Part shown: piece after piece, positions 1-64,000 of the stretch
Position numbering within the stretch: the first letter of the stretch is position 1
How the letters are laid out: the number at the start of each line of letters is the position of its first letter
NCBI RefSeq assembly: GCF_000026945.1
Contig: NC_012863.1
Coordinates: forward strand, 649,501-713,500
Reading direction: 5' to 3'
Length of the DNA: 64,000 nucleotides
Origin: Candida dubliniensis CD36
Taxonomy: Eukaryota; Ascomycota; Pichiomycetes; Serinales; Debaryomycetaceae
The notes under the pieces: generated by a model
What the model saw: only the letters and a program-made list of their open reading frames with translations
The model's database searches: none
What the model was told of the DNA's origin: nothing
Made by a program: the position numbers and the translations under genes

Positions 1-104
1 TAACAAAGGAAGATGACGACGACGATGATGATGATGACCCCTTGAAATATCCAGGGCGCATGCTGCATGGTGATGATAATTCATCTTTTTTGTCAAGACA
101 ATAA
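1..104 (+). CDS. C-terminal end of a gene cut by the left edge, acidic tail
   Basis: The frame starting at base 3 is open from the window edge to a TAA at 102-104, giving the last 33 codons of a plus-strand gene. It shows a run of eight Asp (positions 12-35) followed by a short tail ending in Leu-Ser-Arg-Gln. The Asp run is encoded by mixed GAC/GAT codons, which suggests a selected acidic stretch rather than a pure microsatellite. The fragment is too short to assign a family. Chance openness cannot be excluded, but the codon pattern and the drop to AT-rich noncoding sequence right after the stop favour a real gene end. Confidence 0.55.
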   Translation, partial: TKEDDDDDDDDDPLKYPGRMLHGDDNSSFLSRQ

Positions 105-2201
105 CTACTGTTGCTTCTACCTAATTGATATGAAATGGATGCACGTAGGTCATAAAGATTTGGCACTGCAAATCTCCTTTGAAGGACAACTGCCTCTATG
201 CTCATGACAACAACTATTGATAATGATCAAAATAAGCTTATGCAGAAAGAAGATATTCACGCAAGTGAATTCCCTCAAGGAACATCTATAAAATATTTGA
301 GATAATAACCTTCCGAAACACGAATAAAGGACGAGTTCCTGATCATTTTTTCGAACCAAAACAAAGGAATCAAATCCAGAGTTAACAATGTTCTAGTCAT
401 CTTCCTCCCCAAATGATGTACCCCTATTTCTTGATTCTATTATTTTCTGGCTCTGTAAGGGAACAAACCGTCTTTAATAAAGAAACAAAACTTCAACAAC
501 AAAACACGAACAAACTAGAGCTTGACGATAATATGATATTGTGATATGTTATTATCACTTATATCATGACCATCGTCAAATCAAATCACGATTCAGAGTA
601 GAAGGAGAAAAAAAGAAAGACGTTTACATTCTTTAATGTTTTTGTGATGTAACAAGTAGTGGCGGAAGGAAAAAAAAAAAAGGTGTGGTTATTGAAATTT
701 GTTTGAGATCGATTTGGTTTTGTCTCATCTCATTACCAAACACTCTCAATGAATTTTGAATTGACGACCAGATTCAAGAATATAAAATGGAAATAACTCA
801 TTTATTTTATAATATTCTTTGTCAGATCTAAATCGATCAATGTATGGTTGTTGTAGTTTCATTGGCTTTTAAACTACTCACAAACATCAAGCTTTTGAGT
901 AAGAATTGGATCAGTATTGTCTTGCTGTTTTTTCTCTGGGTCGTACACTACTACGAAACAAACTTTAAATTGTCGTGTTTGTTTGACATTTTAGTTTTTT
1001 TATTATTTTTTTTCGCTTGTGTACAAAAAAAAAAAAGAATTGATAATTAATTTTTATAGGGGTTTTTTCTATTTCAACTCTATAATAAATTAACCTGTCA
1101 TGATTATAAATATAATTTGACCAATTAATTGCGCCACCAATAAATAAATTGTTTCCGGATTAACAGATCCCAACAAATAGAACTGATGGTGAGGAATTTT
1201 TTATTGGTGATTCTGTTAGTGGTGTCCACGAGTTTTTGTTTTTTTAGGAATTTGTGTTCCTTACAAGAAATATAAGGCAGGGCCAAAAAAAAAAAAACAA
1301 CATTACAAAACAAAATATTCGTATCAACATCACGCCTGGCCCCCCTTTCCCTTTCGGCACACCGTAAAAAAAAAATTATCCATGAAGTCATTACTTAACA
1401 CCAACAAGAATATTGCTAGGAATAAACTATAAGAAAATTGCTTGGTGGAATGTGTAATTGGCTATGTAAAATTTGATATTAATAACATTTTTTTCTTTCG
1501 CTTTTTCTTGTTCAACAACAACAACAACACTAAATACAAAATTCCAAAAAACGTATCGCGATATATCCCAAAGCCCCCCCTTTTTTCTAATAAAAACACA
1601 CTTTGGCTATATAGTTAAAGCAACACTAGAGGGGGGGGAGGACAAAATTAAACAATAAATAATTTATATAATAACCTTTACCAAAGAATTGAAAATTCAA
1701 TATTTGACGATGGGTTTTTTAAACAATCAATTCTGTGGGAATTGAATTGATATTTTTATCATGCACAAAATCTTAAACAGTAAAGTCTACACGAGAAAAG
1801 AATTAAAGAGTGGCCAACATTTTCAAAAATTAATTGTTATTGTTTCAAATACTAATGCTTATGTAAGACAACGCCAATTAAACATTTCGTGCATTTTTTT
1901 TAGTGAAAGAAAAACAAAAACAAATTTCAGGCACATTGTTAAATTCTGACGCCAATTATTGTTTGATGGTATAAGTTGAGAATGATTTTCCCATTTAAAA
2001 GAAAGAGAAAGGAAATTACTTTTAAATTTTAAGAATCCTTTGTTTTTTTTTTGTTTTTTCTATCTATTGAAACATATAAAATCATTTCACCTTTTCTTTA
2101 AATTTTAATTTTTTAAGACTTACCCTATATTTGCGTTTTCTAATCGCGTCCACTCCTTTACAACTACTATTAGCTTAAGTCTTTCGTTAAAAACAAGTGC
2201 A
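105..2201. other. Intergenic region, 2.1 kb
   Basis: No supported gene. The sequence is AT-rich with many A and T homopolymers and one G run of nine near 1630. The open frames in it (for example 844-1050 and 1125-1391) translate to hydrophobic or low-complexity strings typical of noncoding AT-rich DNA. A TATA-like ATATAAA at about 2074, 125 bases before the next ATG, is the likely promoter of the secreted-protein gene. A long upstream region like this is common for regulated cell-wall genes in Candida. Confidence 0.6.
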
Positions 2202-3083
2202 ATGCGTTCCAACTATTTGTTATTATTAGCTGCCACAGCTGTTCAAGCAGTTCCATTTATCAAGAGATACGAAAACACTACTGCGCCAGCCAGTCAATTG
2301 TCAACCTCATTGGCTGATGGTTCTACTACCATTCTTGCTTCCTCATCCAGTGTCGAAGAAGACGAAACCATCACTTCTACTATCGTTCAGTATGTCACTG
2401 TCACTTCTTCTGATACCACTTATACTTCTGCCACCAACACTTTGACTAGTACTTTGACTACCAAACCAACTCCAGTTATCACCACTGAAGCTGAGGATGA
2501 AGAAGACGAAACCATCACTTCCACCATTCTTCAATACATTACCGTCACTTCTTCTGACACTACATACACTTCAGCCACCAACACCTTGACTAGTGTTTTG
2601 ACTACCAAAGCAGCAGCATCTGCTCAAGAAGTTAGTGAAAATGCCAAGGCCGCTTCTACCAAAGATAATGGCGAAACCACCACTTCAACCATTACTAGTG
2701 TCGTTACAATTACTGATGCTAATGGTGCCACCGAAGTGTTGACCGAAGCTTTGGCTGAAACCAGTAGTGACGCAGATGCCTCATACTGTACTCCTACTAC
2801 TGTTACTGTTACTGTCACTGCTGAGCCAACTTCTGAAGTTGTTTCAACTATTGTTCACACTACCCAAGTTCCACTTACTGCTGAATTTACACTTGATGAT
2901 ACCACTACTACCCTTACATCTTGGGTTGACTTGACTTCTACAGACCTTGTCACCATCACTTCTACTTCAAGCATTCACGAATCATACTCAACTGGCGCTT
3001 CTCAATCCCATCCAATTTCCTCATACTCCAACTACACAATTTCGGACTATGCCCCACCAATCAGTTCCTACTACTCCTTGTAA
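2202..3083 (+). CDS. Secreted Ser/Thr-rich cell-wall-type protein with internal duplication
   Basis: This is a 293-residue protein with a clear N-terminal signal peptide (residues 1 to about 17, Leu/Ala-rich, ending near VQA). A Lys-Arg at residues 21-22 is a likely Kex2 processing site. The rest is very rich in Thr and Ser with many Val/Ile-Thr-Ser blocks, as in O-mannosylated yeast wall proteins. Two copies of a 48-codon unit lie back to back at about residues 53-148, each with the core EEDETITST. The C-terminus (Ser-Tyr-Tyr-Ser-Leu) is not hydrophobic, so no GPI anchor signal is seen. It may be a secreted or non-covalently held wall protein. I do not recognise a named family. It is probably CTG-clade specific. 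Confidence 0.85.
   Translation: MRSNYLLLLAATAVQAVPFIKRYENTTAPASQLSTSLADGSTTILASSSSVEEDETITSTIVQYVTVTSSDTTYTSATNTLTSTLTTKPTPVITTEAEDEEDETITSTILQYITVTSSDTTYTSATNTLTSVLTTKAAASAQEVSENAKAASTKDNGETTTSTITSVVTITDANGATEVLTEALAETSSDADASYCTPTTVTVTVTAEPTSEVVSTIVHTTQVPLTAEFTLDDTTTTLTSWVDLTSTDLVTITSTSSIHESYSTGASQSHPISSYSNYTISDYAPPISSYYSL
2358..2612 (+). repeat. In-frame tandem duplication, 144-base unit
   Basis: The segment beginning GAAGACGAAACCATCACTT at 2358 recurs at 2502, exactly 144 bases (48 codons) later. Similarity continues for about 110 bases with mostly synonymous differences. It encodes the repeated Thr/Ser block of the secreted protein. The synonymous divergence shows that the duplication is not brand new. 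Confidence 0.85.
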
Positions 3084-4026
3084 GGGACTTGATATGAGAG
3101 TTTGTGATTACTACTACTACTACCACCACTGCCACCGCCACCACCTTCATATACTTAACACCTTAGAGTAAAGATTTGTTTTAAAAATCCTTCTCATTAT
3201 TTTTTTTTAGTTTTCCATATTATGTCACCTTTAAAGGTTGATGTTACTCATTTGTTTTTATTGTATCTTGATACCTGGGTTCATTTAGATTTTTTTTTTG
3301 TTTACATTGTTATTCCTTGTTCTTTATTTTTGTTTTTCAAGTGGTTGGTGTTATTCGATTTGCTTACTTTTTTACATTATTATTGCTATTCCTTTTGTTA
3401 GAGTTTTTTTTATACCTTTTGGATTTTTTGTCATTGTCTTATTTAATGGTTTCTAGCAAAGAATTTGGTCTAGTTACCTTTTCATCTCTCTGTTCTCTCT
3501 ATCTTTTGTCTTGTTTTTTTTTTGGAAACAACTTTCTCTCTAACATTCCATCTCTCACATTCTCTACCATTGTCTAGATAGATTTTATAGTCTTTGTTAT
3601 TTTTATTTCTCTAACTATGTATCATCTTCTACTCTTACATAAATTTTTCTTCTTTTTTTTTGGATATAATAAATATACATTTGCCGTGTTATATTCAAAG
3701 TTGATTAAGAGTTGATGTTGCAAAAATAGCAACCTAACACATCCCCAAACCTGGCACGACTTGGAAAACAATAGGATGGTTTTGATTACATAAGCAAACA
3801 AAAATTTGTTCTTATTTTTTCGCGTCACACTCTTTCTGTTATTTTCTCTGTGAAAGGGATACCAACAAAAAACAAGAAAAAAAAAAAAAAAAGCAACAAC
3901 AACTAAAACTTGTCTTTTGTTTTGGGTTTGGCCTGGAAAATCAAAAATCCATTTTGACAGAGTCATCAAGAATATTCACAATCGATCAACCTCAGTAATT
4001 ACCAAAAAAATTCAATCAATTACTAG
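3084..4026. other. Intergenic region, 0.9 kb
   Basis: It opens with a short (TAC)n/(CCA)n microsatellite at about 3104-3150, immediately after the stop of the secreted-protein gene, followed by a T-rich tract. The last 300 bases contain an A run near 3880 and an MCB-like CGCGTCA at 3821. Open frames here are hydrophobic T-rich artefacts. I see no gene. Confidence 0.6.
3821..3827. promoter_or_regulatory. MCB-like element upstream of coiled-coil gene
   Basis: CGCGTCA on the plus strand (TGACGCG on the other) contains the ACGCG core bound by MBF at G1/S genes. It lies 206 bases before the ATG at 4027. It is a single five-base core, so chance is possible. It gains weight because BUB1 and NSE3 in this window have similar elements. 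Confidence 0.35.
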
Positions 4027-6426
4027 ATGTCTTCACGCTCCAATTCTCCGTCAAAAACCTTGACGGAAAGCATTGAGAAATCATTTTCTCCAATAAAAAT
4101 TAATCTTACAACTACTGATGATTCACCAAATAAACTGATTATTCATCACAAGACTCCGCAGCGGATCATCTATCATCCTCATGGATTATCTGCCAAGCAT
4201 GAAGCACGTAGAAATACTATTGGTTATAGTAACAGCATTAAAAGAAGAGGATTAGTTCATACACCATTAATACCTCCGGGCTCAATTAGGAATCCAATCA
4301 CTTCCCCAAGGTTGGCAGTCAGACCACCCATAAATTTAGAAAGTATAAAAAGAACCAATCAAAAAATGGCTCAACAGATTAAATTGGCTTTCCCAGCTAA
4401 TAACGATGATGATAAAGAAAATGAATTGCATTTAGATTTATCTTCTGACCCAGACGAAGATTATAGTTCGCCCATAAAAAGACACACAAGACCACGTAAT
4501 GATGATGATGATGATGATGACAATGAAAATAGCGGACATTTGAGTAAGATTCCTAAATTAGCAGAACCCAACGAAGAGAAACAGAGGTTTCCTGAAACCG
4601 TAGTAAATGATGACGAAGAAATAGAATCAGTTGAAGAAAACAATAGATCTAATTTGGCTAATGAGGAACAAAATGATAATGATAGTGATAATGAGGATAT
4701 AACAAAAGAAAGTCACGGCTCTGTTATGTATCAACAGAATCAAACTCTTGACAATACCCAAATAAACAAAATTATTCGAGAAGATCTTAAGCTAGATTAT
4801 ATTACACCAGAAAGAGCAACCGAAGCAGTTGCTCAAAGTCCACATCCACATCATCAACACATTCGACTTATAGAAGAGGATAAAACTGAAGATTTTGGCA
4901 AGTTTAATGATACCACTAGTCCATTGAAAAAGAGAAATCAAGACGAAAATGAATTTGATGACGAAACTGCTAATCTTACTTTGGTGCGACAACTCGAAAA
5001 CGAACCCACTATTAATTTTTTAATGTCCCCAAACTCAAAGCCAGTTTTCTCAAAAGATCAAGTTAACAAAATTCAAAAGGAACACGACGCCAAGGTAGAT
5101 ACATTATTGCAAGAGTTGAATTCACGAGATGATAAAATCAAGGAATTGTACGATGAATTAGCAAAAGTGAACGAACAATTGATTTCTAGCCAAAAAGAAC
5201 AAAGGGCTTTAAAAGATGAAAAGAGCAAATTGGCCAATTCGGAAAACTTGTTAACAATTCAATTACAACACAATGAGAGAGAACTAGCTTCTTTGACTAA
5301 AAACTTTAGACTTAAGGAAAGCTCACTTAATAACTTGAAACGTAAATTAAATGAACAAAAAATTAGCATTGATGAGACGCGTCATGAAAATGACACTTTG
5401 AAGTCAAAAATAAATGAATTACAAGTGCTCGAAAGAGACTTGAAGGCTGAAATAGTGGAAACAAGCAACTCCAACATTGAAAGTACTTTGAAATTGGATC
5501 AGGTCATCAAAGAAAAGGAGGAATTATGGATTAAAAACCAAGAATTGAATGAGAAATTGCAAAGCTCTGAATCCACTTCAAGTTCTAAATATGATAAATT
5601 GAAGGACGAGTATGAAGACTTACAGAAAGAAAATCAAGATTTGGTTCGCAATAACAAAAGATTAGAAGCAGATAAACTAGAATTGGAAGACAAGACCAAG
5701 AAACTAGAAACAGTCAATCAAAAATTAAAAGATGATAATATCAATAATGAGAATTTGATTAAGGAATATGAAAAAGTGGCCACATCGAGAATTGAAGAGT
5801 TGGAGTCAGAAAGAGATTCAACCATTGAAGAAATTTCAAAGTATAAACAAATCGTTCATGATTTAGAGACTCAAGTTGAAAAATTGAAACTGCAATATGA
5901 TGAGAAAGAGAATACTAATAAAGAGCTTGAATTAAGAATCCAGGAACTTGAATCTAAGTCTGTTTCTGACGATGAGCTACAAGAATTGAAAAGAAAACTT
6001 GAAGCAAAAGATAAAGATATGGAAAGCAAAGAAAAAACCATTGAGGACTATTTATCCAAGATGGATGATTTGGTTGGCCACATTAAGCCCTTGAAAAAAG
6101 AAAATGAGGAATTGAAACAAGACCAACAAAGACTTACACAAGAGGTTACTTCATTAAAGGATAAACTAGAAAAGAGTAAGATACAAGCAGATGAAGATTT
6201 GGATAAATTGAGTAAATATTTGTATGCTGAATATGCGGCAAAGCATATCAAGAAATTGGAGGGTATTATTAAAGAGAATAAAAAATTAGAAAGAGAGCTT
6301 GAATTCTATAAAATGAAATTAGAAAAGGCTAACAAAGATGCAGAATTGTTATCAGAGCGTAATGTTTCATCGTCTGCCCTTAGTCCTAAAATCACAGCAG
6401 CGCCTAAAAACAGGGGCAAACATTAA
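4027..6426 (+). CDS. Large coiled-coil protein, Slk19/spindle-type
   Basis: This is a 799-residue protein. Residues 1 to about 130 are basic and Ser/Pro-rich with several Ser-Pro sites (possible CDK targets). Residues about 130-330 are acidic with an Asp run encoded at 4501-4520. From about residue 340 to 775 it is an almost unbroken coiled coil rich in Lys, Glu and Leu heptads. The end of the coil has a distinctive Leu-Tyr-Ala-Glu-Tyr-Ala-Ala-Lys-His segment that resembles the C-terminal region of Slk19-type kinetochore/spindle proteins. Coiled coils attract false matches, so I leave the symbol empty. Num1-like or spindle-pole proteins are alternatives. An MCB-like element upstream would fit a mitotic role. 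Confidence 0.85.
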   Translation: MSSRSNSPSKTLTESIEKSFSPIKINLTTTDDSPNKLIIHHKTPQRIIYHPHGLSAKHEARRNTIGYSNSIKRRGLVHTPLIPPGSIRNPITSPRLAVRPPINLESIKRTNQKMAQQIKLAFPANNDDDKENELHLDLSSDPDEDYSSPIKRHTRPRNDDDDDDDNENSGHLSKIPKLAEPNEEKQRFPETVVNDDEEIESVEENNRSNLANEEQNDNDSDNEDITKESHGSVMYQQNQTLDNTQINKIIREDLKLDYITPERATEAVAQSPHPHHQHIRLIEEDKTEDFGKFNDTTSPLKKRNQDENEFDDETANLTLVRQLENEPTINFLMSPNSKPVFSKDQVNKIQKEHDAKVDTLLQELNSRDDKIKELYDELAKVNEQLISSQKEQRALKDEKSKLANSENLLTIQLQHNERELASLTKNFRLKESSLNNLKRKLNEQKISIDETRHENDTLKSKINELQVLERDLKAEIVETSNSNIESTLKLDQVIKEKEELWIKNQELNEKLQSSESTSSSKYDKLKDEYEDLQKENQDLVRNNKRLEADKLELEDKTKKLETVNQKLKDDNINNENLIKEYEKVATSRIEELESERDSTIEEISKYKQIVHDLETQVEKLKLQYDEKENTNKELELRIQELESKSVSDDELQELKRKLEAKDKDMESKEKTIEDYLSKMDDLVGHIKPLKKENEELKQDQQRLTQEVTSLKDKLEKSKIQADEDLDKLSKYLYAEYAAKHIKKLEGIIKENKKLERELEFYKMKLEKANKDAELLSERNVSSSALSPKITAAPKNRGKH

Positions 6427-7192
6427 TTAGGTGAGATATATAAGCTATACAGGAAAAGAAAAAAGTACTTATTTATTATTTCAAGTTTCAAATAAAGATT
6501 GTTGACTAGGAACGAAATAGCAAAAAAATACCACGATTGTAGAAAATGTAATGATTTGTGGGTTGTTGTGTTGTTGATTATAGAAATTAATTACGGGACA
6601 TTAAGTACGGCTATTAAGAGTGATTAAAGTTCACACTAAGTTTCGAGTGTGTTACCAAAATGTTAAATTCCTAATAAATATACATGAGTTAGACGATTAT
6701 TTCATATTCAATAGAACCTAACCTAACTCTAACTTTGACTATTGCACGTTCAGAAGTCTACGAGAAGAATATCTTTCGATAGACTGGCTTTTATCTAACT
6801 CTTGAGGCTTGTAAGAAGACACTTTTGAACATTCTTACACGACCACCCACTTTTCAAAACCAATTTTTTTTTTTTTTTTTCGTTGAATAACAAAAAGCAA
6901 AGATAATGACCACTTTTATTTCCATTGGTGTTGGATTAGAATTGTACAGAGACTTTCATAGTTTAAAGATTCTAAAACACAACTTAGAGGTCTTTCATAT
7001 TTAATTTTTTTGGTTTTTTTTTTTTCCAATTGTTTATTGTTGGTTAGAGAATCCCATTTGTTATTTATTTAGTAGTATTAAGAATAAACAAAATACCGCA
7101 AAGAATTAGTATCAAACATTACTAATCATCATTCATATATAGATCAATTTCATCCCATTCATAAAATAAACAACTATTGAGAGTAAATAATA
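6427..7192. other. Intergenic region, 0.77 kb
   Basis: 3' flank of the coiled-coil gene and promoter of TOA1. T tracts lie at about 6867-6880 and 7010-7025. I see no tRNA, no convincing snoRNA boxes and no ORF with protein-like composition. Confidence 0.55.
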
Positions 7193-7999
7193 ATGTCTAA
7201 CATTGAAACAAGCAAATTATACGAAAGTGTCATTGAAGATGTTATAAATGATTCAAGGCAAGATTTTGAGAATAATGGTATTGATGAAAGTACATTACAA
7301 GAGTTAAGAAGAATATGGTGTGAGAAATTAACACAATCCGGGGTTGCAAAATTTTCATGGGATGAGGATGAAGAAGAAGAAGAAGAAGAAGCAGATGTAG
7401 ATGTTGAAGTTGGACAAGCAGCACAACAACCAGAACAACAAACTGAAAGTAATGATGCAGGAACAAGTGACAGTGGAGCAACTGCAAGTGGTACATCTGC
7501 AGTCAATACTTCTGCTACAGTTGAAACTAATGTCAAAAAAGAAACCACTAGTGGTAATGATTTGGAAGTACCTGATGCTCAATTATCTTATAACACAACT
7601 GACAATTTAGGAATAGAAATACCATCGATACTGCGAGAGAAAGCTGCTGATGGTGATGATCATGGATTAATAGTTCCTAAAATCGAACAAGCTGATGGGG
7701 CAGTTTTTTTTGAAACCAAGAAATCCAATAAACAATTACGTCAAGTTGATGGTGAATCTGAATTTGAAGAATTTGAATCTGATGGTGATTTATCTGATGA
7801 TATTAATTCTGAACTTGATTCTGAATCTGATAAAGAAGAAGATGAGGAAGATGAAGAAGAAACCAATTTTGCTCTTTGTCTTTTTGATAAAGTTCAAAGA
7901 ATTAAAAACAAATGGAAGAGCACTTTAGTTGCTGGGATTGCTAACATTAATGGTAAAGATTATGTTTTCCATAAAGCCAATGGTGAATCAGAATGGTGA
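7193..7999 (+). CDS. TOA1: TFIIA large subunit
   Basis: This 268-residue protein has the canonical TFIIA-alpha/beta layout. The N-terminal helical segment (residues 1 to about 55, starting with LYESVIEDVIND) forms the four-helix bundle with Toa2. A variable linker follows, with an acidic Glu run (GAA repeats near 7371-7391) and a Gln/Thr-rich part. The C-terminal block is acidic and then forms the conserved beta-barrel segment (KNKWKSTLVAGIANINGKDY, about residues 238-257) that contacts TBP and DNA. It acts in RNA polymerase II preinitiation complexes by stabilising TBP on the TATA box. Length is close to yeast Toa1 (286). The ATG at 7193 begins a plausible N-terminus. Confidence 0.95.
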   Translation: MSNIETSKLYESVIEDVINDSRQDFENNGIDESTLQELRRIWCEKLTQSGVAKFSWDEDEEEEEEEADVDVEVGQAAQQPEQQTESNDAGTSDSGATASGTSAVNTSATVETNVKKETTSGNDLEVPDAQLSYNTTDNLGIEIPSILREKAADGDDHGLIVPKIEQADGAVFFETKKSNKQLRQVDGESEFEEFESDGDLSDDINSELDSESDKEEDEEDEEETNFALCLFDKVQRIKNKWKSTLVAGIANINGKDYVFHKANGESEW

Positions 8000-9184
8000 A
8001 AAAAAAAAAATAAAAACAATTAAATAGAGAAAAGAAAAAAATAGTTATCTAGTTCGTCCTTTGCATTCGTTAGTAGTGTTCCTCATTCATTTAAAAATAA
8101 AAATAAATTATAAGAATTATTGTTGTAAGATGCCTAATTTAATAGATGTTTCTTCCATCACTTCAAAGTCATTAATATCCTGTTTTATAGCAACTTTTTT
8201 CTATGGATACCACCAATAAGCATCAAAACGATAGTCTTCTGACCATTTGTGTCAAGTGGTATTATTGGCAAGTTCTTGACACCAAACAGAAATGTCAAAA
8301 TCTCTTGGTATACTGTCATATTTCACTAAACATCCAAAACTGATTCGTAAGGAAATAAATGCCAAAAATTGACATATCAGAGTACAAATTCAATTATACT
8401 TGACAATTGCTGTGAAATTAGATTACTCAATATTTTTGCTATGTGGGATTAATGCTTTTTTAAAATGGTTTAATTAGGTTGCAGATAATAACACAAAAAT
8501 AAGGTCTATTAAATTAACCATTGTCACCTCGTGGCTTCCTGTTCAACCAATAAATTAATATCCTATTTATAAGACTTGTTCTATACCACATGGGAATTGC
8601 AATAAAGAGAAAGGGCTCCTAATTGTTGTTTTTTTTTCTATTGTTTCATTGAGCTTCTCTTCAGTTTATCAATTACATTACCGAATCTGGAACGTATCTT
8701 TACGAATCTGTTAAACCTCGTTTCGAAGGATATAAGACGATTGAACTAACCATAACTTTAAATTTGTTCACCAAAAGATTGGAACCTGCCTTCTTTGCAA
8801 TTCCATCGCAGAGTTAAACTAACTTATCCAATCAATTGGTAATAAAGATATACCCCATGTGGGATTCGTAAGTTGAAATTCTTCAGTTTTTGTGTATGTT
8901 CTTTTTTTTTTTTTTTTTTTGATTATGTTGATGTACCGATAAAATAACCCCTAATTCATTTATTTATTCCCGTTGGAACGGCACCAAAATGGATTAGAGA
9001 TGCTCTCTCGGATAATAACAACAATAAGATATATTGAATTAATCATTAAACAATGAAATATGCAATTCCAAATTTTGTCTCCAAACATGAAATGCATGCT
9101 GAATATAAATACCATCAAATTTCTACCAAATAATTACGAAAATATAGGTTTCTTATAAAGAAGGGTAAGAACCACAATCACAAT
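8000..9184. other. Intergenic region, 1.2 kb
   Basis: Long upstream region of the RNase T2 gene. It contains the hairpin listed separately (8246-8286), a T run near 8900-8920, and two related palindromic words: CCACATGGG near 8588 and CCCCATGTGGG near 8854. Those words could be binding sites, but I cannot assign a factor. No ORF is supported. Confidence 0.5.
8246..8286. repeat. Short inverted repeat (hairpin)
   Basis: GTGTCAAG at 8249-8256 and CTTGACAC at 8275-8282 form an 8-base perfect inverted repeat with an 18-base spacer. With one bulge it extends by TTT/AAA. It lies 250 bases downstream of TOA1 and 900 bases upstream of the RNase gene. It could be a transcript-end structure or a dimeric binding site. 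Its role is unknown. Confidence 0.4.
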
Positions 9185-10162
9185 ATGCTTTCTCAATCCT
9201 TATTATTAGCTCTTGCTGCTGCTCCTTTTACTTTAGCTTCACCATATTACAACCCTTATTTTGGGAAATTTTTCCATGGTCAAAGAACTTCAGCTGATTC
9301 TTCCTCATCGGGTAACTTTTATCCAGTTAAAGATTGTTCTGCCTTTATTGACCAAAACCCAGAAGCTTCTTGGTCTTGTCATAACAAATCACCTGTTTCT
9401 TCTGCAAATTCTTGTTGTTTTGAAGAAAACGGTATTATATTGCTGACTCAATTTTGGGATTACAATACTACCTTGTTGGAAATTGCCGTTAATGGATCTA
9501 CCAGTGACATTGTTGAGGCTGAATTGAAAAGCAAACTTGATACTGTTTACAATGATTTGAGTAGAACTTTTACTATTCATGGAACTTGGGATGACTTCTG
9601 TAATGGATCATATCCACAGTACTGTAACAAAAGTTTGGAAGTTAGTGATGAAAAAGATAATCTTACTCATATTTTGGTTGATCAATTCAAAGAAGTTGAA
9701 TTATATAATATCATGTCTAAATATTGGATTGACACTATTGCTAGTAATGTGGACAGCAGTGCCTCTACAGCCTTATGGGAACACGAATACAATAAACATG
9801 GTACTTGTATGACTACCTTGAGTCCATCCTGTTTCACCAGTAGTAACTATACTCGTTTTGAAAATATCGTCAACTTTTATAAAAAAACTGTTGAAATTTG
9901 GTCACAATTGGATACTTTTGAATTTTTAGCAGCTGCTGGAATTTACCCTACTGTTTCAAGAAAGTACAAGTTGAGTCAAGTGCAAGAAGCTTTACAAAAA
10001 GCTCATGGTGCCGAAGTATATGTTGGATGTTTGAATAATTCCATTTCAGAAATCTGGTATTTCTACAATTTACAAGGAAGTGTTTTGACAGGTACTTATA
10101 AACCAATTGATACCACAACCAATACTAAATGTGAAGATGAAGTGTGGTACATCCCTAAATAA
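9185..10162 (+). CDS. Secreted RNase T2 family ribonuclease
   Basis: This is a 325-residue protein with an N-terminal signal peptide (residues 1-18, ending LAS). It is an RNase T2 enzyme: the first catalytic block is Thr-Ile-His-Gly-Thr-Trp with His132, and the second is WEHEYNKHGTC with His200, Glu201 and His205. Paired cysteines typical of the family are present (for example around residues 51, 64 and 77, and Cys208). Such enzymes cleave single-stranded RNA through a 2',3'-cyclic phosphate and act outside the cell or in the vacuole, as yeast Rny1 does. It lacks the long C-terminal extension of S. cerevisiae Rny1 (434 residues). The first block has Thr where Leu is usual (HGLW). Several N-glycosylation sequons (for example near residues 93 and 148) fit secretion. 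Confidence 0.92.
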   Translation: MLSQSLLLALAAAPFTLASPYYNPYFGKFFHGQRTSADSSSSGNFYPVKDCSAFIDQNPEASWSCHNKSPVSSANSCCFEENGIILLTQFWDYNTTLLEIAVNGSTSDIVEAELKSKLDTVYNDLSRTFTIHGTWDDFCNGSYPQYCNKSLEVSDEKDNLTHILVDQFKEVELYNIMSKYWIDTIASNVDSSASTALWEHEYNKHGTCMTTLSPSCFTSSNYTRFENIVNFYKKTVEIWSQLDTFEFLAAAGIYPTVSRKYKLSQVQEALQKAHGAEVYVGCLNNSISEIWYFYNLQGSVLTGTYKPIDTTTNTKCEDEVWYIPK

Positions 10163-11498
10163 GTGCTAAAAAAACGAGAAAACAATTTAATTGCACCAAA
10201 AGTTGAATTGCTGGAAAATATATAAAAATATTCTTGTGTTTTGTTTATACCATGTTTAATATATCGTTGATTATTTGAGTTAAGAGAATTTCGAAATGTG
10301 TAATAATTTGGAGAGTTGATTTACCAAATTTGATCTCAAGAACACGACACCAGTTTGGATGAAACTTATTTCAATTTGCAACCACTTGTTCTAGTTATTT
10401 CTTCATCTTCTCATGTGAACTAGTAGTTCAAATAAGATTTGTTAAATGTTGATAGTAATGAACTATTGTGAATCTTCTTTTTGTTAAACGTTCGAAATAA
10501 GCCACAAATTTAAGCCGCACAAACTTCAAACCATCAAATAGTGGTGGTGATACTTCAAATTGGTTATCATAACAAAGGTCTTGTGAGTTAATATTGCCGT
10601 CAACTGGGATCTCTATTTACCAGTTTGTAGTTTTCTTGTAATTGCTTAACCAAATACTATTTGTATTGAAGAAGTTGTCATTACATACTGAGAGGCGCAG
10701 TAGAACACACAAAAATATAAAAACATCCACCAAACAAAATTTTTTTTTTTTTCTTGTTTCTTTCAATAATTATTGATTGTGTTGTATTCTGTTTTGTACG
10801 TGTAGACTGATCTTATAGTCTGTAATCACACAAGGGCACGGCAATTTCTAACAAGGAATTGTGGTGGTGGGAAAGACGGGAAGGGAAGATGAATAGCTCT
10901 CCGTTGTAGTATCACCACCACCACCACCAAGTATTACAGAGACACGCACAATTACGGGGTTAGAAAATAAAAAAAAGCCTTGACAACATGTTTCATTTAC
11001 CAATTGCTAGTGTGACTTTAAGATGATTTACAATTTATTTAATGAATTTTAAGTGTAAACTTGTGATATTTCACTTAATCAAATATATTCTCAGATTACC
11101 CACTGTTTTAAACGTTCTTAATAGTTTCTCCTCTTTCTAATCACCACTTTTACCACCAAGAAGATTTTAGTTTCACATAAAAATTGATTTATCTATTTTA
11201 TTTTTTTTTTTTTCTTCGGAACAACAAAATTTTTTTTTTCCCTCGATTATTATTTCTTAGAGTTCCTTTTTATACTCATTTCTTCTATATTGATCCAACT
11301 TTCCATATCAAAGATCCAACTACAGATTCGACAATATAGAACCGTATTTTGAGTCACTTGTCTCATCATTTGGTCATCAAATTACTACTGCATTTACTTA
11401 TAACTTGTATTTTGTTTTGTATTGTTGTTTGTTTTGCTGATCTTATGTGCTGTTGAAGTTTCCGGGAACATCATACAAGGAATAACAATAATAACAAT
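10163..11498. other. Intergenic region, 1.3 kb, upstream of DNF3
   Basis: No gene supported. It contains T tracts at about 10740 and 11200-11240, a (CCA)n tract at about 10912-10928, and a 14-base inverted repeat: GTGGTGGTGATACT at 10541-10554 and its complement at 10908-10921. The 300 bases before the DNF3 ATG are pyrimidine-rich, as usual for a yeast promoter and leader. Confidence 0.5.
10541..10921. repeat. 14-base inverted repeat flanking about 350 bases
   Basis: GTGGTGGTGATACT at 10541-10554 has its exact reverse complement at 10908-10921. One arm merges into a (CCA)n run, so part of the match may be low complexity, but the GATACT end is not. No function can be assigned. Confidence 0.3.
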
Positions 11499-14400
11499 AT
11501 GAGCGATACACAGACGTCACTGTCATCCAATTTTAGCAACTCACAGACCCCGATACAGAATGATTTAACTTCTCTGGTACCCAGCAATGATAATTCACTA
11601 AAAGTGCCCACTCCACTTAATACTAGAAGAAAACGTGGTTTATCGTTGAGGTCCCAGCTTTTTAATAAAGCATTCAATATCCAACAGCAGCCATTAGAAC
11701 AAACACAATCATCTGCACCACCTTTGCAGTCACCGGAATTAACTAATAATCTAGCGAATGAGACGAATACATATCCAGTTTCAGACCATTTTCAACAAAA
11801 TATAGAACTTCAAAATATTCCAATAACACCCGAGATCAATGTTTATGAAGCACCAGAACAATTTCCCACTTCCATAAGGTCTGTAGCGAATAATGATTCA
11901 AATGCCAATTATCCATCGAATTTAAGTAGATCAACCACACATTTGACCGTGGAAACCAATGGAACAAGCATTAGCACACAGTCTTTTATTTCCAAAAGAG
12001 AGAAATCGGACTGGAAACGTTATGGTAGCAAAAATAGATTCTACCAAATATTAGTGGACATAAAAAATAAGGTTTTCCACATCAAATACTTACCCCCAAC
12101 AGAAGAAGGACGTATAATTCCTTTAACAGTTGACCCCAAATCCACAAACTCGTATTACCAGGATGAATATTATGATAAAAAGTCCAAAGCGTATATTGAC
12201 GAAAGATCTAACGAGCCATACATCGATAACATGATAACCTCATCCAAGTATACAGTGTACTCATTTTTGCCCAAACAATTGAGGGCCCAATTTTCCAAAG
12301 TTGCAAATTGTTATTTTATGGTTGTTGCCATTATGCAAATGATCCCTGGATGGTCCACTACCGGTCATTTTACCACAATTATTCCATTATGTATTTTCAT
12401 GTCGATCTCAATAGCTCGTGAAGGTTTTGATGATTGGAAAAGACACGGTCATGACAAAGAGGAAAATAACAAACGAACAACTGTTGTTAGGGAAGACGAA
12501 GAATTGAGCAGTTTTGACACTCACTCTATCGCCACAATTATGACAGAAACAATACCAGTCGCAGATAGACTCCACACTAACAATAGCAATAGCAACAACA
12601 ACAACAACAACAACCATCTCAATAAGAATAGTCTCAACAATCTATTAGCAATCTCGTCAACTTCTTCACTTTCTGACATTGAAGATTCAGTTTCAAAAGA
12701 GGATCTTTGTTTTACAAACTCCGAGATGATGCGACGCTACAATCTTAAAGAGTACACTACAAGATGGAAAAATGTGAAAGTTGGGGATATAGTCAAAATC
12801 AATGAGAATGAGTGGTTTCCTAGTGATGTGATTTTGATAGCTACCAGTGAATTGGAGACACAAGAGGCTTTTGTTGAGACGATGGCTCTTGATGGGGAAA
12901 CCAATTTGAAACAAAAGAGTCCCCATCCAGAGATAGCTAAAAAAGCAGCAACTGTAACAGGATTAAAGAATCTACACACATTAGTTACTGTTGAAGACCC
13001 AAATAAGGACCTTTATAATTTTGAAGGATCTTTTATTTTGGATGGTGAGAAGCATCCGCTTGGTCCAGATAATGTTGTTTACCGTGGGAGTATTTTGAGG
13101 AATACAAAGTCAGTATTGGGACTTGTTGTATTCACTGGAGAAGAAACAAAAATTAGAATGAACAATATTAGGAATCCACGTACAAAAGCCCCCAAGTTGC
13201 AAAAAAACATCAATTATATTGTTATTTTCATGGTTTTCGTGGTTATAATGTTATCTGCATTTTCGACGATGGCACAAAGACTACAGTTTGAGAGTTATAA
13301 AAATCGAGCTTGGTATTTGTATGGACAAGATGCCGGGGTTGCTGCGACATTGATGGGATTCATCATCATGTATAACACACTTATTCCGTTGTCACTTTAT
13401 GTTACAATGGAGATTATCAAAGTTATGCAGTTGTGCTTTCTACAATATGACATAGATATGTATCATGTGGAAACCAACACTCCAGCAGATGCAAAGACAG
13501 CAACAATTTTAGAGGAATTGGGTCAAGTCTCTTATATTTTCAGTGACAAAACTGGCACACTCACTGATAACAAAATGATTTTCAGAAAATTTAGCGTTTG
13601 CGGAGTAAGCTGGTTACATGATTTAGATATTATGTTGAATGAAAAGCAAGAGCCTAATAGTCAGGTGACAGCACCTTTAGTACCAAGATACAGTATACAT
13701 ATACAATCACCAGCAGCAACCAACAAGAAAAGCACCAATGACAGGACATCAGTGGAGTCTACGCACAGGGATAGCACAACTTCAATAGTGCGCGAAAGTA
13801 TGGATATTTCATCTCCAAGAGCAAGCACTGCTGCTTGGAAATCATCGGCACAACCAAACAAAATACAGGACTTATCAAACTCTTTGCAATTGTTAAGACA
13901 TATTCAATCACACCCTCAAACTTTATTTGCCAAAAAGGCCAAATTCTTTTTGTTGTCCATTGCATTATGTAATACTTGTTTACCGAAAAAGAAGGAGAAC
14001 GAGTCCAAATGTAATTCTAATAATTCCACCTTTTCCTTAGAGGAGATACCCACAAATGAGGATCCACAAGATGATGGGTGTATCACGTATCAAGCTGCTT
14101 CACCTGATGAATTGGCATTAGTTCAAGCTGCCAGAGACTTGGGATTTGTTGTATATGATAGACAAAACAGCAAATTGACCATAAAGACCTACCCTGATGG
14201 GTTTAATAATGAGCCCAAATTTGAAGAGTACCAAGTTTTGGATGTAATAGAGTTTTCATCAGCAAGAAAAAGAATGTCAATTGTGGTTCGATTCCCTGAT
14301 AATAGAATCTGTTTATTTTGTAAAGGAGCAGACAATGTGATTCTAGAAAAATTGAAAAACTCTAAATTGGCACAAGCTAAAGCCAAAGAAATTTCCTTAC

Positions 14401-16769
14401 AATCTGCAGAAAGAAAAACACAAGAAGCCGATGTTATCTTACAATCACGACTTTCTCAAGAGGCTGAAGCAAGGAAATCCGGATTATCGTTCCGTCACAG
14501 TATGAATTTAGGGAGTGCCAACTCCACCCGGTTGAACACCATAGATAATGCCTTAATGGGCACAGAAGAAGGAGAGATTGCTGATATAGCGTTGAAAGCA
14601 AGAAAATCATTACATCTCCAACAATCAAAAAAGTATAATTTGGATTCAGAGGAATATGAAGCAGGTACAGAAATTTCCCCTAACGTAACTGCGGTTGGAG
14701 GAGTGTCTTCTGAGCTACCTCCACATTATATTCCAAATGATAAGCTTTTAGTCAACGATGAGTTTTTGATTGAGAAAACATTGGAACACATTGAAGAGTT
14801 TTCTACTGAAGGTCTTAGAACTTTGCTCTATTCATTCAAGTGGATGGATAAAAAAGAATATGAATTATGGAGCCAAGAATACGGAGAAGCTAAAACTGCT
14901 TTGACTGATAGATCCAAACTAGTTGAGAAGGTAGGAGCAAAAGTTGAGACCAATTTACAGTTGTTGGGTGCCACAGCCATTGAAGATAAATTGCAGGATG
15001 GGGTAAGCGAGGCTATTGACAAATTGAGAAGGGCAGGTATCAAGTTATGGATGCTTACTGGTGATAAGAGAGAAACAGCTATAAACATTGGGTATTCTTG
15101 TCGTCTTATTAAAGACTATTCAACGGTTGTTGTGCTTTCAAATGATGAAGGCAGAGATGCCTTAATGGATAGATTAATTTCTTCAACTCAAGAAATCAAA
15201 GCAGGGAGAGTTGCACACAGTGTTATGGTGATAGATGGTGGCACTTTAGCGGATGTTGAGCTGGATCCAACTATGTTAACGTCTTTTCTCGAATTATGTG
15301 TCGAAGTTGACTCTACAATATGTTGTCGGGCATCTCCCTCACAAAAAGCTAATATGGTGACAGCAATTCGAAATTTGAAAAAAGATTGTGTCACTCTTGC
15401 AATTGGTGACGGTGCCAATGACATTGCCATGATTCAAAGTGCTGATATCGGAGTGGGAATTACAGGAAAGGAAGGATTACAGGCAGCTCGTTCTGCAGAT
15501 TATGCAATTGCGCAATTCAGGTTTTTGCTAAAGTTGCTACTTGTCAATGGTCGTTACAATTATGTCAGAACATCGAAGTTTGTTTTGTGCACATTCTACA
15601 AAGAATTATTGTTTTACTTGACCCAATGTATTTACCAAAGAAATACCTTATTTTCTGGATCTTCAATGTATGAGAGCTGGTCTTTATCAATGTTTAATAC
15701 ATTGTTTACATCGTTGCCTGTTATTTGTGTTGGTATGTTTGATAAGGATTTGAAACCAGCAACTTTGTTGGCGGTTCCTGAGTTGTATGCCAAGGGGAGA
15801 TTGTATCAAGCTTTCAATTTGAAACTTTTTATTTCATGGATGGTACTTGCAACTTTGCAAAGTGTGGGAATTTCCTTTTTGACTTTTTACGTATGGGGAT
15901 TTACCGCATTGCGTGACAATACAACTTTTGCTTTAGGCTCATTAGCATTTACAGTATTGGTTGTGGTGATCAATGCCAAATGTACTTTGATTGAGATGCA
16001 AAATAGACAATGGTTAGCATGGGCTTCGTTTATAATATCTGTTGGAGGGTGGGGACTTTGGAACGTGTTGATAATGGGGTTGTATAGAAGCAAGCAGCCA
16101 ACAATATTTTTTGTCGATTACGGTTTGATAATGTGGGGTCGTGACCAAAGCTGGTGGGCTACATTGTTGCTTATGATAACGATCCCGTTGTTTTTCGAGA
16201 TTTTAGTTAAAGTGTTCAAATTTATGTTTAAACCAAACGACGACGAACTATTCCGTGTTTATGAGAAAGATTTGGAATTGAGAAGATTTTTCGAGAACTC
16301 AGCGTTCAGAGAATTGTATCAAAGTTGGACGTTTCCTCATGATCAGTCAACAACAAAAACACAAATTTTAAAAGGTTTACAAAAGATTGGACTCAAATTA
16401 GGATCAACTTCACTGAATGAGTCTTTGGAAGATAAATTGCAAGCTAATCAGAATCACTACAGTAGTGATGATCTTCAATCTGCCATTAGTAGAAAAAGAG
16501 CTGGGACAAATCCTTTGGCACATGAATTACCTCCAAGCGGAGAAGGAGTCAACGTTTATTCGAGTGACTTCAAACCTCAATTACAGCATTTCGAAAATGG
16601 ATACGAAATTTTGCCTAGTGGGAAACGAGTTAAAATCAGAGACAAGTCTCGTGGATGGTCCATTTCAAAAGCTTTTGGAAAAGATGAAGAAGAAGATGTT
16701 GATGCAATTATTGACGAAAGATTAAACAATTTGCGTAACGAAGAAGACGGAAATTCAAGTTTGAAATAG
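11499..16769 (+). CDS. DNF3: P4-type ATPase, phospholipid flippase Dnf3
   Basis: This 1756-residue P4 ATPase moves phospholipids to the cytosolic leaflet, probably in trans-Golgi and plasma membrane. The actuator motif DGET is at residues 465-468, the phosphorylation motif DKTGT at 683-687 (Asp683 is the phospho-acceptor), the nucleotide-binding KGAD near 943, and the hinge GDGAND at 1303-1308. A PISL-type segment (Ile-Pro-Leu-Ser-Leu) precedes DKTGT. The N-terminal regions (SLRSQLFNKAF, and the KEENNKRT segment) resemble S. cerevisiae Dnf3 rather than Dnf1/2 or Drs2, and length is near Dnf3 (1656). Low-complexity inserts include an Asn run coded at 12581-12615 and a long insert after DKTGT. 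Dnf3 normally needs a Cdc50-family partner. None is in this window. It is convergent with BUB1, 114 bases apart. Confidence 0.93.
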   Translation: MSDTQTSLSSNFSNSQTPIQNDLTSLVPSNDNSLKVPTPLNTRRKRGLSLRSQLFNKAFNIQQQPLEQTQSSAPPLQSPELTNNLANETNTYPVSDHFQQNIELQNIPITPEINVYEAPEQFPTSIRSVANNDSNANYPSNLSRSTTHLTVETNGTSISTQSFISKREKSDWKRYGSKNRFYQILVDIKNKVFHIKYLPPTEEGRIIPLTVDPKSTNSYYQDEYYDKKSKAYIDERSNEPYIDNMITSSKYTVYSFLPKQLRAQFSKVANCYFMVVAIMQMIPGWSTTGHFTTIIPLCIFMSISIAREGFDDWKRHGHDKEENNKRTTVVREDEELSSFDTHSIATIMTETIPVADRLHTNNSNSNNNNNNNHLNKNSLNNLLAISSTSSLSDIEDSVSKEDLCFTNSEMMRRYNLKEYTTRWKNVKVGDIVKINENEWFPSDVILIATSELETQEAFVETMALDGETNLKQKSPHPEIAKKAATVTGLKNLHTLVTVEDPNKDLYNFEGSFILDGEKHPLGPDNVVYRGSILRNTKSVLGLVVFTGEETKIRMNNIRNPRTKAPKLQKNINYIVIFMVFVVIMLSAFSTMAQRLQFESYKNRAWYLYGQDAGVAATLMGFIIMYNTLIPLSLYVTMEIIKVMQLCFLQYDIDMYHVETNTPADAKTATILEELGQVSYIFSDKTGTLTDNKMIFRKFSVCGVSWLHDLDIMLNEKQEPNSQVTAPLVPRYSIHIQSPAATNKKSTNDRTSVESTHRDSTTSIVRESMDISSPRASTAAWKSSAQPNKIQDLSNSLQLLRHIQSHPQTLFAKKAKFFLLSIALCNTCLPKKKENESKCNSNNSTFSLEEIPTNEDPQDDGCITYQAASPDELALVQAARDLGFVVYDRQNSKLTIKTYPDGFNNEPKFEEYQVLDVIEFSSARKRMSIVVRFPDNRICLFCKGADNVILEKLKNSKLAQAKAKEISLQSAERKTQEADVILQSRLSQEAEARKSGLSFRHSMNLGSANSTRLNTIDNALMGTEEGEIADIALKARKSLHLQQSKKYNLDSEEYEAGTEISPNVTAVGGVSSELPPHYIPNDKLLVNDEFLIEKTLEHIEEFSTEGLRTLLYSFKWMDKKEYELWSQEYGEAKTALTDRSKLVEKVGAKVETNLQLLGATAIEDKLQDGVSEAIDKLRRAGIKLWMLTGDKRETAINIGYSCRLIKDYSTVVVLSNDEGRDALMDRLISSTQEIKAGRVAHSVMVIDGGTLADVELDPTMLTSFLELCVEVDSTICCRASPSQKANMVTAIRNLKKDCVTLAIGDGANDIAMIQSADIGVGITGKEGLQAARSADYAIAQFRFLLKLLLVNGRYNYVRTSKFVLCTFYKELLFYLTQCIYQRNTLFSGSSMYESWSLSMFNTLFTSLPVICVGMFDKDLKPATLLAVPELYAKGRLYQAFNLKLFISWMVLATLQSVGISFLTFYVWGFTALRDNTTFALGSLAFTVLVVVINAKCTLIEMQNRQWLAWASFIISVGGWGLWNVLIMGLYRSKQPTIFFVDYGLIMWGRDQSWWATLLLMITIPLFFEILVKVFKFMFKPNDDELFRVYEKDLELRRFFENSAFRELYQSWTFPHDQSTTKTQILKGLQKIGLKLGSTSLNESLEDKLQANQNHYSSDDLQSAISRKRAGTNPLAHELPPSGEGVNVYSSDFKPQLQHFENGYEILPSGKRVKIRDKSRGWSISKAFGKDEEEDVDAIIDERLNNLRNEEDGNSSLK

Positions 16770-16883
16770 CAAATCTACACACAATAGATATTTATTGTTT
16801 TAGGCAATTAATTTTCCAAAATTTATACATCATCTAGGTATTCATACAAATAGTATACGAGAAACATAAAAAAAGAAATCGTC

Positions 16884-19583
16884 TTAATTCACACGTGCTC
16901 TATTTATGGAATTTAATTCTCCCTCTACCATCTTTATGAGCCCCTTTAAATACTTCATTTTTGAGTTATTTTCCAACCATTCTTCAAAGTGTTCTCTGAT
17001 AGTTGTTAATGATTCTGTTCGAGGTGCATGGGTGACTTCGGTAGAAGAATATGGGTTTAATAACAATTCAAACAAATCTTGCCATAACTCATGCTGCCAA
17101 TATCTTTTAAAGTTTGCATTTAGTTTGATTCTATCACTGTCTTTTTTGATCTTAATATAACTTCCAAATAGTAATGTATGAATAATAGTCGCCAAACCAT
17201 AATAATCTGCTTCATAGGACCACGGGGTCCCATTATTCATTTGTGGACAGTCTTGTTCATCAGCTTTAAAACTACTAACAAACCTTGTACCCGGTGAAAA
17301 TAATGTCATATCCACAGCTCTGCCAAAATCAATCAAGGTGATACTTTTATGTGACCAACCAAATTTCCCACTTCTGTCATATCTTTCACTCCATTCAGTT
17401 TCGTTTATTGGCTCAAATCGAACCATACAATTATCAGCTTTCAAGTCTCCATGTAAGATACCAACAGAATGCAACGCTTCTAAAGCTTTCAATAACTCGA
17501 CAGTGAAAAAAATAACAAGACATTCTTCTAAGGACGATCCTTTATTCTTGTAGTTGTTAACAACATCCAATAACGTACTTTGGCTACAATAATCCAATAT
17601 TAAAAAACTCTCATCTTGGAAATAATATAATGCTTCGGCCCGAATAAAATATCTTTGTTTATAACCGGCTTCGCCAAGTAACCGACGATGAATTTGATGC
17701 AAAATATAGAATTCCCACCTGCTAGATGGGGTTTCAATTTTCAATGCTTTTAGTTTACCATTTGATCCAGCTTCTATCAAATAGACAAACCCATAACCAC
17801 CTTGTCCTAATTCATGTAGTAAACAATACAACTCCTGACCACAATAGTCAATTATGGCCAGCAGTGATCCTCTGTTGATTGTCTGATTTTTGTTAGTGAT
17901 TTCTCTAAATTTTCTGATACGGTCAACTTTTGTAGTTGATTTATCATAATAACCCGAATATGTACTCATGGGGATCGATAAATTATCCAAAAAACTTTCT
18001 TGTAAGCTAGTATCAAATGGATCAACTGATTGGGTACTGGCCATTGGTTGCTCCACAAATGGCGAGCTTAGCACACGATCATCAAAGTCTTCTTCTCTGT
18101 CAGTAGGGGGTGTTGCCACTTGATCCACTTGGGGTGAATCGACTTGTGTTGGAATTAAATTGGCATTAGCTGCATGTGTGTTGATAGTTTCTGTAACATA
18201 ACCTTCATAATTTGTAACTGTTGGTTCTTGTAATTTCTCCTCCTCATCATCAAAATTGTAATCATATCCCAACTCGTTGTAGATTCCTTGCAATTCATTA
18301 TGTGCTATATTACCATTCATTGTAATTGTTGGGTCCACGTCACGTGACTTAATGGTACTGGAGTTGTTCAATGCTAATGTAATTGTTCTAGTATCTTCAT
18401 CCACCACAGTATGATGCTGATGTGGTGGATTTGGCTGTTTTCGCCTTTCAGACCTTCGAGAGATTGCAAGTAATTCTATCATACCAAACTCTTGCGATTC
18501 GTCGGGATATACTAAATCCATATTTACAAGTACTCGCTCTGGTTTCTTGCCCAGATTTTCAATCAAGGTATAGGCCCTGCCCTTATCATCGTAACAAACC
18601 AGCTTTTTGGCCTGGAAAGCAAGGGACTCAAAATCACGAAACACTTGTATTTTCCCACCTGAAGAATTTGGAGGGGTGGGAACTTTTTGCTTTAAAACTT
18701 GACCTTTCCAAGATGTTGCCGTTATAGTATTCTCTTTAATTCTTTGCTTTGTCGAGTTTAATTTTATGTCGTCATTCAAACCTGTTCCAAAAATCAAATG
18801 TAGCACACTTTGATTTTGATCGTCATCATCCTTAAAAACCTCTAGTTTGGGTTTTTTGGGGACAGGACCTTGCTCAACATGTGTGCTTGGATACACACTC
18901 GACCCCCTTTTCACTTTCAAAGCTTCTCTTACTAGTTCTGATGTTGTTGAAACCGAGTTTAGTTCCAATTGAAGCCTATCCTTAAAATTCTCATATGACC
19001 TTTGTAAACGCTTTAAAGGAAATGCGTTTGACTGTATTCCTAATTCATAAATCTGACTAGCATCAGTATATTTCTTCTGCGCTTCCAAATATCTGGCAAA
19101 TTCTTCGTAATATAATGCCAATTGATTTCCAATCTCTTTTTTGGCCAAATACACATATATGTCCCTAGGCGAGTCTGAGTAATTGGTATACTCTAGCCAT
19201 ATTTTCAAGTATCTCGGATCATTCTTGTAATGCAGCACGTCTCTGAATTTCGAAGTACATTTTTCCAATAATATCACCAAGCCACTATCTGCATTGGCAC
19301 CCTGAGGAAAATTATAATGAACCCAATTGATATATTCAATATAAACTTGTAACGGGTCATCCAACTCATCGGAATCTAAGAGCTTTTGTTCCAACTCTTC
19401 TCGTTCTTTTTCTAATTTTGTTCTATGATCTTGATAATTTATTGCTGAAGCTGAGTTGGGTCTTGATGACAATGTTTTTGTTAATTTGGTAGCAGATCTT
19501 CCTCCACTCAATGGTTGAATATTCTCTTTTTGCTGTTCTAGTAGTTGCATATTAGCAATCTGTGGCAGTTTCTGTATCGCCAT
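16884..19583 (-). CDS. BUB1: Spindle checkpoint kinase Bub1 (MadBub type)
   Basis: This 899-residue protein starts with a KEN box at residues 19-21 (QQKENIQPL). A Mad3/Bub1 TPR-like homology region follows at about residues 50-200. A GLEBS-like Bub3-binding segment (FRDFESLAFQAKKL) lies near residue 320. An acidic linker comes next, then a C-terminal kinase domain from about residue 585. The kinase has a Gly-rich loop (GQGGYGFVY), a catalytic HGDLKADN at about 711-718 and an Asp-Phe-Gly at 752-754. It acts at kinetochores in the spindle assembly checkpoint. Having both a KEN box and a kinase fits the unduplicated MadBub ancestor kept in yeasts outside the whole-genome-duplication lineage. It is divergent from GPI16, with a CGCGT element 163 bases upstream. 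Confidence 0.95.
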   Translation of the reverse strand: MAIQKLPQIANMQLLEQQKENIQPLSGGRSATKLTKTLSSRPNSASAINYQDHRTKLEKEREELEQKLLDSDELDDPLQVYIEYINWVHYNFPQGANADSGLVILLEKCTSKFRDVLHYKNDPRYLKIWLEYTNYSDSPRDIYVYLAKKEIGNQLALYYEEFARYLEAQKKYTDASQIYELGIQSNAFPLKRLQRSYENFKDRLQLELNSVSTTSELVREALKVKRGSSVYPSTHVEQGPVPKKPKLEVFKDDDDQNQSVLHLIFGTGLNDDIKLNSTKQRIKENTITATSWKGQVLKQKVPTPPNSSGGKIQVFRDFESLAFQAKKLVCYDDKGRAYTLIENLGKKPERVLVNMDLVYPDESQEFGMIELLAISRRSERRKQPNPPHQHHTVVDEDTRTITLALNNSSTIKSRDVDPTITMNGNIAHNELQGIYNELGYDYNFDDEEEKLQEPTVTNYEGYVTETINTHAANANLIPTQVDSPQVDQVATPPTDREEDFDDRVLSSPFVEQPMASTQSVDPFDTSLQESFLDNLSIPMSTYSGYYDKSTTKVDRIRKFREITNKNQTINRGSLLAIIDYCGQELYCLLHELGQGGYGFVYLIEAGSNGKLKALKIETPSSRWEFYILHQIHRRLLGEAGYKQRYFIRAEALYYFQDESFLILDYCSQSTLLDVVNNYKNKGSSLEECLVIFFTVELLKALEALHSVGILHGDLKADNCMVRFEPINETEWSERYDRSGKFGWSHKSITLIDFGRAVDMTLFSPGTRFVSSFKADEQDCPQMNNGTPWSYEADYYGLATIIHTLLFGSYIKIKKDSDRIKLNANFKRYWQHELWQDLFELLLNPYSSTEVTHAPRTESLTTIREHFEEWLENNSKMKYLKGLIKMVEGELNSINRARVN

Positions 19584-19967
19584 TTCTAAAGTATAATCTG
19601 TGCAACAAAAAGTTCTGCTAAAATCAAAGAAATATCAATCTAAACTGTTTGTTTATAGTAAACTGAAAAAAGAAAACAAATGAACGTTTGTTTGGAATTT
19701 TCGCTCTTCTTTTTTTTTTTTTTTTTTTTTTTCTCGTGCGATTTTCGCGTTTCTTTGTTTGTATTTTTGGCACGCACATTTTGGTTTGGCGGTGGTTTGG
19801 GGTTTATTCAAACGACATTCTAATAATAATACGTGGTGAAAGAATATTGAGGAAGGAAAAAAAAAAAATGTGAATAAAATTCGAACAAATAGACAACCCT
19901 ATAAAAGGCTAAAGGACAATATTTAGAGAACCTGAAATTGAGATAGCATTTGATCCAACTGTGGAGA
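19584..19967. other. Divergent promoter region BUB1/GPI16
   Basis: 384 bases shared by the two divergent genes. It contains a T run of more than 20 at about 19711-19732, the CGCGT element at 19746-19750 and a CCTATAAAAGG TATA-like word at about 19897-19907, about 65 bases before the GPI16 ATG. No gene is seen. Confidence 0.55.
19746..19750. promoter_or_regulatory. MCB core upstream of BUB1
   Basis: CGCGT on the plus strand reads ACGCG on the BUB1 strand, 163 bases before its ATG. It is the core of the MBF site of G1/S genes. The match is short, so confidence is limited. Confidence 0.35.
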
Positions 19968-21839
19968 ATGAATTTATCAATACTATTGGTGTCATTGTTT
20001 TTATCATTTGCATGTGCCGACGAGAGTAAGCCAACTAGCGAATTCCACGAGCACCTTCATTTGAAACCCTTGTCTCGGAACAGATTATTAACAAATTTTG
20101 AATTTGATGTTGAATCGTCACCATTTCAAATTGATTATTACAACTCCTCCTCCCCTATCGAAGTCTCCAGAAGAAGCCATTATAACTACTTTCCAAACTC
20201 TTTAGGGTTAATAATAGAGTCAACCAATACTAAAGAATTGCAATTAAAATTCACACAAGGATGGTGGGATGCTAGTTCATGGGGTCAGTTACCTTTTAAT
20301 GGTAAATATAGTGGAGGTACAGGAGTAGAGGTATCTGCTGTTATAGAAGCACCTAATGTTGAAGCTGCCAAACGTAATTGGTTAAAATTAACGAAAACCT
20401 TATCTGGGTTCTTTTGTGCATCTTTGAACTTTATTGACGATCGCATCACCACTTATCCAAAGCATGCAGTTAAAGAAATAAACCTTGATCAATATGCACC
20501 AGAAGAGGGCAATAGATTGTATTTGTTACGAGCTGCATTGCCCAGTGAACCAGTTTGTACGGAAAACTTGACCCCATTTTTGAAATTATTACCAACAAGA
20601 GGAAAGTCAGGGATTGCTTCTTTACTAGATGGGCATAAAGTTTTTGATTCTTTATGGCATGGAATGTCCATTGATGTCACTACCAATTGCGATGTTAACA
20701 ATCAATGTACTTTAAAGCTACATCAAACTGTCAATCAAGTTGTCGATATAATAAGGTCACTTCGTAAACGGAAGGAGGGAGCCATTCCAAAACCCACACC
20801 GGGAGGCCAATTAAGATGTGATACAGAAAAAACTTATAACTCTTGGCAATGCTTTCCGTTAAGCGATCCAGTGAATATAGAATGGAACTTAGAAACAATT
20901 TATGGAAGAGGGATCAATGGACCAGCATTAGCTGATGATCCACATGTGTCGAAAGTAACAATAGATGTTGACCCAACATCATGGAATATTATGTTATTAA
21001 GAGAAAAGGAAAGCTCCATTGAGGGAGACTCGTTGAGTAATCAAGAGGGAACTAACCAGATAGTCCAATATTTGCATGAAAATGTGAAATTTGATTTTCA
21101 ATTCATTGCTCAGAATAGTTCCATTGTCTTACCAGTTGATACCCCACCATTATACGCATCTCGTTCTTTAACTGGCTACTCATTGGATAAAGGAGGGTTG
21201 CGTACTGTGTTTACCAATAACGATGACAAGCCTGTTGAATTTGTGTATTTTGAATCGACTCCTTGGTTCATGAGATTGTATTTGCACACATTGAAATTGA
21301 CATTGAAAAACTCCACCGGGTTATTTGATGTTTTCAATCATGAACAATACATCAAGAACATTTATTTCCGCCCTGCTGTTGACAGAGAGAGACCATCTCA
21401 TATGGAGTTAATGATGGAAGTACCTGCTAAACTGACATTAGCTATATCGTATGATTTTGATAAGTCATTGTTGTTGTATCGCGAGTACCCTCCAGATGCA
21501 AATCATGGGTTCGATGTCGAGCCTGCAGTCATATCTGTTTTTAATAACGACAATGAAAAAGTATATGAATTCCGAACAACCAGTTTATTGTTAACATTAC
21601 CTACACCAGATTTCTCGATGCCTTATAACGTTATCATAATGACATGTACAGTTTTATCTATGGTTTTTGGTACTATATTTAACTTATTGACAAAGAAGGT
21701 TGTCACTGAAGAGGAATTTGAAGAAATAGCGGCCAACACAAAATTGGCCAAATTAAAGAGAGGCATAAAATCAACTATTCAGCAACTCAAAGGTCAAAAA
21801 AAACAAAGAAACTTACAAACAGAAACTAGTAAGCAATAA
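19968..21839 (+). CDS. GPI16: GPI transamidase subunit Gpi16 (PIG-T)
   Basis: This 623-residue protein belongs to the Gpi16/PIG-T family, a subunit of the ER complex that attaches GPI anchors to proteins. The N-terminus is a signal peptide (about residues 1-17, ending ACA). A large lumenal domain follows with conserved Trp-rich segments (KFTQGWWDASSWGQLPFNG, near residue 95). A single transmembrane helix lies at about residues 553-575, followed by a Lys-rich cytosolic tail. The open frame extends six codons upstream to a TTG, but the first ATG (19968) directly starts the hydrophobic signal peptide, so I use it. Length is close to yeast Gpi16 (610). The stop is 71 bases from the end of convergent ELP5, so transcripts probably overlap. 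Confidence 0.95.
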   Translation: MNLSILLVSLFLSFACADESKPTSEFHEHLHLKPLSRNRLLTNFEFDVESSPFQIDYYNSSSPIEVSRRSHYNYFPNSLGLIIESTNTKELQLKFTQGWWDASSWGQLPFNGKYSGGTGVEVSAVIEAPNVEAAKRNWLKLTKTLSGFFCASLNFIDDRITTYPKHAVKEINLDQYAPEEGNRLYLLRAALPSEPVCTENLTPFLKLLPTRGKSGIASLLDGHKVFDSLWHGMSIDVTTNCDVNNQCTLKLHQTVNQVVDIIRSLRKRKEGAIPKPTPGGQLRCDTEKTYNSWQCFPLSDPVNIEWNLETIYGRGINGPALADDPHVSKVTIDVDPTSWNIMLLREKESSIEGDSLSNQEGTNQIVQYLHENVKFDFQFIAQNSSIVLPVDTPPLYASRSLTGYSLDKGGLRTVFTNNDDKPVEFVYFESTPWFMRLYLHTLKLTLKNSTGLFDVFNHEQYIKNIYFRPAVDRERPSHMELMMEVPAKLTLAISYDFDKSLLLYREYPPDANHGFDVEPAVISVFNNDNEKVYEFRTTSLLLTLPTPDFSMPYNVIIMTCTVLSMVFGTIFNLLTKKVVTEEEFEEIAANTKLAKLKRGIKSTIQQLKGQKKQRNLQTETSKQ

Positions 21840-21910
21840 TTAAAAAAATTCATGCATTTTAAATATATATATATAGAAAGTGTTGTAATCAGTAAAGTTA
21901 ACATTTTCGT

Positions 21911-22807
21911 TTAAAATGGGTCTTCATAAGGATCTTCTTCATCGTAGTCATCGTCTTTTTCAAACTCATATACGATTGCACCACCAGCGGCACCCAATGA
22001 CTCTTGTGCTTGCAAGAATGGCAACTCAACTTGTTCACGAGCAAGCTTTTGCTTTGAACTGGTTGTCAAATTAAATGTTGTCAAGTCTTTCAATAGGCTT
22101 TCATCTTCTTGCAAAGTTTCCTCAGAATCTTGTTTGTCTTTCCAAAGTTCATATTCATGACTTAGACTATTGATCGTGAGGGCATATGTTAATGAACGAC
22201 CAGATTTCCTTCGATTTGTAAGTATAACTTTGAAAATGGAACTATTCAAATTAGTGTTAATTGGAAATGTCAAATTTTTAACTTTGGCTTCTAGTTCTTC
22301 CTCGTCTAAAGAGTCAGGTATTAAAGGATACAACTCAAATATTGTGCTTGCAATATAAGTCAATAATGTTTCCGATGATGGATAATTTGGATACTTTGAT
22401 AACGATGTGGTACATTGGGTATGATAAACACCAACTAAGGTTATTGTTGGACCAACTAATTGTGCCACAAAGTGGGCCAACTCATCATTATTGACATAAT
22501 TCAAGGAATCCACAATTATTAATAGTCTTTCATTGGATTCTCTCAAAGGCTTGACTTTTTCAATAATTTGAAGTAAAGTCATTGCCGAACAATCAATAAA
22601 TTCATTGCAATAATCAGGTTCATTTATTGTTTCAAATGACAAATAAATAATCTTACTAGTAGTTTTAGAACACCTATGGACATATTCTTGAATTAAATAG
22701 TATGATGATTGAGTTAATGAATCCAAAATCAAGTGGAACGAAGAATTCTCTTTGAGTGATAACAATCGAGTCAATAACACTGTCGCATTTTGCGAGGTAG
22801 ATGCCAT
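21911..22807 (-). CDS. ELP5: Elongator subunit Elp5 (Iki1)
   Basis: This 298-residue protein matches yeast Elp5/Iki1 from end to end. The N-terminus (MASTSQNATVLLTRLLSL) and the very conserved acidic C-terminus (EKDDDYDEEDPYEDPF) are hallmarks. Elp4, Elp5 and Elp6 form a hexameric RecA-like ring in Elongator, which modifies wobble uridines (mcm5/ncm5) in tRNA anticodons. Elp5 keeps the RecA fold but lacks Walker motifs, as here. The conserved KRKSGRSL-type segment appears as NRRKSGRSLTY near residue 203. It is divergent from HSH155 across 208 bases. Confidence 0.96.
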   Translation of the reverse strand: MASTSQNATVLLTRLLSLKENSSFHLILDSLTQSSYYLIQEYVHRCSKTTSKIIYLSFETINEPDYCNEFIDCSAMTLLQIIEKVKPLRESNERLLIIVDSLNYVNNDELAHFVAQLVGPTITLVGVYHTQCTTSLSKYPNYPSSETLLTYIASTIFELYPLIPDSLDEEELEAKVKNLTFPINTNLNSSIFKVILTNRRKSGRSLTYALTINSLSHEYELWKDKQDSEETLQEDESLLKDLTTFNLTTSSKQKLAREQVELPFLQAQESLGAAGGAIVYEFEKDDDYDEEDPYEDPF

Positions 22808-23015
22808 TCTATACTAGCTGTAGAAGATGGCGAATGGGAACGAAGTTGAAGTAAAGAGGAGTTGTAACTAACGAGCGAAACAAGCCAAACCAAACTGGAA
22901 AAAAAAAAAAAAAACCAAATAGTTTGACACCCAAGAAAAACTCTCGATGAGATTAAACTGTTGATAGTGCGAAACTAATTCCAATGCTTTAATAAAAACT
23001 AACGTATTACCTTGT

Positions 23016-26000
23016 ATGAAACAGAATATGGCACCCATTGAACGAAAAAGAAATTTGGCTGGTAATTACTCCATACCTGAATCCTTGAATAAGGAGCTAC
23101 GGAAAGAGTTTGCCGAAGATGTATCGACTCCAATGGATAAATTACAAGATGACATCATTAATCAAAACAATTACAATAAAAAACGATTTCAGAGGTCTAT
23201 TGTGCTAGATTTGGACGAGCAAAAGAGTTATAAACAAATTATGAATGAAAGAAACTTGGAAAGAGAAGAGCTCCGAGTAGAAAAGCTAATTAAAGAAAAA
23301 GGGGAGGGAGCTACTCAAACTATTGAAAGCACTCAAGAAAAGTTATTACCCCGTAAAAGAAAACAGAGATGGGATGTATCACCAGAAGAATACAAGAGGC
23401 AAAAAGAGTCTGAAGAAAGTAACGAATTGGTTAAACATTCTACATCTTCACTTATTGCAGAATTGGTACAGGGCAAAGTTCCTGTGGTTAAGGGGATTCC
23501 ATTAACAGATTCGATATTGGAAAAAATATTGCCACCTGGGTATATAAAAGTGAATCCTCCCGCACATTTCAAGCAAAATGAAGAGACATTGCCACCAGAT
23601 TTATCTGATGCCGTGACTACTACATCAGAATATTATTTGCCCCCGACCAATGAATCAGTAAGTATTTCCACAACAGAAATTCCAACCGATGTACCAGGAG
23701 TAAAAGGCTTGGAATTTTTCAAAGAGGAAGATATGAAGCATTTTGGGAAGCTAGTTCATTCAAACCCGGAATCCTTGAATGATGAAGAAAAGAAAGAACT
23801 AAACGCTATGAAACTAGTGTTGAAGATAAAAAATGGATCGCCAATCACACGTAAACGGGCTATGAAACAATTAACCAATAATGCCTTGAGATTTGGTCCC
23901 AAAGTTTTATTAAATCAAATTCTTCCTATATTATTGGAGCCTAACTTAACTCCCCAGGAAAGGCATTTGCTTATCAAAATGATTGGAAGAATTATATACC
24001 AATTAGATGAGTTAATTCGACCATATACTTCAAAAGTCCTTACTGTCATATCGCCATTCTTAATAGATGAAGACCCTACAGTTAGATTGGAGACACGGGA
24101 AATCATTTCTGGTTTAACCAAAGCAGTGGGTTTAGCAAATATTATATCGACATTAAGGCCAGACTTGGACCACGTTGACGAGTACGTCCGAAACTTGACA
24201 GCACGAATATTCGCCATAGTGGCCAACACGTTAGGTTTAAAATCATTTTTGCCATTCTTAAAAGCAGTCATCAAGTCGAAAAGGAATTGGACAGCAAGAC
24301 ACACCGGTATCAAAATAATTCAACAATTGTGTATTATGCTAGGGCAAGGAAATGGTACCACAATATTGCCATATCTTTCAAATATAGTTGAAATTTTGAA
24401 ACCTCCAATTAATGACGAGTCCTTACAAGTTAGAACTATAACAGCATTAACTTTAGCTCAACTAGCTGATAATGTGTCACCATATGGCATTGATTCGTTT
24501 GAACCAATATTGGAACCAGTTTGGTTTGGAATTAGAAAACACAGAGGGAAAGGTTTGGCTAGTTTCTTAAAATGTATTGGGGCCATGATCCCGTTGATGT
24601 CGTATGATCCCAATTACGAGGATTACACTAATTATTATACTACAGAACTTATGCATATCATAACACGTGAATTCAAGTCTCCTGATGAAGATATGAGAAA
24701 GACTATTTTGCGTATTATAATGGGGTTACCTTTGTCGAGAAAGCTTATTCCAGGTTATGAAAAATCGATTGTGAAGCCATTTGTTAATGCATTTTGGAAT
24801 CGTCGTACTGCTTCAGATTCAACGCAAATCACGAGGCTAGTAGTGGAAGCGACCAATCATTTGGCTATTAAATTTGATTTCCTAGACATGTTAGAGCACA
24901 TTGTATACTTTACAAAAGACGACAATGAACAATTGCGGAAATTGGCGATTGAAGCTGTTAATAAATTAATTTCCAACAATAGACAAGAATTGATAGGTAT
25001 GGATTCCCAATTGGATAGAAAATTGGTTGATGGTGTTTTATTTGCCTTTCAAAAGCAAACTCAACACCAAAAGATATACTTGACCTGTTTTGGAACATTG
25101 GCAGATGCTTTAAATGTAAGATTAAAACCTCATTTAAATTCAATACTAAGTACCATCTTGTACCGAATGAAGAATAAATTGGCAGAGATAAGACAACAAG
25201 CTTCAGATTTGATTGCTATTATAGCTCCAGTGATTAAGCAATGTTCAGAACATGACGATGAATTGTTAATGAAATTGATATTAATTTTGTATGAGTCACT
25301 TGGTGAAGTCTACCCAGAAGTTTTGGGATCAATTCTAAATGCATTATATTCATGTCTTGATTCAATTGACAAAGCAACATTATATACCATGTCAAATCCT
25401 TCAATCAATCAAATTCTACCAACATTAACCCCAATTTTGAAGAATCGACACGAAAAAGTTCAAGAAGCATGTATTAAATTGGTGGGATTAATAGCTAGAA
25501 AGAATTCGGAAACCATAAATGCAAAAGAATGGATGCGTATTTGTTTTGATTTGTTGGAAATGTTGAAGGCTCAACGTAAAAGAATTCGAATTGCCGCTAA
25601 CAGTACATTTGGCTATATTGCCAAAACTATTGGGCCTCAAGATGTAATAGTTATGCTTCTAAATAATTTACGTGTTCAAGAACGTCAATTAAGAGTTTGT
25701 ACAGCAGTTGCAATGGGTATAGTTGCTGAAACTTGTTTACCATTTACTGTTTTGCCAGCAATCATGAATGAATACAGAATTCCTGAAAAAAATGTGCAAA
25801 ATGGTGTATTAAAAGCGATGAGTTTTATGTTTGAATATTTGGATGGGAAAATCACAAAGGATTATTTGTTTGCTATAACACCTTTGCTAGAAGATGCATT
25901 GACAGATAGAGATTTAGTACATCGTCAAACTGCTGCAACAGTGATTTTTCATATAGCAATAAATTGTATTGGATTAGCCGATAATGATTATAGTGATGTT

Positions 26001-26303
26001 TTCATTCATTACTTGAATTTGATTATGCCTAATGTTTTTGAAACATCACCGCACGTGATTTCAAGGATTTTGGAGAGTATAGATGCCTTAAGATTGGTTA
26101 TTGGTAATGGGACTTTTACAAACTACGTTTGGTCTGGATTGTTTCACCCGGCAAGGAAAGTCAGAACACCATACTGGAAGATTTTCAATAATGCATATGT
26201 TCAATGCAGTGATGCATTAGTTCCGTGTTATCCAAGAATTGAGAATCTTCCGGATGACAAAGAGTTAAGTTACAAATTGGAAGAGTTGGATTTGTTTTTA
26301 TAG
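23016..26303 (+). CDS. HSH155: U2 snRNP SF3b subunit Hsh155 (SF3B1)
   Basis: This 1095-residue SF3B1 homologue acts in branch-site recognition by the U2 snRNP. The N-terminal about 250 residues are charged and disordered and hold one U2AF-ligand-type motif, Lys-Arg-Lys-Gln-Arg-Trp-Asp (RWD at residues 118-120), and a p14-contact segment (GIPLTDSILEKILPPGY, near 157-173). From about residue 260 to the end it is a helical HEAT-repeat superhelix with the highly conserved SF3B1 blocks (for example RAMKQLTNNALRFGPK and VRNLTARIFAIVANTLG). Length lies between S. cerevisiae Hsh155 (971) and human SF3B1 (1304). The second Met (23028) is an alternative start, and both are in good context. Confidence 0.96.
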   Translation: MKQNMAPIERKRNLAGNYSIPESLNKELRKEFAEDVSTPMDKLQDDIINQNNYNKKRFQRSIVLDLDEQKSYKQIMNERNLEREELRVEKLIKEKGEGATQTIESTQEKLLPRKRKQRWDVSPEEYKRQKESEESNELVKHSTSSLIAELVQGKVPVVKGIPLTDSILEKILPPGYIKVNPPAHFKQNEETLPPDLSDAVTTTSEYYLPPTNESVSISTTEIPTDVPGVKGLEFFKEEDMKHFGKLVHSNPESLNDEEKKELNAMKLVLKIKNGSPITRKRAMKQLTNNALRFGPKVLLNQILPILLEPNLTPQERHLLIKMIGRIIYQLDELIRPYTSKVLTVISPFLIDEDPTVRLETREIISGLTKAVGLANIISTLRPDLDHVDEYVRNLTARIFAIVANTLGLKSFLPFLKAVIKSKRNWTARHTGIKIIQQLCIMLGQGNGTTILPYLSNIVEILKPPINDESLQVRTITALTLAQLADNVSPYGIDSFEPILEPVWFGIRKHRGKGLASFLKCIGAMIPLMSYDPNYEDYTNYYTTELMHIITREFKSPDEDMRKTILRIIMGLPLSRKLIPGYEKSIVKPFVNAFWNRRTASDSTQITRLVVEATNHLAIKFDFLDMLEHIVYFTKDDNEQLRKLAIEAVNKLISNNRQELIGMDSQLDRKLVDGVLFAFQKQTQHQKIYLTCFGTLADALNVRLKPHLNSILSTILYRMKNKLAEIRQQASDLIAIIAPVIKQCSEHDDELLMKLILILYESLGEVYPEVLGSILNALYSCLDSIDKATLYTMSNPSINQILPTLTPILKNRHEKVQEACIKLVGLIARKNSETINAKEWMRICFDLLEMLKAQRKRIRIAANSTFGYIAKTIGPQDVIVMLLNNLRVQERQLRVCTAVAMGIVAETCLPFTVLPAIMNEYRIPEKNVQNGVLKAMSFMFEYLDGKITKDYLFAITPLLEDALTDRDLVHRQTAATVIFHIAINCIGLADNDYSDVFIHYLNLIMPNVFETSPHVISRILESIDALRLVIGNGTFTNYVWSGLFHPARKVRTPYWKIFNNAYVQCSDALVPCYPRIENLPDDKELSYKLEELDLFL

Positions 26304-26437
26304 AGGAATATGAATATAAATACTTGTATTCAGATGTGACAACAATACTAATAGTCATGAAATTGAGAGAAACTAACAACCTTGCACATAAAACAGAAGC
26401 GCAGTGATTATTGCACTGATGAAATTTACACCATCGT

Positions 26438-27451
26438 TTAGTCAGTCTCATAAGCAATGTTCAAGTTAGCATTTCTGTAGACGTAGTTACGTACCTGAAC
26501 TTTATCTTCATCGTAATCAACAACATCATCATCAACATCGTCGTCGTCAACATCGTCATCACCGTCTTCCACTTCATATTCTGCCCTGCCATCAAAATCC
26601 CCATCTCCATCTTCTGCAGGTATTTCTTCCCAATTTTCTGATTCACGAATATATAGTCTAGTAACATATCTGGTAACTTTTCTAGCTTGTAATTCCAATA
26701 TGTCCTCAATATCCGCCAAATCAATCTCTTCATCTGAAGTACTAGGTGTGACACTAGTTGATATAACACCGGGATAACAATCGATATATATTTCATTATT
26801 TTCACTATCATTAAACTGAGGAATCGATGACATCCAGTTCATTATTTTTTCTTTATAAGTCATATTGGGAGCCTTTCTGGGGTTTAATGTGTTGAAAACT
26901 TCCAAAGTTGGTGACACTGTTGTTTCTCCACTATCATGCTGTTGTTGTGGATGTTGTAGCTGTTGGTGCGAGTTCGGCGGTTGGAGCAAATGTGGTGGTG
27001 CTAATGGTCGAGGAATGTGTAGCGGTGTAGGGGTCACCGCAGATGATTCTGTGTAATTGTTAGTTATTGAGGTACCTCGTCTTGGATAATAACTAGGTAT
27101 ATTTCTGGGAATATGGTCTGCTACAGAACCACTGCCATAACCTTTCACATAAATATAACCATCAGGAGCTACAGGAAGTCCTGAAGTAACTTTTTTCGTT
27201 GAAACGCCGTTCTTTAGTGTATTAGCAGTTGAGATATTGAAGCTGTACATAGGCGGGTAAGCTACATTCTTTGGTATTGATCTCTTTGGTTGCTGTTGTT
27301 GAGGATTAATTGAGCTGGACAATATGCTGCTATTGTTGCTATTGCAATTATTGTTTGCTGTATTGTTGGTATCCACTGTTTTCACAAGTAATTGGTTGTT
27401 GTTTGCTAGAGGATGAAGAATTGACTGTTGCCGCTTTGTTTTATCATCCAT
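26438..27451 (-). CDS. Unrecognised acidic protein with low-complexity N-terminus
   Basis: This is a 337-residue protein when started at the first ATG (27451). The open frame runs nine codons further up to a TTG. The N-terminal part has Asn-rich and Gln-rich stretches (near residues 28-55 and 165-175). A basic Gly/Tyr segment (PDGYIYVKGYGSGSV, near 98-112) and a central block (TYKEKIMNWMSSIPQF, near 199-214) look conserved in style. Residues about 230-275 form an acidic/Leu helix region followed by VTRYVTRLYIRESENWEE, then a strongly acidic Asp/Val tail. No signal peptide or membrane segment. I do not recognise the family. The middle block could be a docking domain, but that is only inference. 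It is convergent with HSH155 (134 bases). Confidence 0.8.
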   Translation of the reverse strand: MDDKTKRQQSILHPLANNNQLLVKTVDTNNTANNNCNSNNSSILSSSINPQQQQPKRSIPKNVAYPPMYSFNISTANTLKNGVSTKKVTSGLPVAPDGYIYVKGYGSGSVADHIPRNIPSYYPRRGTSITNNYTESSAVTPTPLHIPRPLAPPHLLQPPNSHQQLQHPQQQHDSGETTVSPTLEVFNTLNPRKAPNMTYKEKIMNWMSSIPQFNDSENNEIYIDCYPGVISTSVTPSTSDEEIDLADIEDILELQARKVTRYVTRLYIRESENWEEIPAEDGDGDFDGRAEYEVEDGDDDVDDDDVDDDVVDYDEDKVQVRNYVYRNANLNIAYETD

Positions 27452-27516
27452 GATAAATTGTGAATTATTACCCAACAATAATTAATAAAACTGTGTTTCT
27501 CTATTTTGAACTTCAA

Positions 27517-27756
27517 TCAAACGACAAAACTAATGATATTAATAAATAATTCGAAACTACTTGTGTTTGTATAAGTTCTTGTGGATGAAAGAAAAACTGG
27601 AGTATTTGTATAATGATAGGAGAGAGCTTGATTGCAAAAATCTAAGAGTAAGTCGTGTGGGCAAAGTAAAAAATAATTACACCCCACAATACCGTCATCT
27701 CCAGCAAACACCAAGGGAATGAACAATGCAGCCATAAATATCACTGTTTTGTCCAT
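27517..27756 (-). CDS. Possible small secreted peptide, 79 codons
   Basis: An ATG-initiated frame begins with a signal-peptide-like stretch (charged Lys3 then FMAALFIPLVFAG) and continues with four Cys between about residues 26 and 41 before losing protein character. It lies in the space between the divergent acidic-protein gene and NSE3 and on the same strand as the former, 65 bases from its ATG. It may be a chance frame in 5' flanking DNA or an upstream ORF in the leader. I have no homologue in mind, so confidence is low. Confidence 0.2.
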   Translation of the reverse strand: MDKTVIFMAALFIPLVFAGDDGIVGCNYFLLCPHDLLLDFCNQALSYHYTNTPVFLSSTRTYTNTSSFELFINIISFVV

Positions 27757-28033
27757 ATTGTGAGGTAGAATCTTGCAAAGGCTTTTCTCGTCATTTAGTC
27801 ATTTGTATTCTTGCTGTTAATTTCTAATGTATTCTCCAATAGACTATATACGGGATAGTATTTGTAATTCTGATTCATTATTTGTTGGAAAATTGTTAAG
27901 CGTTTCTATAATCTGTTCTATCTCTCTTGCATTAGAAAAGGAACCAGCTAAAAACAATTCAGACTTTTTTCAAATAATATACATTCTTTTCATCATTGAA
28001 ATGTTTATGTTTGAGCAGTTAGTGTTTTAAAAG

Positions 28034-28039
28034 ACGCGT
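28034..28039. promoter_or_regulatory. Perfect MCB element upstream of NSE3
   Basis: ACGCGT, the full six-base MluI cell-cycle box bound by MBF, sits 96 bases before the NSE3 ATG. G1/S expression would fit a DNA-repair SMC subunit. A perfect ACGCGT is rare in DNA this AT-rich. Confidence 0.55.
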
Positions 28040-28134
28040 ACTCAATCACGAAACAGGGAGAAAAAAAAAATATTTTGTTGGCGTTTCTACATCTAGCTAT
28101 ACCATACAAACCAACCCAGATTAATATTCATATC

Positions 28135-29157
28135 ATGAGTCTGTTGAAACGAAAAATCCCACTTGATGAAATTGAAGATTTTATTGCTGAAGAAGAAGAA
28201 GAGGAGGAAGAAGAAGAAGACGGTGGTTTATATGAGGAAGATAATGAATACGTTGAACCAAGTGGAACAGCAACACCTCTTGATGAGAGTGAGATTCAAC
28301 ATGTCGTAAATCAAGTTGTTAGATTGTTTCTTTCTAGAGAATTGAATGGCAGAACTACAAGACCAGATGTTATTAGAAAACATATTAAACATAATTTGGG
28401 GAGAAAAATTACCACTGAAAAGTTAATACAACAAGCAAATATAATATTAACAGAAGTATATGGATTGAAGATAGAGGAAGTCCCCACAATAAAACAAGAG
28501 GATAAAAAATCATTGAAATCAAGAAAAGTTGCCTCAGATAGAAATCCTTATATGGTGACAAGTGCGTTACTGAGCAAATCAAGAGCCATTCTAGGGGAAT
28601 TGTGGAACCAAAATTTATCCCAGAGTGTGAAAAAGATTGACATTGGTGGTAATAAATTCTTTTTACCAAAATATTCTATAACTTCAATACCTGGATCCCA
28701 TTATGAGTTGGTCAAGACTGGGATTATGCTTGTTATAATTTCCCTTATTATATTGAATGAGAATCATGTTTCAGAGTCTGCATTATTGAAGAATCTTCAC
28801 AAGTTTGGTATAAGTAGTAATCTTAATGTTAAAAACAGTAACTTTAACTTGAATAGCCAGGACTTGCTTAAGGAATTGGTGAACAAGGATTATATCCTCA
28901 AAAATGTCATTAAGGGAAGATCTGAACTGGAGAACATTTTTGACTATTCTATAGGACAGAGATCATTGGTTGAATTTTCACCTCAAGGAGTGTTTGATTA
29001 TATTAAAATTATATATGGAAGCAAGTTTGATAGCACCATAGCAGAGAGGGCGTTAGTTACCATTGAAAGAGCATATGGGGTTGCTTTACACAATGCAGAG
29101 GAAAATAATGAACGAGAAGGATCAACTGAGGCCAACAGTCAAGACGGATCAGAGTAG
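28135..29157 (+). CDS. NSE3: SMC5/6 complex subunit Nse3 (MAGE domain)
   Basis: This 340-residue protein has the MAGE-homology winged-helix pair of Nse3. The conserved VVNQVVRLFLSRE segment near residue 45 is followed by RPDVIRKHI and by the second lobe with GIMLVIISLIIL, near residue 198. Nse3 forms a subcomplex with Nse1 and Nse4 that bridges the heads of the SMC5/6 complex and binds DNA in repair and replication. A Glu run near residue 16-30 is a low-complexity insert. The open frame extends upstream to a TTG at 28075. I choose the ATG at 28135 because it begins a typical Nse3 N-terminus and leaves the MCB box in the promoter. Confidence 0.9.
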   Translation: MSLLKRKIPLDEIEDFIAEEEEEEEEEEDGGLYEEDNEYVEPSGTATPLDESEIQHVVNQVVRLFLSRELNGRTTRPDVIRKHIKHNLGRKITTEKLIQQANIILTEVYGLKIEEVPTIKQEDKKSLKSRKVASDRNPYMVTSALLSKSRAILGELWNQNLSQSVKKIDIGGNKFFLPKYSITSIPGSHYELVKTGIMLVIISLIILNENHVSESALLKNLHKFGISSNLNVKNSNFNLNSQDLLKELVNKDYILKNVIKGRSELENIFDYSIGQRSLVEFSPQGVFDYIKIIYGSKFDSTIAERALVTIERAYGVALHNAEENNEREGSTEANSQDGSE

Positions 29158-30694
29158 TATATGACTATATGATTGCAGGTAAAATTTGGTACTCCTTATT
29201 CAATTAACAATTGGATCGCTATATCTATGAAGAAAGTGTTGACTAATAATGCAAAGTATACACAGGAAATGGGAATTGTTTATCTTTTTAAACGTAATAT
29301 CTATTGGTTTAGGTTTTGACAGTTCAATGTGACAAGATCTTATTCTATCGATCTAAAGCTCAATTGAATAGTTGATTAATTGAAATGAGATACAGAAAAA
29401 AAATACATAGAAGTATCACAACTAAATTCCACACATATATATATATATATAAGTAAAGATTATTAGTAGCATCTCAGTGGTTGACCAAGATATAAATGAG
29501 CAAACTCCTCGTTTATTACAAAACTCGTTTTTCACTAACTGTTAAACCAAACTTCCGCTGTAAACATCATATTCCTCTGAATTTCTCATGCATGGAATTA
29601 GTCTCCCGATGTTATTTGATAATCCCTGATTCGGAAATAAGTTGCGAAAAAACGGAAAATAGGAAAAGCTGGTGAAATGTTGGAGTATACAAAGAACAAA
29701 TTAAACGACACCTAGGAGGGAACCACAATCTGAAACAATATATAGCTACGGCTCCTACACAAACCTGAAGATAGCCACATGTGAATATGTATTAAAGGGT
29801 CTCACCAATAACCGACGAACAATAGACAGGACAAAAGAATATAACAACAAAAGGTGATTTCTGCAAATCAAACAACGGAGTTGATGTCAAGAGCTTTATC
29901 ATAAATGTCAAATGTCAAATGTTAATTCTATTTTCCGCTTTTTTCTTATATGGGTAGAATATCGTTAACCTTTAGTATTTTGCGGAATTGTCTACTATTA
30001 ATGAGTTGTGATAAACCAAATGAAAAAGAAATCACGCTAGTGAATAGGATAACACACCTATTGAAGACACAACAAGAACGAACAAGAGAATATCTATCAT
30101 AGCTCAAATCAAACAATTATCACTACATGATAAACACCAGAAATTGTAATGGCAACAACCAAAAAAATTTCCGTTAACATAATCAGTTGTTGTACCTAGT
30201 TGAACAAATCATCATTAAAATAAGGTGGTGCTTAAGTTCTCTTGTGATTTTTTTTTCCCCCATTCTTTTTGTGTGTTGAATAAATTTTTCACATCCACTT
30301 TTTTCATTGATTCTCTTATTCGTACAAATCTGTGATTTTAGCTCGTTCCTGTCGCCCTTTGGGATATGTACGTTTCGGCATAGTCGCACACTATTCCTCT
30401 CTTTCTCTCATGATTTTCAACAACATTAACTATTTTACTACAACATCAAAATATTAAATAACCCCCATCAATACAATAAATACAACTCAAGAAAAAGGAA
30501 AAAAAAGAAAAATCCTTTTAACTCCCAACTAATCTTTTTTTTTTTTTTTTAGTTTTCTTTCTTTCTTTCTTTCTTTTACCTTCTTTCTTTCTTAATTTAA
30601 TTTAATTTAATATAATTATCCAATTGGTCCTATAATTATTATCGTGAATTTGATTTTCCTTTTTTTTTTTTTATATTGAGATCATTTCGACTTA
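29158..30694. other. Intergenic region, 1.5 kb, upstream of NCP1
   Basis: No supported gene. It holds an (AT)n tract at about 29434-29450, T runs before the ATG and a (TTTC)n microsatellite at 30553-30575. I looked for the Upc2-type TCGTATA sterol element expected at an ergosterol-pathway gene and did not find a clear copy. The 250 bases before the NCP1 ATG are strongly pyrimidine-biased. Confidence 0.5.
30553..30575 (+). repeat. (TTTC)n microsatellite in NCP1 leader
   Basis: About five to six TTTC units 120-140 bases upstream of the NCP1 ATG, within a longer pyrimidine-rich leader. It is likely length-variable between strains. Confidence 0.7.
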
Positions 30695-32737
30695 ATGGCA
30701 TTAGACAAATTAGATTTATACGTTATCGTGACATTGGTGCTTGCAGTAGCAGCATATTTCGCTAAGAACCAATTTCTCACCAAACCACAAGACACTGGTT
30801 TCCTTTCCAACGAAGGTACTGGTGGAAATTCAAGAAACATATTGGAGACATTGAAGAAAAACAATAAAAATACATTATTATTATTTGGATCACAAACTGG
30901 TACTGCTGAAGATTATGCCAATAAATTATCTCGTGAATTGCATTCCAGATTTGGGTTAAGCACCATGGTTGCTGATTTTGCTGATTATGATTTTGATAAT
31001 TTTGGTGATATTTCCAACGACATCTTGGTATTTTTCATTGTTGCTACTTACGGGGAAGGTGAACCCACTGATAATGCCGACGAATTCCATACTTGGTTAA
31101 CTGATGAAGCTGATACCTTGAGTACTTTGAGATTTACTGTTTTCGGATTAGGTAACTCTACTTATGAATTCTATAATGCCATTGGTAGAAAATTTGACCA
31201 ATTATTAGAAGAAAAAGGTGGTGAAAGATTTGCTGAATACGGTGAAGGTGATGACGGTACTGGTACTTTAGATGAAGATTTCTTATCTTGGAAAGATGGC
31301 GTTTTTGATTCATTGAAGAACAATTTGAATTATGAAGAGAAAGAGTTGAAATACGAACCAAATGTCAAGTTGACTGAACGTGATGATTTAACTGTTGATG
31401 ACTCTAATGTCTCACTTGGTGAACCAAACAAAAAGTATATCAATTCTCAAGGCGCTGATTTAACCAAAGGTCCATTTGACCACACCCATCCATATTTAGC
31501 CAAGATAACTAAGACAAAGGAATTATTTAACTCCAAAGATAGAAATTGTGTTCATATTGAATTTGATATTTCCGACTCCAACTTGAAATACAGCACTGGT
31601 GATCATTTAGCAGTTTGGCCATCTAATTCAGATGAGAATATCAAGCAATTCCTTAAATGCTTTGGTTTAGAAAACAAGGAGAACACTGTTATAGAATTGA
31701 AAGCATTAGACTCTACTTATTCAATCCCTTTCCCAAGTCCAATTACCTATGGTGCTGTTATTAGACACCATTTGGAGATCTCTGGACCAATTTCAAGACA
31801 ATTGTTCTTATCCATTGCCGGATTTGCACCTAATGAAGAGACAAAGGCTACATTGACTAGAATTGGTAACGATAAAAAAGAGTTTGCTTCCACAATTACC
31901 CGTAGAAAGTTCAATATTGCTGATGCATTGTTGTTTGCTTCCAAAGGTGAAGCTTGGGTTGATGTTCCATTTGAATTCATTATTGAAAATGTTCAGCATT
32001 TGACACCTCGTTACTACTCGATTTCTTCTTCTTCTTTAAGTGAAAAACAATTGATCAATATTACTGCTGTTGTTGAAGCTGAAGTCGAAAGTGACGGAAG
32101 AGCTGTTACTGGTGTTGTTACTAATTTATTGAAGAACATTGAAATTGAACAAAACAATACCAACGAAAAGCCATTAGTTCATTATGATTTAAATGGTCCA
32201 AGAAGCAAATTCAGCAAGTTTAAATTACCAGTTCACGTTAGAAGATCCAACTTTAAATTACCAAAGAATACCACCACTCCTGTCATTTTGATTGGACCAG
32301 GAACTGGTGTTGCTCCATTGAGAGGATTTGTTAGAGAAAGAGTACAACAAGTTAAGAATGGTGTTAATGTTGGAAAGACTATTTTATTCTATGGTTGCAG
32401 AAACGAACACGATGATTTCTTGTATAAACAAGAATGGTCTGAATATGCCAGTGTATTAGGTGACAAATTCCAAATGTTTAATGCTTTTTCAAGACAAGAT
32501 CCATCGAAAAAAGTGTACGTGCAAGATAAAATTGTGGAAAATTACAAAACTGTTAACGAATTGTTGAACAATGGTGCTACCATTTACGTTTGTGGTGATG
32601 CCAGTAGAATGGCAAGAGACGTTCAAGCGGCCATTGCTAAGATTGTTGCCAAAGATAGAAATATCACTCAAGAAAGTGCCACTGAATTAGTTAAGTCTTG
32701 GAAGGTTCAAAATAGATACCAAGAAGATGTTTGGTAA
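30695..32737 (+). CDS. NCP1: NADPH-cytochrome P450 reductase
   Basis: This 680-residue ER-bound flavoprotein passes electrons from NADPH to cytochrome P450s such as Erg11 and to squalene epoxidase. An N-terminal membrane anchor spans about residues 6-22. The FMN domain has the phosphate-binding FGSQTGTAEDYA from residue 64. The FAD domain has the Arg-Tyr-Tyr-Ser motif at 439-442. The NADPH domain has GPGTGVAPLRGF from residue 534, and the protein ends in the typical C-terminal Trp680 that stacks on FAD. It is nearly colinear with Candida reductases and close to yeast Ncp1 (691) in length. Confidence 0.98.
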   Translation: MALDKLDLYVIVTLVLAVAAYFAKNQFLTKPQDTGFLSNEGTGGNSRNILETLKKNNKNTLLLFGSQTGTAEDYANKLSRELHSRFGLSTMVADFADYDFDNFGDISNDILVFFIVATYGEGEPTDNADEFHTWLTDEADTLSTLRFTVFGLGNSTYEFYNAIGRKFDQLLEEKGGERFAEYGEGDDGTGTLDEDFLSWKDGVFDSLKNNLNYEEKELKYEPNVKLTERDDLTVDDSNVSLGEPNKKYINSQGADLTKGPFDHTHPYLAKITKTKELFNSKDRNCVHIEFDISDSNLKYSTGDHLAVWPSNSDENIKQFLKCFGLENKENTVIELKALDSTYSIPFPSPITYGAVIRHHLEISGPISRQLFLSIAGFAPNEETKATLTRIGNDKKEFASTITRRKFNIADALLFASKGEAWVDVPFEFIIENVQHLTPRYYSISSSSLSEKQLINITAVVEAEVESDGRAVTGVVTNLLKNIEIEQNNTNEKPLVHYDLNGPRSKFSKFKLPVHVRRSNFKLPKNTTTPVILIGPGTGVAPLRGFVRERVQQVKNGVNVGKTILFYGCRNEHDDFLYKQEWSEYASVLGDKFQMFNAFSRQDPSKKVYVQDKIVENYKTVNELLNNGATIYVCGDASRMARDVQAAIAKIVAKDRNITQESATELVKSWKVQNRYQEDVW

Positions 32738-33595
32738 GTGAAATCAATTGAAACTAAAGCAATCAAACATTTCAAAACAAACCACAAACCAACAAGTAAA
32801 ACAAATATACAACAATTATTGGTCTTATATTATAGAGAGTTTTCATGATTAGTATATATATATATTAAATTAGCTTATTGTAGTTTTGTTCCTACTCGTA
32901 GATTTATTGTTAATTATGTTAGATAATAATATATGTAAATTTAGTAAATCTGAATGCACTAGATTCGTCTCTCTTTTATTTGAAAACGGTGATTTCAGAA
33001 ATGAAGTTGTTGTGTTTTTTTGACTGGATTCTATACCAAGATCAGACTCGTGGACACTTTGTAGCGGAAATTATATGATCCTTTGAAGTTTTCCTGGTAC
33101 TCCCAGTATGAATTCTCCCACCTACTTAGTTCCACAATTCTGGAGTGAAGTCAAATATTATCTAAGAATTTATGACAGAATACTCTTGTAATTTCTATTT
33201 ATCTAATTAAAATCAACTCATCGAGTGCAATTTGATTCTACGGCGTTTTGTTAACAAGTGTCAACCTTCTTCTATTGAAAACAAAGTTAAACTGTGCCAA
33301 GAAAAATAATCAATCGTTCTCTTCTCATTTTTTTTTTTTTTCAGTAAATTCTCATAGCAAACTAACTAACACAATGGGTCAGGATTGTTCTTCAAATATG
33401 GACATTATGTGTAGCATAAAGTGAATTACATTTCTGAACATCCCTTTAACCCATTCAAAACGTTCTTCACAACTTGTTACTTCAATTCCTGTAGTTGCGG
33501 GAATTTATATGCGCTCCGAACTTACGAGCCCCCCGATCTATACCGAGAAAAGGAAAAATTGAAAAATCTTAAAAGAAAAAAGACCAAGATCTCGA
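32738..33595. other. Intergenic region, 0.86 kb
   Basis: 3' flank of NCP1 and unique upstream flank of the first oxidoreductase copy, ending at the border of the inverted arm. It contains an AT repeat near 32855, a T run near 33330 and a relatively GC-rich patch with CCCCCCG near 33530. No gene is seen. Confidence 0.5.
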
Positions 33596-35146
33596 TTTGA
33601 TGAAAAAGATAATAAAAAAAAAAAAAAGTATAAATAACCTTCAACGTCTTGACAGCAGAATTTCAAACAAATTAGGAATTTACATATCTATATACACTTT
33701 TGTTTATTTAGCATGGCAGACCTCACGGAACAACTACCTAAAGGATATGACGATTTGTCAACACCTACTATATTCAACGACAGGAATTTGCATCCAATTG
33801 CAAAATCATTCACCACAAACATTCTTATAGTTGGTGGGGCTTATAGTGGGTTATCTGCTTTGAGGTCTCTACAGCTACGTTTAGATGAGCAAATAGAACT
33901 CTTTAAACAAAAGCAGCCATCCTCACCAGCCAGGAAATTGTCACTTACCATAGTAGAGCCACGAAATGGGCTATTGAACATCCTTGGCATCCCTAAATCA
34001 ATTGTGGATTCTGCATTTGCAAAGACCCAATTTGTCCCTTTCAAGGACCTACACAATTGTCAGTTCACCAACATATTTTCTGATTCCCAGGACGAGTACG
34101 ACATATCGTGGTTTGGCAACGACAATGAATGGCTCGACATAAACTATGTGCATGGAAGAGTGACATATTTGGACCAGCACAAGGCACAGTATACACTTGG
34201 GTCACCTGCATCTGAGAAGGCCATTATTGAGTTTGACTATGTGATTTTGGCCACGGGGCGAGATAGAAATTGGCCCACTACGCCTCTGGCCACGACATAC
34301 CGCCAGTACATGCTTGAAATGGATAATACACGACAGGAGATTGCCAATGCCGATACCATCAGCGTTATTGGTGCTGGGGCGGTGGGTATTGAGTTTGCCG
34401 GGGATATCCAGACCGAGTTCCCACACAAGACCGTCAATCTAATCCACCCACACGAGTGTTTCCCACAGGAACCGTTGTCCAACGAGTTCAAAAAGCTCAC
34501 GCAGGACTCACTTGAACGAGCAGGCATAAATGTGTATCTAAACACCAGAATCAAACCTGAATTGACAGAGAAACGTCATGGCGACCTTGCAACGACAAAC
34601 AATAAGATAATCCATTCCAACCTAAACATATGGAGCTGTTCCAAACACAACAACATTGGGTTCCTCTCTCAGCACATCTGTGAGAATTACGCGACAAGCA
34701 CTAAAAACTTGTCCGTCAACCAATACTTGCAGTTGTACAGTCCCGAAACAAACACCACAATCAAAAACTTTTTTGTGTTGGGAGATTTAGTGGAGTTGCC
34801 AATTATCAAGTCTGCCGGATGGGCCATGTACATGGGCCGACAAGTGGCAAACAATTTGAGCCATTTGATATTTAATGGGGTTTTTGTTGAACCGTTCCCG
34901 GACTTGAATGCGATTCCGTACGGGATGGTGATTGTTGGTGGCAACAACGAGATTATCAGCGAACTAGCAGGCGAGGTTGAAGTTGACAATGAACATTATA
35001 AACAAGAGTATGAGGACTACTGTATAGGTAAGATTAGAGCAACCATAGATATGTAATTACTTCCCCTCGCCGCTCAAAGATTTTGTGTAAACAATAGAAG
35101 GGGAAAAGGGAATTCAAGTGGTATTTGAATGTTGGAATCGTATATT
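33596..35146 (+). repeat. Left arm of a long inverted duplication
   Basis: About 1.55 kb that recurs in opposite orientation at 57701-59248. By eye the arms differ at about 15-20 positions, so they are about 99% identical. The borders are sharp: similarity starts at TTTGATGAAAAAG, 117 bases before the ATG, and ends about 90 bases past the stop. Each arm therefore carries a whole gene with its core promoter and terminator. The arms flank about 22.5 kb. Confidence 0.95.
33713..35056 (+). CDS. AIF/AMID-type FAD-dependent NAD(P)H oxidoreductase, copy 1
   Basis: This 447-residue pyridine-nucleotide-disulphide-type flavoprotein is related to AIF/AMID (yeast Aif1). The FAD Rossmann motif is VGGAYSG at residues 40-46, the NAD(P)H Rossmann motif is GAGAVG at 220-225, an ATG motif (ILATGRDRNWP) lies near 180, and the second FAD motif (FVLGDLVELP) near 357. 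There is no clear mitochondrial presequence; residues 1-35 are a polar extension. The coding sequence is more GC-rich than its neighbours and uses CTG in places (Ser in this clade). Its twin at 57791-59134 differs at four residues as drawn. Family members oxidise NAD(P)H and some are linked to cell death. The specific role here is unknown. Confidence 0.93.
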   Translation: MADLTEQLPKGYDDLSTPTIFNDRNLHPIAKSFTTNILIVGGAYSGLSALRSLQLRLDEQIELFKQKQPSSPARKLSLTIVEPRNGLLNILGIPKSIVDSAFAKTQFVPFKDLHNCQFTNIFSDSQDEYDISWFGNDNEWLDINYVHGRVTYLDQHKAQYTLGSPASEKAIIEFDYVILATGRDRNWPTTPLATTYRQYMLEMDNTRQEIANADTISVIGAGAVGIEFAGDIQTEFPHKTVNLIHPHECFPQEPLSNEFKKLTQDSLERAGINVYLNTRIKPELTEKRHGDLATTNNKIIHSNLNIWSCSKHNNIGFLSQHICENYATSTKNLSVNQYLQLYSPETNTTIKNFFVLGDLVELPIIKSAGWAMYMGRQVANNLSHLIFNGVFVEPFPDLNAIPYGMVIVGGNNEIISELAGEVEVDNEHYKQEYEDYCIGKIRATIDM

Positions 35147-35255
35147 AAACATTCATATTATCCATACAATCCATTCGAAAATACAGAAACTAGAGATAAT
35201 GAACAAGTCTATAAATGAAAATCAGCTGTGGCTTTATTCCCACAGAGTACCCAAA

Positions 35256-36131
35256 TCATGTTGACAAAGTGGCTGTTAGATCACCACGTAAGTAAAGCTT
35301 TTTAGACTCTTGGTTATAAATTTCAAGTGTAAATGAATTATTGGACTTAGATTCAATCAGTATTGACGTTTCATCATTAACAAACATTGGAGCATAGGTG
35401 CGATATTTGAAATTAACTGGCTTCAAATCTGGATACGTTATAGCAAACCAGTATAGTAATAATGTAACTTGTAATGGGCCATGCACTATCATGTTCGGTA
35501 AATTTTCAATGGAACGACAATAATTAGCATCAATATGAATTTTATGGAGGTTGTACGTCAACATACTATACTTTAATAAGTCAATACTCGATACATGAAA
35601 TGAAGGCCCGTTGGAGGATACGCTTTCTGCAAGTTTGTAGTTTTCCACTGGACTATATAATTCATTGGTATAAGTTAAAGTTCGACTTTCTTTCAAAACT
35701 TCTTCAGACTGGAATATGAAATTTCTCCATATACTCACTAGCACTGATTCATCAATTATTCGAACTGATTTCAAGCTTTCTCTGCAGTCAATGGGTGAGT
35801 TTAGAGGGGGCGTTGACACAAAATCTAATTCACCTCTAGCCCACATCCGACGCAAATAAAGTTGTTCACCTTGTTCGTTTACTGGTGCTTGATAATTGTC
35901 ATACCCGTCACTGCCCAATTTTATATTCAATTGGTTGTTGAACAAAAAGTGGAACCCTTGAAACCATGATTTATTAATTGGTGGATGATGATTGATTTGC
36001 AAGATACTGTTTAACAAATTCGTTAGGTTGTTGTATTTCCCGATTGAAAACGTATCTTTGATCATCATTGGTTTGGATTTGACAATGTTGGCCCATTTGT
36101 AAATGCACTCTTTTGTAATTGGGGTTATCAT
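35256..36131 (-). CDS. HTD2: Mitochondrial 3-hydroxyacyl-thioester dehydratase Htd2
   Basis: This 291-residue hot-dog-fold protein is of the Htd2 type, the dehydratase of mitochondrial type II fatty acid synthesis that supports lipoic acid formation and respiration. The N-terminal half has the RRMWARGELDF segment. The C-terminal half has the hot-dog helix region with Asp and His (HKIHIDANYCRS, near residue 195) and the conserved IVHGPLQVTLLL. The open frame extends to a GTG at 36143, but the first ATG is at 36131. Length is close to yeast Htd2 (280). It shares a 307-base divergent promoter with RPF1. Confidence 0.88.
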   Translation of the reverse strand: MITPITKECIYKWANIVKSKPMMIKDTFSIGKYNNLTNLLNSILQINHHPPINKSWFQGFHFLFNNQLNIKLGSDGYDNYQAPVNEQGEQLYLRRMWARGELDFVSTPPLNSPIDCRESLKSVRIIDESVLVSIWRNFIFQSEEVLKESRTLTYTNELYSPVENYKLAESVSSNGPSFHVSSIDLLKYSMLTYNLHKIHIDANYCRSIENLPNMIVHGPLQVTLLLYWFAITYPDLKPVNFKYRTYAPMFVNDETSILIESKSNNSFTLEIYNQESKKLYLRGDLTATLST

Positions 36132-36383
36132 TGTTTCTTGCACTTTCTGATTAAGGAATAGTTTACCAATGATTTGTGGCGAGATATACTTTTTGATGTT
36201 TGCTTCACAGTTGTCGTCGCGGCAAAAAGTGTGAGAATCTACTCAATAGACCCACCAGGGCGACGACAGAGAATAATGTCACACAACAGAAAAAATAAAA
36301 GTCGCCAGAAATCTAAGGCATATTGTTAAATCAGAATTGTAACTACGAAAAAAAAAAAATATGTATATTCGCGATAGAACCAT

Positions 36384-36394
36384 CTCATCTCATC
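36384..36394. promoter_or_regulatory. Tandem PAC elements upstream of RPF1
   Basis: CTCATCTCATC reads GATGAGATGAG on the other strand: two overlapping GATGAG PAC cores, 45-55 bases before the RPF1 ATG. PAC is the main element of the fungal ribosome-biogenesis regulon. Its place also argues against starting RPF1 at the upstream in-frame ATG (36361). Confidence 0.6.
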
Positions 36395-36438
36395 ACCCTT
36401 TTTATACTACAGAAGATCTACTACACCGCTATACGATC

Positions 36439-37323
36439 ATGAGTACAAGCGAAGCATTAAAGAACATCAAAAACAAACAGCGAAGACAAAAGGTATTTGC
36501 AGAAATAAAACATGAGAAGAATAAACAACGTCATAAGCAAAGAGCAGAAAGAGCTAAGGAAGAACGAGACAATCCTGAATTGAGAGAAGAAAGAATAGCT
36601 GCTAATATTCCAGATACCATAGATAGCAAACGTATTTATGATGAAACTATAGCGGCTGAAGTTGAAGGTGATGATGAGTTTCAGTCGTATTTCACTAATT
36701 TGTTGGAAGAACCAAAAATTTTGCTAACAACAAACGCCAATGCCAAAAAACCAGCCTACGAATTTGCTGATATGATTATGGACTTTTTACCAAATGTGAC
36801 ATTTATCAAAAGGAAAAAGGAGTACACAATGCAAGATATGGCCAAGTACTGTTCCAATAGAGGTTTCACTGCATTGATAGTTATTAACGAAGATAAAAAG
36901 AAGGTTAATGGTATTACTCTCATCAATTTACCTGAAGGGCCAACATTTTATTTTTCAGTCTCATCAATAGTTGACGGTAAGAGGATCAAAGGACATGGGA
37001 AAGCTGGTGATTATTTGCCCGAGATTGTCTTGAATAATTTCAATTCGAGATTGGGTAAAACTGTTGGAAGACTATTCCAAAGTATTTTCCCACACAAACC
37101 TGAACTTCAAGGTCGACAAGTGATCACTTTGCACAATCAACGTGATTACATTTTCTTTAGAAGACATAGATATATTTTCAGAAATGAGGAAAAGGTTGGA
37201 TTGCAGGAATTGGGACCGCAATTTACATTGAAGCTAAGAAGAATGCAAAAGGGAGTACGTGGTGATATTGTTTGGGAACACAGACCAGATATGGAAAGAG
37301 ACAAGAAAAAGTTTTACTTGTAG
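36439..37323 (+). CDS. RPF1: Ribosome production factor 1 (Brix domain)
   Basis: This 294-residue nucleolar protein acts in 60S subunit assembly and 27S/5.8S pre-rRNA processing. It has a basic N-terminal helix (KNKQRRQKVFAEIKHEKNKQ), then a Brix domain from about residue 90 with the RNA-binding-like segment RDYIFFRRHRYIF near 240. Length equals yeast Rpf1 (295). An in-frame ATG exists 78 bases upstream (36361), but that extension has no conserved look and would put the PAC elements inside the coding sequence, so the ATG at 36439 is preferred. Confidence 0.95.
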   Translation: MSTSEALKNIKNKQRRQKVFAEIKHEKNKQRHKQRAERAKEERDNPELREERIAANIPDTIDSKRIYDETIAAEVEGDDEFQSYFTNLLEEPKILLTTNANAKKPAYEFADMIMDFLPNVTFIKRKKEYTMQDMAKYCSNRGFTALIVINEDKKKVNGITLINLPEGPTFYFSVSSIVDGKRIKGHGKAGDYLPEIVLNNFNSRLGKTVGRLFQSIFPHKPELQGRQVITLHNQRDYIFFRRHRYIFRNEEKVGLQELGPQFTLKLRRMQKGVRGDIVWEHRPDMERDKKKFYL

Positions 37324-37329
37324 GTGGGT

Positions 37330-37368
<39 letters not shown>

Positions 37369-38100
37369 TGTTTGTGTGTCTCTGTGTGTATGCATAAGTG
37401 TGTAAAGATTAATAAAGCTAATTTGAAAAATTAATAGACGTTCTCAATAGGGTTACGAGATAGATGTCAAATCCAATAGATTTGACCATTTGGCTCCATA
37501 TACATTAATCACGTATCATATCACACCGGTAATGATAAAAGGTTTCTATCTTATGCTGCCACTATTATTGTGGGGGTTATTTGGACTCACTGGACACAGG
37601 CGGAACGAACGCCTCAAGCATAGATAAACAATACCAAAAAAAAAAAGCCTGACCTCTCTCTCGCGCCCTCCCTCTTTTGTCTCTCTTCCTACACACAAAA
37701 CAACATCTACAAAACTCAACATTAAATTTTTCCAAGAGAAAGAAAAAAAAACGCACAACATCAACAAGAACAAGAACAACAACTACAACAACAACGAGAA
37801 TAGACAAAAAAAAAAAAATCACGCAAATCCTTATTTAATCTAATCAGCTATCATTTGTTTTCCTAATCAGAACTCCCACTAGGAACAGAGAAGCTTTCAT
37901 CATTTTACATCAATTGTTGACATATAACTTGTATTTGTGAGAGTTAATTGTCACGTTAGAAATTGTATTTTACTTAGAGTGTATTATAGAAACATTTATT
38001 CAATTTTCACCTCATTGCTCAATCATTCATTTGTTCTCATATCCCTTTCCCTTCTTAAGTATTTAGTCGTTAAATCTGGATATTAAATTTAGTAAATCAA
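37324..38100. other. Intergenic region, 0.78 kb, with (AGT)n
   Basis: An (AGT)10 microsatellite follows RPF1 at 37335-37364. The rest is the MSN5 promoter with A runs at about 37632 and 37806 and CT/AC-rich patches. The minus-strand frames here are Val- or Phe-rich artefacts of these repeats. Confidence 0.6.
37335..37364 (+). repeat. (AGT)10 microsatellite
   Basis: Ten uninterrupted AGT units starting 12 bases after the RPF1 stop codon, inside its 3' UTR. Likely length-polymorphic. Confidence 0.9.
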
Positions 38101-41100
38101 ATGACAATGGATAGTGGAGGCGTTCAACAGATAGTATCTGCATTGCAAATAGTGTATGACCCCAAATCGACAAATGATCGAAGAAGAGAGGCACAGACCT
38201 TTTTAGATACCATCAAAACAAACGAGGAAAGTCCGTTCTGGGGTTATCAATTGGCATTGCCAGAAAATAATGGCGACAATTACATTGTAAGGTACTTTGG
38301 GTTGTCACTATTACAGCAATCGATAACTACAAATTTTCACACTTTTGATCAAGCAAAGACAGCTGCTGTAAAGCAGTGGATAATTGATTTATCCACCAAA
38401 GTTGAACCAAGTGATCCTCATTACATCAAAGAGAAGATTGCTTTGTTATGGGTTTCAATAGCAAAGAGAGTTTGGGGAAATCATCTAATCAAATCGAGGG
38501 ACTCTCATCACAACAGTGTAGATGAAAACACAACAATATCGACAAACCTAGAGAATAATAATAAACTGTCGGTCTCTCTCACGGAACAAGAGTCCGTCGA
38601 TGGCTGGGTATCTATGGATGCCGATTTATTAAAGTTGTGGAATAACAACATAACATGCCGAGAACTATCTTTGATTGTTATTAGAACATTGTTTGAAGAC
38701 ATTTATTTGTTGGATGATCCAATTTCCTCCAAAAGAAGCACACTATTGAATCAATTATCAATTTTGATTGTGACTCCTCAAAGTGTATTAGAGTCTATGT
38801 ATGAGAACAATCCTAACGTCACAATTTGCAAGGCTCTGGCTGATGGGTGGTTTATAACATGGTCGAGATATTTGGTTGAGTTGTTAACTAACAACGACTA
38901 TAAAGATAAGATCTGCCAAACATTTGTGCCCAAGATATTATCGGCATTTAAAACTTGCTTACATTGGATCAACCCCTCCGTATTAAGACAAGAGAATATC
39001 ATGCAAACGTTAATTGGTATATTAACTATCCCTGATGTGCCAATGAAAATTTTAGCCGTTGATTGCTTGCATATTTTGTTTACGAGAACTTACACCCAAC
39101 CTGAAGATTTTGACTTCTTCATTGGTTCAGTATTTACCAGTGAGGGCATAACAAAATTAAGCGAGTTTTATCATTCATTACATTTAGATCCTGATGATGT
39201 AGACGAAACTGTTTATTCACTCTTGAAGAAAACAGTGGAAATGATCGTGTCCTTGAGTGAATACTTGAATATTGCTTCGAGAAATAAAGTTTCGTGGGAA
39301 AGTTCTGATGTTGATAGCTATTTGAAATTGGTATTGGAAACCACAAGCCACCCTAGTTTGATAATTAGTGGTTTATCGTTGCAAATGTGGATCACCATAT
39401 TGAGATTCGATGAGTTAAGTGCGAAACCTCAATTTGTAAAACTCATGCCAGACTTGCTAGAGATTGCTGCCAATAGAACCATAAATTATACCTACGATGA
39501 AAACAACATCTCAAAAAAGTTTTTGGACGTTGATTTCGATTCAACTCCAGATGCCAATTCGTTTCTACAAAACTACAGAAAATTCAATGAAGATATAACA
39601 CGTATCACTGTGTGCAAGGATCCTGAAAATGGATTAGCATGGCTCGAAAATAGACTTCAAGTATTTTTTAGCTCGGAATTAGGTAACAGATGCGTCAGCG
39701 AATTTAAATTAGGTGAAAAGTCAGAAGAGTTCAATTATGGATCGTCTCAACTTAGCACAATTGATTACACTTTACGTGGTGTCACTCGTTGGAATGAATG
39801 GTATAATCGGGAGGACAAAAATACAATTAAGGAGAGATTAAATAAATTGGTTGAATCTTTATGTGAACGTTTATTGGCAATGAATTTTGCCAGCCCATTA
39901 TTGGTTAGAAAGCAGATGCAAACATTAGTTCATTTTGCTCCACTTTTGAAGGATGTCAACCCACCGCTCATGTTTAGAGCTTTAGAAAAGATTCTTACTA
40001 CTGCGACTTACCCTTATCCACCTAATGTATCGGATGAGGATATGGAATTGATTCGAGATTTAAGAGGTAGCTGTGGAACCGAATTAAATAGATATGCCTA
40101 CATGATGCCTGAAGGATTGAGCAAGATATTTACTGATTTAGAGAATGCCATTGCCAATATATTATCTGCAAAAAAAGTCAGTGATCATGAAAATGTTGCA
40201 CTCAAATCGTTTCTTTTGGTAATTGCGTTTAGGTCGTCTATTGGTAATAAGGATGAAATATTTGCAAAGATTGTCGATCCAGATTTAGCCGCATGGTCTG
40301 CACCCGAGACGGAGAAAGGGTTAATGGATTTACATTGGTTTATGGAAAGAATTGGTATTGTTGAAATTGCTTCCTATTTCCAGAGTCGTGGAATAACTGC
40401 CACTACGAACCTTTTGGAGGCAAAAATGGATGAAGAAGGTAAATTGTTGAAAACAAAGTTAAAGGATCACTGGTCTTCTATTTTCCCAATAAGAGCGACA
40501 AGAATTTTTATTCAGTATAGTATAGAGAAATTGAACCATAATTCTCCTGAGTATTTACATCTATTGAAACTTTGGAAACCAAGAATTCAACCGATTGTGC
40601 CGCATATTTTGCAACTATTGACACAAATTCAAGCTTATCATGATCCTCAGAATTGGAAAGATTTACCAATCGAAGTTCAATCGTTTGTTAAAGAGAGTTG
40701 TACCGAAAGATTTTGGCAGCAAGGAGTATCTATTCAATCGAAAGAAACATTTATGGAGGAGAATGTGAAAGCTGCTTTGACTTTAAGGGATTTTGCCGAT
40801 TCGGTGGGGCATTTGATTAGATATACTCGAGAATATGCATTTTTAACTGTGGGCTCAATAGCTCAATTGGAAGACACATTGTATGAAATTCCTGGCATTG
40901 CACTGATGATCTGGAAGGCCGTGGCGGGTGATACAATTGGTGTCACATTACATAGTTGGAAGCATATGATAAACAGTTGCTTACGAGTAGTTATTAAGTT
41001 TTGTCCTGTGAAGTATGTTGAAGTATTTATGAGTGAATTATTACCAGCAGTGTTCTTAGACTTGGACAAATTACTTGTTGATAGATGGACTAAAATAAAT

Positions 41101-41838
41101 GGCAATGGGATACAATTGCAAGGAAACGAAGATGACGAAACTTTGTCGGAAGAGATGATGGAAGAACACATGTTAAGGCAATTGACTGCAACTGTTGTGA
41201 GATTATTGATGGATGTTGTTGGTCAATATAATGCTAGACCAGCCACTGACACTCAGTTTGCATGCAAGAAATTAGTAGCTGAGAATAAGGAGGTTTTAGC
41301 CCCATTCCTACAAATATGTTGTCATTTGTTTTTGTTCAAAGATACAAAGTGTTCGTTCAATACTATTTTGGTAATACGTAACATCTTGCCCGAAGTCTTG
41401 TTAAAGGACGACGAAGTTGATAAATATCTTTCTGATCACCTTATCAAGTCTTTGCTTGAGGTATTGCTTGATGATTATTTTGCTGAGACGCATAGTGAAG
41501 CTGCAATTGCATTAACAACTTTGTATTGTGCTTTGAGATCTAAAAACGATTACCCAGCCAGGATTTTGATTCAGAATTTACAAAATATAAATACCCGAGA
41601 CATTAGTAATTTTGAATCACAGTTGGTCAATTCAAAATCCTTGCGACACCAAAGAGGTGCTTTGATAGATTTAGTGAGAAGATCTAAAAACCAAGAAGTT
41701 GATGAAATGACCAAAAGAAAGAAAGAGTTGGAAGCAGTTTCTATTGCTAATAGAAAGAAGAGAAATGGTGGTGTTGATGTCATGAATGATCCGTATACTG
41801 AAAATGGTGCATTGGGACAATTGTTTGGCGAAGATTAA
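38101..41838 (+). CDS. MSN5: Karyopherin Msn5 (exportin-5 family)
   Basis: This 1245-residue importin-beta family transport receptor exports phosphorylated proteins and may import RPA, with Ran-GTP. The N-terminus (QQIVSALQIVYDPKSTNDRR, then ESPFWGYQLAL and YFGLSLLQQ) matches yeast Msn5 closely. The whole protein is helical HEAT repeats and the length is near Msn5 (1224). A charged insert near residues 135-155 is Asn/Glu-rich. The second Met (38107) aligns better with the Msn5 start and is an equally good candidate. The C-terminus has a basic KKRNG patch. Confidence 0.95.
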   Translation: MTMDSGGVQQIVSALQIVYDPKSTNDRRREAQTFLDTIKTNEESPFWGYQLALPENNGDNYIVRYFGLSLLQQSITTNFHTFDQAKTAAVKQWIIDLSTKVEPSDPHYIKEKIALLWVSIAKRVWGNHLIKSRDSHHNSVDENTTISTNLENNNKLSVSLTEQESVDGWVSMDADLLKLWNNNITCRELSLIVIRTLFEDIYLLDDPISSKRSTLLNQLSILIVTPQSVLESMYENNPNVTICKALADGWFITWSRYLVELLTNNDYKDKICQTFVPKILSAFKTCLHWINPSVLRQENIMQTLIGILTIPDVPMKILAVDCLHILFTRTYTQPEDFDFFIGSVFTSEGITKLSEFYHSLHLDPDDVDETVYSLLKKTVEMIVSLSEYLNIASRNKVSWESSDVDSYLKLVLETTSHPSLIISGLSLQMWITILRFDELSAKPQFVKLMPDLLEIAANRTINYTYDENNISKKFLDVDFDSTPDANSFLQNYRKFNEDITRITVCKDPENGLAWLENRLQVFFSSELGNRCVSEFKLGEKSEEFNYGSSQLSTIDYTLRGVTRWNEWYNREDKNTIKERLNKLVESLCERLLAMNFASPLLVRKQMQTLVHFAPLLKDVNPPLMFRALEKILTTATYPYPPNVSDEDMELIRDLRGSCGTELNRYAYMMPEGLSKIFTDLENAIANILSAKKVSDHENVALKSFLLVIAFRSSIGNKDEIFAKIVDPDLAAWSAPETEKGLMDLHWFMERIGIVEIASYFQSRGITATTNLLEAKMDEEGKLLKTKLKDHWSSIFPIRATRIFIQYSIEKLNHNSPEYLHLLKLWKPRIQPIVPHILQLLTQIQAYHDPQNWKDLPIEVQSFVKESCTERFWQQGVSIQSKETFMEENVKAALTLRDFADSVGHLIRYTREYAFLTVGSIAQLEDTLYEIPGIALMIWKAVAGDTIGVTLHSWKHMINSCLRVVIKFCPVKYVEVFMSELLPAVFLDLDKLLVDRWTKINGNGIQLQGNEDDETLSEEMMEEHMLRQLTATVVRLLMDVVGQYNARPATDTQFACKKLVAENKEVLAPFLQICCHLFLFKDTKCSFNTILVIRNILPEVLLKDDEVDKYLSDHLIKSLLEVLLDDYFAETHSEAAIALTTLYCALRSKNDYPARILIQNLQNINTRDISNFESQLVNSKSLRHQRGALIDLVRRSKNQEVDEMTKRKKELEAVSIANRKKRNGGVDVMNDPYTENGALGQLFGED

Positions 41839-42230
41839 AAGGCAAGAATTCTTTTTTTTAAAAAAAAATAGCAACCTGCATGTATGACCAAGTTGAGCCA
41901 TAAATGATCGATTGATGTTGTATTTAGTGTTTTATATCCTTTTTGAATGTAAATTTGAGATGTTCAGCTATTCTTAGATTCGTATACAAGTGTTGAAAAT
42001 TATGTGGCTTATGACACGTACGATTATTTCAAAATTGATCTCTTCTCCGGGTAAACGACGCGGGAATTTTTTCCTTTCTTTTTTTCTTTGGATTATTTTT
42101 CAGAATCTTTTTATTTTTTTTTTTTTTTTTGTCCAAGGCTAAACGGTGAAACAAATTATAAACAAATAAGACCAACTTTGCAACATTTAATTTTATAGAG
42201 ATTAAATTTTAACCCTTTGGAAATTCAAAC
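41839..42230. other. Intergenic region MSN5-MKT1
   Basis: 392 bases with T runs near 42110-42131 and a GACGCGGG word near 42056, 175 bases before the MKT1 ATG. No gene is seen. Confidence 0.5.
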
Positions 42231-44882
42231 ATGCCAATCACATCACTTGAATCGTACTTATTTGAACGCAAATTAGCACACACAAGCTCTATTGAGATCT
42301 TAGAAAATGCCGTTATCGGGATCGACGTTGAACACTATTTGAGTCGAATTTACACTTTTAAAAAGGAACAATTTTTGCCAGCAATTGGAGGAGCACCTTC
42401 CTCATTAAGAGATTATATTAAATCAGACTTGAAGGTGTTTCAAGAGTTTAATATTAAACCCATTTTTGTTATATCTGGGTTACAAACTCAATTGCAACAA
42501 AAGTATAAAAATGATTTGAACGAATTTGATACACAGCATGTTGAAAATATTTGGAATAAAATTAATACCAAGGATCCTTACAGTCATGGTTCTCATCATC
42601 AACATCCTCATTTTCACAATGCCATAATTGAGAATTTCCGGAATTTAAATGAATCATTGCCGATCTATTCCATGATTAACTATATAATCAAATTCTTCTT
42701 AGAATTTGACATTGATTATATGATAAGTCCCTACGATGCATCGTTTCAATTGTCATATTTTTATCAACGTGGAGTCATCGACTCAGTATATGGTTCAACC
42801 GATTTGTTACTTACTAAAATTGATAAGTTTATTTTAGGAATGGAATTTCAATCAAAGGATTTCAAATTTGTCAATAAAAGTAAAGTACTAAAGGCATTGA
42901 ATTTAAATGAACAGCAGTTTCTTGATTTGTGTATAATTGTTGGCTGTGGGATCCAACCGGAAACTTTCCCGCTATTCCCAGCATTATCCAATAAACCACC
43001 TTCGGGGGGAAGTGTGTCATCATCTTCGTCAACATCCTCATTTGGAATGGGTAGCTCTGCTGTTGTTAGTGGTGGTGCTGGTGGTACTGTTGTTGGACCA
43101 GGTGCTGGGTCGCAGTTGAATTATTTCAAGATTGGATTGGATACTCTTTATCAGTATGCTCAATTCAGCGGAGACAATTCGAGTTTATTGGGGTATATTA
43201 TTTCTCTTAATAATCCTAAATTATTAGACTTGTATTACAAGGGTGTGTGTTCTATCCGGTATATACCGATTTTAAACCAGGAAGGGTATGTCGAATTGTA
43301 CCATGCTGCTATGGCCAAATTAGGATTGAGTGAAAATATTGATTATTTGCATGAGGAAGAAGAAGATGTCGGTGGTGAAGTACAAGAAGAAAAGCAGGAA
43401 GGTAAAATTGGAAATGCAGAGGGTAAACCAACAAAACAAGAAACAGGACAAGAGGGTGACGCAAGTGATGAAAGATCAAGTATTGATTCTAGTATTTCCC
43501 ATAGATCAGTGAGGATCCCAAATGATGTTCATGAAATCATATCACAAAGATTACCACCTGAACTCTATTTTTACCAATCTATGGGATTATTGCCTTTGTC
43601 ATTATTGGGATCAATAGTGAAAGGAGAATTAGAAATAAGACCACCAATAGAAGGTAGCACTGGCAGCAAGAGTAATGAATCGTACAAGAATTTGATTACC
43701 CTGAAGTTTTATGAGGAATTGTTAGATTCACAATTCAATTTATTAACTCAGTTTTTGGCTAGATATTATCAAGTAAAAAAGATTAGAGTTAAATATTGGT
43801 TTAAAAACGATATTTTAGAATTGAATAATCGATTCACACCCCCAATTAGCAAGAAATTGAACAAATTTATTCTTGCTAATGATGGGAATGGTGAAAATTT
43901 TGTCATTAATAGGTTTTTCCAATCCAGGCTTGATGGCGAATATACTTCAACCAAAACTGTTGAGACAAAGGATGATATTATTTCCACTGTCTTATTGAGA
44001 GTGTTGCATCTTTATGGAATTGTGAATGAAAAATCGGAGCTATTGACCATTGGAAGAATATTGGTCGAATTTGCCAAGAGTGCTGATAACGAAGTGAGTC
44101 AAGAAGAGGTTGAGCATATAATATTGCTTGTATTATTATTGAATTCAAAAGTATTGACATTAAATGAACCAAGCAAAGAGTATACTGATGTTTCTAATTA
44201 TTACAAAACAAGTATGTTAAATCAACAACAAAACCCCAATCAATTCAGCAAACAAGGTCTTACAGCTGATGTGATTAAAAAGATCACCTTAATTTCAAGG
44301 ATATTCTCGTTCAAGAAATTAAATGTTTCACCAATTAATTATCAAGGCCCGATTTCTAGAAGCTTATTGAACTTTAGAAGTCATGTTGAATTCATCAACC
44401 ACAATTTGATTAACACTTTGCAGTTGGTCCTCATTGATTTCGTAGTTCGACAGGAGCAAAATAATATTAAAACTGAATATGAAACTAAAGATGATTGGTA
44501 CAAATTGATTGACCAATTGCCATTTTATAAAGGTTTGGATAATACATTAATGGGTGTGATTAGTGAAATTTATTTTGAAATGGCAATTAAACAAAAACAA
44601 GAACAACCACAATTGACGAAGCAAGAAATAATTAAGAATTGTCAAAATCATTTGAGTGAGCATATATTTTTGGTTAATATTCCATCCTTTAACATTAATG
44701 TCAATGGTGTTAACTCGACTTCTAGATCGCAATTAATCGATGATTTCAAAGGAGGGGTAGAGTGGTGGAAGAAATTCATAATATTGATTGATATCATAAA
44801 TAAAACTGACAAGAAGTTGGTGGATGATAATTTGTATCGAGAAATCAAACAAACAGACGAGTTTTTGAAAGAGTTTGTATAG
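42231..44882 (+). CDS. MKT1: Mkt1 post-transcriptional regulator
   Basis: This 883-residue protein matches Mkt1. The N-terminal XPG/FEN-like domain is about residues 1-250 (SLESYLFERKLAH, then VIGIDVEHYLSRI), with the DYMISPYDASFQLSYF block near 162. The C-terminal Mkt1 domain is about 500-880. Mkt1 binds Pbp1 (ataxin-2) and Puf-regulated mRNAs and influences translation and mitochondrial function. The acidic nuclease residues are only partly kept, as in other Mkt1 proteins, so it is probably not an active nuclease. A Gly/Ser-rich insert (about residues 258-302) and an acidic Glu/Gln insert (about 375-405) are low-complexity additions. Length exceeds yeast Mkt1 (830) because of these. Confidence 0.95.
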   Translation: MPITSLESYLFERKLAHTSSIEILENAVIGIDVEHYLSRIYTFKKEQFLPAIGGAPSSLRDYIKSDLKVFQEFNIKPIFVISGLQTQLQQKYKNDLNEFDTQHVENIWNKINTKDPYSHGSHHQHPHFHNAIIENFRNLNESLPIYSMINYIIKFFLEFDIDYMISPYDASFQLSYFYQRGVIDSVYGSTDLLLTKIDKFILGMEFQSKDFKFVNKSKVLKALNLNEQQFLDLCIIVGCGIQPETFPLFPALSNKPPSGGSVSSSSSTSSFGMGSSAVVSGGAGGTVVGPGAGSQLNYFKIGLDTLYQYAQFSGDNSSLLGYIISLNNPKLLDLYYKGVCSIRYIPILNQEGYVELYHAAMAKLGLSENIDYLHEEEEDVGGEVQEEKQEGKIGNAEGKPTKQETGQEGDASDERSSIDSSISHRSVRIPNDVHEIISQRLPPELYFYQSMGLLPLSLLGSIVKGELEIRPPIEGSTGSKSNESYKNLITLKFYEELLDSQFNLLTQFLARYYQVKKIRVKYWFKNDILELNNRFTPPISKKLNKFILANDGNGENFVINRFFQSRLDGEYTSTKTVETKDDIISTVLLRVLHLYGIVNEKSELLTIGRILVEFAKSADNEVSQEEVEHIILLVLLLNSKVLTLNEPSKEYTDVSNYYKTSMLNQQQNPNQFSKQGLTADVIKKITLISRIFSFKKLNVSPINYQGPISRSLLNFRSHVEFINHNLINTLQLVLIDFVVRQEQNNIKTEYETKDDWYKLIDQLPFYKGLDNTLMGVISEIYFEMAIKQKQEQPQLTKQEIIKNCQNHLSEHIFLVNIPSFNINVNGVNSTSRSQLIDDFKGGVEWWKKFIILIDIINKTDKKLVDDNLYREIKQTDEFLKEFV

Positions 44883-45611
44883 ACTTGAATATATTTGAAA
44901 TCTTATCTTCTGTTTTTTTTTTTAAAAAAAGGCACTTTATATTACAATTAAACTCTTTCGTATAGAGATACTCTATATCTAAATTAAATATACAGAATAA
45001 AAAATAAATAGCAATACACATCAAGCTCGTTCTGCAAAGCAATAATACTATCATTATCACGACTCTTATGATAGCATGAATCTCTGGAGTCTGGGTGGAA
45101 AGGTTAAGATACCCCCATCTACTTTCTAGTTCCCGAGTGCCACATTCATAGAATAGCCATTAAAGTATATTATTTTCCTGTTAATTGAGATCTTGTTTTG
45201 GAAACTGTCAATTCAAGCTATCAAAAATGGAGTGGAAATATTGGTCCGGAAATAAACATAATAATGAAATATGAAACGAAAGAAAAAAAAAAAACCACTC
45301 CTATCAATTTAATAAAAATCAAAATGTATAACTTTATTGTTATTATCTAACATTATCAGCAAATATAGCAAAAAAACAATAATCTTAAACAAAAAAAAGG
45401 TGAAATAGTATGGATGAAAAATACAGGTTGAGCTAGAAATGGTAGAGGGGTGATGAGGTGGGTTATAGGCAATTTCCTTGAATAACTGAATGTGACTCAA
45501 GAGATAAGGATTGACAAGGTGATTGGGTTGCTAAACTGAAATAAATAAACTCTAAATTGAATTGAATTGAATCCGACAACTGATGTAAAAGAAGGTTTTT
45601 CAACCGAGTCT
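44883..45611. other. Intergenic region after MKT1
   Basis: About 0.7 kb. It has a T/A tract near 44910-44930 and an A run near 45280. The minus-strand frame 45309-45500 starts at TTG and is low in protein character. No gene is supported. Confidence 0.5.
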
Positions 45612-45794
45612 TTATTTAACCTCTGGATTATTCTTTACGTATTTCTTCACCAAATCAGGCTTTCTCAGTTTGACGTTATCGATCAGCATCCAACCGGTTT
45701 TTGAATTTTCAAATTCAATTTCTAAATAGTAACCACCAGGACCATAATCTCGATGACCAATTATGTTTTTTATTATTGGTTCTGTATTACTCAT
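45612..45794 (-). CDS. Mini chromodomain-like protein, subtype I (copy 1)
   Basis: This is a 60-residue ATG-started ORF. It reads as a nearly complete chromodomain: the first strand IIKNIIGHRDY, then Gly-Gly-Tyr-Tyr-Leu-Glu-Ile-Glu-Phe, a Gly-Trp where the domain usually has its Trp-Glu, and the closing helix KPDLVKKYVKNN, equivalent to the PEL...YxKK helix of HP1-type chromodomains. It shares about a third of its residues with the ORF at 50823-51032 (EPxI, I-x-x-H, the E-x-E-F strand, KP-(D/E)-L, YVK). The protein is little more than the domain. The expected function would be binding a methyl-lysine tail or another chromatin protein, but the aromatic cage is only partly present. The family assignment is by eye. 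Confidence 0.7.
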   Translation of the reverse strand: MSNTEPIIKNIIGHRDYGPGGYYLEIEFENSKTGWMLIDNVKLRKPDLVKKYVKNNPEVK

Positions 45795-45821
45795 GATAGA
45801 ATGTTGCTTTCAATTATATGA

Positions 45822-46021
45822 GTACGGCGTTCAGGTATAGATTTAGATATACGCAAATATGACTCCTTTGTTGTGTTTCTTCTCACCAATTGGGATGTGT
45901 TGATGGAAAGCAATGTTTTTGATTGTGTTAATCTCTTGGGGGTGGAGGAGTTGAAAAGATATTTTAAAAAGAAAACACAAAAATTTGAATTGGAAGCAAG
46001 AAAAGATTGCAAATATGGAAG
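45822..46021 (+). other. Open plus-strand frame with chromodomain-like ending, followed by GTAAGT
   Basis: From 45822 the plus frame is open for about 66 codons and ends next to GGTAAGT (46020-46026), a good 5' splice-site match. The translation contains Phe-Val-Val-Phe-Leu-Leu-Thr-Asn-Trp, then VEELKRYFKKK, which resembles strand 3 and the last helix of the nearby mini chromodomain ORFs. There is no upstream ATG in frame; the first is the Met of MESNVFD. It overlaps the promoter side of the minus-strand ORF. This could be a chance open frame. Confidence 0.2.
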
Positions 46022-46124
46022 GTAAGTTAGTAGTGGTAGTGGTAGTAATAGTAATGATCTGAAGAAGAAGACAAAGAAGATAAGTATGATGAGGGGCGGA
46101 GAAAACGAAGGATGGGAAGCTGGA

Positions 46125-46147
46125 GGGGGTGGAGGGCAGGGGTTGGG
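46125..46147 (+). other. Canonical G-quadruplex motif
   Basis: Four G runs (5, 3, 4 and 3 G) with loops TGGA, CA and TT satisfy the G3+N1-7 rule on the plus strand. A fifth GGG at 46114-46116 lies just upstream. It sits about 330-350 bases upstream of the ATG of the mini chromodomain ORF at 45612-45794. Such G-rich DNA is exceptional in this AT-rich window. Confidence 0.75.
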
Positions 46148-46237
46148 TAAAAGAAGGCAAAAAAAAGAAGGACAATAAATTTGGGTGGCTTAAAAACAAT
46201 TGGAAAAAAAAAAGAATAAAATTTTCAGGGGGAAATT

Positions 46238-46324
46238 TACCACTTATTTATGTTTGTGGAAAATGTCTTTTGATATAATTACTACTATTGTGGTCAATGT
46301 ATAACAATAGTAAATAAAGTGGTA
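46238..46324. repeat. Two-part imperfect inverted repeat
   Basis: Outer arms TACCACTTATTTA (46238-46250) and TAAATAAAGTGGTA (46311-46324) pair with one extra base. Inner arms TACTATTGT (46283-46291) and ACAATAGTA (46304-46312) pair perfectly around 12 bases. Together they could form a bulged hairpin. It may be a structured RNA element, a small decayed mobile element or a dimer binding site. None of these can be chosen from sequence alone. Confidence 0.45.
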
Positions 46325-46843
46325 TTAATAATGGGGAATGTCTTGTTTTATGTATACGAAAGAAATAATTGTCACTGCCAGAGCAAATCCCTTTTAGTAA
46401 AATTGGAACAAGAGGGATTCACATTTGGAGAATCAACCACCATAAAGAATAGGAGCAACAACAAAAAAAAAAAAGAGTCAAAAACAACTATTTGAAAGAA
46501 AATGAATTATGAGTTACCTTACTAAGAGTGAAGTTAATTGACAAATGAATCACATATAAGAAAAAGTGCAACAGGAAACATAACCCTTTGTTTTTAGTTT
46601 TGCTGGTGGATTCCTAATTTTAGAAACTTGAAAATACAAATATTGAAAACAATCACTAAATGTAACACAATGGTCTACATTCCTGATCATGAAATATATG
46701 CAATAGAGTGAAAAAAAAAAAAAAAAAAGATAATTGGCGACTTCACTTATCAGCTCGGTTTATAAATATTTGGGTCAACACAGCTTCACCTCGACCTCTT
46801 TTTTCTCTCGCAGAAAGATTCAAAGTTAAGCTAATACTACAAC

Positions 46844-46945
46844 ATGAACAAGAACATAAATTCAAAATATTCTAAAAAACTGAAACAAAGACAAAGCTTC
46901 AATCGAAAAGAAACTAAGAAAAAGAAAAAATCGGAAATAGAATAA
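46844..46945 (+). CDS. Basic micro-ORF, 33 codons, with TATA box
   Basis: An ATG at 46844 opens a 33-codon frame ending in TAA. It encodes a very basic, Lys/Asn/Arg-rich peptide with a KKKKK run near its end. A TATAAATA word at about 46761-46768 lies 80 bases upstream, and the leader is pyrimidine-rich, so this looks like a real promoter. The product might be a peptide, or the transcript could be noncoding with a fortuitous ORF. No homologue is recognised. Confidence 0.25.
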   Translation: MNKNINSKYSKKLKQRQSFNRKETKKKKKSEIE

Positions 46946-47108
46946 TGTTGAGTGGGTTTTTTTAGTGTTGAAGAAAGACGCGCCTGTGTTTGTGCGTATG
47001 TGTGGTAAATATCAAATTAATCTACGACGATGATGTAATGGTTTGCAGTTTTGGGTGATTGTTGAAGAAGTGGTAATAAAAAAATTTTTTTTCTACTCTC
47101 CATCTTTA

Positions 47109-47132
47109 ACCGCGCGACAACTAAGGCGCGGT
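47109..47132. repeat. GC-rich inverted repeat ACCGCGC-N10-GCGCGGT
   Basis: Seven-base perfect arms (47109-47115 and 47126-47132) separated by ten bases, followed by TACGGACAGGAAACCG, which adds further CGG/CCG triplets. A GC-rich palindrome in such AT-rich DNA is typical of a site for a dimeric zinc-cluster factor. Which factor is unknown. Confidence 0.5.
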
Positions 47133-47656
47133 ACGGACAGGAAACCGATAATCGTGTGCTTAATCAATAGTAATCCCAAGTTTTGAATTCTGCTTCTTAT
47201 CTTCAAGTTATATGTTGTTCATTCTATTCAGCTATCACTTTTCACACATCGCAATAATAGGAACACTTGCAGATATGTTAAATTGAATCTAGAGCATGGC
47301 AATTACTTGTTTTCTTGGAACTATAGTCAAGATTGGTTATGAGTGGAGAGATGAGATTTTCAGTATTAATGTCATTTGCACGACTTTTGCAACACTTGTT
47401 ATACATCGTTTGAGATTGATTGGCATTACTTCTGGTGGAAATTGATATCAACTCGCTGTCGCCAGTTCTTAATTGAACCGGAAGAAAATATGCTATTTAA
47501 AAGATTTATTTCAAAAATATAAAAACGAACATCTACATATATATCACAACTTTAAATGAACTTGACCAATTACAAGCAAATGGACAACGGCAAATAGAAG
47601 CACATCTTTTAAACATCTTTTCCTAACAAAAAAGTAGTAGGACTAACGCTATACCA

Positions 47657-47866
47657 TTATTCATCGGTGTGCTCCAAATGGTAATCCTGCAAATCAGGAT
47701 GGTCATCTAAATAATCATCAGTCATATCGGGAAATTCTTCTAAAGCGTCATGTAGTGCAAACCATTCTATAATACCTCCTTCAAATAGAAAACGAAGAAA
47801 TACACCTCTTTTAGTCTTTTTATTAGCCGTGATTCGCAAGGCTTCCCTGGCTTCCAATTGAGTCAT
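47657..47866 (-). CDS. Mini chromodomain-like protein, subtype II (copy 1)
   Basis: This is a 69-residue ATG-started ORF. The core is REALRITANKKTKRGVFLRF with a Phe-Leu-Arg-Phe-Leu-Phe strand, an Glu-Trp-Phe-Ala-Leu-His segment holding the single Trp, and an acidic C-terminal helix with MTDDYLDDHPDLQDYHLEH. It aligns with the ORF at 49047-49247 over its whole length: KK-T-x(2)-G-x-F-L, W-x-A-L-H, YL-x(3)-PDLQ-x-YH-x-EH. The relation to subtype I and to chromodomains is through the spacing of the beta strands, the Trp and the closing PEL/PDM helix, so it is weaker than for subtype I. Very acidic (theoretical charge strongly negative). Confidence 0.65.
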   Translation of the reverse strand: MTQLEAREALRITANKKTKRGVFLRFLFEGGIIEWFALHDALEEFPDMTDDYLDDHPDLQDYHLEHTDE

Positions 47867-49046
47867 TTATTCCACAATTAGTAAAATTAGTATTGCCGAC
47901 CGTGTGAAGATATGAATATTGACAATTGAAAATGAAACCAAAACAAGATTCTCTTTTCTGGTTTGGGAAGTATAATCTCAAAATCTAATTAAGAGAAACC
48001 AAGAATAATAAGAATATAAAAGTGGAAAGAATGAAAGATATTATGATTTTGATAATGAAAAAAAAATACAGCTTTATATATACAAATGTTACTCCCCATC
48101 TGTGTACGTTTTATGTCCGCAATAGCGTCATCCACAAGTTGAATAGTCGCTCCAGCTTGTTGTATTTTTAAGATATGACGAATAAAAAGTCTGAAAAATT
48201 CTTAATGATGTGTAATTGTATTCTTTATTTTAATAAAGAAAAGTTCAAAACAAGGGATCAGCTTTTGAAGTTTAATTCTATCTATCCCTCTTTCTTCTAT
48301 ATCAATTAAAACTTAATAGTAACAATTGTTGGAAAATAAACTTCTAGTCGTCATTTAGGTGAGGCTGGGCAGTCTACAATAAAATCAGCGATTTAAGAGC
48401 CTTAGTAATGGTTGTACTTCAGGATCTAATATTCTTCACACATCAACAAAGTCTTACAGACTATAATAAAATGTCACTCCTTGATTAATGTGTGTTTATA
48501 TATTAGATGATTATGGATTGGTAAACATTTGTAATGAATCAATTTTTCCAATCGAACATTTATGATGTATCATTAAATGTTGTATATAGTTTTTGTTTTA
48601 AATTTGAGTTTTAGGTTGCAACAAAGTAAGCTGTGGCAAATTTATAATCCCATGCAATTTGTTTGACTTTTACTAGAAGCATTTTGCTGTAATTATCACA
48701 TTCTTGTAACTATGTTTAGCTTTTTGAAAAACTTCTCATACCTATATTTCAAATCAGGATTTTTACGAAAATAATTTAAATTGTTATCAAAACACCAAAA
48801 ATCATATATTCATTTCCAAAGACAAATCCCCTCTAACACACTATGATTCATACATTGCACACACGTAATACGTTCCTATCTACAAGTTGTGTGAAAATTA
48901 TCTACTTAAAAAAATTTATATACCTTGATCTCACAGTATAATTCTAACTTGACCACAAAATTAGCTCAATTCAACAAAATTCCACACATATAGCAAAACT
49001 TTCAAAAATCATCCCTTCACTACTAGCACCCATTTCTCCTGTATTT
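47867..49046. other. Spacer between subtype II ORFs, 1.2 kb
   Basis: AT-rich DNA containing the possible decayed relative at 48088-48200 and two similar words, AGTCTACAATAAAAT (about 48371) and AGACTATAATAAAAT (about 48458), of unknown meaning. No intact gene is seen. Confidence 0.45.
48088..48200 (-). pseudogene. Possible decayed mini chromodomain relative
   Basis: On the minus strand, a short open stretch reads LFIRHILK, then IQLVDDAIADIKR. This lines up with FLRFLF and FALHDALEEF of the intact ORF at 47657-47866 with one insertion. Another frame of the same bases reads TFYSSYLKNTTSW, which also resembles the strand-plus-Trp region, so a frameshift would be needed to join them. It is preceded by TTTTTCAG, which could be a 3' splice site. 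Evidence is weak and rests on short alignments. Confidence 0.2.
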
Positions 49047-49247
49047 TTAGCCGGGATTATGTTCTGCATGATACTCTTGTAGATCGGGATATAAATGTAA
49101 ATAGTGAAGAGTCAATTCAGGAGCAGTTTGTATGGCAATGTGTAATGCTAACCACGCGGAATGACCCGTTATAAATAACACATAAAGAAATGTACCTGTA
49201 GGGGTCTTTTTATGATTCAAAATTTGGATTACTTTTAAATGTTCCAT
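49047..49247 (-). CDS. Mini chromodomain-like protein, subtype II (copy 2)
   Basis: This is a 66-residue ATG-started ORF. It opens with LKVIQILNHKKTPTG, the classic first strand and His-containing turn of a chromodomain, then a hydrophobic strand FLYVLF, Ala-Trp-Leu-Ala-Leu-His, and the closing helix APELTLHYLHLYPDLQEYH. It pairs with the ORF at 47657-47866 (KK-T, W-x-A-L-H, PDLQ-x-YH-x-EH). Immediately before the ATG is an 11-12 base T tract and a run of eight C on the coding strand. The retained Pro-Glu-Leu and the Ile-x-x-Ile-Leu-x-His start make this copy the link between subtypes I and II. Confidence 0.68.
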   Translation of the reverse strand: MEHLKVIQILNHKKTPTGTFLYVLFITGHSAWLALHIAIQTAPELTLHYLHLYPDLQEYHAEHNPG

Positions 49248-50822
49248 CTACTTCAAAAAAAAAAAGGGGGGGGGAACAACAAAAAAATATATAATAAAAA
49301 GATCTTATCGTTGTATATATCACAAATTGAAAATTGGAATATACATGAAAAAGGCAGATTCACTCTAAGCAAAAGCCAAACAAAAGGAAACCAGAAAAGA
49401 AGTAGCTGTAATTGTAATGATGCAAAGAACTCGTTTATATATAGAGAGATCGTATTGTGAGTGTGAGTATATGCATATGCATGAATGAATGAATGGGTTA
49501 GTAACAACTTATACCAGAGAGATGACTTTATTGTTTATTTGGAAACTGTAATTTTTTCAATCAATTTTATTACAAATTTAATAGCAAACAATTCAAGCAA
49601 AAACAAGAATACAAATATCTGTTATTCAGTTGTCTATCTAAAATAATTCAAGAGCAAAATGAGTAAAAAATGAATTAGTACCTGAACTTTTTGTTATCTT
49701 TTAGTCGAGATATTTAACAATACAATAAGTGCCACCACCACCACCATAGGCAACATAAAAAGGGCATTGCTTAAAATACAAAATTATGAAAGCATAATAA
49801 TAGCAATAATAACCTTATTTTTCATTACAATCCAAGAACAAAAAATAGGCTGTGATTCATTACACTCTAAATCAACTCGTTCCAGTTTGATAACAAGAAC
49901 AGAACAAATAAAATGAAATCGCGTAAATTTAAGAACAGGTTGTCAATTCAACTAAATTCACAATATAATTGATTTATCTTGTGCCTGGAATCAATATTTT
50001 AAAAAACCTCTTTTACTTTTTATCAAAAGTGTATTGTATATTATCCTTTTAATTTTGACTTCTAGATTTGATGCAAAAACTGTTATCTACAAATACTAAC
50101 ATTTCTGATTGAAACTAACAAAGAGGAAAGATTTCAGTAATGAATAGGGGGTTCTTGTTGTTGTTGTTTTTGTTGTTGTTGTTGTGATTGATTATATAGT
50201 TTGTCTTGTAGAGTGGCATCTTTTTTAGACGACAAGAAAACAAAGCAAAACAGACGCGTGTAGGTCTGGAAATTGATAACAATGTGTCACCAATTTTTAC
50301 TATATACAATGAATAGTTGTCTTGTAAATTAACTTAAATCAAACTTTATCAAATATTTGTCTACTTCTTTTTTCTTTGAGTTCCACCTCTTCTGTGATAT
50401 GTATTGTTTATGGCTAATTGGAAAAGAAGTCGAGGAATGTAATGTTGATAAGTTTCTGACAAGCAAAATCACCACCATTTTTATGCTCTCATTTTTTTTT
50501 TTTTGCAACCACTCTTATGGATATTCAAGTTCGTAACTGTTTGATACTACAAATAAATACATATACTTCACATTACACAGAAAAATACACTATACACTAT
50601 ACACTCGGTCTATCACGTTGACCCAAATTTAATTTAAACCATCATCTTCTAGTAACCGTTTCAAAAATGGAAATAAATTTCTTGCTACACTAAAAGTGGT
50701 GATAAATCAGCCAATTAGTCAATTAAAATCAAAAACATAAGATTTTATGAAAATCGTCGCAGATAATCTTGTCAAACCTATCATTCTAGTTCAATCCATG
50801 ACAAAACTGTCACCAATGTAAT
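49248..50822. other. Spacer, 1.57 kb
   Basis: AT-rich. It contains a run of eight or nine G after an A run at about 49257-49273, a (CCA)n tract near 49733-49745, a (TTG)n tract near 50155-50185 and an ACGCGT at 50254-50259, about 1 kb upstream of the ORF at 49047-49247. The frame ending at 49702, which contains a Gly run, follows from the (CCA)n tract and is not a gene. Confidence 0.45.
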
Positions 50823-51032
50823 CTAATCACCTTTAGGGAAAATATTTGCTTCTTTGAATTTTTTCACGTAATTACGAGTCAATTCTGGTTTGGCGTTTTT
50901 CAAATATTCATAATTAATGAATCCTCCAGTTCCATCACCAAATTCAACTTCAACGTATATTTTACCATCGTCGTATTTTTGATGACTAATGATTTTTTGA
51001 ATATTAGGTTCAGGGTTCTTGAATAATACCAT
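50823..51032 (-). CDS. Mini chromodomain-like protein, subtype I (copy 2)
   Basis: This is a 69-residue ATG-started ORF. The pattern is EPNIQKIISHQKYDDG, then Tyr-Val-Glu-Val-Glu-Phe, a Gly-Gly-Phe in place of the usual Trp, and the helix KPELTRNYVKKFKEAN. The Pro-Glu-Leu-x(3)-Tyr-Val-Lys-Lys-Phe-Lys ending is strikingly like the last helix of HP1/Polycomb-type chromodomains. It is the best domain match of the four. The remaining tail (IFPKGD) is short. Function would be expected in chromatin binding. The missing cage Trp argues for altered ligand choice. Confidence 0.72.
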   Translation of the reverse strand: MVLFKNPEPNIQKIISHQKYDDGKIYVEVEFGDGTGGFINYEYLKNAKPELTRNYVKKFKEANIFPKGD

Positions 51033-52758
51033 GACTATGTTGACTTATATAGAACTTTATTTGGGTTCAAATATTGTGGAGGTATTTGTGTGAGACGTAT
51101 AAACAAGTAAGTTATAGATATACAAGAAAATGAAAACGAATGGCAAGGTTTGTATATATGAACTATAACTTTGGGTTTTCAAAAAAGTATGAATTCTTTA
51201 ACTCTGAAATTGAAATGATAAAAAAAAATTTAGGCGAATTGTGTTCACATAAGAATATATATATATAGTTAATGTAATTGAATGGTGGTGGAAATAGTGG
51301 CTGAATAATTTATTTTAAACCATGTTTATTGGCAGTTCATGATTAGATCATTCTTAGGACTCTGAAATTAAAATTTGGAATAAAGTAAAACCAAAAAAAA
51401 AAAAAGAAAAGGTAAAGACAAAGCTTGGTAGTTATATAACATAATAATGTTGGATTTGACGTGTTTCAGATAATTATAATTCATTCATTGATATAGCAAA
51501 GGAAAATATGTATAGAGTATAATCACCTTTTAACAAAGTTGGGTTCAAGAAAAAGGTAAAAATAATACAAACAACAAACCCGAAAAGTAGAATAATTGTG
51601 ATACGTAATAAAAAAAAAGAAAATAAGACATTTTCCATTATCAATTGAATATGTGTAATTTAATAGGCGGTAAAAGTTTAAATGAATAGTTTTGTTTCCT
51701 CAGTGGAATTATCAACTAAGATCGTACTCGTAATATCTTGAATTCCTAAATATGAATTGTGCCAGACCTTTTGAGTCATACGTTTAAAAGTTTCACTATT
51801 TTGAAATTTTCAGAGTTCATATTGTCCAATTCAGTTTTCCTTGCTAAATGATTTTGTTTGACTAGCACTCCTTTTTTTTCATTTTTATTTAGAATTTGTT
51901 GATGATTTTAATCAATGTAAATTTGTAATTATCACCAAATTCTTTATTTTTAGACTATTTTGATTCATTCTGCTTGACTTCGTCTTGTAATGTTTAATTT
52001 AATTTTTTCTTTGTATGTGTATATGTTGATTTTGTAAGTTTATACTTTTTAACTTGGTTTTTGTATTTCGTGTTCCTTGAATTTGTTGTGTTCTTTTTAT
52101 TCACTTTTTTGATTCTAACTTCTGTTATTTTACTACAACACTACTATTTATCAGGTGTTTTACAATTCTTATTTTGTATATTCATGGCACTTTCTGCAAT
52201 TAAAATTAAACATCATACTAAACACAATGAAATCCGAACAATATCACAGTCTTTGCACCGCCTTGATGTCATGTGTTCTTGTACCTTCTAATTAAACTCT
52301 ATATATTCACCTACTTTTTCAAACAATAGAAACAAAAAAAACGTTGATACAGTTACACGAGCAAAATCCATCATATGCTTAACAACAACACTAATGCTTT
52401 CGCAGCCACTAAGAAATTTGCTCCCCTCCGTAACTCATATCTACCCCTAAACTATCTTAAAACTCAATGCTCCAAATGAAATATTACACTAGTCTACTGA
52501 TTTCAATTGTAAACCAATTGTAAATGTTTGGCAACTGGTATTACAAGTTTCCCTCAAATCTATCCAATCACAAACTATAAAAAAAGTAACAATGTCACGT
52601 GATACCGATTATAGATTTCTGTATTTATAGCGCAAACGAAAAAAATTCCTCATTAACAACAACGATATCAAAATACCAGTGGAGTTGATGTTTACATATA
52701 TAATCTTGTAACACGGACAACAGACAATAAGCAAGGGTCAAATAAACAACAGCTAGAG
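51033..52758. other. Intergenic region upstream of AIM24, 1.7 kb
   Basis: Upstream of both the minus-strand mini chromodomain ORF and AIM24. It has an (AT)n tract near 51258-51268 and A/T runs. The frame 52061-52291 starts at TTG and is mostly hydrophobic T-rich coding, so it is not accepted. The AIM24 side has CCAAT (about 52564) and TCACGTGA (52595-52602). Confidence 0.5.
52595..52602. promoter_or_regulatory. Cbf1-type E-box upstream of AIM24
   Basis: TCACGTGA, an eight-base palindrome matching the preferred Cbf1 site, lies 157 bases before the AIM24 ATG, with a CCAAT box about 30 bases further up. Both types of site are common at mitochondrial genes in Candida. Confidence 0.5.
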
Positions 52759-53871
52759 ATGTTGAGTACTTGCAGAAACAATCCAATAGTGGCTAAGTCA
52801 TTTAAATATTCATCTTTAACAAAGTCCTCAATACGACAAATTATCACGTCAACTACAAACAACCAGCAAACAATACTCAATAGTGATACAATAATCATTG
52901 ACAAGCCATTGGTAACAGGATCAGGTCCTTTTGTTGAGGTGCCAAAATTTAAACCGATTGGCAACCCAGCCAATTTCTTACAAGTCGTTTTACCTCAATC
53001 ATCAAAGTTGAATGTCCGCTCAATTTCAAGCTCAATAATTGCCATTGACAATAGTAGCACAAAGCAGAAACAAGATAATGAAGCATTTGTTGTGACCAAC
53101 AAACATTCAGTAATTGACTATCAAGAAATATATAGTAAATGCAGTCTCAACTTGATCATTCAAGGTAACAATGAGAATAACTTCAAATTGCTTGAATTGA
53201 AAAACCAACAACTGCAAATCCAAGATGATTGGATAATTCTTCAAGAATCTAATTTAATTGGTTGGATTGATAAATTCAAACTAAATATTGAATCAATTGA
53301 TTTATTAGAGAAATTTTCAAGTTTAAAAATCAATGGTAATGGATATATTTTAATTGATGGTGGCAGTAATGAAGTTTATGAATTGAATTTACATGAAAAC
53401 GAAGACATGTTGGTCAATTTGAACAGTCTAATTGCTATTAATAAACCGTCATCTTCAATTACAACAGATTTGAAATATCAAGTGATTCCTTATTTTTACA
53501 ATATAACCAATCCAATTAACTCATTGGTAAGAATCCCCAAATTCTCAATCCCTAAATATGGAATAGCGAGCGAATTATTTAATCCAATAAGAAAATCAAT
53601 GAACACGTTCACTAGCAATTATAAGAATTTCGTCCAAAACATAAGAAATGAAGCAAATAAGTATCATTGGTTGAAAATCATTCGAGCAACCACAATTAAA
53701 ATTTATCAATGCATTTATAGTAAATTGTTTTACAACAGTGAAGGAGTGTTGTTAAGAAGAAACCCCATATTTATGAAGATTAAAGGTCCTGCTAAACTCA
53801 TTATGAACAATAACGAAACGATAAATAACAACCGATTATTCACTTACAAAGAAATTAAATCAATCAATTAA
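52759..53871 (+). CDS. AIM24: Mitochondrial inner-membrane protein Aim24
   Basis: This 370-residue protein belongs to the Aim24 (TRAP-like/AIM24) family. The N-terminus is basic and Ser/Thr-rich without acidic residues (residues 1 to about 30), a typical mitochondrial presequence. The AIM24 domain begins near residue 55 (GPFVEVPKFKPIGNPANFLQV) and runs to about 260. Yeast Aim24 (394 residues) sits in the inner membrane and helps MICOS integrity and respiration. The C-terminal part has a conserved WLKIIRATTIKIYQ-type segment. Confidence 0.88.
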   Translation: MLSTCRNNPIVAKSFKYSSLTKSSIRQIITSTTNNQQTILNSDTIIIDKPLVTGSGPFVEVPKFKPIGNPANFLQVVLPQSSKLNVRSISSSIIAIDNSSTKQKQDNEAFVVTNKHSVIDYQEIYSKCSLNLIIQGNNENNFKLLELKNQQLQIQDDWIILQESNLIGWIDKFKLNIESIDLLEKFSSLKINGNGYILIDGGSNEVYELNLHENEDMLVNLNSLIAINKPSSSITTDLKYQVIPYFYNITNPINSLVRIPKFSIPKYGIASELFNPIRKSMNTFTSNYKNFVQNIRNEANKYHWLKIIRATTIKIYQCIYSKLFYNSEGVLLRRNPIFMKIKGPAKLIMNNNETINNNRLFTYKEIKSIN

Positions 53872-54788
53872 CATTCAAAACAAGAGCATAGCAAAAGATA
53901 ATTGCTTAAAACAAGTTCCTGTAATGCTTGGAAAGGAAACATAGCAAAGCCAAATGATTCTGCAAGGAGTATAATTGGTCAACAGCTGACTTTATAGTAA
54001 ATCAAATTATGTAGTACCACAATTGTGGTTATGAATTGTTAAATTATAATATATATATATATACTGTATATATTGGATCAAATAGAGTCATACGTTATAC
54101 CAATTGAAATAACAAGATACATAAATCAAAAAGAAAGATTTACGATTTACAACCCACACGAGTGAGGAAGCCAGATGAAGGATGAAATCAAACGAGAATT
54201 GAAAGAAACAAAGCAAAAAAAAAAAAAAAAAAAAAAATTCTAAGGCGGCCCAGAAGAGATCGGTTGAATCGTTCCTGCATATACTTGGGGCGGGCTATTT
54301 TTTTTTTTTTGTGTGGTACCTAGTTTATTTTTTATTTTCGTTCCCTTTTCCAAAAAAGTTTAAAAATGAGCAAAGTCTATTTTTATCTTTGAAACCAAAT
54401 TTTTAATGATTTGTCTCAAAGCGAAAAGAAAAAAAACGATTCTGTTGAGAGATATAATCAATAAAACTTAATAAAAAGTTTAAACACGCACAAATTTCTT
54501 TAAAATCAAAAGAGAATTTTTTTTCTTTTTATTTGGAGATCATTTGTTCAATTCATTAATCCTTTATCCAACAGTAGTAACCACAACGACTACTACTTCT
54601 TATAGTGAACTGTCGTGTTATCAATAATCACTTTATACTGATTCACAATTACTATTTTTTTTTTTGTCTGGAGATCCGGTTATTCCTTGGTTATATCTCG
54701 TTCAAAACAGTACAAATATATTACAAATTTTGACATCAATTTCAAGGAAGAAGAAATTAAAAAAAAAAGAAAAGCTTAACCGTTACAA
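53872..54788. other. Intergenic region AIM24-IPK1, 0.9 kb
   Basis: Contains an (AT)n tract at about 54046-54062, a 23-base A run (54215-54237), a small GC-rich patch (GGCGGCCC near 54245 and GGGGCGGGC near 54288) and a T run near 54299-54311. The A-run-plus-GC patch could be a transcription-factor island; I see no gene. Confidence 0.5.
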
Positions 54789-55874
54789 ATGGAGATTTCA
54801 AAAATCACTTCACCAGATGATTGGGAATATTTTGCTAAGGGAGCTGCTAATATTTTGTTCAAATATACTGGAAATAACGATTATTTGAAACGCAAATTAT
54901 TGAGATTACGATTACTCAAACAAGAAGAAGAATATATATCCACATGTGAATTATATGATTTCATCGAATTGAGATGTAAAGATTTATTTCCCAATCAAAT
55001 TATTGATATCCAATTAACAGTTTTGGATTCGAATTTTACTAATAAGTTGAATAGTCAAGGAAATAAATTGATGTTGAATGAAAGATATGGGTTATTGTTA
55101 CCTAATATATTGGATGGCGATTATAGAAAGATTTCCTTACTGCACAAATGCCAACTATACTTCAATGACAACCACCAAGATATCAATTCCGTGATTTTTG
55201 AAATTAAGCCAAAATGGTTATACGATAATTACACCGATAATTATTGTCGAACTTGTTCTTTAAATCAATTGAAAAAAGTTCCAAGACATTTTTGTCCCTT
55301 GGATTTATTATATACTGAAACTATTGATCAAGGTTTGAATGATTTGTTTGCACCAATCCCGCAAGATATATATGCCAAAATTGAAAAATTGATCCCTTTA
55401 AAGAAATTAACAACAATCTATTTCAATAATCCCGATAATGTTTTTCAAAAGTTAAAGCAATACCAAAAAATTAATAATAAAAACGATCTAATTAAGAACT
55501 TGACGTCTTCTAGTGATGTGTCTCAGAACCTATCCTTGGTGATGACATTAAGAGACGTTGGGTTGTTTATCAAAATTGAGAAATTTGATAAAAACAACCA
55601 TATTCACACGTCGCACAACAACATTAAAAATGTTTATCGTATAAATGATAATGAACTGAATGGGACTAAAGATCAAGATCAAGAGATTGGAACAAACGAT
55701 CAAGAAGATAATGATGAAAAGTTTTTAATCACGTGTAATATTTATGATTTGGATTTGAAATCGAAAATGAAATATAAACATTGGTTAAAAGTTGAAAATG
55801 ATTTGCAAGAAATTTACAATAGTTCCAACCCTAATTGGAGATACTGTATTAAGTATGATCAAATTCAACATTAA
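54789..55874 (+). CDS. IPK1: Inositol-pentakisphosphate 2-kinase Ipk1
   Basis: This 361-residue enzyme makes IP6 from IP5. The family signature EIKPKW is at residues 138-143. A zinc-binding-type stretch (Tyr-Cys-Arg-Thr-Cys-Ser, then His-Phe-Cys-Pro-Leu-Asp-Leu) follows at about residues 151-177. An N-lobe KGAANILFKY segment lies near residue 17. The C-terminal part has the conserved VMTLRDVGLFIK block near 252 and an acidic low-complexity insert near 290-315. Length exceeds yeast Ipk1 (281) because of inserts. IP6 and its pyrophosphates control SPX-domain proteins such as Vtc4, whose gene lies nearby. Confidence 0.9.
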   Translation: MEISKITSPDDWEYFAKGAANILFKYTGNNDYLKRKLLRLRLLKQEEEYISTCELYDFIELRCKDLFPNQIIDIQLTVLDSNFTNKLNSQGNKLMLNERYGLLLPNILDGDYRKISLLHKCQLYFNDNHQDINSVIFEIKPKWLYDNYTDNYCRTCSLNQLKKVPRHFCPLDLLYTETIDQGLNDLFAPIPQDIYAKIEKLIPLKKLTTIYFNNPDNVFQKLKQYQKINNKNDLIKNLTSSSDVSQNLSLVMTLRDVGLFIKIEKFDKNNHIHTSHNNIKNVYRINDNELNGTKDQDQEIGTNDQEDNDEKFLITCNIYDLDLKSKMKYKHWLKVENDLQEIYNSSNPNWRYCIKYDQIQH

Positions 55875-56138
55875 TATCAGTTTGGTACAACTACAATCTA
55901 GGTATAGCTTTTTTTATTTGTTTCATTGAAAATTCTTTTTCGTCTATAGACTTGCATTCTTCATGGCATTAATATTATTAACTTGTATTCTGTTTTCATG
56001 TGTTTTCTCTATAGATCCTATCAGTCATTCGATTGTTCACATCTGTTATTGAATGATATCATCGAGGAGATTGAATCGACGTGTAAAAGTTGAAAAAAAA
56101 AAAAAGGTCCTGTGTTGCAAATATAATCAATGGTTTTA

Positions 56139-57362
56139 TTATTTGACTACTGCCCCTATAAATCTCTTACATGTTGCTAACCGATAATCCTGATACTCTT
56201 GCACCATTGATATGGGGTTGATCTCCAAATTTCTCTTCACTTCATGGATTATCTTACCTTCACCACCAACAATGGTCAATTTATGAGAATCTATTTGATC
56301 AAACGGAATTCTTGACAATTGCAAAGGATTCTCAACTATGGAATTATAAACATTAGTTCCAGCTTGAATTCCAGTATGGAATGCCCAACCAGCTGATTTA
56401 ATTGTGGACAATTCAATCAAATCCCCCACAGCGTAAATATTTGGTATGTTTGGTATTTGCAAATAATCATTGGTTTGAATATTATGATTTGCAGTTATGC
56501 GAATGTCTAAATCGGGAGATAAATAATCGAGATTGTTTCTGAAAGAAGTAGCCCATATATTTAAATTTGACTCAATTGTTCTTCCATCAGTAGTTTTCAA
56601 ATTGTATGTTCCCCTATCGTTTTCTGCTGCTGTAGCTTTTAAGGTATCTATTCTTGTATTTAAGAACACGTTAATATTAGCAAGCTTTAACGATTGTAAG
56701 GTTTTGTTTTTGAATGTTTCCAGTATTGGTTCTGGTGGCAAAGTGCCATGAGGATGAATCAAATTAACAATCTTATTAGGATAATGCAATTTAATTTCTG
56801 CCGCCAATTCTATACCAACGGCACCACCACCAATAATGCTAATAATTGGACTTTCCTCAATTTTGTTGTTTGTGAATTCAATTTCATTCAAATACAATTC
56901 AAATGTAGAAGCCATTGGATTGACTGGCCAATTTCTGTTTCTTCCTGTTGCTAAGATTGCATAGTCATACTCAATGCTTGATTCGTCGATGTCGTTGATA
57001 GAGTAACTAATTTTGTTGCTGGCTAATTTGGTTACTTTCCCTTGAATATAATTCAATACCAAATTGTTATTGTCAGTATTTGTATTTCTTGTTAATTGAA
57101 GTTTTAAATCATTGGAAGTACTGATCACATTATCAAATTTTAAAAAATCACAAAATGGAACATATTGTTTGCTTGCAAAATCTTTGTTAACAATTGATTT
57201 TGGTAGTCCTAATATATTCAAGAACCCTGATTTTGGTTCAATTAGCGTGATTGATATTGGTTTTGAAATAGTGCTTAAGTTTTTGGTAATTAACAGTTTT
57301 AATGTATTTAAAGCAGCTAACCCAGCGTATGAACCTCCAATGATTACCACTTTTGATGCCAT
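56139..57362 (-). CDS. AIF/AMID-type FAD oxidoreductase, diverged paralogue
   Basis: This 407-residue flavoprotein is of the same family as the twin genes in the inverted arms. It has the FAD motif IIGGSYAG (residues 7-14), the ILATGRNRNWP motif near 144, the NAD(P)H motif GGGAVGIE near 179 and the second FAD motif IYAVGDLIELS near 318, followed by IKSAGWAFHTG. It lacks the 35-residue N-terminal extension of the twins. Codons are AT-rich like the neighbours, unlike the GC-richer arms. It sits 429 bases downstream of the stop of copy 2 and on the same strand, so it is a tandem paralogue. The twin was probably copied out from this locus, or both arose from an older tandem. Confidence 0.92.
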   Translation of the reverse strand: MASKVVIIGGSYAGLAALNTLKLLITKNLSTISKPISITLIEPKSGFLNILGLPKSIVNKDFASKQYVPFCDFLKFDNVISTSNDLKLQLTRNTNTDNNNLVLNYIQGKVTKLASNKISYSINDIDESSIEYDYAILATGRNRNWPVNPMASTFELYLNEIEFTNNKIEESPIISIIGGGAVGIELAAEIKLHYPNKIVNLIHPHGTLPPEPILETFKNKTLQSLKLANINVFLNTRIDTLKATAAENDRGTYNLKTTDGRTIESNLNIWATSFRNNLDYLSPDLDIRITANHNIQTNDYLQIPNIPNIYAVGDLIELSTIKSAGWAFHTGIQAGTNVYNSIVENPLQLSRIPFDQIDSHKLTIVGGEGKIIHEVKRNLEINPISMVQEYQDYRLATCKRFIGAVVK

Positions 57363-57700
57363 TATTGTTAGATATTGATGAATTGGATCTTGTAAAAGAA
57401 GAATAAAAAGAAACCATCAATATAACTTTTGAGTACTATTTATACCCCAAAAATACCTCAAATACATATTAATTATTGCCAGTAGAAATCTTTATGTATT
57501 TCTAGAGATGTAAAGGTATTTTTTATTTGATACTTTACTAAAGGGTAGCTTTTAATAAATTTTCGGAATCGGTCTCGGGATCGGATAGATGCCAAGGCCA
57601 AGTTTTTTTTGTTCTTTTCTCCATGTACCCATAAATCTAACTCGGTTTTTGACGAATCAACAATGAATATAGCATGAATACGGAGTTAAAGTTGCCCTAC
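57363..57700. other. Spacer between oxidoreductase paralogue and right arm
   Basis: 338 bases of promoter of the diverged paralogue, reaching the border of the right arm. It includes a CGGAATCGGTCTCGGGATCGGAT patch (about 57564-57586) with repeated CGG/ATCGG words that may bind a zinc-cluster factor. No gene. Confidence 0.5.
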
Positions 57701-59248
57701 AATACACGATTCCAACATTCAAATACCACTTGAATTCCCTTTTCCTCTTCTATTGTTTACACAAAATCTTTGAGCGGCGAGGGGAAGTAATTACATATCT
57801 ATGGTTGCTCTAATCTTACCTATACAGTAGTCCTCATACTCTTGTTTATAATGTTCATTGTCAACTTCAACCTCGCCTGCTAGTTCGCTGATAATCTCGT
57901 TGTTGCCACCAACAATCACCATCCCGTACGGAATCGCATTCAAGTCCGGGAACGGTTCAACAAAAACCCCATTGAATATCAAATGGCTCAAATTGTTTGC
58001 CACTTGTCGGCCCATGTACATGGCCCATCCGGCAGACTTGATAATTGGCAACTCCACTAAATCTCCCAACACAAAAAAGTTTTTGATTGTGGTGTTTGTT
58101 TCGGGACTGTACAACTGCAAGTATTGGTTGACGGACAAGTTTTTAGTGCTTGTCACGTAATTCTCACAGATGTGCTGAGAGAGGAACCCAATGTTGTTGT
58201 GTTTGGAACAGCTCCATATGTTTAAGTTGGAATGGATTATTTTATTGTTTGTCGTTGCAAGGTCGCCATGACGTTTCTCTATCAATTCAGGTTTGATTCT
58301 GGTGTTTAGATACACATTTATGCCTGCTCGTTCAAGTGAGTCCTGTGTGAGCTTTTTGAACTCGTTGGACAACGGTTCCTGTGGGAAACATTCGTGTGGG
58401 TGGATAAGATTGACGGTCTTGTGTGGGAACTCGGTCTTGATATCCCCAGCAAACTCAATACCCACCGCCCCAGCACCAATAACGCTGATGGTATCGGCAT
58501 TGGTAATCTCCTGTCGTGTATTATCCATTTCAAGCATGTACTGGCGGTATGTCGTGGCCAGAGGCGTAGTGGGCCAATTTCTATCTCGCCCCGTGGCCAA
58601 AATCACATAGTCAAACTCAATAATGGCCTTCTCAGATGCAGGTGACCCAAGTGTATACTGTGCCTTGTGCTGGTCCAAATATGTCACTCTTCCATGCACA
58701 TAGTTTATGTCGAGCCATTCATTGTCGTTGCCAAACCACGATATGTCGTACTCGTCCTGGGAATCAGAAAATATGTTGGTGAACTGACAATTGTGTAGGT
58801 CCTTGAAAGGGACAAATTGGGTCTTTGCAAATGCAGAATCCACAATTGATTTAGGGATGCCAAGGATGTTCAATAGCCCATTTCGTGGCTCTACTATGGT
58901 AAGTGACAATTTCCTGGCTGGTGAGGATGGCTGCTTTTGTTTAAAGAGTTCTATTTGCTCATCTAAACGTAGCTGTAGAGACCTCAAAGCAGATAACCCA
59001 CTATAAGCCCCACCAACTATAAGAATGTTTGTGGTGAATGATTTTGCAATTGGATGCAAATTCCTGTCGTTGAATATAGTAGGTGTTGACAAATCGTCAT
59101 ATCCTTTAGGTAGTTGTTCCGTGAGGTCCGCCATGATAAACAAACAAAAGTGTATATAGATATGTAAATTCCTAATTTGTTTGAAATTCTGCTGTCAAGA
59201 CGTTGAAGGTAATTTATACTTTTTTTTTTTATTATCTTTTTCATCAAA
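57701..59248 (-). repeat. Right arm of the long inverted duplication
   Basis: Reverse-complement copy of 33596-35146, about 1.55 kb and about 99% identical by eye. The outer border is at TCATCAAA (59241-59248) and the inner border near 57701. Beyond both borders the sequences are unrelated. No terminal repeats or target duplications are obvious, so duplication by recombination is more likely than transposition. Confidence 0.95.
57791..59134 (-). CDS. AIF/AMID-type FAD-dependent oxidoreductase, copy 2
   Basis: This 447-residue twin of the gene at 33713-35056 has the same motifs at the same positions (VGGAYSG 40-46, GAGAVG 220-225, LGDLVELP near 358). Four residues differ as drawn: Ala/Thr in the QEI(A/T)NAD segment, Gln/Lys in GDI(Q/K)TEF, Thr/Ile in KPEL(T/I)EK, and Ala/Val in ENY(A/V)TST. 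The open frame extends three codons upstream to TTG. The ATG at 59134 matches the start of copy 1. It is the tandem neighbour of the diverged paralogue and likely represents the ancestral location. Confidence 0.93.
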   Translation of the reverse strand: MADLTEQLPKGYDDLSTPTIFNDRNLHPIAKSFTTNILIVGGAYSGLSALRSLQLRLDEQIELFKQKQPSSPARKLSLTIVEPRNGLLNILGIPKSIVDSAFAKTQFVPFKDLHNCQFTNIFSDSQDEYDISWFGNDNEWLDINYVHGRVTYLDQHKAQYTLGSPASEKAIIEFDYVILATGRDRNWPTTPLATTYRQYMLEMDNTRQEITNADTISVIGAGAVGIEFAGDIKTEFPHKTVNLIHPHECFPQEPLSNEFKKLTQDSLERAGINVYLNTRIKPELIEKRHGDLATTNNKIIHSNLNIWSCSKHNNIGFLSQHICENYVTSTKNLSVNQYLQLYSPETNTTIKNFFVLGDLVELPIIKSAGWAMYMGRQVANNLSHLIFNGVFVEPFPDLNAIPYGMVIVGGNNEIISELAGEVEVDNEHYKQEYEDYCIGKIRATIDM

Positions 59249-59525
59249 ACTGGACTTTTATTCGCTTTTGGAAAAAGAAATTGTTAGGTTGCTTCCCGAA
59301 ACGGAGAGTGTTTGCGGAAACATATTTTGAGCAAACATGAAATCAGTTATAAGTTAGGTACAAAAATAGCAACAGTTACGATTTCATATCATATTATATG
59401 TTAAGATTTAGCAATGACTATTAATATCAGTTTTACATCAACAAAATCTACAAGATACACTTTCTTGCTAGATTAAACTAAAAAGACTTTTCTATTTTTA
59501 AATGACTATAGGAAAACAAATGATA

Positions 59526-61655
59526 TTACAAAACTAAATAATTAATAAAAATTGCTAAAAAGATTACACCACAAATCATATTTGGACCGAATTTGTCTCC
59601 ATATTCCACAGCTTTCTTTTCTCTGATCATAAGAACTCTCCACAAATATCTATACGTAGAATAGCCAATAATGAACAAGGCAGCAATGAAGAACCCAATA
59701 GATGCTGTCAAAGTACTATTAGAACCGTAATTCAATAAAGCAGTGGCGACACCACCAATCAACATACCAACACTCAACCAAGAAAGGAAGGTTCTTTCAT
59801 TTGCAAGATAAACTTTTGGCTCAATTCTAATTGGAACACAAATAGATTTCCCCTTTGGTAATTTATCTTTAAAAGTACCATTCAAATCAAAATTAGTACC
59901 TTCCTTAACAGTGAATTCACGGTCATCTTTGAAATAATTTTTTAATTGATTAAGGAGAGAATTTCCATGTCTTGAGCGATGCGAGTTTTGGAATAACAAA
60001 GGACTTGTTTCTTCTAAATCTTCTTCAAGAGGATTGACATCATTAGAAAATTGTACACCGCTGCCACTGTAGCCAGACAACTCTTCTTCGTCCAATTCGT
60101 TAGCTGATGTTGAACTTTCAATTCGCAGAGGAGCATTTCTTCTAATCCCGTATTCTTGTTGGATCTTTGGTTTACGGATATCGACGTCCATTTGAGTGTA
60201 CCAAAATGGTAATAAATTAACATAGTCAGTCAACAATGTAGCACCCCCATGAATGAATTTTGAAAATTTGGGAACAGCTTCAACCAAGTGTGAAGTTACC
60301 AAGTCTCTGACCCATGCTGGTGGTTCTTGACCCAATTGAGTTTGTAATTTAACTTCCAAAACGGCATAAGGGAAACGACACACATCTTTCTCTGGCAATT
60401 GTGGGAATGGATAATCAACACCAATATCCATTCTTCTCCAGTTACCATGAGTACGATCGTAACCATCAAAATTGTCTTCTCTAACCATTGTTAATTCTGT
60501 ATCCAAAGAAATTCTTACTCTAGCATCACCTGGTAATTGGAAAGCAGTTCTGTTATAAAATGAACGCATAACAGGACGATATTTTTCCTTCAAAATTCTA
60601 TATTGACATTCTTTGGCCAATCTTTCTAAATTGTCGATTTCTTGAGGACTCTTTTTACCTTCTTTTCTCATTTTCTCAAAAACTTGACTGGCAGTAAATT
60701 CACCTGATAAAAATTGATTGACTTTTTTCTCTTTCAAAGCAAATCTGGCTTTCACTGATTTTTCACCAGTCCAGTCTTCTCTATGAGTCTTTCTTTCAAC
60801 GAAAATCTGGTCAGATTTCATACCACCATACCATCTCAATCTAATGGCTTCAGCTCCCTCATCTTTTCTTAATCTACCGTAATAAAGATCCATATCCTTG
60901 TTATCAAAATAAATGGAGGTAATGGCACTATCTTCTGGTTCAAATTCTTTGTCAGCATTGAAAACCAAAACAGGCAAATGTTTCAAAATGATTAATTTCA
61001 ATTCAGTAATGTTATCTGGATGAACCCAGTATTTTGTGGTTTGTCTAACGAAATTTTGTTGACCTCCACCAGCAGCAGAATCACCTTTCACTGGATTACC
61101 TCTGGTTCTCACTAAATCGTATAATTTAGACAATTTAACAATCAAATTATCGTAATTATCCTTATAGAATGCTTTGGTGTTCAATCTGGCTTGGAACACT
61201 GGTTTCAATGTGAATTTTGTAGTTTTATCATGTTTTTTAATGATTTTTTGAAACCCAGTATAATTCAATCTAGTGAATTTAGCCAAATCGTGAACATCAG
61301 CAATAATGTCAGACAATTCTTCTTCCAAATCTTGGAAATCTTCTTCCAGTGGTGGATTGGTAATCGAAGGATCGTGATTTTCATAACGATGCAAGGCATC
61401 AACAACTTCATAAACATAAGATTCGTTTTCTTTGATTCTTCTATTGACTTCAGTGTTTTTAACTTTAGTAAATGAATAGACTTTGTCTAATTCAGTTTCC
61501 AAGGCATTAAGGAATTGTTCTTCCAAATCGTTGTTCCAAACGCCATCATTGTCATATAAACCTTTCTTCAATTGGTGTTTCAAGTCATCATAGGCAATGT
61601 AATAAAAGGAATAATTCTTGATTAATGCCTTTCTCAAATGTTCACCAAACTTCAT
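59526..61655 (-). CDS. VTC4: Vacuolar transporter chaperone Vtc4, polyphosphate polymerase
   Basis: This 709-residue protein is the catalytic subunit of the VTC complex, which makes polyphosphate from ATP and moves it into the vacuole. The SPX domain is residues 1 to about 150 (start [12 protein letters not shown], Lys-rich helix [11 protein letters not shown] near 131). The tunnel polymerase domain is about residues 190-480 with Arg272, Arg274 and Lys289 (IRLRWYGG...VERKTHRE), spaced like the catalytic Arg264, Arg266 and Lys281 of yeast Vtc4. The C-terminal domain has three membrane helices from about residue 617. Length is near yeast Vtc4 (721). It lies downstream of a CACGTG (Pho4-type) site. 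Confidence 0.97.
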
Positions 61656-62470
61656 TGCTTAAAGAATCTGGAAAATTTTTTTTTAAAAAAAAAAGTGCTA
61701 GGACGAAGAATTAAATATTGGAAATGGGTTGATAGAAGAGAGGCTGGATATGATCAAAAGTGCAGCCAAAAAGAAAAAAAAAAAAAAAACAAAGACTTTG
61801 GATGAGATAAAGGGGGTTCGGGATTGTTTGATGAAAGTAAGATGAATTTTTTCAACAAAATGAAAACAACAAGAGTGAAAAAGCTAATTATTTAATAAAG
61901 AAATGAATTAATTGATGAGAATTGTTGAACATCCAGATGAAGTTGAAATTAGGTTACATTTTTCAATTTCATAAATCTTATTTATTATTTTACTCTGTCA
62001 TTTAGTTTCTTGCATGGTTTCTTCTTCTTTTCCTGATAATAATTTATTATTATTACACAAAATACTACTTAATTAATTGATTGGGAGTCGTGGCAAATCT
62101 CTCGGTGCACCACGTGCGTATTTTCATACCACCATTTTTTATTTTTGTATTGCATCCAATTATAAAGCTCCCTTTACAGTAACATCTTTCAGGTTTTTTG
62201 GATGCCGTATATATGAGATTGTCTTAATTGTTTGTAATTAAAATACATAATTAACAAGTAAAATAAAATAAAATAAATCCATCTGTAGAGAAACAACGTG
62301 TATAAAAAGAATTAATCCAGCAATAATTTCGAAATATTTTTGTACCATTATTACATCAATTTATTTTAGCGTATCGAAGTAGGAACAACAGCGAGATCGA
62401 TCAAACCAAGATGTTTTAGTAAGCTAATAAATATATCATTACTCTATATATAAAAAAAAAAAAAGTCTAC
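61656..62470. other. VTC4 upstream region, 0.8 kb
   Basis: Contains A/T runs near 61675-61695 and 61770-61790, the CACGTG site at 62111-62116, and the 3' flank of the broken SRPBCC gene. No gene is seen. Confidence 0.55.
62111..62116. promoter_or_regulatory. CACGTG site upstream of VTC4
   Basis: CACGTG followed by GTGC when read towards VTC4, 456 bases before its ATG. CACGTG is the Pho4 core, and VTC genes belong to the phosphate-starvation regulon in yeasts. Cbf1 can bind the same core, so the factor is not certain. Confidence 0.5.
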
Positions 62471-62929
62471 TTAATTATTCTCAACTTGATCTTTCAAAAC
62501 CTCATTTAAATTAATGAATGATTCTTGAGTCATTTTGAATAATCCAAATAAATAAAACACATATACTAAAATGCCAGTGAATTCTTCTTTCTGAGTAAAT
62601 AATGTCTTGTTACCGTCAATTAATTCATATTTAAAACTATGAGTGCCTCCAAACACTCATGTACTCAACAATTGTCCACGCCAAACCAAACCTTCTTCAT
62701 TATTTTGCAAGACTTTAGGGTACATGGTACTGGTGTGATTAACCCCTTTCAATTTTAAGTCAATTTGTAGTTCATCTCCAACCTTCAACTCGGGATCTTC
62801 TTTATTTGTATACTTTGCAAACTTAACGAAGAATGGGTTCCAATTGGGATAATTTTGATAGTTTAAAAAGAATGATCGGACTTTCTCGGGTTTAGCATTG
62901 ATGATTATATTGCTTTCAATTGTTTTCAT
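62471..62929 (-). pseudogene. SRPBCC-domain protein interrupted by in-frame TGA
   Basis: An ATG at 62929 opens a 90-codon frame with the typical start of an SRPBCC/polyketide-cyclase-like protein (IIINAKPEKVRSFFLNYQNY, then PNWNPFFVKF). A TGA at 62657-62659 interrupts it. The same frame then continues directly for 61 codons with matching family features (FGGTHSFKYELIDG, then a C-terminal amphipathic helix with FKMTQESFINLNEVLKDQ). The total of about 152 codons is the normal size for the family. A single G-to-A change in a Trp codon would explain the TGA. It is either a recent pseudogene, a null allele of a diploid, or a sequence error. Family members bind small hydrophobic ligands; the substrate is unknown. 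Confidence 0.75.
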
Positions 62930-63141
62930 AGTGACAAAAGCTGTGGAGTTTGGTTAGCAAAAAGATAAGGCAGAATAAATATTGTGATTAATCACTATCG
63001 AAGGATTGATTGAATTATTTATAATAATAGTTTGTTTTTTTTTTACCTTTTTTTCTTTTTATTTGTCTAATTATGGGTTCTATCATTCAGTATTTGTTAT
63101 CGTCATTTCTGTCTAAATCGCCCTTCATTTCCCGCACTTCG

Positions 63142-63173
<32 letters not shown>
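63142..63173 (+). repeat. (TAC)n microsatellite
   Basis: About ten TAC units, directly next to the left border of the proposed LTR. Likely length-polymorphic. Confidence 0.9.
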
Positions 63174-63174
63174 T

Positions 63175-63530
63175 TGTTAAAAACTGTGGTATATTTATTG
63201 GTATTTCCGTTTTATTGCCGTTCACAATCTCCGTGTATGCACGTTATATGGATGGCTTTCACTGATTTTGTCATACAGCCGTTCTTCTAATCAATCTAGC
63301 CCCCACTGGATATAATGTCGTACGATTGGAGTGACATACTTGTTCCTGATAAGGTTGTAAAGGAATAGCACAATACCGAAGAAACATACGAAGTATACTA
63401 GGAAAGGGTAGTTTTGTTTCAATAAATGATCGTCTAGCCCTGACTATACCGCCAACTGGCCACTTTCCACAGATGATCAATATTCTAACAAATACGTAAT
63501 ATATTTCTTTGATCGAGTCTTGTTAAAACA
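63175..63530. mobile_element. Possible solo LTR, about 356 bases
   Basis: The segment begins TGTTAAAA and ends TTAAAACA, giving the TGTT...AACA inverted ends typical of yeast retrotransposon LTRs, and its length is usual for one. Its base composition is less AT-rich and lacks the poly-A/T tracts of nearby spacers. Flanks are ACTAT on the left and ATCTA on the right, so a five-base target duplication is only approximate. With six-base ends ATTGTT...AACAAT the flanks also do not match. No internal retrotransposon genes are present. The open minus frame within it has no recognisable domain. Confidence 0.35.
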
Positions 63531-63577
63531 ATCTATAGTTTATTCTATTAAAAGTTGTCTATTTACAAATGTTTCTA

Positions 63578-64000
63578 TTAAAGATGATGTCTTCTACCTA
63601 GTATTTCCATTAACTTTTCATACACTTTTACAGCAGCCCCATAACTTAATTCATACCCCATTCCTCCAGCTCCGTAATTGTTGATGACAAATTGTTTGTT
63701 TTCATGTTTTTCCACATTCAAATTCAATCCTGATTTTCTGGCAGGTCTCAATCCAACATTAACTCTTAGTATTTCAAAAAATGGTTTCCCATTATTGACA
63801 TTAACATCTTGAGTCATTAAATCGGGAAAGTATTTTTTCCCCATTTCAATCAATTGTTCAGTATCAGATTCATTGATACCTAAGAACGAATCACCAATTT
63901 GTTTCATACCTCCTAAAATAACCCCACCATTAAATGGACGAGGAATTACAAAACTCCACGATCCATCTTTCAATTGATAAGTTATCGTTTTGTCCAAGTA
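63578..64000 (-). CDS. D-amino-acid oxidase-type FAD enzyme, C-terminal part (cut by edge)
   Basis: The frame is open to the right edge, so only the last about 140 residues are seen; the codon at 63995-63997 is an internal TTG, not a start. The visible part has the DAO C-terminal signature: GLRPARKSGLNLNVE, then VINNYGAGGMGYELSYGAA, which corresponds to the FAD-binding NYGHGGxG block of D-amino-acid oxidases. Such enzymes deaminate D-amino acids to keto acids, usually in peroxisomes. The end, Arg-Arg-His-His-Leu, is not a canonical PTS1 tripeptide, so peroxisomal targeting is uncertain. D-aspartate oxidase is an alternative. Confidence 0.85.
   Translation of the reverse strand, partial: YLDKTITYQLKDGSWSFVIPRPFNGGVILGGMKQIGDSFLGINESDTEQLIEMGKKYFPDLMTQDVNVNNGKPFFEILRVNVGLRPARKSGLNLNVEKHENKQFVINNYGAGGMGYELSYGAAVKVYEKLMEILGRRHHL

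Follow-up and report, generated by a model that had tools for sequence, protein, structure and literature searches.

Four short open reading frames (ORFs) lying in one long intergenic gap of Candida dubliniensis CD36 raise the question of whether they are genes at all and, if so, whether they encode free-standing chromodomain-like proteins, as the original prediction proposed. The gap, located between MKT1 (end 44882) and AIM24 (start 52759), spans 7,876 bp and is the largest of the 21 gaps separating the 22 ORFs of 150 or more aa in the window, i.e., the whole analysed stretch of 64,000 nucleotides (median gap size, 428; second largest, 1,537). All four ATG-started ORFs of 60–69 codons on one strand were confirmed (Table 1), and the accompanying claim that nothing larger lies between them was incorrect, a 73-aa ORF being located among them on the plus strand at 49239–49460. 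The number and length of these ORFs as such are not above chance: five ORFs of at least 60 aa (the four mini-genes and the 73-aa one) were found in the gap, and among 200 first-order Markov sequences the mean was 2.94, with 19% of the simulated sequences reaching five. A split-gene reading was rejected, each of the four ORFs having its own ATG.

Table 1 Positions in the window of the gap and its four mini-genes
Feature	Position	Strand	Remarks
7.9-kb MKT1/AIM24 gap with all four mini-genes	44883..52758		Longest ATG ORF, 73 aa
c45, 60 aa, subfamily A	45612..45794	-	38–39% identity with c50, E about 1e-7 genome-wide
c47, 69 aa, subfamily B	47657..47866	-	44% identity with c49, E 6e-12; A+D profile match, E 7e-3
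c49, 66 aa, subfamily B	49047..49247	-	A+D profile match, E 4e-4
c50, 69 aa, subfamily A	50823..51032	-	Nearest solved structure, Swi6 chromoshadow domain; relative P0002

As a related set, the four ORFs stand far above chance when judged by protein comparison, and they belong to a gene family with six or more members, spread over two unlinked loci. Two further members of the same genome, d1 and d2, were found by a whole-genome search on contig C2 at about 2,982–2,984 kb, and the pairwise E-values within the family ranged from 1e-7 to 7e-15. In the whole-genome six-frame search, c50 matched c45 at E 9.9e-8, and c49 matched c47 at E 8.5e-12. Leave-one-group-out profiles, whose groups took in relatives from other assemblies, recovered five of the six members at E 6e-8 to 7e-3, with the best non-members among 1,931 frames at E 0.15, 0.52, and 0.65; the sixth member, d2, was missed by the A+B profile (E 6.6). 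The six copies, all of which have open frames in this genome, form three diverged paralogue pairs located in gene-poor gaps. Protein homology persists in the c45/c50 and c47/c49 pairs, whereas their DNA similarity is almost gone. Between c45 and c50, third codon positions carry 42 differences (of 60 positions) and first and second positions 44 (of 120), an excess at third positions with p 5e-5; such an excess was not significant for c47/c49 or d1/d2.

Conservation elsewhere, which had been named as a check on the prediction, was found in the form of frame-keeping relatives in other assemblies. Ten proteins were obtained outside the genome's own six, and three of them (P0002, P0009, and P0010) keep the frame through the domain. 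P0002 is identical to c50 at 63 of 69 positions, with 67 of 69 positives; P0009 is identical over the shared part at 56 of 68 positions, with an in-frame loss or gain of a single codon, and P0010 at 46 of 66. The lengths of P0009 and P0010 are not those of d1 and d2, and P0010 is without the Trp. At the same time, relatives of c50, c45, and d2 whose frames are broken in part (P0003 and P0011–P0016) are also present, and some of these breaks may stem from errors in sequencing or assembly. The evidence that the family is probably coding is the shared protein sequence together with the frame-keeping relatives elsewhere.

What kind of protein is encoded was approached through the predicted fold. 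The AlphaFold models of c50 (pLDDT 74, core 82–84, pTM 0.55) and d1 (pLDDT 79, pTM 0.62), which are not independent because their alignments share members, have the same predicted strand-strand-strand-helix-helix order. In a Foldseek search of 350,542 PDB chains, the top three matches of both models were the chromoshadow domains of Swi6 and Chp2, the fission-yeast HP1 proteins (probability 0.99–1.00, TM 0.64–0.77, E 0.013–0.077, identity 8–14%), and only chromoshadow domains (Swi6 1e0b, Chp2 6fto, mouse HP1 1dz1) occupied ranks 1–3 for c50 and 1–4 for d1. Swi6 matched the models over 49–52 columns with an rmsd of 1.0–2.1, and by a count made by eye, the helix Pro follows the Gly behind strand 2 at a spacing of 15 residues in both Swi6 and d1. 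The three-stranded sheet on C-terminal helices that is characteristic of the HP1 chromoshadow fold is present in the models of two of the six members. Lower in the lists, the c50 model was also near chromodomains (CDYL, CDY1, Chp1) and cpSRP43, with Polo-box domains from rank 12, while ranks 5–8 of d1 were unrelated folds (Rtt106 PH domains, a ribosomal protein, and interleukin-8) and its best 50 matches contained no histone-binding chromodomain, only a weak cpSRP43 at rank 9. No match of either model reached a Foldseek E of 0.001, and since E is only 0.013–0.077 and identity 8–14%, the likeness of fold falls short of showing common descent. The predicted chromo-type fold was supported by structure prediction and fold search and the chromodomain identity was not, the nearest fold being the fungal HP1 chromoshadow domain; “chromoshadow-like” would be a better label for these models than “chromodomain.”

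Sequence profiles back neither label. A match to Pfam Chromo or Chromo_shadow (PF00385/PF01393), set beforehand as a test of the chromodomain claim, was found in none of nine members at E up to 10, a limit to be read with the HMMER filters in mind, which drop most matches above about 0.1; this result speaks against the claim at the level of sequence profiles. Across the genome itself, Pfam Chromo gave three matches, all of them within two large open frames and none in a mini-gene. Genome searches with Chromo_shadow and with Pre-SET, the profile of H3K9 methyltransferases, gave no match, and as the control search was equally empty, these blanks carry no weight. NCBIfam and PDB sequence searches gave no link to a known family above chance. 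In hhalign comparisons, the observed score was reached by 2 of 200 shuffles for six chromoshadow sequences, by 74 of 200 for three fungal chromoshadow sequences, and by 9 of 200 for ten chromodomains, and HMMs built on the chromoshadow and chromodomain sets did not single out the members among 1,931 open frames (best c50, rank 6, E 5). By these routes, sequence apparently leads to neither domain above chance. In addition, no relative of c50 was found in viral or bacterial/archaeal contig collections, and none of the gap DNA among plasmids.

The motifs of the original prediction were retained in part. The Ile-x-x-Ile-(Ile/Leu)-x-His opening has its His in three of the four ORFs and lacks it in c47; the position described as Trp or Phe is indeed Trp in three and Phe in c50; and the Pro and Tyr of the closing helix are invariant in all four. 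This single aromatic column (Phe in c50, Trp in the other five members) does not fit by eye the spacing of the chromodomain position, and the T-W-E-P loop is absent from all nine rows. According to PMC7465937, HP1-beta I161 is the hydrophobic chromoshadow dimer residue, its role being assigned via I161E, and W170 is the Trp used for PxVxL binding. By counting in CBX1, I161 was placed at helix P+4; W170 corresponds to P+13. The hydrophobic residue at P+4 is not kept (R, K, D, L, K, and R in the six members), and Trp is absent from the P+13 column in nine of nine rows, so canonical HP1 behaviour is unlikely, and the proteins would act as monomers or use another surface. Unlike Swi6 and Chp2, to which they are only 8–14% identical, the mini-proteins are also without a chromodomain or hinge; in place of the full HP1 layout of chromodomain plus chromoshadow domain, each has one domain in 60–69 aa.

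On balance, the family probably consists of free-standing single chromo-fold domains, nearest to the fungal HP1 chromoshadow domain, that would serve as chromoshadow-type adaptor miniproteins derived from an HP1-type gene. Chromoshadow domains bind short peptides from partner proteins, and we infer from this that the mini-proteins could be small nuclear peptide-binding adaptors or competitors. The H3K9 methylation machinery is reported to be missing from C. albicans, and HP1 from the clade; with no separate chromodomain and no such machinery, the mini-proteins could not read H3K9 methylation in the manner of HP1. In origin, they would most likely be remnants of an HP1-type gene whose chromoshadow part diverged and was multiplied in tandem; a different chromo-fold protein may also have been the source. 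The wider proposal, that Candida-clade yeasts kept the HP1 chromoshadow module as tandem-amplified miniproteins acting as adaptors or competitors in silencing without H3K9 methylation, is put forward tentatively, as a possibility that we would not yet favour.

Somewhat unlikely, in our judgement, is the alternative that these are young lineage-specific small proteins whose chromo-like three-strand-plus-helix fold was reached independently of HP1 or a transposon. It agrees with the lack of a sequence-level link to any known family, with the closeness of all ten outside proteins to this genome's members, and with the placement in gene-poor gaps, but two members are specifically near fungal chromoshadow domains, and the divergence among the six copies, grouped in three pairs, points to a certain age. 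We regard as unlikely that a formerly functional family is under loss, its frames intact partly by chance: the partly frame-broken relatives and the missing Trp of P0010 are what decay would leave, whereas all six copies are open here, c50 and P0002 are nearly alike in positives, and the breaks may in some cases be errors. Domestication of Ty3/gypsy-type integrase chromodomains, suggested earlier as a source, appears quite unlikely. The helix motif P-E-L-x-x-x-Y, which we take to resemble integrase chromodomains, and the chromodomains near c50 in the fold search count for it; against it, chromoshadow domains outrank chromodomains for both models, no member matches Pfam Chromo, and the one flank tested, 45800–47656, is single-copy in this genome, so that no support for an integrase piece was found. 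That the ORFs are meaningless chance frames, as their number and length would allow, is contradicted by the protein homology that outlasted DNA similarity and by the second locus with d1 and d2, and is almost certainly wrong.

Comparable cases have been described. Drosophila partial HP1 genes include 11 chromoshadow-only instances, e.g., Umbrea/HP6, which were revealed by tBLASTn and originated in a lineage that also has full HP1; no partial HP1 was seen there to have seeded paralogues (PMC3380853). The mini-genes, judged by predicted fold, resemble them in being free-standing and chromoshadow-only and differ in having formed three pairs of paralogues and in belonging to a clade from which HP1 is reportedly absent. 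In Saccharomycotina, the HP1-type protein Lsw1 of Lipomyces starkeyi is full-length (252 aa), was found by BLAST, and belongs to a lineage retaining H3K9 methylation (PMC7397231); the mini-proteins, in contrast, are single domains of 60–69 aa. No earlier description of the family itself was found in titles and the beginnings of abstracts, with subscription papers and preprints outside this scope.

The family bears on the question of how Candida-type yeasts organise silent chromatin when both H3K9 methylation and HP1 are missing. If the chromoshadow reading is true, the free modules would be concrete candidate parts, small enough to be deleted, tagged, and purified, and HP1 loss could be piecewise, with the protein-docking module surviving. 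The family can also serve as a test case for genes that escape notice through their size (below 70 codons) and their location in gene-poor gaps. A crude splice-signal scan gave one plus-strand candidate outside the four mini-genes and one minus-strand candidate, 47847–48457, ending inside c47.

The four minus-strand mini-genes of the original prediction (c45, c47, c49 and c50) were recovered as ATG-started ORFs at exactly the coordinates first proposed, and their opening motif contains the expected His in each copy except c47. When the full 14.6-Mb genome was searched in six frames, c50 matched c45 (E 9.9e-8) and c49 matched c47 (E 8.5e-12); DNA likeness was nearly absent, with best blastn E values of 0.053 (c50/c45) and 0.017 (c49/c47). 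The search with c50 also led, at E 0.22, to a small ORF on contig C2 (d1), which recovered c50 at E 0.12 in the reverse search and which matched d2, located 1 kb away, reciprocally (E 7e-15 to 8e-15). The family has at least six members, a lower bound because only the best candidates were scored in the genome searches. The d1/d2 pair is flanked on one side by a C2H2 zinc-finger gene and on the other by a protein kinase gene, with 13.7 kb separating the two gene starts. Apart from the pair, no ORF in the C2 interval listed in the table exceeds 120 aa, and many of the ORFs there have low-complexity sequence.

Features of the two loci (window positions, or positions in the C2 stretches L003, L014 and L021)
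Feature	Position	Strand	Size
c45 (group A)	45612-45794	-	60 aa
c47 (group B)	47657-47866	-	69 aa
c49 (group B)	49047-49247	-	66 aa
c50 (group A)	50823-51032	-	69 aa
Additional ORF	49239-49460	+	73 aa
MKT1-AIM24 gap			7,876 bp
Pyr_redox_2 oxidoreductase, copy 1	33596-35146	+	
Pyr_redox_2 oxidoreductase, copy 2	57701-59248	-	
Gene adjoining copy 2	56139-57362	-	
d1 (group D)	L003:1489-1695		68 aa
d2 (group D)	L003:2506-2706		66 aa
C2 interval around d1/d2	L021:8963 to L014:3163 (C2 ~2,972,963-2,986,663)		

Leave-one-group-out profiles, built from groups A (c50, c45 and the related protein P0002), B (c47, c49) and D (d1, d2 and the related proteins P0009 and P0010), were tested on a set of 1,931 open frames taken from the window and four other loci. 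The A+D profile recovered c49 (E 4e-4) and c47 (E 7e-3; best non-member 0.15), and the B+D profile recovered c45 (E 3e-6) and c50 (E 7e-6; best non-member 0.65). The A+B profile recovered d1 (E 6e-8; best non-member 0.52) and missed d2 among these frames (E 6.6). Judged by these profile comparisons, the six mini-genes are one family.

When 5.8 billion proteins were searched with a profile, 16 scored at E ≤10, namely the products of the six genes of this genome and ten proteins from other assemblies. The whole-domain frame is kept in three of the ten: P0002 (63/69 residues identical to c50), P0009 (56/68 identical to d1, with in-frame loss or gain of one codon and a longer tail) and P0010 (46/66 identical to d2, with a longer start and without the Trp). 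In the other seven, which are c50-like (P0003), d2-like (P0011-P0014, P0016) or c45-like (P0015), the domain is partly missing or in another frame, which may reflect strain differences, decay or sequencing errors; P0012-P0014 have an identical altered continuation in common. Third-position change was clearly in excess for c45/c50 (p 5e-5), and the same test was not significant for c47/c49 and d1/d2. Third-position G+C is 4% in d1 and 9% in d2, against 26-30% in the four window copies.

Sequence alone says nothing of the identity of this family. Pfam, NCBIfam and PDB-sequence searches gave chance-level matches only. In hhalign comparisons with 200 column shuffles as controls, 2 shuffles attained the score against six chromoshadow sequences (15.7), 74 that against three fungal chromoshadow sequences, and 9 that against ten chromodomains. 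Chromoshadow and chromodomain HMMs left the members inconspicuous in the set of 1,931 frames: the highest-placed were c50 at rank 6 with the fungal chromoshadow HMM (E 5) and at rank 37 with the chromoshadow HMM (E 19), and c45 at rank 51 with the chromodomain HMM (E 25).

AlphaFold models of c50 and d1 have three strands and, C-terminal to them, two or three helices, with core blocks at pLDDT 82-88. In Foldseek searches of 350,542 PDB chains, the chromoshadow domain of the fission-yeast HP1 protein Swi6 ranked 1-2 for both models (best E 0.013 and 0.016, probability 1.00, TM 0.64-0.77, rmsd 1.0-2.1, 49-52 columns), and that of Chp2 ranked third. For c50, these were followed by cpSRP43, the Rhino and HP1 chromoshadow domains and several chromodomains, with Polo-box domains intermixed from rank 12; for d1, mouse HP1 chromoshadow ranked fourth, unrelated folds occupied ranks 5-8, and further HP1 entries ranks 10 and 12. 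With no match below E 0.001 for either model among these chains, and with members common to both model alignments, the predictions argue strongly for a chromo fold in c50 and d1 and weakly for common descent with chromoshadow domains. Swi6 and d1 share a Gly-to-helix-Pro spacing of 15 residues, counted by eye, consistent with the chromoshadow leaning of the fold search. The chromodomain-like reading is partly supported: the predicted fold is of chromo type, but the nearest structures are chromoshadow domains, and Pfam matches stay at chance level.

Partner proteins dock on chromoshadow domains through short peptides, and the helix Pro and Tyr are kept in the family. A canonical HP1 dimer with a PxVxL groove is nevertheless unlikely on the family alignment, because neither the dimer residue of the HP1-beta I161 type (R, K, D, L, K, R in the six members) nor the W170-type Trp is kept; the roles of both residues are treated in passages of PMC7465937. 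Reading of H3K9 methylation is also unlikely, because C. albicans is reported, in a passage of PMC6896017, to be without the machinery for this modification. Our best guess is that the proteins would act as monomeric adaptors or competitors. The likeness to the partial HP1 genes of Drosophila is that chromoshadow-only genes are known there; according to passages of PMC3380853, those genes were not seen seeding paralogues, whereas here three paralogue pairs occur in a clade reported to be without HP1. No prior description of this mini-gene family was found in the titles, abstract starts and some passages of the literature searched.

The MKT1-AIM24 gap, whose flanks are named by Pfam (MKT1_N/C, AIM24), holds all four window copies and compares with a median of 428 bp for gaps between ORFs of 150 or more aa in the window (n=21) and with 1,537 bp for the second largest. 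The claim that nothing larger lay between the four requires a small correction, one plus-strand ORF slightly exceeding them all. Five ORFs of 60 or more aa occur in the gap, whereas 200 simulated sequences average 2.94 such ORFs and 19% of them reach five; number and length by themselves would not suffice to call the four genes, which are counted as such because of their homology. The segment is bracketed by two near-identical inverted copies of a Pyr_redox_2 oxidoreductase gene, ~22.6 kb apart (98.7% identical over a 1,551-column alignment, proteins identical at 443/447 aa), which may represent inversion-prone arms or recent gene conversion. In the ORF list, the start of a third gene, adjoining one of these arms, resembles the same oxidoreductase family.
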